A stretch of 37,715 bases of DNA. Origin: a virus. The translations under genes were made by a program, and so were the position numbers. Shown in pieces: positions 1-37,715 of the stretch (position 1 is its first letter; each line of letters opens with the position of its first letter). The notes beneath the pieces are model-generated. The model saw only the letters and a list, made by a program, of their open reading frames with translations. It was not told the DNA's origin and did not search any database. Location: IMG/VR virus record IMGVR_UViG_3300043015_001455, positions 1 to 37,715 of that record. One strand, written 5' to 3'.

Positions 1-168
1 GAAACAGCTCACTTCTCTTCCGGCTTATATGTTCGATATGAGCGCGGCAGATTTCGCGACGTATTCAGCAAAGTTTGCGGCTGACATTCCGGGGAATATC
101 AAATCCATGATGGAAACGGAATACGTCAAGGCGCGCTTGGAAGAGGGCTACGAGCGAGACGTCATCTC
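1..168. repeat. Left copy of contig-end overlap
   Basis: Bases 1-168 align without gaps to 37548-37715. I count 8 differences, at positions 10, 110, 112, 127, 139, 157, 163 and 166. The reading frame continues across the join, so the simplest explanation is a circular, permuted or terminally redundant genome whose ends were not merged because the two copies come from slightly different variants. A true packaged terminal repeat would normally be identical. Confidence 0.85.
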
Positions 169-931
169 AGCATTGAAAGGGGATGGCGGCTACATCAAGG
201 CAGGGCTTCAACTCGGAATGCTTCCGACTAAGGTGGGGGATATTATTCCCGTTGTGGCGGGCGGCTGGATGGCAAGACAGCGCGCCTACGATCTAGCAAA
301 GCGTGACGGGATGACGGACGAACAGGCAGAATACAGGGGTATGCTGGCGTTTGAAATGGCAACGGATCGAGCGCAACAGGCGGGAGATTTGAAGGATCTT
401 TCTCACTATCAAGGTGGGGGTTCATTGTTCAAACTCTTCACGATGTTCAAGACTTCTCCCCGGCAATATTACGCGAATGTTTACGAATCGCTACTAGACG
501 CCAAAGCAGGAAAGAAGGGGGCGAAAAGCGAATTTGTCAGGAGAATGATAATCGGGCAAGTGATTCTTCCGATGGTATTCCAGGCGGCAAGCGATGTCCT
601 GCGATCTCCTTTCAACGATGACGATGAAGAGGACTTTGAGGCTCCGGACTACGTGCGGGCGGTTTTGCTCGGGCCTTTGAACGGGCTTTTTATTGCGGGC
701 GATATGGCGGAACTTTTGACATCGGGCCTATCCGATACAAAAATATGGTTTGAGGAACTTCCTATCTTCTCAGGTCCGACAGAAGTAGCTGGAGCATTAC
801 AGGAATTTTGGGATGGTGATTTCCAGCAAGGATTAGACGAACTCTTGCGCGGCATGGGCCGCATGGTTGCGCCGTTCACATACTACGAAATTTTCAGAAG
901 GGAAACAGACAGACTTGGAATAACAGAATAG
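2..931 (+). CDS. C-terminal part of giant polyvalent internal virion protein (continues from right end of window)
   Basis: The frame is open from base 2, before the first ATG at 29, and reads the same residues (KQLTSLPAYMFDMSAADF) as the end of the gene starting at 28957. It is therefore the C-terminal end of that giant gene, not a separate gene starting at 29. Joined at the overlap, the protein would be 3,173 residues. This segment is helical and resembles the C-terminal region common in large phage polyvalent/internal virion proteins: a TSLKQLTSLPAY segment, a long helical stretch, a GGGSLFKLFTMFKTSPRQYY motif, then hydrophobic helices (QVILPMVFQAASDVL; AVLLGPLNGLFIAGDMAELL). Such regions are plausible membrane-interacting parts of an ejected protein. 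It ends in TAG, five bases before the next ATG. Confidence 0.85.
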   Translation, partial: KQLTSLPAYMFDMSAADFATYSAKFAADIPGNIKSMMETEYVKARLEEGYERDVISALKGDGGYIKAGLQLGMLPTKVGDIIPVVAGGWMARQRAYDLAKRDGMTDEQAEYRGMLAFEMATDRAQQAGDLKDLSHYQGGGSLFKLFTMFKTSPRQYYANVYESLLDAKAGKKGAKSEFVRRMIIGQVILPMVFQAASDVLRSPFNDDDEEDFEAPDYVRAVLLGPLNGLFIAGDMAELLTSGLSDTKIWFEELPIFSGPTEVAGALQEFWDGDFQQGLDELLRGMGRMVAPFTYYEIFRRETDRLGITE

Positions 932-935
932 AACT

Positions 936-1382
936 ATGATCTCCACAACAACATCAGCACAATCGTTCACCGGCAACGCTTCGACCGTTACGGCTTACTC
1001 AATCACCTTCCCGCTAGTGGATGCGTCTCACCTGGTCGCCATCGAAACGGTAACGGCTACCGGGGTGGAAACTACTCTGGACAGTGGAGACTACACTTTC
1101 ACGCCGACAACGGACAGCAACGGGCGAATCACGGGCGGAAGCGTGACGACCGATCCGGCTATCGCGGCAACGTCTACCATCGAATTCAAGCGGGTCACGC
1201 CAAAGACTCAAACGCTGGACTTCACGGCGGGCGGGGCTTTCGGCGCGGAGGCTCTGGAATCCGGACTCGATAAAATTGTGATGATCGCGCAGGAAGTGGC
1301 TCGGGACTTTGCGGAGGCTGACACTACGCTGACGGCGGCAGACTCGGCCATCGAGGCAAGGCTTGATATTTTGGAGGCGTAA
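936..1382 (+). CDS. Tail-fibre adaptor domain protein (T7 gp17 N-terminal-like)
   Basis: 148 residues. The pattern matches the N-terminal attachment domain of T7-type tail fibres: beta-strands rich in Thr/Val, 'TSTIEFKRVTPKTQTLDF', then 'ALESGLDKIVMIAQEVARDF'. In T7-like fibres that domain binds the tail at the tubular A/B junction and is followed by a long fibre shaft. Here the gene stops shortly after the domain, ending in a short coiled-coil-like helix (AADSAIEARLDILEA), so it is an adaptor without a fibre. A separate fibre could dock here, or the collagen-like fibre encoded at 20132-22840 may have taken over receptor binding. The start is four bases after the giant gene's stop and has no clear Shine-Dalgarno sequence, suggesting coupled translation. 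Confidence 0.7.
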   Translation: MISTTTSAQSFTGNASTVTAYSITFPLVDASHLVAIETVTATGVETTLDSGDYTFTPTTDSNGRITGGSVTTDPAIAATSTIEFKRVTPKTQTLDFTAGGAFGAEALESGLDKIVMIAQEVARDFAEADTTLTAADSAIEARLDILEA

Positions 1383-1389
1383 ACTTTTG

Positions 1390-1424
1390 CTTGCAATCCA
1401 TTCATTAGAACTCAAAAATAAAAT
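1390..1424 (+). promoter_or_regulatory. Possible promoter-like leader of the lysis genes (CTTGCAATC motif)
   Basis: The 44-base gap before the holin contains CTTGCAATC at 1390-1398, then an A-rich stretch ending TAAAAT (1419-1424). The CTTGCA element also occurs in the leader of the capsid gene, within the gene end before 14023, and as TTTGCA before 2945. The spacing does not fit a standard sigma-70 promoter, so this is only a motif-based suggestion. Confidence 0.25.
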
Positions 1425-1426
1425 CT

Positions 1427-1597
1427 ATGAATAAACTTTCTATTCTCGGACTCATTCGCCACTTGCTCAGTTTTGGCGGAGGCTATCTTGTCAGCAAAGG
1501 CATTCTCGATGAAGGTTCCGCGCAGGAACTCATTGGCGCGGCCATCACGATCGGCGGCGCACTCTGGTCCTTCTTCGCTCCCGAAAAGCGCGGTTGA
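1427..1597 (+). CDS. Small holin, Pam3-gp28-like
   Basis: 56 residues starting MNKLSILGLIRHLLSFGG. The arrangement 'RHLLSFGGGYLVSKG ... GAAITIGGALWSFF ... EKRG' is typical of the small Pam3-gp28-type putative holins: an Arg-His pair in a first hydrophobic helix, a Gly-rich second helix ending near a Trp-Ser, and a short charged tail. Holins assemble in the inner membrane and release or trigger the endolysin. The gene lies directly before the endolysin, and its TGA (1595-1597) shares one base with the endolysin ATG (1597), which supports a lysis pair. No Shine-Dalgarno sequence is visible upstream; the leader is A-rich. Confidence 0.72.
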   Translation: MNKLSILGLIRHLLSFGGGYLVSKGILDEGSAQELIGAAITIGGALWSFFAPEKRG

Positions 1598-2319
1598 TGA
1601 AAATCAACTGGCGCGAGGTCCAAACGCTATTGGCGGCTCGGGGTTTCAATCCCGGTCCTATCGACGGCATCTTCGGGCCTAGAACTTCGGCGGCGATTGT
1701 CGGCTACAAGAAATCCGTAGGGCTTCGCGCTCGGGATTATGTCGGGCCGATCACGCTGGCGTCTCTCCGGAATAACAAGAACGGGTTTCACGTTCGCGGG
1801 ACCGTCCTGCCATCGGCGGAACCGTCTTGGCTCAAGCGGGCAAGGGTGGAAATTGGGGTGCGTGAATACCGGGGAGCTGCGCACAACAAGCGGGTTCTCG
1901 GATATTGGGAACTTTCCCGATTGGCATTCAACGATGACGAAACGCCCTGGTGCGCCGGTTTTGTCGGGGCAATGCTGGAGGACGTAGGAATCAAGTCTAC
2001 CCGTTCCGGCATGGCTCGCAGCTACATGAATTGGGGGCAACCCGTGGACGACGCAACAAAGGGCGCGGTTGTCGTGTTCTGGCGCGGCTCTCGTTACGGA
2101 AGTTCTGGACACGTTGGCTTTGTCACCGGCAAGGATCAATACGGAAACATCATGGTTCTCGGTGGCAATCAGTCGGACGCGGTGAACATTAAGCCGTTCT
2201 CAACGGATCGCGTTCTTGGCTATCGTTGGCCTACCGGGGTTCCGCTCCCCGGCGAAAAGATCAGCGGGAAGCTGGACCTGGTGGAAAGTGACGGGCAAGT
2301 TTCGGCGAATGAGGCATGA
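1597..2319 (+). CDS. Endolysin: peptidoglycan-binding domain plus TIGR02594/NlpC-P60-like cysteine peptidase
   Basis: 240 residues. Residues 4-60 look like a PG_binding_1 domain (VQTLLAARGFNPGPIDGIFG, then a Gly-Pro-x-Thr helix). Residues 78-215 match the TIGR02594-type papain-like/CHAP fold: 'ETPWCAGFVGAMLEDVG' with the likely catalytic Cys119, 'SGHVGFVTG' with the likely His172, and a conserved 'VLGGNQSDAV'. Such enzymes cut peptide or amide bonds in peptidoglycan. No signal peptide is seen, in agreement with holin-dependent release. A TTG three bases upstream of the ATG is in frame, but the ATG overlapping the holin stop is the more natural start. Confidence 0.85.
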   Translation: MKINWREVQTLLAARGFNPGPIDGIFGPRTSAAIVGYKKSVGLRARDYVGPITLASLRNNKNGFHVRGTVLPSAEPSWLKRARVEIGVREYRGAAHNKRVLGYWELSRLAFNDDETPWCAGFVGAMLEDVGIKSTRSGMARSYMNWGQPVDDATKGAVVVFWRGSRYGSSGHVGFVTGKDQYGNIMVLGGNQSDAVNIKPFSTDRVLGYRWPTGVPLPGEKISGKLDLVESDGQVSANEA

Positions 2320-2564
2320 TCCGCTATCTCACTCCCGTCGATTGCGTATGCCTTCCGGAACTCGGCTTTACCTGCCGGAAATGCGAAGAGGCGAATTCAC
2401 CGGAAGCGATTGAGGCGGAACTAAAGCGGCAGGGCTACGGGTATTTTTTGGCCGATCAGGATGGACACGACGGCGGGGAAGTTTCGGCAACCGCGCACAA
2501 GGAAGAGGAATTTTTTGAAGCGGCGGCACAACTGCTGGACGCGGAAAAAGTAGAAACAAAGTAG
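2316..2564 (+). CDS. Hypothetical protein with Cys pairs
   Basis: 82 residues, not recognised. The start ATGA overlaps the endolysin stop. The N-terminal half contains DCVCLPE and TCRKCEE, a possible four-cysteine metal site. The C-terminal half is acidic and helical (KEEEFFEAAAQLLDAEK). The tight coupling to the lysis genes and the composition, which matches its neighbours, support a real gene. Function unknown. Confidence 0.55.
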   Translation: MIRYLTPVDCVCLPELGFTCRKCEEANSPEAIEAELKRQGYGYFLADQDGHDGGEVSATAHKEEEFFEAAAQLLDAEKVETK

Positions 2565-2575
2565 AACAAAAGACA

Positions 2576-2890
2576 ATGAAAGTATTGCATATCAACGTTG
2601 AGAAAATCGAGAAGGCGGAACTTTTCAAGGGCAAGAAAGGAACCTACATGGATCTCCTTCTGTTTGAGAACCGCGAGGGGAAAGACGAATACGGCAACGA
2701 TGGCTTTGTTGTCCAGTCGATCAGCAAGGAACGAAAGGACGCGGGGGAGAAAGGGCCGATTGTAGGCAACTGGAAGGAAGTTGATACCCGGCCGAACGCG
2801 GCTCCCCGGCAGGACGTAGCACCGGAGGACTTGACTACCCGGAACGTTCACCCGGATCAGGGAACGGAACAGGATGACATTCCGTTTTAA
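2576..2890 (+). CDS. Putative single-stranded DNA-binding protein with SSB-type C-terminal tip
   Basis: 104 residues. The N-terminal ~60 residues have alternating beta-strand character (MKVLHINVEKI, TYMDLLLFENREG, GNDGFVVQSISKERKDAG). A disordered Pro/Asn/Asp-rich linker follows, and the protein ends exactly in DDIPF. That acidic tip is the hallmark by which bacterial SSB recruits partner proteins, so an SSB-like role in phage replication or recombination is likely, in keeping with the nearby Bet/Exo genes. The fold assignment is inferred; the tip is seen. No Shine-Dalgarno sequence is visible in the A-rich upstream region. Confidence 0.65.
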   Translation: MKVLHINVEKIEKAELFKGKKGTYMDLLLFENREGKDEYGNDGFVVQSISKERKDAGEKGPIVGNWKEVDTRPNAAPRQDVAPEDLTTRNVHPDQGTEQDDIPF

Positions 2891-2923
2891 AGTTTCTTAA
2901 AAAAATCGTTTGCAATCTTTAAT

Positions 2924-2942
2924 CCCCCTGCGAAAGTGGGGG
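2924..2942 (+). promoter_or_regulatory. Hairpin just before the RHH gene start
   Basis: CCCCC (2924-2928) can pair with GGGGG (2938-2942) across a nine-base loop; the G-run ends two bases before the ATG at 2945. TTTGCAATC (2909-2917) lies upstream. The hairpin would hide the only purine-rich stretch that could serve as a ribosome site, so it may limit translation of the RHH protein. There is no T-tract, so it is not a terminator. Confidence 0.4.
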
Positions 2943-2944
2943 TG

Positions 2945-3109
2945 ATGAAAATACTCATTGATCTCCCGAAAAATATCGGGGCCAAACTGGATTCTCTCGC
3001 GAAGCAAGAGAATAGAAGTCGGACGGCGCAAGCTCGTCATATCGTCGTTGAACACCTGGGCCGCTCTGTTTCGCACACGGATGCCAAGAAGAAGGAGGCG
3101 GGCGCATGA
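2945..3109 (+). CDS. Ribbon-helix-helix (Arc/CopG-like) regulator
   Basis: 54 residues, MKILIDLPKNIGAKLDSLAK at the N terminus. A short beta-strand (KILIDLP) is followed by two helices (GAKLDSLAKQEN and RTAQARHIVVEHLGR), the classic layout of a minimal ribbon-helix-helix DNA-binding protein, which works as a dimer with the strand in the major groove. It is the first gene after a hairpin-bearing gap and its stop overlaps the ATG of a winged-helix gene, so it may be an early regulator. The gene is short but well formed. Confidence 0.7.
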   Translation: MKILIDLPKNIGAKLDSLAKQENRSRTAQARHIVVEHLGRSVSHTDAKKKEAGA

Positions 3110-3390
3110 GCGACATAACTGCTAATCGGCACAAGGGCGCGGAAACGTCGAAAGACGCTTACAACCGCATCAAGGCTTCGCTTCCAAAGGCTCGCCGTTG
3201 GGTCTATTCGATGATTCTTCAACGTCCCGTGAAAGGCTTTACGGTCCACGAAATCGCTTTGCGATTGGACGTATCTCCCAACGTCATTTCTGGACGACTG
3301 ACCGAATTGAAACGGGATAGACTCATTGAGGCAAACGGAGAACGTCGTGGAAATGCTGCGGTTCTTATTCCTACGAAGGTGGTAGCATGA
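3106..3390 (+). CDS. Winged helix-turn-helix DNA-binding protein
   Basis: 94 residues. The central segment reads VYSMILQRPVKGFTVHEIALRLDVSPNVISGRLTELKRDRLIEAN when scanned in parts: helix, helix-turn-helix (TVHEIALRLDVSPNVISGRL), then a two-stranded wing (LIEANGERR ... AAVLIPTKV). This is the MarR/DeoR-type winged helix pattern often seen in small phage regulators or replication helpers. It overlaps its neighbours by ATGA on both sides. The target is unknown. Confidence 0.65.
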   Translation: MSDITANRHKGAETSKDAYNRIKASLPKARRWVYSMILQRPVKGFTVHEIALRLDVSPNVISGRLTELKRDRLIEANGERRGNAAVLIPTKVVA

Positions 3391-3737
3391 AAGCGTCGGA
3401 CCTTCGGAAAGGCGGGGAATATTGGGTGGTTTATAACGGAATTGTTTGGGATGCTGTTTGCATTCAGAAGAAGGACGAAAGGACAGCCCAATTCAAACTC
3501 ACTAAAGACAATACTTCTTTCGTTGCTGTGATCGAATATCCAGACGTTTACGAAGATCCGCAAAGGCTCATTACTCGTTGCGAGTTTGAGGCGAACTCTT
3601 GGGATAAGCAACGGGAGCGGATCGAGGAATTTATTCGCAATGGGGAAGATGATGAGCGAGCGGACCTGGAACGCCAGCACGAGGACGCTTCCGACAACTT
3701 TCACGCGGAAACCGCGATGGATATGGAGCAGTCCTAA
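3387..3737 (+). CDS. Hypothetical protein
   Basis: 116 residues, not recognised. The first ~70 residues look like a small beta-barrel (EYWVVYNGIVWDAVCIQKK, AQFKLTKDNTSFVAVIEYP). The C-terminal part is very acidic and helical (ERIEEFIRNGEDDERADLER). It is coupled to the upstream winged-helix gene by an ATGA overlap. The 25-base gap that follows holds nothing I can assign. Confidence 0.6.
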   Translation: MKASDLRKGGEYWVVYNGIVWDAVCIQKKDERTAQFKLTKDNTSFVAVIEYPDVYEDPQRLITRCEFEANSWDKQRERIEEFIRNGEDDERADLERQHEDASDNFHAETAMDMEQS

Positions 3738-3762
3738 CAAATTTTTACCTAATACCTGACAA

Positions 3763-4041
3763 ATGATAATCGAAACAAATAACATTCCCCCGACACTCTC
3801 GGGCGGAACCTTGAAACTGATCTGCACGGTTGCGGATCTCCCCGGTTGCTCTTGCACCGATGTAGCGGAACGGCTTGGCGTGAGCCTTGCGGCAATCACC
3901 GGCCTCGTTGACGTTGCCGAAATCTGCCAACTTGTGATTCGGGTTTCTCACCCGGAGGACCGGCGCAAATGGTCTTTGCAACTGACTGACATCGGCGAGT
4001 CGATGGTTGCAAAACTTCAACCGAAAGGGGCGAGAGCATGA
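3763..4041 (+). CDS. MarR-like winged-helix protein
   Basis: 92 residues. After an N-terminal helix, 'CTDVAERLGVSLAAITGLVDVAE' forms the helix-turn-helix, and 'VIRVSHPEDRRKWSLQLTDIGE' is the wing plus the D-R-R-x...L-T-x-x-G signature of MarR proteins. At 92 residues it lacks the long dimer-forming helices of full MarR regulators (about 140-160 residues), so it is a trimmed DNA-binding version. It overlaps the next gene by ATGA. Likely an early-region regulator; target unknown. Confidence 0.65.
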   Translation: MIIETNNIPPTLSGGTLKLICTVADLPGCSCTDVAERLGVSLAAITGLVDVAEICQLVIRVSHPEDRRKWSLQLTDIGESMVAKLQPKGARA

Positions 4042-4238
4042 GCGACGTAGAAATCCTACTCAATTCTTTCCTCGGTACGGACTTCGCGCAATCCCTGGTT
4101 GCGGAACTCGGGGAAAGCACGGTCGCGGAAGTCTGGATGAATGGCTACATGGAGGCGCAAGCAATCCATATCCGCGCCAATGCGAAGCTGATCGAACAAC
4201 AACAGAAATTGATTCTTGAAAAGAAAGGGAACGCATGA
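4038..4238 (+). CDS. Small hypothetical helical protein
   Basis: 66 residues, not recognised. It appears all-helical, ending in a charged Gln/Lys-rich helix (ANAKLIEQQQKLILEKKGNA). It sits directly before bet with ATGA overlaps on both sides, so it is probably co-translated with the recombination genes. An accessory role to Bet/Exo is possible but only inferred from position. Confidence 0.55.
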   Translation: MSDVEILLNSFLGTDFAQSLVAELGESTVAEVWMNGYMEAQAIHIRANAKLIEQQQKLILEKKGNA

Positions 4239-4861
4239 GCGAGAACGAAATTACGCCGGTTGAAAAGCCAGCACCGAAGAAAGAGAAGCAGTCCGCGCTT
4301 AGTGTTATGGCTTCCAAGTATCAGGTCGAACCTGGTAAACTGCTTTCCACTTTGAAGGCGACGGTATTCAAGGGGGCAACAGACGAGCAAATGCTTTCGC
4401 TCTGCGTCGTCGCGAATGAATACGGCTTGAATCCGTTCACAAAGGAAATCTACGCATTTCCAGACAAGGGGGGCGGCATCGTTCCCGTAATCGGGGCGGA
4501 TGGCTGGTATTCGATTGTGAATCAGCACGGGCAGTTTGATGGCTGCGATTTCTCGGAAACCGTGGACGAAGATAATCAGGTTGAATCCATCACTTGCCGA
4601 ATCTACCGGCAGGACCGGAATCACCCGGTTGAAGTCACGGAATACTTGCAGGAATGCAAACGGAACTCGGAACCGTGGCGGAATCAACCTCGCCGGATGT
4701 TGCGTCACCGTGCCTTCATTCAATGCGCCAGAATCGCTTTCGGGATCACGGCAAAAGATCCGGAGGACGCGGAACGCATGGGCGAATATCAAGCGAAGGC
4801 TAAGCCAGTGGAGCAACTGGAGAACACGGACAATCCGTTTGCAAAAGGAGGTGAAGCATGA
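4235..4861 (+). CDS. bet: Single-strand annealing protein, Bet/RecT family
   Basis: 208 residues. Residues 64-95 contain the Bet signature 'GLNPFTKEIYAFPDK' followed by 'VPVIGADGWYSI' and 'FDGCDF'. Residues ~145-175 contain 'RRMLRHRAFIQCARIAFG', also typical of the family. Bet binds single-stranded DNA and anneals complementary strands, working with the partner exonuclease encoded next. The C-terminal ~30 residues are a disordered Lys/Glu/Pro tail. It overlaps both neighbours by ATGA. It may help genome concatemer or circle formation and recombinational repair. Confidence 0.88.
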   Translation: MSENEITPVEKPAPKKEKQSALSVMASKYQVEPGKLLSTLKATVFKGATDEQMLSLCVVANEYGLNPFTKEIYAFPDKGGGIVPVIGADGWYSIVNQHGQFDGCDFSETVDEDNQVESITCRIYRQDRNHPVEVTEYLQECKRNSEPWRNQPRRMLRHRAFIQCARIAFGITAKDPEDAERMGEYQAKAKPVEQLENTDNPFAKGGEA

Positions 4862-5532
4862 GTTTCCCAGACTGTGAAATCCATCGACTCCCGCAACACC
4901 TGGAGGACGGAAGTTCAAATCCGGAATGGTTGGAACTGCGCAAGGGGGTTCTGACGGCTTCGGAATTCGGAATGTGGCTTGTCAAATGCACGACGGCAAC
5001 GGCCAAGAAAGCAAAGGAAGCGGCAATCTGCAAACTGATCGCGGAAACCGCGGAACTTTGGGAACCGGAAAACAAGTGGATGAATGAGCAGATGCAGCGT
5101 GGCCTTGACTTGGAACCGGAAGCGGTTGCAGCGTTTGAAAAATTCACCGGCAAGGAAGTCGAACACGTAGGTTTCTGCCGATCTCTTTACGGGCTTTTTG
5201 GTTGTTCGCCGGATGGTCTGATTGTCGGGGAGAACGGAGGACTGGAAGGGAAAGTCCCGCTTCCTTCGACTCATATCAAATACCGGAGAACCGGGGAACT
5301 TCCGGACGAATACAAGCTCCAGGTTCATGGCTCTATGGCCGTCACCGGGGCGGATCATTGGTGGTTTCAATCGTGGAATCCTCGCGTTGCCAATCTGCGG
5401 ATACGGATCGAGCGCGATCAATTCACGGAGGATCTACTTGCAGGATTGAAGGCTTTTTCTCGCGACGTTGAAACCGCATTGGCAGAAGAAAAGGCGGCTT
5501 GGGAAGTCGAGTTTGGAAAGGGGGCGAAATGA
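4858..5532 (+). CDS. YqaJ/lambda Exo-like 5'-3' exonuclease
   Basis: 224 residues. The nuclease core is visible: an N-terminal 'WLELRKGVLTASEFG' (the R..x.TAS element of YqaJ recombinases), 'GCSPDGLIV' with Asp119, and 'GLEGKVPLP' with Glu130 and Lys132, giving the D...ExK metal site. 'YKLQVHGSMAVTGADHWWF' follows, matching the usual Q-x-x-x-x-M-x-VTG segment. Such enzymes chew one strand of double-stranded DNA ends, loading Bet on the exposed strand. A strong AAAAGGAGGT ribosome site lies at 4843-4852. The gene forms a Bet-Exo pair with the upstream gene. Confidence 0.88.
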   Translation: MSFPDCEIHRLPQHLEDGSSNPEWLELRKGVLTASEFGMWLVKCTTATAKKAKEAAICKLIAETAELWEPENKWMNEQMQRGLDLEPEAVAAFEKFTGKEVEHVGFCRSLYGLFGCSPDGLIVGENGGLEGKVPLPSTHIKYRRTGELPDEYKLQVHGSMAVTGADHWWFQSWNPRVANLRIRIERDQFTEDLLAGLKAFSRDVETALAEEKAAWEVEFGKGAK

Positions 5533-5702
5533 ATTGGGGTTGTATTATTGGATTCGCGGTTCTTTTGGCTTCTGCTTGCGGGTTTATTTGGGCCAGCTTC
5601 GCAATTCATCCGATTTTTGGAATAATCGTTCTTTCAATCTTCGGTCTTGGCCTTGCGTTTTTTGCGTTCCTTGTCGCCATAGCAGAGGAGGAAACGAAAT
5701 GA
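5529..5702 (+). CDS. Small membrane protein with two transmembrane helices
   Basis: 57 residues, starting at the ATG that overlaps the exonuclease stop. Two hydrophobic helices are visible: CIIGFAVLLASACGFIWASF and IFGIIVLSIFGLGLAFFAFL, followed by a short acidic tail (AEEETK). No family recognised. It could be an inner-membrane protein acting early in infection, for example superinfection exclusion, but nothing in the sequence decides this. Confidence 0.6.
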   Translation: MNWGCIIGFAVLLASACGFIWASFAIHPIFGIIVLSIFGLGLAFFAFLVAIAEEETK

Positions 5703-5995
5703 GTTTTCCGAAACGACATCAAGATCAACACCCGTCTTTGATCGGGCCGGATACTTCCGAAGCAATGACAGACGAACTCATTCGGGACGCTATCTTGGAT
5801 GGCGAAACTCCGCTCTCGAATTGCTGCGGGGAAAAGTTCATCGACTGGACTGATCTTTGTTCTAATTGCCGGGAACACGCCTCGGCGGAAATTCAGGGAT
5901 ATACGTTTCCAGGCGGGGATGGGGTAAAATTCACGATCACTTACGACGTAGAAAACCTGGAGCTAGTCAGCTTTGAAAAGGAGGTAGGGCAATGA
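5699..5995 (+). CDS. Hypothetical protein with zinc-finger-like Cys cluster
   Basis: 98 residues from the ATG at 5699, which overlaps the previous stop and is preceded by GAGGAGGAAAC. 'SNCCGEKFIDWTDLCSNCREH' looks like a CC...CxxCxxH zinc site. The C-terminal part is a beta-rich segment (VKFTITYDVENLELVSFEKE). A longer in-frame start exists upstream but would run through the preceding membrane gene, so I reject it. Function unknown. Confidence 0.6.
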   Translation: MSFPKRHQDQHPSLIGPDTSEAMTDELIRDAILDGETPLSNCCGEKFIDWTDLCSNCREHASAEIQGYTFPGGDGVKFTITYDVENLELVSFEKEVGQ

Positions 5996-6249
5996 GAGGT
6001 AAACAAGTGAATCGTTCATTTTCTCAATTCGATTACCTACCCCCTCTTGATAGCAACAATCGGCTTTTCAATCACGAGGATAGGTTTCTCGCGGGGCTTC
6101 AATCGCCTTTCGTTATGCGACGAAATTATATTGAGAGGGAGGAATCTACCCTGAGTGAGCATTACGTACACAAAGGGATTCGTATGTCGGGATCAACAAG
6201 GCTCCCATCCGAAAGGCCAGTAGAATTTTTCAGCAAGCGAACAAAATGA
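5992..6249 (+). CDS. Hypothetical protein
   Basis: 85 residues, not recognised, rich in Arg, Ser and aromatic residues. It is preceded by AAAAGGAGGT (5977-5986) and overlaps both neighbours by ATGA, which is the best evidence that it is translated. The base composition is a little more AT-rich than the flanking genes, possibly a later arrival. Confidence 0.5.
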   Translation: MRGKQVNRSFSQFDYLPPLDSNNRLFNHEDRFLAGLQSPFVMRRNYIEREESTLSEHYVHKGIRMSGSTRLPSERPVEFFSKRTK

Positions 6250-6494
6250 CAGAACTATTCGACATTCCCGAAACGTTCCCGAAATGGGCGGAACTCCGCG
6301 ACCGTTACAAGATATTCGTGCATTCCTGCAACCTGGAAGGACCGGACGCGAACGAATACGGGCCGGAACTTTTCACGGCGAACTATGCCGTAACCGGGTT
6401 CAAGGCATCGGCAAACGGTAGCACGGAAAAGGAGGCGGTAATCACTTTGATCCACCGGCTTCAACTGGACGGATGGAAGGAGGTTTCGCTATGA
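6246..6494 (+). CDS. Hypothetical protein
   Basis: 82 residues, not recognised. It shows mixed alpha/beta character, with a likely small domain (KIFVHSCNLEG ... FTANYAVTGFKASANGSTEKEAVITLIHRLQLDGW). It overlaps its neighbours by ATGA. The C-terminal codons carry the AAGGAGGT (6477-6484) that serves as the ribosome site of the nuclease gene downstream. Confidence 0.55.
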   Translation: MTELFDIPETFPKWAELRDRYKIFVHSCNLEGPDANEYGPELFTANYAVTGFKASANGSTEKEAVITLIHRLQLDGWKEVSL

Positions 6495-6877
6495 GCCTCC
6501 CCGCATTGTCTGAACATCAAGAGCAAGTTCTTCTGATCCAATGGGCGAAACTTCACGCGAAGAAATACCCGGAACTTGAATTGCTTTTTGCAATCCCGAA
6601 CGGCGGGGACCGAAATGCAAGGGTGGGAAAGAAGATGAAGGACGAAGGCGCGAGGGCCGGGGTTCCTGATCTCTTCCTACCCGCAGCCAGAAACGGAAGG
6701 CACGGGCTTTTCATCGAACTGAAAACGCCAGCACGGAAACCGAAGCGCGCCGGAAAGGGCGGGGTATCGGCGGATCAAGAATGGTGGATTGATTGCCTGA
6801 ACAATCAGAACTACGCGGCGGTTGTCTGCTACGGATGGAAGGAAGCGGCGGCAATACTGGAGGGGTATTTGATATGA
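6491..6877 (+). CDS. VRR-NUC domain nuclease
   Basis: 128 residues. The VRR-NUC pattern is clear: an N-terminal 'SEHQEQVLLIQWAK' helix with Glu/Gln, 'LLFAIPNGGDRNARVG', 'EGARAGVPDLFLPAA' with the catalytic Asp, 'GLFIELKTP' with the ExK pair, then 'SADQEWWIDCLNNQNYAAVVCYGW'. These are PD-(D/E)xK enzymes with structure-specific (Holliday junction or flap) activity in phage. The start at 6491 is preferred over an upstream in-frame ATG at 6473 because AAGGAGGT sits 6-7 bases before it and it overlaps the previous stop. Confidence 0.85.
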   Translation: MSLPALSEHQEQVLLIQWAKLHAKKYPELELLFAIPNGGDRNARVGKKMKDEGARAGVPDLFLPAARNGRHGLFIELKTPARKPKRAGKGGVSADQEWWIDCLNNQNYAAVVCYGWKEAAAILEGYLI

Positions 6878-7248
6878 CTGAAAACAAAATTGACAACACC
6901 GGGGGCGATTTGTTCGACTACGCGAGGGCTAGGGAGGAGCGAGAATCTGCAATTGATGCCGTTGCCATTGCTAGGGAACATTGGTTGCCCCGGTTCAAGT
7001 CGGCCATTTGTGTGGTTGCTCAAGAATTGGAAACCTTTACCAGTGACGATGTTTTAAAAGCATTCCCGAACCTGGAAGAATGTGAAGAAAAGCGGGTGAT
7101 TGGCGCGGCATTCCGATCCCTTTCGGGGGAAGTAATTGAACCGCTCGGGTATCGCAATTCCAACCGAAGGAAATCTCACGCCCGCCCTAAACGTGTATGG
7201 AGGGCTATCAAAGCCGAAAATAAAAAACGGGGGGCTTCCTTGCGATAA
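6874..7248 (+). CDS. Hypothetical protein, possibly DNA-binding
   Basis: 124 residues from the ATG at 6874, which overlaps the nuclease stop and follows GGAGGGG. An N-terminal acidic helical part (YARAREERESAIDAVAIAREH) is followed by a winged-helix-like layout (FTSDDVLKAFPNLEECEEKRVIGAAFRSLSGEVIEPLG) and a very basic tail (NRRKSHARPKRVWRAIKAEN). Phage proteins of this shape often accompany replication genes. That reading is inferred, not a family match. Confidence 0.55.
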   Translation: MTENKIDNTGGDLFDYARAREERESAIDAVAIAREHWLPRFKSAICVVAQELETFTSDDVLKAFPNLEECEEKRVIGAAFRSLSGEVIEPLGYRNSNRRKSHARPKRVWRAIKAENKKRGASLR

Positions 7249-7265
7249 CAGCCATTTATACCAGC

Positions 7266-7454
7266 ATGAAATATCTCACCCTATTCCTTTTCTCCCTGGT
7301 CATTGCTCTCTGCTGCGCTCTCGCGCTGGTTACGATCGAAACGGGCAACCTTCGCCGGGATCTGCGGGAAGCGAACACGCGGGCCGATGAGGGCTGGAAA
7401 CAGGTCCAGATTCTCCGCGCCAGTATCTCCAGCGGGATCAAGATTGAACTATGA
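7266..7454 (+). CDS. Small single-pass membrane protein
   Basis: 62 residues. An N-terminal hydrophobic helix (LTLFLFSLVIALCCALALV) is followed by a coiled-coil-prone, charged segment (NLRRDLREANTRADEGWKQVQIL). The layout recalls an inner-membrane spanin or a small holin-like protein, but it lies in the early region, far from the lysis genes, so a membrane-tethered accessory role is equally possible. Its stop overlaps the next start by ATGA. Confidence 0.5.
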   Translation: MKYLTLFLFSLVIALCCALALVTIETGNLRRDLREANTRADEGWKQVQILRASISSGIKIEL

Positions 7455-7735
7455 GCAATCCTCCGGAAATCACAGTATTCAGGGACATTTGCCCGTCAAA
7501 AAACGCAAGAGTGAAGAGGTCGGCGGAAAGATGGGATAAATTCCTGACGCTCGCCAGCGATGGAGAAAAGCGGACGAGTAGCGAAATCCGGAAGATGATG
7601 GGCTTTGCCGATGACGTTCACGTTACGGCATTTCTGCGCTCGATTAAGTTCCGTCTTGTTGTGGATAGAACTGACTGGCGGCTGAAAGTATCGACAAGGA
7701 AAGGCTTGCTGGTTTGGCAGTTGCAGAAGAAATAA
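7451..7735 (+). CDS. Hypothetical winged-helix-like protein
   Basis: 94 residues. 'TSSEIRKMMGFADDVHVTAFLRSIKFRLVVDRTDWRLKV' read in parts suggests helix-turn-helix followed by a wing, and the N terminus is basic. It sits just upstream of the replication initiator's operator-like palindrome. No family recognised. It is coupled to the upstream gene by ATGA. Confidence 0.5.
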   Translation: MSNPPEITVFRDICPSKNARVKRSAERWDKFLTLASDGEKRTSSEIRKMMGFADDVHVTAFLRSIKFRLVVDRTDWRLKVSTRKGLLVWQLQKK

Positions 7736-7762
7736 TTTGATTGAAGGAAAGAAATACTTAAT

Positions 7763-7777
7763 TGTCCACAAGTGGAC
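7763..7777. promoter_or_regulatory. Palindrome upstream of the replication initiator
   Basis: TGTCCAC-A-AGTGGACA forms an inverted repeat around GTCCAC (7764-7769) and GTGGAC (7772-7777), with a further GGACA nearby. The 11-mer GTGGACAGAAT (7772-7782) recurs exactly at 8167-8177 inside the initiator gene. TTGTCCACA differs from the E. coli DnaA box TTATCCACA at one base. Likely a binding site for the initiator itself (autoregulation) or for host DnaA. Confidence 0.55.
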
Positions 7778-7796
7778 AGAATAGGACAAAAAGGAA

Positions 7797-9050
7797 ATGG
7801 CTGGATTTACAAAACTATTTGATTCGATTTTAGACTCTTCTGTATGGCAGGAGTCGAAGGAGGTTAAGCTTGTCTGGATCACGATGCTCGCTATGGCTGA
7901 CCGGCAGGGAGTAGTTGAGGCTGCGATACCTGGGCTTGCTAACCGGGCAGGGGTAACGATCAAGGAATGCGAAGATGCGGTTGAAACATTCCTCTCTCCT
8001 GATCCCTACTCGCGAACGACAGAATACGAGGGGCGAAGGATTGAAGCAGTAGATGGAGGATGGCGGCTTTTGAATCACGAAAAGTTCCGCGAGAAGCTGA
8101 GCAAGGCCGAACGGCGAGCCTACAAAACGGAATGGGAACGGAAGAAACGAGAAAGGGAAAAGGCTTGTGGACAGAATGTGGACAGTCCGTGGACTGAATT
8201 GGACGTTGTGGACACAGTACAGAAGCAGAGTACAGAAGCAGAAGCAGAGTCTTTAAATCGAAAATCAAAAAATGGGGAAAACGACGACGACATTCGTACG
8301 TCTACTGAGCAACCGGAAGAATTGTTGTCGTCTCCCCTTTTGTCTATTTTTAAGAAGATAGGCTTTGAGGCAGGGATACCGGAAAGCTTTTGCATGGAAC
8401 TCGCTAATCAGGCTGAAGAGAAAGGCGAAAAGATAAGCTCACCGGGAGCCTATCTCGGCGCAGCATGGGCCAACAGGACGATCGAAAGCAAGAAATCGAC
8501 TCAGGACAGCGGAAACAGCAAAAACGCCTCAGAATCGAAATCAGGGGCAAAGCGGGAGGTATGGCAGATTGAGAAGGATATTGAGCGATTCAAGGCCGAA
8601 CGGTTGGCTATCCAGAAAGATCCGGCTAAGCGAATCGCGGCAACCGGGCAGATTGAAACGAAGGAGGAACACCGGGAACGCTTGGAATCTGAATGGATGG
8701 AATACCTGCGATCAGCGGCGGCAGAATTTGAGGAGAAACTGCAACCGGACTGGCAGGAGTATCAAAAGGCTCTGGAAGAGGACCGGAAGAATCTGGCATC
8801 CACCGGCATCGGTTCCCCGGACCTGGTAGACGATGAAGGCTACAGGCTGGAACGATTGGCCGGAATGTTTCCGAAGGATGTTGCGGAGTTTGAGCGATGG
8901 TCGAGGGATTTCAAGAAAGAACCCTGGATTGATCCCGGCGCGCTAACTTCCGAAGCGAAAGCAGAATTGCAGATTTTGAAGGAATCTTTGGAGCGAATGG
9001 AGAAAGAGCGGAAAGAGGCGATGCTAAAAGAGAACACACAACCCTATTGA
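7797..9050 (+). CDS. Phage replication initiator / replisome organizer
   Basis: 417 residues. The N-terminal ~115 residues have the pattern of phage replisome-organizer winged helices: 'FTKLFDSILDSSVWQE', 'VKLVWITMLAMADRQGVVEA', 'GLANRAGV', then 'LLNHEKFREKLSKAERRAY'. A low-complexity linker (~120-175) follows, then a helical, strongly charged C-terminal region likely to contact the host helicase loader or helicase. In lambda, protein O binds iterons in its own gene; here a GTGGACA iteron array lies in exactly this gene's linker (8166-8214). The phage lacks a DNA polymerase, which supports a recruit-the-host strategy. The gene is preceded by AAAAAGG and the palindrome described separately. 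Confidence 0.75.
   Translation: MAGFTKLFDSILDSSVWQESKEVKLVWITMLAMADRQGVVEAAIPGLANRAGVTIKECEDAVETFLSPDPYSRTTEYEGRRIEAVDGGWRLLNHEKFREKLSKAERRAYKTEWERKKREREKACGQNVDSPWTELDVVDTVQKQSTEAEAESLNRKSKNGENDDDIRTSTEQPEELLSSPLLSIFKKIGFEAGIPESFCMELANQAEEKGEKISSPGAYLGAAWANRTIESKKSTQDSGNSKNASESKSGAKREVWQIEKDIERFKAERLAIQKDPAKRIAATGQIETKEEHRERLESEWMEYLRSAAAEFEEKLQPDWQEYQKALEEDRKNLASTGIGSPDLVDDEGYRLERLAGMFPKDVAEFERWSRDFKKEPWIDPGALTSEAKAELQILKESLERMEKERKEAMLKENTQPY
8166..8282. other. Putative replication origin (iterons plus AT-rich stretch) inside the initiator gene
   Basis: GTGGAC cores begin at 8167, 8178, 8189 and 8208, with a degenerate TTGGAC at 8199, so the spacing is about one DNA turn. A perfect 13-bp tandem repeat AGTACAGAAGCAG follows (8216-8228 and 8229-8241) with an AAGCAG remainder, then an A/T-rich stretch (8251-8282). 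This order of iterons followed by an easily melted region resembles oriLambda inside gene O. The protein is low in complexity here, as expected where DNA function dominates. Confidence 0.6.
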
Positions 9051-9794
9051 ATGAATGAGCTACACCTATTTGCAGGAGCAGGGGGAGGAATCCTTGGCGG
9101 AATGCTTCTCGGACATACCTGCGTATGTGCTGTTGAAATCGAAGAGTATCCCCGAAAGGTCTTACTCCAACGTCAGCGAGACGGAATCTTGCCGCGATTC
9201 CCTATCTGGGACGACGTCGGCACCTTCGACGGCAGACCGTGGAGAGGGAGAGTCGATGTATTGGCAGGAGGATTTCCTTGCCAAGACATTTCAGCCCAGG
9301 GAGCAAATCACGGCGAAAAGCTTGGAATTGCCGGAGAGCGTTCAGGCTTATGGCGAGAATATAAAAGGCTTATTGGAGAAATTGAACCTCGTTTTATCTT
9401 CGCCGAAAACTCCCCGATGTTACGCACTAGGGGACTTGTCACCGTCCTCCAAGACCTTGCCCGCATGGGGTATCATGCTCGATGGTGTAAGTTGGGAGGT
9501 TGGCACGTCGGCGCGGACCACAAGAGAGATCGAATCTGGGTATTTGCCTACCGTCCTCGCGACAGACTGGAAGGGTGGCACGACTGCCATCAGGAAGGAC
9601 AAGGGGAGACAACGATTCGATCAATGGAGAGATTACGTGAAAATCAAGTATGGGATGACATACCCGCACCCGACGCATTCGGAGTTGCGAATGGGATGGC
9701 CGGAAGAGTGGACCGACTTAAAGCCGTTGGAAACGGACAAATTCCAATCGTGGCAGAGGCAGCATGGAGAATGCTTTCCGATGGGATTCTCTAA
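9051..9794 (+). CDS. C5 cytosine-specific DNA methyltransferase (Dcm-type)
   Basis: 247 residues with the ordered C5-MTase motifs: I (LHLFAGAGGG, residues 4-13), IV with catalytic Cys77 (GGFPCQDIS), VI (FAENSP, Glu119), VIII (HKRDRIW, 157-163) and X (AVGNGQIPIVAEAAW, 225-239). The target-recognition part between VIII and X is only about 60 residues, short for the family. It probably methylates cytosine in phage DNA to evade host restriction; the target cannot be read from sequence. It begins directly after the initiator's TGA. Nearly all of its DNA is also open in the +1 frame. Confidence 0.85.
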   Translation: MNELHLFAGAGGGILGGMLLGHTCVCAVEIEEYPRKVLLQRQRDGILPRFPIWDDVGTFDGRPWRGRVDVLAGGFPCQDISAQGANHGEKLGIAGERSGLWREYKRLIGEIEPRFIFAENSPMLRTRGLVTVLQDLARMGYHARWCKLGGWHVGADHKRDRIWVFAYRPRDRLEGWHDCHQEGQGETTIRSMERLRENQVWDDIPAPDAFGVANGMAGRVDRLKAVGNGQIPIVAEAAWRMLSDGIL

Positions 9795-9867
9795 AGTCGT
9801 TTTCGCGGACGAGTGCCGGGAATGTGATTCACGTTCCATCAGGGGGACGCGCTCGAATAAAGAATGA
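9256..9867 (+). CDS. Overlapping +1-frame ORF nested in the methyltransferase gene
   Basis: 203 residues from the ATG at 9256, which has a good ribosome site (GGAGAGGGAG, five bases upstream). The frame stays open back to an ATG at 9055 (270 residues), four bases after the methyltransferase ATG. Its residues are not random: 'MYWQEDFLAKTFQP', 'LPAWGIMLDGVSWEV', 'ESGYLPTVLATDWKGG' and 'RMGWPEEWTDLKPLETDKF' match a protein type I recall beside Dcm genes in phages. Its TGA overlaps the ATG of the next gene (9864) by the same ATGA used genome-wide, whereas the methyltransferase stop does not. Function unknown; the coding claim rests on these features. Confidence 0.55.
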   Translation: MYWQEDFLAKTFQPREQITAKSLELPESVQAYGENIKGLLEKLNLVLSSPKTPRCYALGDLSPSSKTLPAWGIMLDGVSWEVGTSARTTREIESGYLPTVLATDWKGGTTAIRKDKGRQRFDQWRDYVKIKYGMTYPHPTHSELRMGWPEEWTDLKPLETDKFQSWQRQHGECFPMGFSKVVFADECRECDSRSIRGTRSNKE

Positions 9868-10073
9868 CTATGAAAACAGAATCGACTACCAACAAACCAG
9901 CGGCTAGCCGTTGGTACCACTGCTTTGTTCGTCGCCTTTTGGGTGTTGATGAGGCACTTGAAGAACTGCGTTCAATAAATCGACGTCTGGAAACGCTCGA
10001 AAGCTGTGTGAGGCCGGGAGTGAGACACAGAGACAGGACACCGCATATTGTCACGGGACACTGGAATGATTAA
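9864..10073 (+). CDS. Small hypothetical protein
   Basis: 69 residues, not recognised. Basic with a central helix (GVDEALEELRSINRRLETLE) that could form a coiled coil. Its ATG overlaps the stop of the +1-frame ORF in the methyltransferase locus, the clearest sign of which upstream frame is coupled to it. The next gene begins three bases after its stop. Confidence 0.5.
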   Translation: MTMKTESTTNKPAASRWYHCFVRRLLGVDEALEELRSINRRLETLESCVRPGVRHRDRTPHIVTGHWND

Positions 10074-10076
10074 GAC

Positions 10077-10346
10077 ATGGCACCCACTAACGACCAAATC
10101 AGAGAGGTGATCGGCGGCGATATACCCGACCAAACCATAGAACGGCTCCGTGCGGTCTGTGGGTTGCCATCGTCGCCTTGTTCGCGTCCTGAGAAGCCCG
10201 ATTGCCCCGACTGCGGGAACACACTTATTGAGTTATTCGGAAACGGAAGAACATATTATATGGGGTGTAAGCGTTGCTCTAACCATGTGAAAGCAAGGGG
10301 TAGAGATCGCGCCCTGGCTAAATGGATTTCTTACGCGAACGCTTGA
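10077..10346 (+). CDS. Zinc-ribbon protein, possibly Lar-like
   Basis: 89 residues. The C-terminal half has 'CPDCGNTLIEL' and 'MGCKRCSNHVKARGRDRALAKW', a CxxC...CxxC zinc ribbon followed by an Ala/Trp helix. This resembles small phage Lar-type restriction-alleviation proteins, although the N-terminal ~40 residues differ from the ones I know. A neighbouring methyltransferase would fit an anti-restriction role. Treat as a suggestion. Confidence 0.5.
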   Translation: MAPTNDQIREVIGGDIPDQTIERLRAVCGLPSSPCSRPEKPDCPDCGNTLIELFGNGRTYYMGCKRCSNHVKARGRDRALAKWISYANA

Positions 10347-10369
10347 GGACATCCAGCGAGGAAAATACT

Positions 10370-10630
10370 ATGGAAAAAGAAACGACGTTATCGAGCTTGG
10401 ATGCTCCGACTTGTTCTCTTTTGGACGGGTTGAGCGAGCGAGCAAAACAATGGCTAGACAAAGCTTGCGAGCAGGCTGCGGACAGTCAGGGAATTACATT
10501 GGATTTAGAGGCCCGTAACGAATGCGAGTTAGTTGGTTTGATTGAGGTTGATCGTCGACAGTGGGTCACTATCCCCGCGAACGTGATGGATGCCGTTTAC
10601 TCGAATGGATATTTAAAAGAGAACGTCTGA
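10370..10630 (+). CDS. Hypothetical protein
   Basis: 86 residues from the ATG at 10370, chosen because AGGA lies eight bases upstream; an in-frame ATG at 10322 has no such site and would overlap the previous gene. Not recognised. Mixed helix and strand (LSERAKQWLDKACEQAADS, ELVGLIEVDRRQWVTIPANVM). Part of a run of small early genes after the replication locus. Confidence 0.5.
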   Translation: MEKETTLSSLDAPTCSLLDGLSERAKQWLDKACEQAADSQGITLDLEARNECELVGLIEVDRRQWVTIPANVMDAVYSNGYLKENV

Positions 10631-10674
10631 GACATACCAGCCTGACGAGGGCGGCAGAAACCAAAACTAGAGAT

Positions 10675-10932
10675 ATGGAAGAACCAGAAAAAAAACAAAC
10701 TCAGGGCGGGTCAGGCTTGGAATCGTCGGCTTGTTCGACATTGGGGGATGCGCTCCCGAAAGAGATCGAGCGATGCCAAGAATTGCTTGGCGTCTATAAG
10801 TCGCTAGGGCCGGTCGGCTCGTTCGGTCACGCGATGATTTCGGCGGAAATTGCCGAGGCGCACAAAGCGATGATCGAAGGTGACGCGGTCGGAATGGTGA
10901 GAGCCTACCAAAATCTGAAAAACTGTGAATGA
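10675..10932 (+). CDS. Hypothetical helical phage protein
   Basis: 85 residues from the ATG at 10675. The C-terminal part 'LPKEIERCQELLGVYKSLGPVGSFGHAMI...HKAMIEGDAVGMVRAYQNLKN' (read in parts) is a pattern I have seen in small phage proteins of unknown role. The N terminus is short and polar. A 42-base gap before it holds no clear ribosome site. Function unknown. Confidence 0.55.
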   Translation: MEEPEKKQTQGGSGLESSACSTLGDALPKEIERCQELLGVYKSLGPVGSFGHAMISAEIAEAHKAMIEGDAVGMVRAYQNLKNCE

Positions 10933-10949
10933 TGTCGAACGTCCAGGAT

Positions 10950-10975
10950 GACTCATCGGCGTAGCCGATTGAGTC
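10950..10975. promoter_or_regulatory. Stem-loop in gap before 11006
   Basis: GACTCATCGGC and GCCGATTGAGTC pair across a GTA loop with a single bulged base. No T-run follows, so it is unlikely to be an intrinsic terminator. It may be an operator or an mRNA-stabilising stem. Confidence 0.4.
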
Positions 10976-11005
10976 GATCCGTTTGTTATCCCCGATTTAC
11001 GAATT

Positions 11006-11245
11006 ATGGAAACAATTACAATAACTGAAAAAGAATACCGCGACCTGTGCAGGTCTGCTGACACGCTCGACTGGCTCCAATCTCGTGGCCTTTGTTGGCG
11101 CGGGGTCGATTCCGCCTTTCCTGGGTGGCGAGTTGGGGACGAAACAGAGTGGCATTATCCTCACGCGGGGGACGTTCGGGACAAGGTGGATGAGCACCAA
11201 GAAATTTTAAGGGATAACGCCAATATGGAGGCACCGAACGCATGA
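11006..11245 (+). CDS. Hypothetical protein
   Basis: 79 residues, not recognised. It starts with a helix (TITEKEYRDLCRSADTLDWL), then a Gly/Trp-rich segment (GLCWRGVDSAFPGWRVGDE). The stop overlaps the next gene by ATGA. No Shine-Dalgarno sequence is obvious before its ATG. Confidence 0.5.
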   Translation: METITITEKEYRDLCRSADTLDWLQSRGLCWRGVDSAFPGWRVGDETEWHYPHAGDVRDKVDEHQEILRDNANMEAPNA

Positions 11246-11526
11246 GCCAGAATCCACCAGAAAACGTAGTAGAGGTTGCCTCGCATGACTTGTTGTCTGT
11301 TGGGGGTAAGCCCGATCACGACATGGACTACGGAACATTCATGGCGACCGAGGGCGGGCGGAAATGCCCAATGTGCGGGAAATACGCCAAAAAAGGCACC
11401 GTGGGAAACCTCTCATTCACTGCCGACATCGGAGTCGGATGGGCACACATCTCCATGTATGGCCATCTTCCCGGCTACGGATGCAATCTCTCAGACAACA
11501 GCCCGATTCAGCCACCGGTGGTATAA
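11242..11526 (+). CDS. Hypothetical protein with CxxC motif
   Basis: 94 residues, not recognised. Residues ~41-50 contain 'KCPMCGKYAKKG', one half of a possible zinc site, and a single Cys follows later (GYGCNLSD), so a complete four-Cys site is not evident. It is the last small gene of the early region before terS. Its TAA lies inside the stem-loop described next. Confidence 0.5.
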   Translation: MSQNPPENVVEVASHDLLSVGGKPDHDMDYGTFMATEGGRKCPMCGKYAKKGTVGNLSFTADIGVGWAHISMYGHLPGYGCNLSDNSPIQPPVV

Positions 11527-11543
11527 ATGGCCGATTATACCAC
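11518..11543. promoter_or_regulatory. Stem-loop at the end of the early gene block
   Basis: GTGGTATA (11518-11525) pairs perfectly with TATACCAC (11536-11543) around a ten-base loop, at the stop of the preceding gene. No T-run follows, so its role as a terminator is doubtful. It marks the boundary between early genes and the packaging genes. Confidence 0.45.
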
Positions 11544-11562
11544 TGAATGACAGAAATCAGAA

Positions 11563-11591
11563 TTGCAACAAATCAGATTCCGATAGACAAT
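11563..11591 (+). promoter_or_regulatory. Possible sigma-70-like promoter before terS
   Basis: TTGCAA (11563-11568) and GACAAT (11586-11591) are separated by 17 bases, close to the TTGACA/TATAAT consensus. A start about seven bases after the -10 would fall on the terS ATG at 11597, making the mRNA leaderless or nearly so. No Shine-Dalgarno sequence precedes that ATG, which is compatible with this reading. Confidence 0.4.
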
Positions 11592-11596
11592 TAAAA

Positions 11597-12046
11597 ATGA
11601 AAGGTAAGATCAATCCCCGCCAAGAGCAGTTTTGCCAGAATTACGCGGAATGCGGAAACGCCTCTAAGGCTTATCGTGACGCATACAAGGGTGCTCTTGG
11701 GGCGGGAGTGAGCGCGTTCCATTTACTAAAAAACCCTAAAATCCAGAAGCGAATCGAGGAGATTACCGGGGAAACAGCCAAGCGGAACGACATAAGCAAG
11801 GACGAACTTCTAGCCTGGTGGATGGAAGTGCGAGACACTCCGGTTGGCGAAATAGATCAGGATCACCCGCTTGCGCAAGAGGTCACGGTTGGCGATTCCG
11901 GAATCAAAATTAAGATGCCATCGAAGGAACGGGCTATGATGGAAATTGCGCGCCTGACCGGCGCATACGAACCGGAGAAGAAAGAAATCGGACTGGATGA
12001 CGATCTTGCGGAAATAATTCGGTTGGCTACCGGGGGCAAAGAATGA
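11597..12046 (+). CDS. terS: Terminase small subunit
   Basis: 149 residues. The N-terminal helix-turn-helix matches Terminase_2 proteins: 'NPRQEQFCQNYAECGNASKAYRDAY', then 'FHLLKNPKIQKRIEEIT'. The central helices and a C-terminal 'LDDDLAEIIRLATGG' suit ring assembly and contact with the large subunit. It recognises phage DNA and brings the large subunit to the packaging site. The stop overlaps the terL ATG by ATGA. The start at 11597 is preferred over the much longer upstream extension, which would run through the previous gene. Confidence 0.85.
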   Translation: MKGKINPRQEQFCQNYAECGNASKAYRDAYKGALGAGVSAFHLLKNPKIQKRIEEITGETAKRNDISKDELLAWWMEVRDTPVGEIDQDHPLAQEVTVGDSGIKIKMPSKERAMMEIARLTGAYEPEKKEIGLDDDLAEIIRLATGGKE

Positions 12047-13653
12047 AACTCACCCCAAAGCAGAAAAAGAACCTTCAAGCGAAGTTAGCGGATAAACGCT
12101 GGCGGCTGGAGAATCTTTACCTGATCTTGGATGAGAAAGGCGAGACGCGGCCTCTTTCATTTCGAGGTGAGCAACTGGAATTCCTGAATAACCGGCATTC
12201 CCGCAACTTCATACCGAAGGCGCGCAAGTTGGGAATGTCTACGATCATCGTCCTGGATAACGGCGATGAGTGCTTGTTCAATCAGGATATGCGGGCCGGT
12301 ATTATTGACTTGAGCGAATCAGATGCACACGACAAGCTCGAAATCTTTCGCTTTGCCTGGACACGCGGAACGCTTCACCCGGACCCGGCTATCGCTGCAA
12401 TCTGGAAGATGCTTCACAAAGTCAATCCGCTTGTTTCGGATTCCAAGGGCCGGATGGAATGGAAGAACGGGAGCATGATGAGTGCGGGCGTGAGTTACAC
12501 GGGTAAGACTCCGCAACGGCTTCACATTTCGGAATACGGTCCTATCTCCGCGCAGTTCCCCGAAAAGGCGACACGGATCAAACGGGGATCTATCAACGCG
12601 GTTCCGCCGAATGGAGTCGTGGACGTTGAGACAACGATGGAGGGCGGGGAATTCGGAGAGTGTAACGCAATGTTTCAACTGGCTCTTTCCTCCGAAGGGA
12701 AGAAGAGAACGGCGATGGATTGGAAGGTTCATTTCTTTTCATGGCTGAACCATCCTTCCTACGTCCTTCACGATTCAAAGCCACTGGACAACACGACGGA
12801 ATACTTTGCCAAGCTCGAAAAGGAACGTGGAATCAAGGTTCCAATCGAGCGGCAAGCATGGTATTCCCGAAAGAAGCGGGAGCAGGGCGAGGACATTTAC
12901 CAGCAATTCCCTACGATAATCGAGGAATGCACAAGGAAATCCGTGCCGGGGCAAATCTATCCGGAGATGAAAGCGGTGAGAGCAGAGGGACGGGTAACGA
13001 AGTTCAATCCGGAAAAAGGTTATCCCCGGTTCACTTGTTGGGACTTGGGATCTTCCGACAATATGGCAGGTTGGGAAGTTCAGCCAGCGGGCAAGGCTCA
13101 CAACTTCCTTGGATGGTGCGCGGGCGAAGGAGCAGGGGCGGCGGGAGTCGCGGAGGTGATTCGGCGTTGGGAGGATGAGCGCGGGCCTCACGCGGGCCAT
13201 CTCGTTCCCCATGATGCTGAGATCACGGATAAAGGATCAGGGAAAACATTCGTCTCGCAAATGGTGGAGTGTGGAATACCTCGCGCCAAGATTATCGTAG
13301 TTCCTCGCATTCCGGATATGTGGGTTGGAGTCGATGAGGTTCGCCGGATCTTACCTAATTGCTGGTTTCACGAATCGGTGGACGTTGCGCTAGAACTGGA
13401 AACCGGAGCAAAGTTACCCGGTGGAGTCGGCAGACTGGAAGGCTATCGGAAAAAGATTGATCGAGGAACAGGCGTTACGCGGGACGTAGATGTCCACGAT
13501 CTTTGCTCGCATACTGCCGATGCGTTACGGACCTACGCGGAGGCTCTAAGCCGGAACCTGGTCAAAGCTCACGTAAAGAAACCGGGCGGCGGGGCTACGG
13601 TTGTCAGCGGATTCCGCGGAACATCAAGCGGCGGGGCTACGGTTTTGAAATGA
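12043..13653 (+). CDS. terL: Terminase large subunit
   Basis: 536 residues, the usual size. ATPase: a deviant Walker A 'KARKLGMST' (residues 59-67) typical of TerL, and a Walker B-like 'LHISEYGP' with Glu164. Nuclease (RNase H fold): 'FTCWDLGSSD' with Asp334 and a C-terminal 'HDLCSHTADALR' with Asp486/Asp493. It pumps DNA into the prohead and cuts concatemers. The last ~25 residues repeat a Gly-rich GGGATVVSGF/GGATVLK stretch. It overlaps terS and the next gene by ATGA. Confidence 0.93.
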   Translation: MKLTPKQKKNLQAKLADKRWRLENLYLILDEKGETRPLSFRGEQLEFLNNRHSRNFIPKARKLGMSTIIVLDNGDECLFNQDMRAGIIDLSESDAHDKLEIFRFAWTRGTLHPDPAIAAIWKMLHKVNPLVSDSKGRMEWKNGSMMSAGVSYTGKTPQRLHISEYGPISAQFPEKATRIKRGSINAVPPNGVVDVETTMEGGEFGECNAMFQLALSSEGKKRTAMDWKVHFFSWLNHPSYVLHDSKPLDNTTEYFAKLEKERGIKVPIERQAWYSRKKREQGEDIYQQFPTIIEECTRKSVPGQIYPEMKAVRAEGRVTKFNPEKGYPRFTCWDLGSSDNMAGWEVQPAGKAHNFLGWCAGEGAGAAGVAEVIRRWEDERGPHAGHLVPHDAEITDKGSGKTFVSQMVECGIPRAKIIVVPRIPDMWVGVDEVRRILPNCWFHESVDVALELETGAKLPGGVGRLEGYRKKIDRGTGVTRDVDVHDLCSHTADALRTYAEALSRNLVKAHVKKPGGGATVVSGFRGTSSGGATVLK

Positions 13654-14066
13654 CACCCTACGAAAAAGCACTGGCGGCGCATCTATTGAGCGCGTGGAAT
13701 ACTGAGGAATCCGACGAAAGTGACCTGCTTGAAGATATTTACGATCATATTCAAAACGGGATTGTGATTTCAACGGAAAGGCTGTTCCTCCTCGCTAGGC
13801 CGGTGAACTCGAAAAGCGATCACTACCTCTTCGATTACCCGTCGATAGGTTTCAAAGATCCGGATTGCTGGCATATCTACCTTGCATCCGGATCACTCCC
13901 CGACATTTTCAACGCGCTTCCCTATCCCCTCCCGCTAGTTTCATACGTCAGAAAAAACCGCTTGCATTTCCAAGATATGAAAAAGATGGGGTTGAAGGTC
14001 AACTCTTCAACCTTTTCTTTTCATGGGCGGAAAACAGAAACTAGCGAAAGCTCAGCAAAGGGCTAA
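13650..14066 (+). CDS. GNAT-like (acyltransferase-like) protein after terL
   Basis: 138 residues from the ATG overlapping the terL stop. The segment 'CWHIYLASGSLPDIFNALPYPLPLVSYVRKNRLHFQDMKKMG' (read in parts) resembles the end of the small acyltransferase-like proteins found between terminase and portal in many T7-like phages (hydrophobic strand, then N/R-x-x-x-L-x-x-MKKMG helix). The acetyl-CoA-binding loop is not evident, so enzymatic activity is doubtful. Its 3' end contains a terminator-like hairpin (13990-14021) and overlaps the next gene by 44 bases. The final ~25 residues may therefore be an extension past the functional domain. Confidence 0.5.
   Translation: MTPYEKALAAHLLSAWNTEESDESDLLEDIYDHIQNGIVISTERLFLLARPVNSKSDHYLFDYPSIGFKDPDCWHIYLASGSLPDIFNALPYPLPLVSYVRKNRLHFQDMKKMGLKVNSSTFSFHGRKTETSESSAKG
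13961..13992 (+). repeat. Copy A of a 32-bp repeated element
   Basis: CTTGCA (13961-13966) plus ATATGAAAAAGATGGGGT (13975-13992), with the same spacing as copy B at 17803-17834. The 18-bp part is identical in both. Here it lies inside coding DNA and just before a terminator-like hairpin. It may be a promoter or processing element, or a duplicated piece of this gene. Confidence 0.6.
13990..14021 (+). terminator. Intrinsic terminator-like hairpin between terL block and portal block
   Basis: GGTTGAAG (13990-13997) pairs perfectly with CTTCAACC (14005-14012) across a seven-base loop, followed by TTTTCTTTT. The next ATG (14023) is directly after the T-run. It could end or attenuate transcription from upstream, so portal-region expression may need readthrough or its own promoter. 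Confidence 0.65.
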
Positions 14067-14373
14067 CCAGATTGCTCAAACAACGGCGCGCAAACAACGG
14101 CGGGCCGCAAAGCGGGAAAGGAAAGTTTCCACCCGGCTAGGGAAGCGGGAACTCAAATCTTCCAGGCGACAGAACCGGCAAATCCTGGCGGCTGAACGCA
14201 GAAGCGCGGCGAAAATGGCAGAGCTTGCCAAGAACGACGGGCTGGAAACGGAATTCATCGAAGATGAGGAGGTAGCAAAACGAAAGCTACGAGCACAAGG
14301 CGGGCGTAGCGCGTATGGCTTCGCTCGCGGAAACTCTCAGGGACTCGGGGGCGGATATTCTCAACTGGGATGA
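14023..14373 (+). CDS. Small basic protein, possibly tail-assembly/head-associated
   Basis: 116 residues, extremely basic. Residues 1-65 are a Lys/Arg/Gln/Ala-rich helix (KLAKAQQRANQIAQTTARKQ ...), then an acidic patch (LETEFIEDEEVA) and a Gly/Ser-rich end (AQGGRSAYGFARGNSQGLGG). T7-like phages often encode a small basic virion or assembly protein just before the portal, so this is a reasonable guess. No family match. ATGA overlap with the portal gene. Confidence 0.5.
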   Translation: MGGKQKLAKAQQRANQIAQTTARKQRRAAKRERKVSTRLGKRELKSSRRQNRQILAAERRSAAKMAELAKNDGLETEFIEDEEVAKRKLRAQGGRSAYGFARGNSQGLGGGYSQLG

Positions 14374-16004
14374 GGGACGTTACCGCCATCCTCGACCGGA
14401 AGAAACAGGCGGATACGATCCGCTTGGCTAATTCTGGTATCTGGCGGGATATTGCTCCCTACGTTCACCCGCACAAGCGGAACATCGGACACGACTCCAG
14501 CGTATTGAGTGGCATTCTCAGTATGTCCAGCCATGCGGCTCTATTCGATTCTTGCGGGATCGAGGCCAATAAGATCTTTGCGGCTGGAACGATTCAGGGA
14601 ATGACGCCTAGCGATAATCCCTGGTTTGCTTTGGAGGCTCCCCGGCATCTTCGGGACGATGACGTTATTAAATCATGGTATTCAAAATGCACGGATATTA
14701 CGCTGGAGGTTCTCGCCGGATCTAATTTCTACAACGAAAAGCACAATCTCGAACAGGATGACGGGGCTTTCGGAACGGCTGGACTGATTATCAACGAGGA
14801 CTTTCGCGACGGCCTACGCTTTGAAAACCTTCCTATCGGGGACTATTCGATCCTTGAAAATCAGTATCGGGAAGTGGATACGCTTTTTCAGACGACAAAC
14901 TACACTCCCCGGCAAGCGGCTCAAAAGTGGGGGGAAGATAACCTTCCTCCGGATATTCGGGAATGCCTGAACGATCCGAAGAAACAGGACGTTGAGCGCG
15001 AGTTTGTTCGCGTGATCCTTCCCCGGCAGGATCGCAATCCGTTCCTTCGGAATCAGGAAAATATGCCTTGGGCTTTGCTTTGGATTGAACCCAAGAGCAA
15101 GGTGATTCTCCAAGAGCAAGGATTTGAGGAATCACCGATGGCGGTCGGTCGTCATGCAACCTGGACGAAATCGCCTTACGGGATTTCTCCAGGCATGTAT
15201 GCTCTCTACGATCTGCGCCAGTTGAACGTGATGCAGCAGTATCTCGACACACTGGTTGAAAAGATCGTCACTCCTCCCGTGATTGCTCCACCGGGATATG
15301 AGGGCGTGATTGACCTTCGGGGCGGCGGAATCACTTACGCGGACGAATCAGGACCGCCTCGCCATTGGGAGAACTCTCCAAGCAATTACTCGGTAGGCGA
15401 CGATAGGACCGCATTCCGGAAACGTCAGGTGGACAAGGCTTTTTATGTGGATCTCTTCCAGGTTCTTTCCTCCGTGCCAGTAGGCAAGGAAATGACGGCG
15501 GAAGAAATCCGGACACGCAGACGCGATCAACTCCCGTTGTTTGCTCCTGCCTTCGCTCGGAAGAATAAGGAAATCAACGGGCCAGTCATTCGCAGGGCTT
15601 TCAATATCCTCTTCCGGATGGGCGTCTATCCGAAGGCTCCCCAACAACTGATTCAGGAATCGGAGTTTGGCCCATACATTCCTGACCCGCAAATCACCTA
15701 CACCGGGCGTCTCGCGCTCGAAATGCGCCAGATTCACAACGAGGGAGCAATCCAGGCTCTTGAACTGGCGCAAGCGATGGCGCAAACAAATCCGGAGGTT
15801 CTGGACAATATCAATATGGACGAACTTTTGCGCCGATACGCCAGAAGTTCCGGCATCAGCGAAACGGATCTACGTCCAGAAATCGAGCGGGACGAAATGA
15901 GGCGGGCGCGTCAGGAAATGGAGGAGCAAGAGCGGGCGGAAATCTCGCAGCTTGAAGAGGCGGAAGCCGTAGCCAAACTCGCGCCAGCATTGCAACAGGG
16001 ATAA
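14370..16004 (+). CDS. Head-tail connector / portal protein (T7 gp8-like)
   Basis: 544 residues, the usual length of T7-type connector proteins. The N-terminal half includes 'GIWRDIAPYVHPHKRN' and 'SSHAALFDSCGIEANKIFAAG', the conserved beginning of head-tail connectors. 'FGTAGLIINEDFRDGLRFENLPIGDYSI' and 'SPYGISPGMYALYDLRQLN' (each read in parts) are also typical. The C-terminal third is helical and Gln/Glu-rich. Twelve copies form the DNA entry ring, holding terminase during packaging and the tail afterwards. Followed directly by the next gene with no gap. Confidence 0.9.
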   Translation: MRDVTAILDRKKQADTIRLANSGIWRDIAPYVHPHKRNIGHDSSVLSGILSMSSHAALFDSCGIEANKIFAAGTIQGMTPSDNPWFALEAPRHLRDDDVIKSWYSKCTDITLEVLAGSNFYNEKHNLEQDDGAFGTAGLIINEDFRDGLRFENLPIGDYSILENQYREVDTLFQTTNYTPRQAAQKWGEDNLPPDIRECLNDPKKQDVEREFVRVILPRQDRNPFLRNQENMPWALLWIEPKSKVILQEQGFEESPMAVGRHATWTKSPYGISPGMYALYDLRQLNVMQQYLDTLVEKIVTPPVIAPPGYEGVIDLRGGGITYADESGPPRHWENSPSNYSVGDDRTAFRKRQVDKAFYVDLFQVLSSVPVGKEMTAEEIRTRRRDQLPLFAPAFARKNKEINGPVIRRAFNILFRMGVYPKAPQQLIQESEFGPYIPDPQITYTGRLALEMRQIHNEGAIQALELAQAMAQTNPEVLDNINMDELLRRYARSSGISETDLRPEIERDEMRRARQEMEEQERAEISQLEEAEAVAKLAPALQQG

Positions 16005-16292
16005 ATGCTTGCTCAATCAATATTCGCAAGGCGGGACGGTGAATCCATCGAGGATCACGAAACGCGGAAAGCAGGAATTGAACGGGTATTCCGCAACGCT
16101 TTATCAGGGCAAGCGGGCCACGAACTGATTCAGCTGCTACTTGCTCACCGGAACCCGGTTCACCCACGATTTGCACCGGGGCGAACAACCGAACAGGCGG
16201 CATTCATTGACGGCCAATGCGATGTAATTTCAACTCTCATGCTCTACGGAACTAACCTGGGGCTTTCAAAACCAGACGAACAACAACAATGA
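16005..16292 (+). CDS. Bbp19-like small phage protein
   Basis: 95 residues. 'RVFRNALSGQAGHELIQLLLAH' followed by a Pro/Arg-rich loop (RNPVHPRFAPGRT) and 'AAFIDGQCDVISTLMLYG' resembles the small Bbp19-type domain found in podovirus structural regions. The role is unknown; it sits between portal and scaffold genes, so a head-assembly role is likely. Its ATG follows the portal stop immediately. Confidence 0.55.
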   Translation: MLAQSIFARRDGESIEDHETRKAGIERVFRNALSGQAGHELIQLLLAHRNPVHPRFAPGRTTEQAAFIDGQCDVISTLMLYGTNLGLSKPDEQQQ

Positions 16293-16675
16293 CAATCGAA
16301 GAAAAGAAAGATGCCTTGCGGGAAGCAGGGGTAAAAGTTCGCAGCAATGCGAGCGACGAAACGGTCGAGGAACTCTATGCGGAGAACTTCGGCGGGGAGG
16401 CTCCCGAAGAGGACGCAACGCAACCTATCGAGCCAGTCATTTCCGAAGATCCACCGGAAGAAGTTGCTACGGTCGAGGACGAACCGGAAGAAGTGGCAAC
16501 CGGGGGCGGGACGTTGGAAGCGTTTGAACAGGTCTGCGAACGATACGCGACGAAAGCGGAAGGGCGTAAAACTCCAGCAGTCTTTGAATGGGCAGACAAG
16601 AACCTTTCCAAAGAGGACTTCAATTCAATCTACGCGGGAAAAACCGTGAACGGTGAAAAGGTCAAAGCGAAATGA
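16289..16675 (+). CDS. Acidic hypothetical protein
   Basis: 128 residues. The N terminus looks like a small helical SAP/HeH-type domain (EEKKDALREAGVKVRSNASDETVEELYAENFGG), then a long Glu/Pro/Val-rich acidic linker, then a C-terminal helical pair (TLEAFEQVCERYATKAEG ... ADKNLSKEDFNSIYAGK). HeH-type N termini occur in phage head proteins. Function unknown. ATGA overlaps on both sides. Confidence 0.55.
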   Translation: MTIEEKKDALREAGVKVRSNASDETVEELYAENFGGEAPEEDATQPIEPVISEDPPEEVATVEDEPEEVATGGGTLEAFEQVCERYATKAEGRKTPAVFEWADKNLSKEDFNSIYAGKTVNGEKVKAK

Positions 16676-16896
16676 GCGAAGAAAATCAGGTAAGCGAAAA
16701 GACTTTCCGGTATTTGCAAAGGCTCACGCCAAGCAAACTTACCAAGCAAATCAAGAGGCGGGCGTTTCATAGCGTCCAGTCATCTCACGGGAACGGCAAA
16801 GGGTTTGCATTCAGCGGCAAGAACGCAAGTCAGCGGACGCGGCTTGCCAGCGCGTTCACAGGATTCAAGAAATTTCCTAAGATCATTGAAGCATGA
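16672..16896 (+). CDS. Small basic hypothetical protein
   Basis: 74 residues, rich in Lys, Arg, Ser and Gly (SKLTKQIKRRAFHSVQSSHG). Not recognised. It overlaps both neighbours by ATGA and lies just before the scaffold, so it is probably co-produced with head-assembly proteins. Confidence 0.5.
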   Translation: MSEENQVSEKTFRYLQRLTPSKLTKQIKRRAFHSVQSSHGNGKGFAFSGKNASQRTRLASAFTGFKKFPKIIEA

Positions 16897-17726
16897 GCGA
16901 ACCAACCGAAACAATGGAAACCGGATCAACCGGCGATTCTTCGGAATCCCCGTCATTCTTCTCGGAAGGTAGCACAACCTTTGCGGACGGCTGGACGGAA
17001 CAACTCGGGGAGGAATACGGATCACTCTCAAAGTTCAATGGGAAAGGCGTTGACGACCTGGCGCGGTCCTACGCGGAACTCGAAAAGAAGATTGGTCAAA
17101 AGACTGAGGGAATGATTCGCGTCCCCGGTGAAGAGGCAACGGAAGAGGAGGTCCAGGCTTTCCGGCAAGCAATCGGCATTCCCGATTCTACGGACGGCTA
17201 CGAAATCAATCTTCCGGAGGACGTTCTTGAAGGGCTGGACTTTGATCCGGAGACACTCGGCCCAATCAAGGAGGCGGCGCATTCTCTAGGGGTTTCCCCT
17301 ACGCAACTCAATGGACTGATCGAGGCGCAAGCGAATTTCGAGAAGGCGCAACTTGCCGAAATGCAAGCGGAGCAGGAAGCGGCTATTGCTGAACTCCGGA
17401 AGGAATGGGGCGCAAATGCTGACCGCAACTCGATCTTGGCAGAGCGAGCTGCGTCAGCTGGTGGACTGGACACGGAAAGCCCGTTGTTCAATAATCCCGA
17501 TATGCAGCGGTTCCTTGCGAACATCGGCGGGCAAATTTCCGAAGGTCAGGTTGAAAACATCCAGACGAAAACAACCGGCATGACGGCGGCGGACGAAGCG
17601 CGGGACATTCAGACTAATCCGGAAAACCCACTTTATGAAGCATACCGGGGGAGCATTCCCGACCGGAAACGAGTCGAAGAGGCTCGCCAAAAGGTTGCTC
17701 AACTCCAAGCGCAATCAGTTTCTTAG
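16893..17726 (+). CDS. Scaffolding protein
   Basis: 277 residues, acidic and mostly helical, directly before the capsid gene as in other T7-like phages. An N-terminal Ser/Glu/Thr disordered part is followed by 'LSKFNGKGVDDLARSYAELEKKIGQK', a signature of podovirus scaffold proteins. Next are 'FRQAIGIPDSTDGYEI' and a coiled coil (EKAQLAEMQAEQEAAIAELR). The C-terminal 'PENPLYEAYRGSIPDRKRVEEA' probably contacts the capsid. Transcription appears to end just after this gene, at the terminator at 17747. Confidence 0.82.
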   Translation: MSEPTETMETGSTGDSSESPSFFSEGSTTFADGWTEQLGEEYGSLSKFNGKGVDDLARSYAELEKKIGQKTEGMIRVPGEEATEEEVQAFRQAIGIPDSTDGYEINLPEDVLEGLDFDPETLGPIKEAAHSLGVSPTQLNGLIEAQANFEKAQLAEMQAEQEAAIAELRKEWGANADRNSILAERAASAGGLDTESPLFNNPDMQRFLANIGGQISEGQVENIQTKTTGMTAADEARDIQTNPENPLYEAYRGSIPDRKRVEEARQKVAQLQAQSVS

Positions 17727-17746
17727 CTTGCCTTCCGCAACAAAAG

Positions 17747-17788
17747 GCCCCGTTCTGGTTTCTGTCAGGTTCCAGGGCGGGGCTTTTT
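17747..17788 (+). terminator. Intrinsic terminator after the scaffold gene
   Basis: A 12-bp stem, 17747-17758 with 17772-17783, including two G-U pairs, followed by TTTTT (17784-17788). The capsid gene lies 167 bases further on, so the capsid probably has its own promoter in this gap or receives readthrough. Confidence 0.85.
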
Positions 17789-17955
17789 CGTGCAAAAAAA
17801 GACTTGCAATCGCGGAATATGAAAAAGATGGGGTAAGTAGTTCTTCAAGGCCCCAAAGAATGGGATAACCGACGAAGGCAACGCCAACAAGCGAGGCCCC
17901 AACTCGGGACAACCAAAGCGGTGGATTCAATTCAACCTCTTAAACATTCTTTACA
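17789..17955 (+). promoter_or_regulatory. Capsid gene leader, with copy B of the repeated element
   Basis: This 167-base stretch between the terminator and the capsid ATG is among the longest non-coding regions of the genome. It starts A-rich, then carries CTTGCAATC (17803-17811) and ATATGAAAAAGATGGGGT (17817-17834), the latter identical to copy A at 13975. GGGG near 17830 could pair with CCCC near 17850 or 17895, each within an AGGCCCCA. A promoter with a structured leader is plausible but not proven. No Shine-Dalgarno sequence precedes the ATG. Confidence 0.45.
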
Positions 17956-18876
17956 ATGGCTCTATCAGTAGCACACTCAATTCCCGAAGAATTCCGACGC
18001 GAATTCTACACGAATCTCGAACATGAGATTCAACAGGTAAACGGCAAATTCGCGGATCGCGTCAAAGTCGATACCTTTGAAGGCAAGGAGAACATTTACG
18101 GCTCTCTTGAACCGCGCACTTTTAAGCGGCGCACTGGACGACTCCAGCAGTCTGATCCGACCGAAGCGGAAATCCACAATCGGAAAATGGTCAAAGTGCC
18201 GTTTTACGATCAAGCGATCTTCGACAAGTGGGATAACAACTTCCTCGGCAAGCTCAAGCTCCCCGATTCGGAAACGATCCAGGCGACGAAATACGCTTAC
18301 AATCGACTCATTGACGAGGAGGTTTGCAAGGCGGCAACGGCAACAGTCTATGGAGGTGAAGAGCCCTACGTAACTGCGATTGATCTTCCTTCGACTCAAC
18401 AGGTCGCGGTAGGGGTCGGGGTTGCCAATTCCGGAATGAATCCTGATAAGCTCATTGCAGCGATGCAGATTTTTGAAGAAAATGATTTCGACTGCAATGA
18501 ACAGGAAATCATTCTTGCCCTGAATCCAGAATCGAAGGCGCAACTGATGGCTTACGTCGAGGCTGGCACAAATGATACATGGGCGGCGATGATTGCGGCC
18601 TGGTTGAATGGGACCAGCAAGACGCTTTTCGGCTTCACGCCGGTTCTCACGAATCGTCTGGAAGTAGCAGCGTCGGGCAACGTCCGTTCTAATCTTGCCT
18701 GGGTGAAGAATCAGGGAATCTACATGGAACCGGGTTCGCTCGAAGTTCACATGGACGTTCTTCCGCAACAGCAACACGCGCTTCAAATCTCGGCCTATGC
18801 AACTCTCGGGTTCATGCGTCGTCAGGAAAAGGCCGTTGTCGAGATCTTCTGCGACGAAGATTACACCCCTGCTTAA
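17956..18876 (+). CDS. Major capsid protein
   Basis: 306 residues, directly after the scaffold. The length and pattern fit the podovirus capsid families: an N-terminal helix (IPEEFRREFYTNLEHEIQQ), 'RVKVDTFEGKENIYG' (extended loop), 'VKVPFYDQAIFDKWD', 'LALNPESKAQLMAYV' and 'FTPVLTNRLEV' near the spine/A-domain, and a C-terminal 'YATLGFMRRQEKAVVEIFC', typical of HK97-fold proteins that end in a strand. It forms the head shell. It is the first gene of its unit, with a long leader and no SD, so strong expression would have to come from another signal. Confidence 0.82.
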   Translation: MALSVAHSIPEEFRREFYTNLEHEIQQVNGKFADRVKVDTFEGKENIYGSLEPRTFKRRTGRLQQSDPTEAEIHNRKMVKVPFYDQAIFDKWDNNFLGKLKLPDSETIQATKYAYNRLIDEEVCKAATATVYGGEEPYVTAIDLPSTQQVAVGVGVANSGMNPDKLIAAMQIFEENDFDCNEQEIILALNPESKAQLMAYVEAGTNDTWAAMIAAWLNGTSKTLFGFTPVLTNRLEVAASGNVRSNLAWVKNQGIYMEPGSLEVHMDVLPQQQHALQISAYATLGFMRRQEKAVVEIFCDEDYTPA

Positions 18877-18900
18877 TCTTAACCGAAAGGACAAAACATC

Positions 18901-19383
18901 ATGGCTACAGCAGATACAGCGGAATATACCGCACAAAATTCAACGGCTCGGGATGCAAATCCCTCAATGCGTCCGTTGCAACTGGAACTCAAGGTTGCCC
19001 GTTACGGGGTTATCACAATCGAAGCCGACTTGTCGGATGACGCTGGCGATGATATTCGCCTTGGGTCGCTCGGTTGTAACGGCGTGATCTTTCCGGAACA
19101 TTGCCGACTTGTCGGATTGTCCGGATCTGGAACAGGCTCATTTACCTTGGAAAAGGTTGAGGCTGACGGAACCGTTACTGCTCTTACCGGAGTGGCAACG
19201 CTCGGCGGAACTGACGGGACTTCCGTTCCGTTCGCACGAAAAACCGGGGCTTACACTGGCGGTGCATTCCTTAGCACAGACACGCTCCAGCTGACCGTCA
19301 CAACTGATGGGGCAGGAACTGCCGTCGTTGCTGGCGACACGCTTGAGCTGACTTTGGCTTACACGGCTGAACACTGCAAGTAA
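18901..19383 (+). CDS. Putative head decoration or structural protein
   Basis: 160 residues, predicted all-beta and rich in Gly, Thr and Ala (DLSDDAGDDIRLGSLGCNG, GTVTALTGVATLGGTDG, TLELTLAYTAEH). It has a good AAAGGA ribosome site, and lies directly after the capsid gene and before a terminator. This is the usual place for a decoration or head-fibre protein. No clear family. Confidence 0.6.
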   Translation: MATADTAEYTAQNSTARDANPSMRPLQLELKVARYGVITIEADLSDDAGDDIRLGSLGCNGVIFPEHCRLVGLSGSGTGSFTLEKVEADGTVTALTGVATLGGTDGTSVPFARKTGAYTGGAFLSTDTLQLTVTTDGAGTAVVAGDTLELTLAYTAEHCK

Positions 19384-19392
19384 TCCTTACAG

Positions 19393-19433
19393 CCTCCCCA
19401 TCAGCCTAGCGGTTGGTGGGGAGGTCTTTTTTT
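19393..19433 (+). terminator. Intrinsic terminator after the capsid operon
   Basis: A 14-bp stem (19393-19406 with 19411-19424), including two G-U pairs and a TAGC tetraloop, followed by TCTTTTTTT. It is the strongest terminator in the window and sits four bases before the tRNA gene. Confidence 0.92.
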
Positions 19434-19437
19434 AAAT

Positions 19438-19510
19438 CGCGAGGTGGAGCAGTTGGTAGCTCGTTTGACTCATAATCAGAAGGTCACGGGTTCAAGTCCC
19501 GTTCTCGCAA
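19438..19510 (+). tRNA. tRNA with CAU anticodon, initiator-like
   Basis: 73 bases folding as a full cloverleaf: acceptor CGCGAGG/TCTCGCA, D-stem GAGC/GCTC, anticodon stem TTTGA/TCAGA around loop CTCATAA (anticodon CAT), T-stem ACGGG/CCCGT, discriminator A. CCA is not encoded. Two bacterial initiator features are present: a C1-A72 mismatch and an A11-U24 pair. The three-GC-pair anticodon stem of initiators is absent; of positions 29-31/39-41 only G30-C40 is kept. The body closely resembles E. coli tRNA-fMet (TGGAGCAG, GGTAGCTCG, GAAGGTC). The alternative is elongator tRNA-Met or a lysidine tRNA-Ile. Confidence 0.93.
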
Positions 19511-19520
19511 CTTTTTCAAG

Positions 19521-20135
19521 ATGACCGAAACTGATATAGCGAACATGGCTCTTTCCCGCTTAGGCGAGAAACGGATTTCGGCTATATCGGAAAACTCTCC
19601 TTCGGCTATTTCTTGCCGAACTCATTACGAGACAGTGAGAGATTCTTTACTCCGCGCTCACCCGTGGAACTTTGCGGCGGCTCGGGCCGAACTTTCGGCA
19701 ACGGATACGCCAGCATTCAAGTGGGCGTATGCCTACACTCTCCCGGCTGACTTCCTTCGCCTTTCGACCTTCAACGGAATTGAAGCGGCGATGGCAACGG
19801 CTGACTACCGGATCGAGGGCGGCGAACTACTCACCGATGAGGAAACGGCGAAAATCACTTACGTTCGCCAAGTCACTGATCCCACACAATTTGATTCCCT
19901 GTTTGTCGAGGTAATCGTTTTCCGCTTGGCTTCTGCCATTGCGATGGACGTTACAAGCGAGCCATCGAAGCGGGACGAAATGGAGCAACTTGCGGCTTAC
20001 CGGCTTTCGAGTGCTTCCTTCGTGGACGCAAACGAGAACAGGGCGCGCGTATCCTCCCCATTGTCAGAAATGACGGCAAGGGTTCGCGGAATCCCGCAAG
20101 GCTTAGTTTATCCCTATGATACTCAAAATCCATGA
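19521..20135 (+). CDS. Tail tubular protein A (T7 gp11-like)
   Basis: 204 residues with the conserved gp11 pattern: 'DIANMALSRLGEKRISAISE', 'YETVRDSLLRAHPWNFAAARAEL', 'FKWAYAYTLPADFLRL', 'KITYVRQVTD', then a helical C terminus (FRLASAIAMDV, EMEQLAAYRLSSASFVD). It forms the ring joining the portal to the tail tube. The next gene begins with a paralog of this whole protein, with an ATGA overlap. It follows the tRNA by ten bases and has no SD sequence. Confidence 0.88.
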   Translation: MTETDIANMALSRLGEKRISAISENSPSAISCRTHYETVRDSLLRAHPWNFAAARAELSATDTPAFKWAYAYTLPADFLRLSTFNGIEAAMATADYRIEGGELLTDEETAKITYVRQVTDPTQFDSLFVEVIVFRLASAIAMDVTSEPSKRDEMEQLAAYRLSSASFVDANENRARVSSPLSEMTARVRGIPQGLVYPYDTQNP

Positions 20136-22840
20136 GCGTGACGAACATAGCGAACCGCGCTCTTTCCCTGCTTGGCGAACCTCCCATTTCGTCATTGGAT
20201 GAAGGCACGACGGCGGCTCGGGCTATCAACCTGCAATATGAGCCGGTCAGGGATTCACTCTTGCGCGCTCATCCCTGGGACTTCGCAATCGAGCGGGCCG
20301 AACTTTCCCGCGAAGTAGACGGTCCAGCGTTTGAATGGTCTTACTCTTTCATTCTTCCGGCTGACTGCTTGCGCGTCGTTACCTTCAACGAGGTAGATGC
20401 GGTTCTCTGCAATAAGTCTTTCGCCATCGAAGGCAACCGACTCGTTACGAATTCCGGAGCGGCGCAAATTTCCTACGTGAAGAAAGTCACCGATACCGGG
20501 CTTTTTGATTCCCTGTTTACCGATGTTTTATGCTATCGGCTCGGGGCGGCGATTGGCGGAATCATCACGGGGGATACTCGTAGGGGTGATGAACTGGAGA
20601 GCAAGGCGCGGTCAAAGCTGAAACAAGCGCAATTCGTAGACGCCAATACCGGGCATTCGGCTATCTCTCCTCTTTCCGGCAACGGATCGGCACGGATGGC
20701 AAGGCCGGTCATAGGTGATTACGCTCATGTGAAAACCGCAACCGGGGCGCAAGGCGATACCGGGCTTTCGGCTTTTGAGTTAGCAGTTCAAAACGGATTT
20801 ACCGGAACGCTTTCGGAATGGCTCACTTCTCTGGAAGGTGCAGACGGGGCTGATGGCGCAACGGGACCGGCTGGACCTACAGGACCGGCAGGGGCAGACG
20901 GCGCAGACGGAGCCACCGGAGCCACCGGACCACAAGGACCGGCTGGAAACGATGGAGCGGACGGGGCCAATGGAGCGGACGGGGCGGATGGGGCTAGTTC
21001 TTACTCCTACATTGCTTACGCTTCTGATTCATCTGGCGCGGATTTCGACACGGCTCCAGGGGCGGGACTTGATTACGTTGCATTTCTCACGACTACAACG
21101 GAAATCCCTTCACCCGCTTCCGGTGATTTCACCGGATTATGGAAACTCTACGTAGGTCCGCAAGGGGCATCGGGGGCCGATGGAACGGATGGGGCTGACG
21201 GAACCGATGGAGCGGACGGAACAATCTGGCACGAAGGGAGCGGCGCGCCATCAGACGGAACGGGAGTGAATGGAGATTTCTATCTCGATTCTGCGGCTGA
21301 TGCCTGGTATGGTCCGAAGGCAGCGGGAACATGGACGGGGACAGGTCCGAACTCGTTGCAGGGTCCAGCGGGGGCTACTGGAGCCACCGGAGCCACTGGA
21401 TCGGTTGGAGCCACTGGTGCCACTGGCGCGGCAGGAGCGGACGGGGACAATGCTTACATATACGTGGCCTATGCTTCGGACGCATCCGGAACAGATTTTA
21501 CTCTTACCTTTGATGCCTCCCTTGATTATATTGCATTTCTTTCTTCTGCTACGGAAATTGCTACTCCCGTAGCGGTGGATTTCGTGGGACTATGGAAGAA
21601 CTACAAGGGAGCCACCGGAGCCACCGGAGCCACTGGACCAACTGGACCGGCTGGATCAATAGCAGGTATTACAGCATGGGCTGATGCAACGACCTATGCT
21701 GTAAATGACTTGGTTTCAAATGAAGGAAGTTCTTACTATTGCATTTCCGCGCATACCTCCTCGGGAAGTGATGAGCCGGGGGTTGGGACTTGGGCGAGCA
21801 AATGGGCGGTTTTAGCGGCAGCAGGGCAAACAGGCGCAAGCGGGGCAGACGGTTCTGTATGGTCCTCTGGATCTGGTCCTCCATCTTCGGGGGATCTAAC
21901 TGAGGGTGACTACTGGCTAGACGACTCGGCGAAAGCCTATTATGGACCGAAGCAGCCCGCGCCAACCTACTGGAGCGGAACAGGTCCAAACTCATTAGTT
22001 GGAGCCACCGGAGCCACCGGAGCCACTGGAGCCACCGGAGCCACCGGACCGGCAGGAGCCACCGGAGCCACCGGACCGGCTGGAGCGGACGGTGTAGACG
22101 GCTTTACTCCTCCCGGCTTTATTCGCGGATTTGCATTCTCAAACGATACGGACGCAGATCACGATATTGAAATCGGGGCGGGGACTTGTCGCGACGACGG
22201 GGATACGGACAACATGGCATTGGCTTCGGCCATCACAAAGCAGATAGACGCAAGTTGGAGCGTAGGCGATAACGCGGGCGGGCTCGATACCGGGTCCGTT
22301 GCCAGTGATACGACGTATTTCCTTTGGGCCATCAAGCGAAGCGATACCAGCGTTGTAGACGCGCTTTTTTCAACGTCAGCAACCTCGCCAACAATGCCGA
22401 CAAGCTACGATCTAAAACGCTTGATCGGCGCGGTTGTCACGGATGGAAGCGCGAACATCATCGGGTTCCATATGCACGGGGTTGCGGATCATATTGAGGT
22501 CTACTGGAACAGTATCATCATGGACGTCAATAAGACGGTTGGAACGACGGGGACGCTGGAGACGCTTACCGTTCCCTCTGGAATACCCGTGAAAGCCGAA
22601 TTCCGGATAGGAAAAGCGGCGGCTCCCAATACGGCAGTCCTAGCAACGTCAGGACTTGGAAATGATGACGCTCTAGGAGGAACCTCTTACAACGTTGAAC
22701 CTAGCGGGGAACTGGTGACGCAATACGGAACGCGAATGGTTATGACTGCCTGGACGAATTCAAGCGGGCAGATCCGGCTACGAGCCACCGGAAACACGGG
22801 AACGGCGGTTCATACCTATGGCTGGAGTTTTTACCGATGA
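20132..22840 (+). CDS. Tail tubular A paralog fused to a collagen-like tail fibre
   Basis: 902 residues. Residues 1-~195 are a second gp11-like domain (IANRALSLLGEPPISS, PVRDSLLRAHPWDFAIERAEL, FILPADCLRVVTF). Residues ~212-234 (SAFELAVQNGFTGTLSEWL) are a common phage fibre linker. Gly-x-y collagen-like blocks (from 236 onward) are interleaved with two duplicated modules ('YIAYASDSSG ... GLWKLYVG'/'YVAYASDASG ... GLWKNYKG'; 'GSGAPSDGTGVNGDFYLD'/'GSGPPSSGDLTEGDYWLD') and one CBM5/12-like module (ITAWADATTYAVNDLVSNEG). From ~655 a beta-rich C-terminal domain probably forms the receptor-binding tip. This covalently joins the tail ring to the fibre, where T7 uses separate proteins. Confidence 0.82.
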   Translation: MSVTNIANRALSLLGEPPISSLDEGTTAARAINLQYEPVRDSLLRAHPWDFAIERAELSREVDGPAFEWSYSFILPADCLRVVTFNEVDAVLCNKSFAIEGNRLVTNSGAAQISYVKKVTDTGLFDSLFTDVLCYRLGAAIGGIITGDTRRGDELESKARSKLKQAQFVDANTGHSAISPLSGNGSARMARPVIGDYAHVKTATGAQGDTGLSAFELAVQNGFTGTLSEWLTSLEGADGADGATGPAGPTGPAGADGADGATGATGPQGPAGNDGADGANGADGADGASSYSYIAYASDSSGADFDTAPGAGLDYVAFLTTTTEIPSPASGDFTGLWKLYVGPQGASGADGTDGADGTDGADGTIWHEGSGAPSDGTGVNGDFYLDSAADAWYGPKAAGTWTGTGPNSLQGPAGATGATGATGSVGATGATGAAGADGDNAYIYVAYASDASGTDFTLTFDASLDYIAFLSSATEIATPVAVDFVGLWKNYKGATGATGATGPTGPAGSIAGITAWADATTYAVNDLVSNEGSSYYCISAHTSSGSDEPGVGTWASKWAVLAAAGQTGASGADGSVWSSGSGPPSSGDLTEGDYWLDDSAKAYYGPKQPAPTYWSGTGPNSLVGATGATGATGATGATGPAGATGATGPAGADGVDGFTPPGFIRGFAFSNDTDADHDIEIGAGTCRDDGDTDNMALASAITKQIDASWSVGDNAGGLDTGSVASDTTYFLWAIKRSDTSVVDALFSTSATSPTMPTSYDLKRLIGAVVTDGSANIIGFHMHGVADHIEVYWNSIIMDVNKTVGTTGTLETLTVPSGIPVKAEFRIGKAAAPNTAVLATSGLGNDDALGGTSYNVEPSGELVTQYGTRMVMTAWTNSSGQIRLRATGNTGTAVHTYGWSFYR
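22001..22081 (+). repeat. GGAGCCACC-type 9-bp repeats in the fibre gene
   Basis: Tandem GGAGCCACC/GGAGCCACT units coding Gly-Ala-Thr triplets; similar shorter runs occur near 20920, 21373-21430 and 21609-21650. The 9-bp unit keeps frame, so slippage would change fibre length without breaking the gene. These are collagen-like coding repeats, not a CRISPR array. Confidence 0.8.
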
Positions 22841-25839
22841 GTTTACACATTCACAGAAACAGCTTCAACGCGGGGGAAATCTCTCCCCTGATGGACGCGC
22901 GCGTGGATGACGCGAAACATTCCTTCTCTTGCCGGATTCTCGAAAACTTCATTCCGAAAGTTTACGGCGGCGCATTCCGTAGGCCGGGTTCGATCTACCT
23001 CGGCACGGCTCACGATCTGGCAGTATGGACCGAAGTTACAACGGAAAGCCGATTGCTCGATTTCCAGACAAACGCGACGAATCCGACGACGGGCGACGAT
23101 GACGGGGACGGCTATGAAGTTGGTTCTCTTTGGGCGGTGAACACTCGCGAGATTCGGAAGGCTACCGGAGTCGGTGAAGGGGCGGCTTCCTGGGGGTCGA
23201 ATCTAGCGGCCAGCGGAACGCATAATCTTTACTCTTCGGAAAAGCCGGGGGCGACAAACGACAACACGGAAGGCTATACGGTTGCGGCGGATGGCGCGGC
23301 TTCGATCTGGTTTAATCAATTTACGAACACGGTTTACCTTTGCACGGATAAATCAACCGGGGCGGCAGTCTGGACGGCGGTTTCCAATACGGATTTCCAG
23401 CACAATTTCACGGCAACTTCTGACCCTGATTCCAGCAACGACACAACCGAAGGCTATGCGGTGGGTTCCTACTGGATCACGAACACGCGAACGATTCAGG
23501 AATGTTCTGACGCTTCAACCGGGGCGGCGGTATGGGCGGCGGTATCCGGAACGCATAACCTGAACGGCGGCAGGACTCCGAAGGGCGCGGACAATGACGA
23601 TTATTCCTATGCGGTCGGCTCCCTTTGGGTTTGGCCGGAAGAGGGGCGAGCGTGGGAACTTACTGCGCTCACCGGGTCGCAAACGGTTCGCTTGATGGAT
23701 TTCAACGTATCGGCGGATCTTCGATATGTGATCGAACTCGGGGACGGTTACGCGAGGTTCTGGAACTCGGACGGAACGCGATTTGTAGACGCATTGAATT
23801 CGCCTTACACTGATCCCTTGCAGGTCATAACGCCATACGATTCAACGGAAATCCACGACGTTCAGATTGCACAACTCGGGAACCTTGCCTATTTCGCTCA
23901 CCCTGACCATCCTCCGCAAAAACTGGAAAGGAGCTATGACGCATCATTCGCGGCGGCAACCTTTACCTGGTCGGAAGTGGCTTGGAGTTACCCGGCATTC
24001 AGGGATATAAACCTGAGCGAAGTAACGGCAACACCGGACGATACAACGGGTAGGCCGGTGACAATTTCATTCTCTGCGAATCCGTTTACGGAAACACTGG
24101 AATATGACAAATATACAGGGGCGCGGATTGCTCTCACGCATAGGCGGGCGGCATCCAGTTTGAAGCTGGATCTTGTTACCGGGACGGACGACTTTCCAAC
24201 GGACCCATTGGACGTTATAGGGGACTATCAGGTTTACACTTACGGGGCTTACACGGGAGTGCTTACCCTGCAATTCCAAGATCCAGCGGGAACATGGCAG
24301 ACTCTAAAGACGTTTGAATTCAAGTCGGAGGCGGACAGACAAATCGTGTATTCTTCTTCGACCGACACCCCTTTGAAGTTACGGCTTACTCAAGCGTGGA
24401 CGGCAGGGACGGCGGGAACGGCTTACCTTGAAGTGGCTGATTCTCGCGTTACCGGATACGGAAGAATTCTGAACGGCATTCCTTTCTCTGGAGGGTTGCC
24501 AGTGGTTCCCGTGGAAGTGGAACGGGACTTCAACGCTGCAAGCGCGACAACAGAATGGGCGATTGAATCATGGGCGGAATACGCTGGCTATCCTCGGGCG
24601 GTCGCGTTCCATGAACAAAGGCTATGGTTTGGAGGGACGGAACTGCAACCGAATACGGTATGGGCTTCGGCGGTGAATGATTTCGAGAACTTCCGTCGCG
24701 GGGCTTTCGATGGCGATTCTCTGGCGTTCACCCTGGCGGCGCAGGAAAATAGCGCGATTCAATCCCTGCTTTCTCACGAAGCTCTGGTAATCTTCACGCA
24801 ATCGGAGGAATGGACCGTTGCAACGAGTCAGCAAACGGCAATCACTCCAAGCAATGTTTTCGTTCGTCGGCAATCGCGATACGGATCTACCTACCGTCAG
24901 GCTTTTGTGGCGGCGAACAACCTCCTTTTCCTGGATGCCGGGGCGCGGAAACTTCGGCAATTCGCGTATTCAGCAACAGACGGATCGCAAGGGGAGGCTT
25001 CGGACCTGAGCAAATACGCGGAACACGTTACGATTTCCGGCGTGAAACAAATGGCTTTCCAGCGTCACCCTGATCCGATTCTCTGGAGCATTACAAATGA
25101 TGGGGTTTTACTTTCCTTCACGTTTGAACCGGATGAAAACGTATTGGGGTGGGCGCGGCATACCTCCGGAAGCGGCGTCTTTGAATCCGTCATAACGATC
25201 TACGGGACTACCTCGGATGAGGTTTGGCTTGTCGTCAACCGGGGCGGGGAACGATTCATTGAAAGGCTTGATGCGGAAGCGTATTCAAAGCAGGAACTTG
25301 GGACTACTGATGAAATGATCTACCTGGATTCCGCCGTCTATGTGGCAAATTCCTCACCCTCGGACACGGTGAGCGGCCTGGATCACCTGGAGGGGGAAAC
25401 AGTTGCCATTCTGGCAGACGGGGCCGTACAGGCAAGCAGGGCCGTTTCCAGTGGGGCTGTTACTCTGGACGGGAACGCGGACAAGGTAGTGGTAGGACTT
25501 CCCTACACTTCAACTCTGCAACCTTCCAAAATCGAGGTGGCTGCGGAGAACGGGACTTCTCAAGGGAAAACCTTCCTTTGCAAAAAGGTCCACTTGAATC
25601 TCTGGAAAACCTACGGGCTGGAATGCTCGGACGGAAACTCACCGGCCAGTTGGTTTCCCGTCCTTGGCCGGAATCCGGAAACCGCTCTTGGTGATCCGGA
25701 ACCGTTGTTTACCGGGTTGGCCGAAATCACAAATCAAGGGAGGCACAAAGACAGCGTAGATGTTACAATCCGGCAGACTCTTCCACTTCCGTGCAACGTG
25801 CTTGCAATGATTCCTCAAATTCAAATCTCTTCCGACTAA
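22837..25839 (+). CDS. Tail tubular protein B (T7 gp12-like) with inserted repeat array
   Basis: 1000 residues, larger than T7 gp12 (about 790). N terminus 'HRNSFNAGEISPLMDARVDD...CRILENFIPKVYGGAFRRPG' and later 'NGIPFSGGLPVVPV', 'FHEQRLWFGGTELQPNTVWAS', 'QRHPDPILWSITNDGVLLSF' (each read in parts) match the tail-tube nozzle proteins. Residues ~77-284 hold four degenerate repeats built around GY-x-V-G-S-x-W with Tyr at 93, 147, 207 and 258. These repeats sit between two copies of R-L-L/M-D-F (residues 72-76 and 285-289). Before and after that insert the protein reads like an ordinary gp12. It forms the tail nozzle and conducts DNA. Confidence 0.88.
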   Translation: MSLHIHRNSFNAGEISPLMDARVDDAKHSFSCRILENFIPKVYGGAFRRPGSIYLGTAHDLAVWTEVTTESRLLDFQTNATNPTTGDDDGDGYEVGSLWAVNTREIRKATGVGEGAASWGSNLAASGTHNLYSSEKPGATNDNTEGYTVAADGAASIWFNQFTNTVYLCTDKSTGAAVWTAVSNTDFQHNFTATSDPDSSNDTTEGYAVGSYWITNTRTIQECSDASTGAAVWAAVSGTHNLNGGRTPKGADNDDYSYAVGSLWVWPEEGRAWELTALTGSQTVRLMDFNVSADLRYVIELGDGYARFWNSDGTRFVDALNSPYTDPLQVITPYDSTEIHDVQIAQLGNLAYFAHPDHPPQKLERSYDASFAAATFTWSEVAWSYPAFRDINLSEVTATPDDTTGRPVTISFSANPFTETLEYDKYTGARIALTHRRAASSLKLDLVTGTDDFPTDPLDVIGDYQVYTYGAYTGVLTLQFQDPAGTWQTLKTFEFKSEADRQIVYSSSTDTPLKLRLTQAWTAGTAGTAYLEVADSRVTGYGRILNGIPFSGGLPVVPVEVERDFNAASATTEWAIESWAEYAGYPRAVAFHEQRLWFGGTELQPNTVWASAVNDFENFRRGAFDGDSLAFTLAAQENSAIQSLLSHEALVIFTQSEEWTVATSQQTAITPSNVFVRRQSRYGSTYRQAFVAANNLLFLDAGARKLRQFAYSATDGSQGEASDLSKYAEHVTISGVKQMAFQRHPDPILWSITNDGVLLSFTFEPDENVLGWARHTSGSGVFESVITIYGTTSDEVWLVVNRGGERFIERLDAEAYSKQELGTTDEMIYLDSAVYVANSSPSDTVSGLDHLEGETVAILADGAVQASRAVSSGAVTLDGNADKVVVGLPYTSTLQPSKIEVAAENGTSQGKTFLCKKVHLNLWKTYGLECSDGNSPASWFPVLGRNPETALGDPEPLFTGLAEITNQGRHKDSVDVTIRQTLPLPCNVLAMIPQIQISSD

Positions 25840-26663
25840 TGTTCTTCCTCCTTCCTCTTCTTGGCGGCGCGGTAAGTGCTCTCGCAAAAAATAGCGCGGC
25901 GAACCGGCGCGAAGATATTGCGCAGACGAATTACGGGATTGACGTTACAAACGCGCAACTCGATTACGGGCGGCAAAAGACTCAACTCCGGTTGGATAAC
26001 ATCGGGACACGGATCAACCTGGATGCCTCCCGTACGTCGATGAAGCTCGCGCTTGCAGATGCACAAGCACGGGAACGAAACGCGGAGCGATTGAGGCTCT
26101 TTGCTGCGGCAAGGACGAAGGAAAGCCGTCAGGGAATCAGGCGGCAAATGCGGAGTTTTGAGGAATTCCAATCGGGGCAAGCGGCAGCGGTTGGAAAAAG
26201 CGGCGTCACAATGGGCGGATCTGCTATCGAGGTTCTGCTTGAAAGCGCGGAACAGTTCAAGATGCAGATTCAGGATATGCACACTCAAGCGAGTTTTGAG
26301 CGGAACAATACTCTGGAGGATGCGCAGATTGAGGAAATCGGAGCGGATCGAGACAGGGCCGGGGCGCGGGCTTCCTTCGGGTATGCTAAGCGGGGCGCAA
26401 GGCTATCGCGGGCGGCTTCACGACTTGGGAGAACATCGGCAAGGACGGCATTTCAATCGGCTCTACTGGAAGCGGAAATGGATCGTTTGAGCCAGAACGA
26501 TACGGCACGGGGCCAGCGTCTCAGCGCGGCTGGTCAGGCTCTTGGGACAGTCGGAAACTTTTTGCAAATGCGATACCAGTATAACCAGAATGCACCGGCA
26601 AGTTCCGGCGATATTCCATCAGCAAGTGCCTACCCGGTAGGGCAACGCAGTATTTTCAGATAA
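25839..26663 (+). CDS. Internal virion protein, T7 gp14-like
   Basis: 274 residues from the ATG overlapping the gp12-like stop (TAATG). It starts with a hydrophobic segment (MFFLLPLLGGAVSALA), then long helices. 'QAAAVGKSGVTMGGSAIEVLLESAEQF' is the gp14-type signature (an Ala/Gly-rich SGV-x-x-GS motif followed by a helix). In T7, gp14 is ejected first and forms a channel in the outer membrane. It begins the internal virion protein series. The next gene starts by one-base overlap. Confidence 0.75.
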   Translation: MFFLLPLLGGAVSALAKNSAANRREDIAQTNYGIDVTNAQLDYGRQKTQLRLDNIGTRINLDASRTSMKLALADAQARERNAERLRLFAAARTKESRQGIRRQMRSFEEFQSGQAAAVGKSGVTMGGSAIEVLLESAEQFKMQIQDMHTQASFERNNTLEDAQIEEIGADRDRAGARASFGYAKRGARLSRAASRLGRTSARTAFQSALLEAEMDRLSQNDTARGQRLSAAGQALGTVGNFLQMRYQYNQNAPASSGDIPSASAYPVGQRSIFR

Positions 26664-27046
26664 TGAGCAACACAGAAAAAAATGAGATTTCAGACAAGAT
26701 TGATTCGCTTTCAAAGTTGGCGAATTTAATCAAGATTTTACTTGTCTCAGCATTCGCAATGGGGGGATGGGTTGGCACTTTGGAATGGAGGCAAAGGCAA
26801 CATGAGGAACAATCCGGAGAACTTTTATCAAAGTTGGAGCATACACAAAAAGAAACTACGGCTTTCAGCTTGTGGAAAGAAAGGACGGATGCGAACCGAT
26901 TTGATTTGAAGATGGCGACGGATCTCAGCAACAACCTTTCTAATCGTGCCAACCTGCAAGACTTAAAGGTGCAGAAGCTCGAAATGGGACAAGAGGAAAT
27001 TCGGAAGAGTCTGAACCGGATTGAAAACAAGCTAGGAACAAACTGA
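26663..27046 (+). CDS. Membrane-anchored coiled-coil protein
   Basis: 127 residues. An N-terminal cytoplasmic helix is followed by a single transmembrane helix (IKILLVSAFAMGGWVGTLEW), then a long coiled coil (ELLSKLEHTQKETTAFSLWK ... SLNRIENKLG). It sits between the gp14-like and gp15-like genes. It could be a spanin-like or virion-associated membrane protein. No family recognised. The AT content is higher than in its neighbours. Confidence 0.55.
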   Translation: MSNTEKNEISDKIDSLSKLANLIKILLVSAFAMGGWVGTLEWRQRQHEEQSGELLSKLEHTQKETTAFSLWKERTDANRFDLKMATDLSNNLSNRANLQDLKVQKLEMGQEEIRKSLNRIENKLGTN

Positions 27047-27047
27047 T

Positions 27048-28955
27048 ATGCCATTGATTCCACAATTCAGAGCAGAAGGACCGGCAACGGCGCAACGTCC
27101 TGCGATGGAACGCGAGCGGCGTTCCCCTCGCGTAGATGCCTCCGAAGCATTGCGGGGAATCGCTCGGCTATCCGGAGCGGTGGAGGATGGCGGCGAAATC
27201 GCGAACATTGATCCGAACCTGGGGCAAGCGAGCGCGGCGGGCGTAGCGGCCATCGGGGAAGGTATCGAGGACGTAGGCGGCGCGCTCTACGACATTGAGA
27301 TGCGCGTTCTTGAAGCGAAGAACTACGCGGACGAACACGACGCGCAAATCGAAATGGATCGCGAGGTTCTGCGATTCGAGGAATGGAAAGCCGATAATCC
27401 TAATCCGGAGTCGTGGGAACCTGCTTGGCGGGAACGTATGCAGAACTTCGGGGGGCAATACTTCGCGGGCAAGAACCTTTCCCCGAATGCAGAAGTAGCA
27501 ATCCGGCGACGAATGGAATCCTTCACCGAAGGGCGCGCTATCAATGTCGGAATGGACGCGATGCGTACGACGGTGAAGAAAGCACAAGAGTCACTGTACG
27601 CGGACATTCTGCGGGCGAGATCTGCGCGAGACTATAAACAGGTAGAATCCCTTACGGCCTACGGGGAACAACGGGGCTGGATTGCGGCGGACAGGGCGGA
27701 AGCGATCCGTATCCAGGCGCGGGACGAAATTCAGGCAAGGACAACGGAAGATGCTTTGAACTACGCCAATGCCTTCGCAATGCGCGGAATGCTTCCGGAG
27801 GCACGGGAACAACTGGTAGGCGCGGGCCTTGAGCCTAGCGAACTGGCCGAACAAATGGCGCGGTTTGAGACGGTGACGGCGGCGGCAATCGAGACGGAAG
27901 AGGCTTACACCGTTGCGGCGGAATCCTCCCCGGTGGAGGTGGCACAAAATCTGGATGCGAAAGACGAATACGGAAACTTCACCCATTTTCCGCATATCAA
28001 AGGAACGGCGCGGCAGAAGTTGGCTTCGGACCTATGGGGCCAGCATTACGCGGAGAAATCGCAGATTGCGGACTACGTAAAGGAAGGACTTGCGAACGGT
28101 TCCTTTCAATCGCTGGAACAAATCGAGGAGCAATTTGACGGCTTTGAACTCTCCGAAATGGAGAAGCGGACCTATCAGGATCAGCTTTCCGGCCAATACG
28201 TGAAGGATGAGGGCTACGTTCAAGCAGCTGTTATCGCGGTGGCGGGATACGATCCGGCAACTGATCCACTTGGAATCAAGGCCGGTTCAATGGCTTCGGA
28301 ATATCAGGCGGTCTTGGGCGATGATCCCCGGCTTGGCGGGATTCTTTCCGTTCTTGAAAAGCGGCGCAATGGCGAATCCCTCACGATGGAGGAGGAGACG
28401 AAGGCGAACAAATTGCGGGAAGCTCGGGAAGTGATCGAGGCGGGCGGGACTTGGAAGCGAGACGCGAAAGCCATTGAGGTTTACGAAAAGGACGGGGTAA
28501 AAACTTATTTCGATACTTCCGTGGAAATTAAGGAGGGAGAACCGGGCTACTTTGAGACAGAACCGGGCTTCTTTGATCTCAAGGGGAAGTCGGGCCGAAT
28601 CGTGCAACTCTCCCAAGAGGATCGGGCTATGATTGATTCGGTTGAATCGAGCAAAAGAAAAGGCATGGTTGAAGATATTTTGACAAAGAACAAAGAACTT
28701 GCGCCAGCTTCCGAAATCATTTCCAGCCTGGAACGGTCAGCGGCAACCGGACAAATCTCAACAGGGGCGGAATGGGACGATGAATTCAAAAGGTTGATTT
28801 TACCGGAAGCAGATAAATCGTCTCAATTACAAATCGAAAGAGACTCGCAATTATTCCCTGAAAAAGCCTTGCCGGAAATACAGGGTTCAAATGAAGATAT
28901 GATTCGAGATATTAAGAAAAATGCGGCGATGATGAAAGCTAAAGCAACCTTCTAA
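27048..28955 (+). CDS. Internal virion protein, T7 gp15-like
   Basis: 635 residues, mostly helical with no catalytic motif that I can see. Position (between gp14-like and the giant protein), size and helix-rich composition suit a gp15-like internal virion protein, which in T7 lines the trans-envelope tube with gp16. The N terminus is basic and disordered (RAEGPATAQRPAMERERRSP). The family match is weak; the call rests on context and shape. Confidence 0.65.
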   Translation: MPLIPQFRAEGPATAQRPAMERERRSPRVDASEALRGIARLSGAVEDGGEIANIDPNLGQASAAGVAAIGEGIEDVGGALYDIEMRVLEAKNYADEHDAQIEMDREVLRFEEWKADNPNPESWEPAWRERMQNFGGQYFAGKNLSPNAEVAIRRRMESFTEGRAINVGMDAMRTTVKKAQESLYADILRARSARDYKQVESLTAYGEQRGWIAADRAEAIRIQARDEIQARTTEDALNYANAFAMRGMLPEAREQLVGAGLEPSELAEQMARFETVTAAAIETEEAYTVAAESSPVEVAQNLDAKDEYGNFTHFPHIKGTARQKLASDLWGQHYAEKSQIADYVKEGLANGSFQSLEQIEEQFDGFELSEMEKRTYQDQLSGQYVKDEGYVQAAVIAVAGYDPATDPLGIKAGSMASEYQAVLGDDPRLGGILSVLEKRRNGESLTMEEETKANKLREAREVIEAGGTWKRDAKAIEVYEKDGVKTYFDTSVEIKEGEPGYFETEPGFFDLKGKSGRIVQLSQEDRAMIDSVESSKRKGMVEDILTKNKELAPASEIISSLERSAATGQISTGAEWDDEFKRLILPEADKSSQLQIERDSQLFPEKALPEIQGSNEDMIRDIKKNAAMMKAKATF

Positions 28956-28956
28956 A

Positions 28957-31900
28957 ATGCCAATATCAGAACTAGAGCTTAACAAGGTTCTTCGGGTCGC
29001 AAAAGAGAACCCGGATGACTTGGAATTGCAGGAAGCTGCAATCACGTATTACGATACCTATGAGCGTGAGAAACCGCAAAGGATCAACAAGACACTAGGG
29101 TTTTTCCGGGATCGAGAAACGCACGGGCTAACAGGTGAAACGCTTAACGAAATCAACAGGATACAAAAGCACGATCCGATGGCGCGGTATCGGCTTTTGA
29201 ATGACCGATACTTGAAAGAAGTGGTGGGGGTTGATGAAAAACTTTTAAGGAACGCGGGAACCTCCACACGGGCGGCATACTCAGAAAAGGTATGGGGAAC
29301 GAAAATCACGGATGAAGGGCAATTCTTCCAGCGGATCGCGGACGATGTAGATACCGGGGACGCTCTTGAAAAATACGGAAGGGCGGCAGGATTGCGGGGC
29401 GTTCCGCCTGTTCAAGCGATGGCAGAGCTTCCGGAGGACATTGCGAACTCTGAGGTTTTCCGGGCGAAAGAGTTTGAATTCCGCCAGCAATACGAAAGGG
29501 CGGTAAGGCAGGGAAGCGAAATGATCGGGCCGCACGTTGATCTTGCGCGCAAATTTGCTGCGGACCTGAAAACGTCGATGGGGATTGAAACGGAAGGCGG
29601 CGAAAAGCGGGACGATTCGGATTTCGTCAATACGGTTCTGGACCTTCCGAAAGACAGGCGGGCGGCTTTCATTGCTTCGGTTGTCGAGATAGCAGGGGAA
29701 GGCGAGGACAAGAACATTTTTCAGAAGATGGCTGAACGGGTTGGCCGTTCTACGGGGATGATTTCAAACGGGGCAACGGATTTCTTCGCGCAAAAGTTGG
29801 AAGGAATACACGCGCTTGAACGGGCGATTATCAGAAACGGAAGCATTGAACTGCCGGAAGAGTTAGGTTTCGACACTCACGCGGCTCTACAGGGATCAGT
29901 GAAGCACCGAAAAGACTTTATCAATAGCCTTGATTCGGAGGATGGTCTTTTCACTACAGCTATCCCGGAAGAAGGCTCGGAGGAATGGAACGCTTTACCG
30001 GACGACGTACAAGCGAACCTTGAACAACTGAGCAGGGAGCGGGACGCTGTAATGCTACAGCACGAACTGGAGCAACTGGCTACGGGCGTGATTGATCCAT
30101 CACAGGGGGATTGGTGGCTAGACAAGGGATTGCTTGGCGTTTCCTCTTCGGTTCCTATCATGGTGGCAATGGCTACTCCTCTGGCTGGTCAGCTTGCAGT
30201 TACGTCAGCCTATCGGAACAATGAAAAAATGGATCTACTCCAGGCCAATCCTGGGATGAGCCTAAGCGATGCGGACACTATTGCCGGGTTTTCTTCCGTC
30301 CTGATGACGATGACGGAAAAATTTGAGCTTGGGGTGTTCAAGGGAAAGCTACCGCTTTTGAATGGTTGGTTGAATAAGGCAACGCTGACAACGAAATCAT
30401 TCGTTTCCCGTATGGGAGTCAGGGCGGTAGGGGGAGCGGCGATTGAGATTCCGCAAGAATTCGTTCAAGAGGTATCTACGCCACTATTTCAAGAATTGCT
30501 TTCCGCGCTGTCGTCCGATGTTCCAAGTGTTGATTGGGACGGGGTTCTTACTCCGTTTTTCTCTGATGAGAACATGAGCGAATTGATTCCTACCGTTGTG
30601 ATGATTTCGCTATTCGGTGCGGGGGTTGGAGCGTTACGCGATCACAAGAACGGGCGCGGACTGGTAGCGGACGCGGACGCTCTCCGCTTGGTAGGGATCA
30701 GCGAAGCGAAGGCAAACGAAATCCGGACACTCGCAAAGGCCGAAAAGTGGGACGAAGCGCAAGCACTTCTTCGGGAGGAATTCAAGCAGAGCGGGCGGGA
30801 TCAACAGAGCATGGCGGAAACGCGGGCGGAAATCGCGGAGAAAGTGGTAAAGCAGAAGCAGGAGCGAATGGAAACAATCCAGAAAGCGGAAACGCTGGAC
30901 TTGCTTCCTTCGATCCGGAGGACGGCGGAAGGCTATTCGCTGCAATTCAAGGACGGGACGGCAAGAGGTTTCGAGACTCACGGCGAGGCAATGGACGCGG
31001 CTTTTCAGGCGGCAAGCGATAGCTCTCTGCGACTCCATGAGGAAACTCGGAGCATCATGCGGAAATCTACCAGTAGAATGGAAACTGGCCGCGAGTTTGA
31101 TTTCATCTTTGAGACTCGGGAACTGAATGAAGCGCAAGCGATTGAAGAGGGACTTTCGACGAAGGAGGGCTTAGAGGACCGGCGCAAACAGGGGGAGGTT
31201 CTGGACGATCAGGAATTTGAAAAAGAGGGCGCACAAAAAGAGGACGATTTTCGTGCGCCTACTGAGGAGAGTATTGAGCAGGAATACGACGAAGCCTTTA
31301 CGGCGGCGGAACTTCATGCGCTGGAAGAGGGTGACAAAGACGTTATTTCCATCATCCTCGGGACAAACTCAACCTTTGGCGAGGAAATCCAAAAGACGAC
31401 GATTAGGCTCTTCAACGGTTACACTCCTTATACTGTTCTGGAGGAGAAAGTGGAAGGTGACGTTTCGGCGATGCTGAAAAAAGGAAAGCGGGATTGGCTC
31501 ATTAAATCGCTTCGGGAAGTGGAGGGACAACTAAACACCGGGAAACACGCCAGCCGATTGTTCATTGAAGGGCGGGCCGATGAGGATTTGACGCCGAACG
31601 ACATTCGAGAAGCGTTCTCACACTTGGCAATGTCCTACTTTGCGGGAAGATCCAGGCGCGGAGAGAGCGATATGCAGTCGCAAGAATTCCGCGATTGGGC
31701 GGCGAAGGTCATGCGGGGAAATCTCGGGGTGGCGATGGAATCCTACGGGCGATTTTTCAAAGCAGTCTGGAAGCGGGCGGCAAAGCTGAACAAACTCCGT
31801 AGAGAAGGCAAGCTGGATGCGGATCTTGAAAAGGCTCTGGCTCGATCTGTCGGATTCGGAGAACAGCAAGAATACGATTCTTCGGTGAAGAAGGCGCGGC

Positions 31901-34900
31901 AAGACTTCCTGGACGAACTGGACGAAGGCGGGGGTTTTGAAATGGAACCGGAGACGGCAAGCACGTTTGTGCCTACGGACGACGCTCCTTTCTCGATCAT
32001 TGAAAAGGGACCGGGCTTTGAGGCGTTCTCTATGCCTGACGGTCGCAAGCTGGAAGGACCGGCATCGTTCTCGATCATGGCGTTCCACGGGACTCCGCAC
32101 AAGGTGGACAAGTTCAGTCTTGGGAAGATCGGGACCGGCGAAGGGGCGCAGGCGTACGGATGGGGATTGTATTTTGCGGAAGATTTCAAAGTTGCCAAAA
32201 GCTACAGGGATGGACTTGCAGGGAAACGCTGGAGAAACGAAAACGGATTTCTCGCGGATCAAGTCGGACCAGTTGCTAGAAAGTTCATAAGGGAAGCGGA
32301 GGCTTTAGGGTATGACGCTAGGCAATCATTGAAGGATGCGGCGGAAGGAGCTGCATATTTTGTTTCTCGCGGCGAAAACGTAGAGTCAAATCAATCTGTT
32401 GTAGATGCGGCGAATGAAGCGTTGCCTCTGTTTGAGAGTGCAGAAATAACAGAAACCGGAGCAGTCTACACCGTAGAACTGGACGCGAATCAAGATGACT
32501 TTCTCGATTGGGATAAGCCGTTGAGCGAGCAGAGTGAGAAGGTTCAAAGGGCATTGACTGGACTTTCTGAGGATTACAGCGAAAACTCAGACGAATATGA
32601 CGCGGCAGAATTAGGCCAGACGATTTATTCTAGGGTTCGTTCAATGCTTGTTCAGGGGCAACTGAACATTGACGTTTTTGATTCACGCTACAAAGAGGAC
32701 GCAAAAGACGAAAACGAGCGTTTAGCAGACGTTCTAAACGTGGAAGGTATCAAAGGAATCCGCTACCTGGACGGCAACAGCAGAGCGGACGGCGAAGGCT
32801 CATACAACTACGTGATTTTCGATGAATCCCTAGTCAAGATCCTCAAGGAGAACGGCGAGCCTTTGCAGGATGAGCGGGCGGAAATGCAACCGTCCTTCTC
32901 GATGATTTCTAAGAGCGGAGAATTTGACGACAGCTACCGGATTCAACACCAGCCTTCTTCCGAAGATGCTCGGCTCGACTCTCTTGCCGAACTAATGGGA
33001 GAGGATATTTACGGACCTAACGCATTGCAATACTACGGCGCGGGGCAGGATGGAGAAGCGGAAGCGGTGGAAATCTTCAAAAGAGTAAAGGGCAATCCGG
33101 AAGCCTCGGTTGAAATCTACAGGGTAGTTCCTGATTTTGTAGAAGAAATCAACCCTGGCGATTGGGTTACTATTTCAAAGACGGCTGCGGACGCGATGAA
33201 TGATCCTACTTTTGTGGGGGTGGACAATCAAGGGAATGAGCAAGGCGCAAAGATCATCAGCAAAGAGGTTAAAGCCAAAGAGATAGTTTGGCCGGGGGAT
33301 TCGCTTTTAGAACAGGGCTACGCTCCGGAAGGCTATTCTTTCTCGATGATCTCCAAGCAGGTTGATTCGGACTACCTTGCTGCGGTCGAGGCCGGGGATA
33401 TGGAGGCGGCGCAACGGATGGTCGATGAGGCGGCGAGGCGGGCGGGGGTAGGTAGCCCAAGAGCGGTGGACGATAAGGATATTCTTGATCGTGATTTATT
33501 TTGGAGGTTGGATAGTGCTAGGCAGGAATTGAATCCGGCATTCAAATCAACTTCACAAAATGACGATATTATAGAGGACGGGCTATCTACATGGCCAACC
33601 TTAGAGCGATTGCTGCATAATATCGCGTACGGGGACGCTGATTATTCGATGGGGAGTGTTGATATTGTTGCAATTCACGGTGAAGAAGTAGGCGTTGGGC
33701 AGGATGGGGAGCCAGTTATTATTCCAAACTCAGAGGCGGCGCGATTTAGGCACGAAAACCTAGCCGTGTATGGGGATACTCCGGTTTCAGACATGGCCGA
33801 TGCAGCAGAAGATGGTTTAACGATTCCTGATTTTCTTAGGTTCGGCTGGTCCCGCGTTGCTGAAATGCAAATGAGATTCGATCCCGTAACCTACGACTCG
33901 GACGGCAACGTGATTCCGCTCTCCAAGCGTTTCGATTCTTCGCGGGATGAGATTAGCTTCTCGATGATCTCAGTATCAAAACACCTTCGTGATGATCCTA
34001 GATTTGAAACTCTAAAGGCTGACGGACGTATTGAGACGGGCGTAGACATCGGGAGATTCATCGGGGATAACATTATCCTTCATGCTCCGGACAATGCCTT
34101 TGCTGGCGAAATAGATTTTGGTGACGGTAATGTGGTAGAAGGTAAAGGGGGGGTGTACTACCCGCTTGTATTCGCAGATGACAATTACTTTTGGGCATCG
34201 ACGCGGAACGCTGCAATGGGAATGGCGAAACTTCTGAACGAAAACTCAGCAAAGAACGGCGGGAGGATTCGCATGGGTCTGGTTTCTTCGCCTGTCGAAA
34301 AACTATTTTCTTCTTCGACGCTATCAATTGGAACCGTTACATTTTTCGAGGCATTAGCAAAAAACCCTAGAAAGAGCGGAGTAACACGTACGAAACTCAA
34401 TGCAATGATAGCAAGAGCCTCCAGAGCGGAGGCGGTTGTAAATGGGAAGGCCAAAGGTTTTTCTGCGAGGCTAAGGGTTGGAGATGGGCTGGACGCGAAC
34501 CTGGTGAACATCCGGAAACTACTCGATCCCGATAAATCTATTTTCGCGGTGCGCAAGGCTTTCGTGGAATCCCTAGCGTCTCAGCTTGCCGAAGAAACAA
34601 AAGGAAATGATAATCACGCTTCCTATATTGCGGAAACATTAACCAGGGAAGGCAACAGATTTGCAAAGGGTGCTATTAAATCTGGTAAATTATCTAAAGC
34701 GGCAATCCTTCAAGGACTAGGGGATCTTTTTACAGAGCCATTTCTCAAAGACTTTCAGGAACACGGGAACGGCAAAGTTTACGCAATCATTGAAGTTGAT
34801 GGAGAAGTCGAGGCTATTCCATCAGACAGGCATGAAAGTTACCCGTTTGCAATTTCACCGAAAGACAAGGGGAACAAGGTAAAGGTGAACGTTCTGCGCG

Positions 34901-37715
34901 AAGCGTTCGACTGGCAAACAGTAGTCGGCAAAGAAGGCGGCGAGAAAACGCTACCATCCGAAAGGAAGAAACTTTTTCCAACATCCGGGATTTCCGGCGC
35001 AGGTCTTGAGGTTCTCCCGCTCCCGAAAGATAGTCCTGGAGCACCACTTTCTTTCTCGATCCTCAAAAACGCAGACACGCGCATTGCGTCCGCATTCTCC
35101 CCCGTCAAACCGAAACCGGAAGCAAAGCGCAAGATTGTCCAGGAGGTTCAAAGGCGAGTAGCGGAAGCGGAGCGGAAGTGGCAAACGATTCTCAACGCGA
35201 ACCGCTCAAACAAGGAAATCGAAGCGGAGCGCAAGAACCGGGAGGCGGATCTAATGGCGGATAAGCTCGATACGCTCTCTCCTTCGATGGTGGCGGCTCT
35301 GGAGGTTTCAAACGATCTGGATGACGAGGCGCAACGTCCGCTTCTCTCGCGGCTTCTCACGCGCAAGACTTACACGCGCAAGGACGGGAAGGTTGTCGGA
35401 TATTGGGGCGGGTCGATCAAAGCCAAGAGCAAGGCCAGTGACAACAGCCTAGCGGAATACGATGATATGCCCGATGGCTTACCGTCCTACGTGTTTGGCG
35501 GTGATATGTCACCGGATCAGGCGGCGGCAGAAAACGGCTTCGATTCCGTGGCGGATTTCTGGACGGCATTAGAGCGGGAAATCGAATCATTCCGCTCGGT
35601 CAAAGAGCAAAGCGCGGAAGCAACGGCGCAACTTCGCGAACTCGAAAAGGAAGCTCGGGACGAATCCCGCGAATGGGCGGCGGAACAACGGAAACTCAGG
35701 CGTGGGGTAGGATCGGACCGGCAAACGCTTATCGGCGCAATGCGAACACTGGACGCAATGATTTCCGCTCTTCCTCCGGAGGTTCGTGGCAAGATCGGCG
35801 GATATACCCGGTTGGCGCAATTCAAGGGGCCGGTTCCAATGATGGAGCATTTGGAGAAGAAAGCGGAAAAGGTTAAGCAGGTTCTGGAAACTTGGTTGGT
35901 AAAAGAGCAACGCAAGCGAGTCGATAAAGCACTTGAAAAAGCGAAGGTAAAAAAGACGGCTAAGGGAATCCCTAAGTCTGATCTTCCTGCCGATACTCTA
36001 AGTGAGTTACAAGCGATCAAGGAATACGCGGACCTCTCTAAGCTGGAATACGATGAGCAACTATCCGAACTCAGTGAGAGACTGGCGGAATCCGGAAGCG
36101 CGGCGGATACGGAGCGAATCACGGACGATATGGTGCGGCTTGTGAGCTTCGGACACATTGACGGGATGGATAGTGCGCAACTGGAATCCGTTGCCGACAA
36201 TCTGGAAACCCTGATAAAAACGGGGAAAACCATCAAACAGGTGATGGACGAGGAGCGGGCGGCAGAAGTCCAGCGTATTGTTGACTTCGTAAACGAGGAT
36301 GTTACCGGAGGAAAGGGGGAAATGCTCTCAAACGAAGCGAAGAAGAGAGCAAGGAAGCGAAAAGGATTGGGCGGGATCAAAGGCGGAATAGCGGGACAGC
36401 ACCGAAGGAATCTTTCCTGGGAATGGATTCTGAACGGATTGGCTCGGGAAAATACCGAAGTGGGAACGCTTCAAGGAAAGTCTACGAAAGAACTCTCTGA
36501 GATGGTTCACGTAGCAACCCACAAAGAGAAGAGGGCTAACCTGAAATCAGCGAGGGAATTCAAAGATTTTCTTTCCGAAGTATTCCAGGCCAAAGGCGTG
36601 AAGCTATCGCGTAAACTCGAAAAGCTAAGCGAGGAGATTGAAAAGACTGGGGTTTTCCGAATTGATTACGGACGAAAGGGAAAAACCACAAAGAAGGAGA
36701 TTCGCGCAACGGTGGTTGAATCCGTTCTTGTGGGCGGGGTAGATCCCGGCTCACTCGGCTTTGACGCTAAAGAGTGGAACCTTATCAAGCTGGCGTATCA
36801 AGAGCGATCACAGAAACAGAAGGGCAAAAAACTATCCCTTCCAGATAACGCAATTATCAGATACGAAGTTGAGAACCAGGGGCGGAAAGAAGAACTCGAT
36901 CTTTCACAGGACCAGGCGATTAATTTGACAATGCTTTACCGGCAAGAGGAGCTTCGCGAGTCCATGCAGGAAGAGGGATATAGCGATGAAACAATGGAGC
37001 AAATGGAGGCTTTTCTTTCCCCGCAAGCAAAAGAGATTCGGGAATGGTTGGCGGAATTCTACGATAGAAATCACGGGGAATTAAACAAGGTCTTCAAGGT
37101 GGAGAACGGCGCGAACCTTCCCAAGATTGAGAACTATTCGCCCGCGGTAAGAATGGCGCAAGGGACTGAAAAGGAAATGGAAATCAACGGGCAAGGCGGC
37201 TCTGCGATGACGACAACCCCTAGCTTTTTCATCAGTCGCGTAAAGAACTTCGCGCAAATGGATCAGCGAATCGGAGCGATGGAGATTTACTCCAGGCATT
37301 CCATGCAAAGTAATCACTACATCGCATGGGCTAAGCCGGTGAAGATCCTGCGGGGCGTATTCGGCAACGCGGATGTTAAGGGAAACATCAAGGCTTACCG
37401 GGGGGACGACCATCTAAAACTGGTGAACGAACGGATTGAATGGTTCGCGGACGGGGGGAACAGGGCGGCAGGACATTACGCATTCCTCTCTTCTCTCCGG
37501 AACACGTTCACCTTATCGGCTCTTTCTTGGAATATCTTCACTTCATTGAAACAGCTTACTTCTCTTCCGGCTTATATGTTCGATATGAGCGCGGCAGATT
37601 TCGCGACGTATTCAGCAAAGTTTGCGGCTGACATTCCGGGGAATATCAAATCCATGCTTGAAACGGAATACGTTAAGGCGCGCTTAGAAGAGGGCTACGA
37701 GCGCGACGTTATTTC
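28957..37715 (+). CDS. Giant polyvalent internal virion protein (gp16 position), 5' part; continues at 2-931
   Basis: 2,919 codons in this window; 3,173 residues after circular joining. N-terminal ~385 residues are helical. Hydrophobic stretches lie at ~391-419 and ~543-563, with an amphipathic segment between. ART-like cassette 1 (~1037-1305): FHGTPHK with His1044, GWGLYFAED with Tyr1072, ending SYNYVIFDES (Asn1284 where PARP-like enzymes have Glu). Cassette 2 (~1313-1460): EIYRVVP (Arg1389), GDWVTISK (Ser1407). Cassette 3 (~1461-1666): the helical hairpin VEAGDMEAAQRMVDEA without the usual HGT core, ending VTYDSDGNVIPLSKRF. Cassette 4 (~1667-2031) is unnamed. Then long helical regions and the C-terminal membrane-type part. 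Such polyvalent proteins carry effector domains injected with DNA. Confidence 0.85.
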   Translation, partial: MPISELELNKVLRVAKENPDDLELQEAAITYYDTYEREKPQRINKTLGFFRDRETHGLTGETLNEINRIQKHDPMARYRLLNDRYLKEVVGVDEKLLRNAGTSTRAAYSEKVWGTKITDEGQFFQRIADDVDTGDALEKYGRAAGLRGVPPVQAMAELPEDIANSEVFRAKEFEFRQQYERAVRQGSEMIGPHVDLARKFAADLKTSMGIETEGGEKRDDSDFVNTVLDLPKDRRAAFIASVVEIAGEGEDKNIFQKMAERVGRSTGMISNGATDFFAQKLEGIHALERAIIRNGSIELPEELGFDTHAALQGSVKHRKDFINSLDSEDGLFTTAIPEEGSEEWNALPDDVQANLEQLSRERDAVMLQHELEQLATGVIDPSQGDWWLDKGLLGVSSSVPIMVAMATPLAGQLAVTSAYRNNEKMDLLQANPGMSLSDADTIAGFSSVLMTMTEKFELGVFKGKLPLLNGWLNKATLTTKSFVSRMGVRAVGGAAIEIPQEFVQEVSTPLFQELLSALSSDVPSVDWDGVLTPFFSDENMSELIPTVVMISLFGAGVGALRDHKNGRGLVADADALRLVGISEAKANEIRTLAKAEKWDEAQALLREEFKQSGRDQQSMAETRAEIAEKVVKQKQERMETIQKAETLDLLPSIRRTAEGYSLQFKDGTARGFETHGEAMDAAFQAASDSSLRLHEETRSIMRKSTSRMETGREFDFIFETRELNEAQAIEEGLSTKEGLEDRRKQGEVLDDQEFEKEGAQKEDDFRAPTEESIEQEYDEAFTAAELHALEEGDKDVISIILGTNSTFGEEIQKTTIRLFNGYTPYTVLEEKVEGDVSAMLKKGKRDWLIKSLREVEGQLNTGKHASRLFIEGRADEDLTPNDIREAFSHLAMSYFAGRSRRGESDMQSQEFRDWAAKVMRGNLGVAMESYGRFFKAVWKRAAKLNKLRREGKLDADLEKALARSVGFGEQQEYDSSVKKARQDFLDELDEGGGFEMEPETASTFVPTDDAPFSIIEKGPGFEAFSMPDGRKLEGPASFSIMAFHGTPHKVDKFSLGKIGTGEGAQAYGWGLYFAEDFKVAKSYRDGLAGKRWRNENGFLADQVGPVARKFIREAEALGYDARQSLKDAAEGAAYFVSRGENVESNQSVVDAANEALPLFESAEITETGAVYTVELDANQDDFLDWDKPLSEQSEKVQRALTGLSEDYSENSDEYDAAELGQTIYSRVRSMLVQGQLNIDVFDSRYKEDAKDENERLADVLNVEGIKGIRYLDGNSRADGEGSYNYVIFDESLVKILKENGEPLQDERAEMQPSFSMISKSGEFDDSYRIQHQPSSEDARLDSLAELMGEDIYGPNALQYYGAGQDGEAEAVEIFKRVKGNPEASVEIYRVVPDFVEEINPGDWVTISKTAADAMNDPTFVGVDNQGNEQGAKIISKEVKAKEIVWPGDSLLEQGYAPEGYSFSMISKQVDSDYLAAVEAGDMEAAQRMVDEAARRAGVGSPRAVDDKDILDRDLFWRLDSARQELNPAFKSTSQNDDIIEDGLSTWPTLERLLHNIAYGDADYSMGSVDIVAIHGEEVGVGQDGEPVIIPNSEAARFRHENLAVYGDTPVSDMADAAEDGLTIPDFLRFGWSRVAEMQMRFDPVTYDSDGNVIPLSKRFDSSRDEISFSMISVSKHLRDDPRFETLKADGRIETGVDIGRFIGDNIILHAPDNAFAGEIDFGDGNVVEGKGGVYYPLVFADDNYFWASTRNAAMGMAKLLNENSAKNGGRIRMGLVSSPVEKLFSSSTLSIGTVTFFEALAKNPRKSGVTRTKLNAMIARASRAEAVVNGKAKGFSARLRVGDGLDANLVNIRKLLDPDKSIFAVRKAFVESLASQLAEETKGNDNHASYIAETLTREGNRFAKGAIKSGKLSKAAILQGLGDLFTEPFLKDFQEHGNGKVYAIIEVDGEVEAIPSDRHESYPFAISPKDKGNKVKVNVLREAFDWQTVVGKEGGEKTLPSERKKLFPTSGISGAGLEVLPLPKDSPGAPLSFSILKNADTRIASAFSPVKPKPEAKRKIVQEVQRRVAEAERKWQTILNANRSNKEIEAERKNREADLMADKLDTLSPSMVAALEVSNDLDDEAQRPLLSRLLTRKTYTRKDGKVVGYWGGSIKAKSKASDNSLAEYDDMPDGLPSYVFGGDMSPDQAAAENGFDSVADFWTALEREIESFRSVKEQSAEATAQLRELEKEARDESREWAAEQRKLRRGVGSDRQTLIGAMRTLDAMISALPPEVRGKIGGYTRLAQFKGPVPMMEHLEKKAEKVKQVLETWLVKEQRKRVDKALEKAKVKKTAKGIPKSDLPADTLSELQAIKEYADLSKLEYDEQLSELSERLAESGSAADTERITDDMVRLVSFGHIDGMDSAQLESVADNLETLIKTGKTIKQVMDEERAAEVQRIVDFVNEDVTGGKGEMLSNEAKKRARKRKGLGGIKGGIAGQHRRNLSWEWILNGLARENTEVGTLQGKSTKELSEMVHVATHKEKRANLKSAREFKDFLSEVFQAKGVKLSRKLEKLSEEIEKTGVFRIDYGRKGKTTKKEIRATVVESVLVGGVDPGSLGFDAKEWNLIKLAYQERSQKQKGKKLSLPDNAIIRYEVENQGRKEELDLSQDQAINLTMLYRQEELRESMQEEGYSDETMEQMEAFLSPQAKEIREWLAEFYDRNHGELNKVFKVENGANLPKIENYSPAVRMAQGTEKEMEINGQGGSAMTTTPSFFISRVKNFAQMDQRIGAMEIYSRHSMQSNHYIAWAKPVKILRGVFGNADVKGNIKAYRGDDHLKLVNERIEWFADGGNRAAGHYAFLSSLRNTFTLSALSWNIFTSLKQLTSLPAYMFDMSAADFATYSAKFAADIPGNIKSMLETEYVKARLEEGYERDVI
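31990..35064 (+). repeat. Recurring Phe-Ser boundary motif in the giant protein
   Basis: F-S-[I/M] occurs at residues 1012, 1024, 1038, 1314, 1462, 1668 and 2033. It falls at the start of ART cassette 1, between cassettes 1, 2, 3 and 4, and after cassette 4. Six of seven share the DNA TTCTCGAT; three share TTCTCGATGAT. I saw none in the N-terminal 1,000 residues. Either a protease-recognition or linker motif, or the traces of cassette exchange at shared DNA junctions. Confidence 0.8.
37548..37715. repeat. Right copy of contig-end overlap
   Basis: It matches bases 1-168 at 160 of 168 positions. The differences are mostly third-position changes; only ATG to CTT (codon 110-112) changes a residue, Met to Leu. 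The pattern is what would be expected from two coding variants of the same locus in a phage population. Confidence 0.85.

Follow-up and report, generated by a model that had tools for sequence, protein, structure and literature searches.

An initiator-like tRNA with an elongator-type anticodon arm in a podovirus-like phage

Initiator tRNAs are taken to carry three G-C pairs almost universally, and the role of these pairs was established with engineered mutants. Could a natural tRNA that keeps only the middle one of these pairs serve as an initiator? The question is raised by a tRNA of a phage genome recorded in IMG/VR, hereafter the window (the whole stretch of DNA analyzed, 37,715 bases), which is complete-looking and podovirus-like, with an imperfect 168-base repeat at both ends. 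Judging from its sequence and those of its relatives, the window tRNA most likely works like an initiator, as a new variant among the known phage initiator-like tRNAs.

Anatomy and genomic position of the tRNA

The observation of a tRNA at this locus was confirmed. ARAGORN called a tRNA-Met(CAU) at 19438-19511, and Rfam returned an RF00005 match of 61.9 bits over positions 19438-19510, with the C1/A72 pair flagged as nonstandard; by both programs it is the sole tRNA of the 37.7-kb genome (Table 1). Direct reading of the bases yielded an acceptor stem, CGCGAGG/TCTCGCA, in which a C1xA72 mismatch is followed by G2-C71, C3-G70, G4-C69, A5-U68, G6-C67 and G7oU66, a D stem (GAGC/GCTC) containing A11-U24, and an anticodon stem (TTTGA/TCAGA) composed of U27-A43, U28oG42, U29-A41, G30-C40 and A31-U39. 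The anticodon is CAU, and A73 is followed by CTTTTT. The original prediction had described an initiator-type acceptor end and D stem together with an anticodon stem in which only G30-C40 is left of the three initiator G-C pairs, and it was right at every base.

Table 1 Features of the tRNA locus in the window
Feature	Position	Strand	Evidence or remark
Initiator-like tRNA(CAU)	19438..19510	+	ARAGORN, Rfam, direct base reading
5' acceptor end CGCG (positions 1-4)	19438..19441	+	Conserved in the lineage except A1 in one form
3' acceptor end CGCAA (positions 69-73)	19506..19510	+	Identical in 8/8 forms
Anticodon arm 27-43, TTTGACTCATAATCAGA	19464..19480	+	94% identity to Bacteroidota elongator/Ile2 CAU arms
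Major capsid protein gene (PF19821)	17956..18876	+	Served as query for relatives
160-aa gene, no family match	18901..19383	+	Between capsid gene and terminator
Intrinsic terminator, 15-bp stem followed by a T run	19392..19433	+	Few nt 5' of tRNA
Tail tubular protein A gene	19521..20135	+	ATG 10 nt past tRNA, no Shine-Dalgarno

Like bacterial tRNA-fMet, the window tRNA has an unpaired 1:72 position (C1xA72), G2-C71, C3-G70, G4-C69, A11-U24, the CAU anticodon and A73, and its D arm is identical to that of some Bacteroidota initiators. Unlike tRNA-fMet, it is a phage gene, CCA is not encoded, and U29-A41 and A31-U39 replace G29-C41 and G31-C39. As the three consecutive G-C pairs (29-31/39-41) that define initiators are reduced to G30-C40, the tRNA cannot be filed as a canonical initiator. 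The window tRNA departs from elongator tRNA-Met, with a paired 1:72 position and Y11-R24, in having C1xA72 and A11-U24, and from tRNA-Ile2, with G1-C72, C4-G69 and C5-G68, in having C1xA72, G4-C69 and A5-U68. The sampled Bacteroidota CAU tRNAs with the latter three pairs are those that we take to be tRNA-Ile2.

The tRNA lies just past a strong terminator, whose stem (19392-19425) amounts to -29.7 kcal/mol including flanks. A terminator was present at the matching place in every relative read, and in all forms read the following gene has its ATG 10 to 13 nt beyond the 3' end of the tRNA. The order capsid, small gene, tail tubular protein A, tail tubular protein B is shared with HTVC010P-type Pelagibacter podoviruses, in which a small virion protein gene occupies the slot of the 160-aa gene; unlike the window, the stretches of those genomes that were read carry no tRNA between capsid and tail genes. 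A near DNA search found no match between named phages and 20 kb of the window. A role of the tRNA as an integration site (attP) was considered and ranked low, as the tRNA is complete and the proteins scanned, which covered part of the small ORFs, gave no integrase match.

Conservation in the phage lineage

The capsid and tail proteins served as queries to find relatives, whose tRNAs were called with ARAGORN. A CAU tRNA occupies the same slot in 24 related contigs, in seven further forms, eight including that of the window. Because it is the only tRNA in the window genome and in each of four other lineage records, it is no part of a codon-supply array.

Position 1:72 is unpaired in all eight forms (C.A in seven, A.A in one), and thus the loss of this mismatch in relatives, which had been named beforehand, together with a classification as elongator Met or Ile(CAU), as the finding that would speak against an initiator-like tRNA, was not observed among them. 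G2-C71, C3-G70, G4-C69, A72, A73, CAU and G30-C40 are also kept throughout, the end bearing the formylation determinants being the most conserved part of the tRNA. The D arm, anticodon arm and T stem have been exchanged or have diverged among the forms, and pairs 29:41 and 31:39 vary. A11-U24 occurs in only two of the eight forms, those of the window and of L003/L004; the other six have U11-A24. As A11-U24 is not a conserved feature, the lineage as a whole is not simply the keeper of a retained tRNA-fMet.

Across the eight forms, 98.1% of the cells were paired and 24 cells were compensatory, and neither value was reached in any of 500 shuffles. Because both pairing and compensatory changes exceed those of the shuffles, the RNA in this slot is under selection as a functional tRNA. 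On the capsid tree, the presence of the tRNA requires one change, and so does the 11:24 switch. In L013/L262 and in L251/L252, the same tRNA is found beside capsid proteins that are clearly different on the tree, suggesting that the tRNA slot recombines between phages.

The tRNA might also act as punctuation for RNA processing, its excision cutting the late transcript so that the tail mRNA begins about 10 nt before the AUG, with the tRNA as a by-product. Its place a few nucleotides past the terminator and 10 to 13 nt before an ATG devoid of a Shine-Dalgarno (SD) sequence agrees with this explanation. However, the tail gene does without a tRNA in L152/L265, L263, L264 and L177-L179, starting a few nucleotides past the terminator; L263-L265 are the relatives just outside the lineage. 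Punctuation would moreover require none of three features that the lineage retains, namely CAU, a 1:72 mismatch and compensatory changes in each arm, and we regard it as improbable. The apparent viability of close relatives without the tRNA (L263-L265 and L152) also counts against an initiator function.

Origin of the anticodon arm

The tRNA was compared segment by segment with cellular tRNAs of one phylum, Bacteroidota, a comparison that does not fix the host. The D arm showed up to 100% identity to cellular initiators, whereas the anticodon arm was of the same kind as those of the CAU elongator/Ile2 tRNAs of that phylum, with up to 94% identity. The window tRNA is thus chimeric in composition, combining initiator ends and D arm with an elongator-type anticodon arm. 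Its A-U/G-C/A-U stem is not the mere remnant of a decayed initiator stem, as it matches elongator/Ile2 CAU arms.

All initiators matched in 59 Bacteroidota genomes have G29G30G31. The sampled initiators of this phylum (L279-L308) mostly carry C1.U72 or U1.U72, not C1.A72, and 1:72 is a G1-C72 pair in every cellular CAU elongator sampled. The two-base D loop resembles that of Bacteroidota initiators, but as those sampled have U72 rather than A72 and the D loop of L003 has three bases, it does not support a host assignment. The letters at 1:72 of phage initiator-like tRNAs may hint at the host.

Could the tRNA be an elongator tRNA-Met or tRNA-Ile2(CAU) whose end resembles that of initiators by chance, or else a relic of integration at a host tRNA? 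The type of the anticodon arm and the Y11-R24 pair of six lineage forms speak for an elongator or Ile2. In contrast, 1:72 is unpaired in every form of the lineage versus G1-C72 in the cellular elongators, and the C4-G69 and C5-G68 pairs of Ile2 are missing. A relic is at odds with the presence of a whole tRNA, not only its 3' half, and with the failure to match an integrase among the scanned proteins. We consider these origins highly improbable.

The odd stem may have another reason. VapC toxins cut tRNA-fMet between the anticodon stem and loop, and BoVapC1 leaves elongator tRNA-Met intact (PMC8522696). An elongator-type arm might allow a spare initiator to escape VapC-like toxins that cut the host tRNA-fMet; this is compatible with an initiator function and would explain the stem. 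Consistent with such evasion, pair 31:39 adjoins the VapC cut site and is A-U instead of G-C in the window, the arm is close to elongator/Ile2 arms (94% identity in the window, 100% in the L268 tRNA described below), and changes in the anticodon loop, thought to evade nucleases, are frequent in phage tRNAs (PMC10264068). On the other hand, the anticodon loop CUCAUAA is common to cellular initiators and elongators, and where the anticodon itself is the target, phages are reported usually to do without a tRNA-fMet gene (PMC10264068). Furthermore, six other lineage forms have G31, and four of these have G31-C39, so that this stem is not a conserved trait of the lineage. Nuclease resistance thus seems a rather unlikely purpose.

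Occurrence in viral and cellular genomes

We sampled 120 IMG/VR loci with a pattern specifying the D arm and CAU, the acceptor and anticodon stems being left free. Among the 97 distinct tRNAs parsed from these loci, part of whose contigs may hold host DNA, 71 had no standard 1:72 pair and 96 had G30-C40, but just 28 had all three G-C pairs. ARAGORN models of the same loci showed an unpaired 1:72 in 77/104 CAU tRNAs with the initiator D arm versus 5/268 non-CAU tRNAs, and G30-C40 in 103/104 versus 193/268. As G30-C40 is common in those other tRNAs and in Bacteroidota CAU elongators as well, it is weak evidence by itself. The mismatches of phage initiator-like tRNAs vary (C.A, U.U, C.U, A.A and G.A).

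Named phages also carry initiator-like tRNAs annotated only as tRNA-Met, including Streptomyces phage Wakanda (C1.U72), Gordonia phage GMA2 (A1.C72) and Bacteroides LoVEphage (C1.A72). They share the A11-U24 D arm, CAU, the unpaired 1:72 and G30-C40 with the window tRNA. They differ from it in the outer G-C pairs and are usually located in tRNA arrays or elsewhere, and none of those read has the UA/GC/AU stem together with C1.A72. Phage initiator-like tRNAs are therefore common in viromes and an already-known kind of tRNA. These data suggest that initiator-type tRNAs are frequent in phages and are entered in databases under the plain label tRNA-Met, so that control of translation initiation by phages may be more widespread than has been supposed. 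In Janthinobacterium phage Donnerlittchen, a tRNA-Met directly follows the terminase gene.

The combination found in the window is rare. The initiator D arm with U29-A41/G30-C40/A31-U39 gave a single match in 84,980 species genomes, L268, and was present in five of 2.9 million viral contigs, of which only the near twin of the window has C1.A72. In these two collections, the stem, D arm and C1xA72 are thus combined only in the window lineage and in one unrelated phage contig. The latter, L268 (JAUIBH010000020.1, from a Bacteroidia MAG), has a tRNA at 2187-2260, between terminase-like and portal-like genes. It resembles the window tRNA in its C1.A72 mismatch, A11-U24, UA/GC/AU stem and location in a late structural region, and differs from it by U3oG70 in the acceptor stem. 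The Bacteroidia assembly that holds it has its own initiator with all three G-C pairs.

Matches in Pseudomonas phage Y6 and similar UNVERIFIED records were set aside, as they are probably host DNA; they have the full stem of three G-C pairs as well as CCA, and in Y6 a tRNA-Leu lies next to the match. In two IMG/VR phages, L021 (7532-7620, minus strand) and L110 (11554-11642, plus strand), a class II CAU tRNA, with a long variable arm, has a C1.A72 end, and thus an initiator-type end on a Leu/Ser-type body. It adjoins an ordinary initiator-like tRNA.

Proposed function

We propose that the phage encodes a late-expressed methionine tRNA of the initiator type, weaker than that of the host but working, that adds to the fMet-tRNA pool; we estimate the probability of this at somewhat under 60%. 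The tRNA would share a transcript with the tail genes owing to read-through at the late terminator, and the host would mature it by means of RNase P at the 5' end, trimming at the 3' end and CCA addition. Its acceptor end should allow methionylation and formylation and disfavor EF-Tu. It would then be delivered to the P site as fMet-tRNA, enlarging the initiator pool late in infection, and would be of greatest use when the host initiator is limiting. What is observed is a conserved RNA with a formylation-type acceptor end and a fixed place in the late region, from which we infer its expression, formylation and activity in initiation. The conservation of such a tRNA in the lineage suggests that the phage supplies its own translation starter.

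Methionylation relies on CAU and A73, both of which are present. Features of the acceptor end such as G2-C71 and C3-G70 are formylation determinants (PMC7949028). The best guide to the stem is the 3GC mutant of Escherichia coli (U29:A41/C30:G40/A31:U39), a laboratory construct that is aminoacylated, formylated and bound by IF2 yet inactive in initiation (PMC10486304). In a strain without metZWV, in which initiator is scarce, the mutant does initiate (PMC7949028). Like it, the window tRNA joins an initiator acceptor end to an elongator-type stem with the same 29:41 and 31:39 pairs. Unlike the 3GC mutant (PMC10486304) and the M1 C30-G40 variant (PMC11497404), it is natural, not engineered, and keeps G30-C40, the pair that counts most for acceptance in the P site. 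The importance attributed to the middle pair in the original prediction agrees with published work, G30 having been called "most crucial" (PMC7005279) and a C30-G40 swap having reduced translation 20-fold in vivo (PMC11497404). Because the stem of the window is that of the 3GC mutant with the middle pair kept, it would be expected to yield a formylated initiator that is weaker yet working.

When overexpressed, the 3GC mutant initiator causes 16S maturation defects and stronger lamotrigine toxicity (PMC10486304). It may therefore be asked whether the phage tRNA acts by interference; as a formylated initiator whose anticodon stem is altered, it could compete for IF2 or the 30S subunit and upset initiation or the maturation of ribosomes in the host. 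We find this very improbable, as the mutant lacks G30-C40, whereas the whole lineage keeps it, and as the tRNA is placed among late structural genes, when host takeover is already complete.

The absence of the three G-C pairs, the defining feature of initiators, remains a point against an initiator function, as does the lack of A11-U24 in six of eight forms. A11-U24 is a secondary formylation aid. It had also been proposed that the tRNA could shift start-site choice toward phage mRNAs. A dominant switch of this kind is disfavored, because loss of the outer G-C pairs is expected to weaken P-site selection while host initiator is abundant.

A general benefit to phage translation is plausible. 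SD 4-mers precede 12/36 starts of the phage genome (shuffled mean, 9.7) and 4/15 late genes, in line with the claim that several phage mRNAs have no SD, and 16/36 starts overlap the preceding gene. Reinitiation requires a formylated, P-site-binding initiator (PMC2268962), so that coupled starts in this SD-poor genome could profit from one. More tentatively, and with less confidence than in the proposal above, the lineage may have a private initiator defined by the formylation-type end, CAU and G30-C40 alone, an end that was moved onto different bodies and that initiates late, SD-poor phage translation. This natural, conserved series of phage tRNAs, in which the acceptor rules and the middle pair are kept while the outer pairs and D stem change, offers a test of what makes a minimal initiator.

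Other features of the genome

A plus-strand ORF at 28957-37713 encodes at least 2,918 aa and extends beyond the right end of the record, probably continuing at 1-931; another ORF, at 29-931, corresponds to the C-terminal portion of a phage family of 2,231 positions. The two ORFs probably join across the record ends. An alternative genetic code at the right end is not needed, as the region is one long plus-strand ORF. The early region encodes a 417-aa protein (7797-9050) with no match in Pfam or PHROGs. Upstream of the portal and capsid genes, a repeat (13952-13992 and 17794-17834) with TTGCA-like and TATGAA-like boxes likely represents phage promoters. A 902-aa protein with collagen repeats and a chitin-binding module (20132-22840) has a start resembling that of tail tubular protein A, and the repeats at 19623-19696 and 20234-20307 point to a duplicated N-terminal domain.
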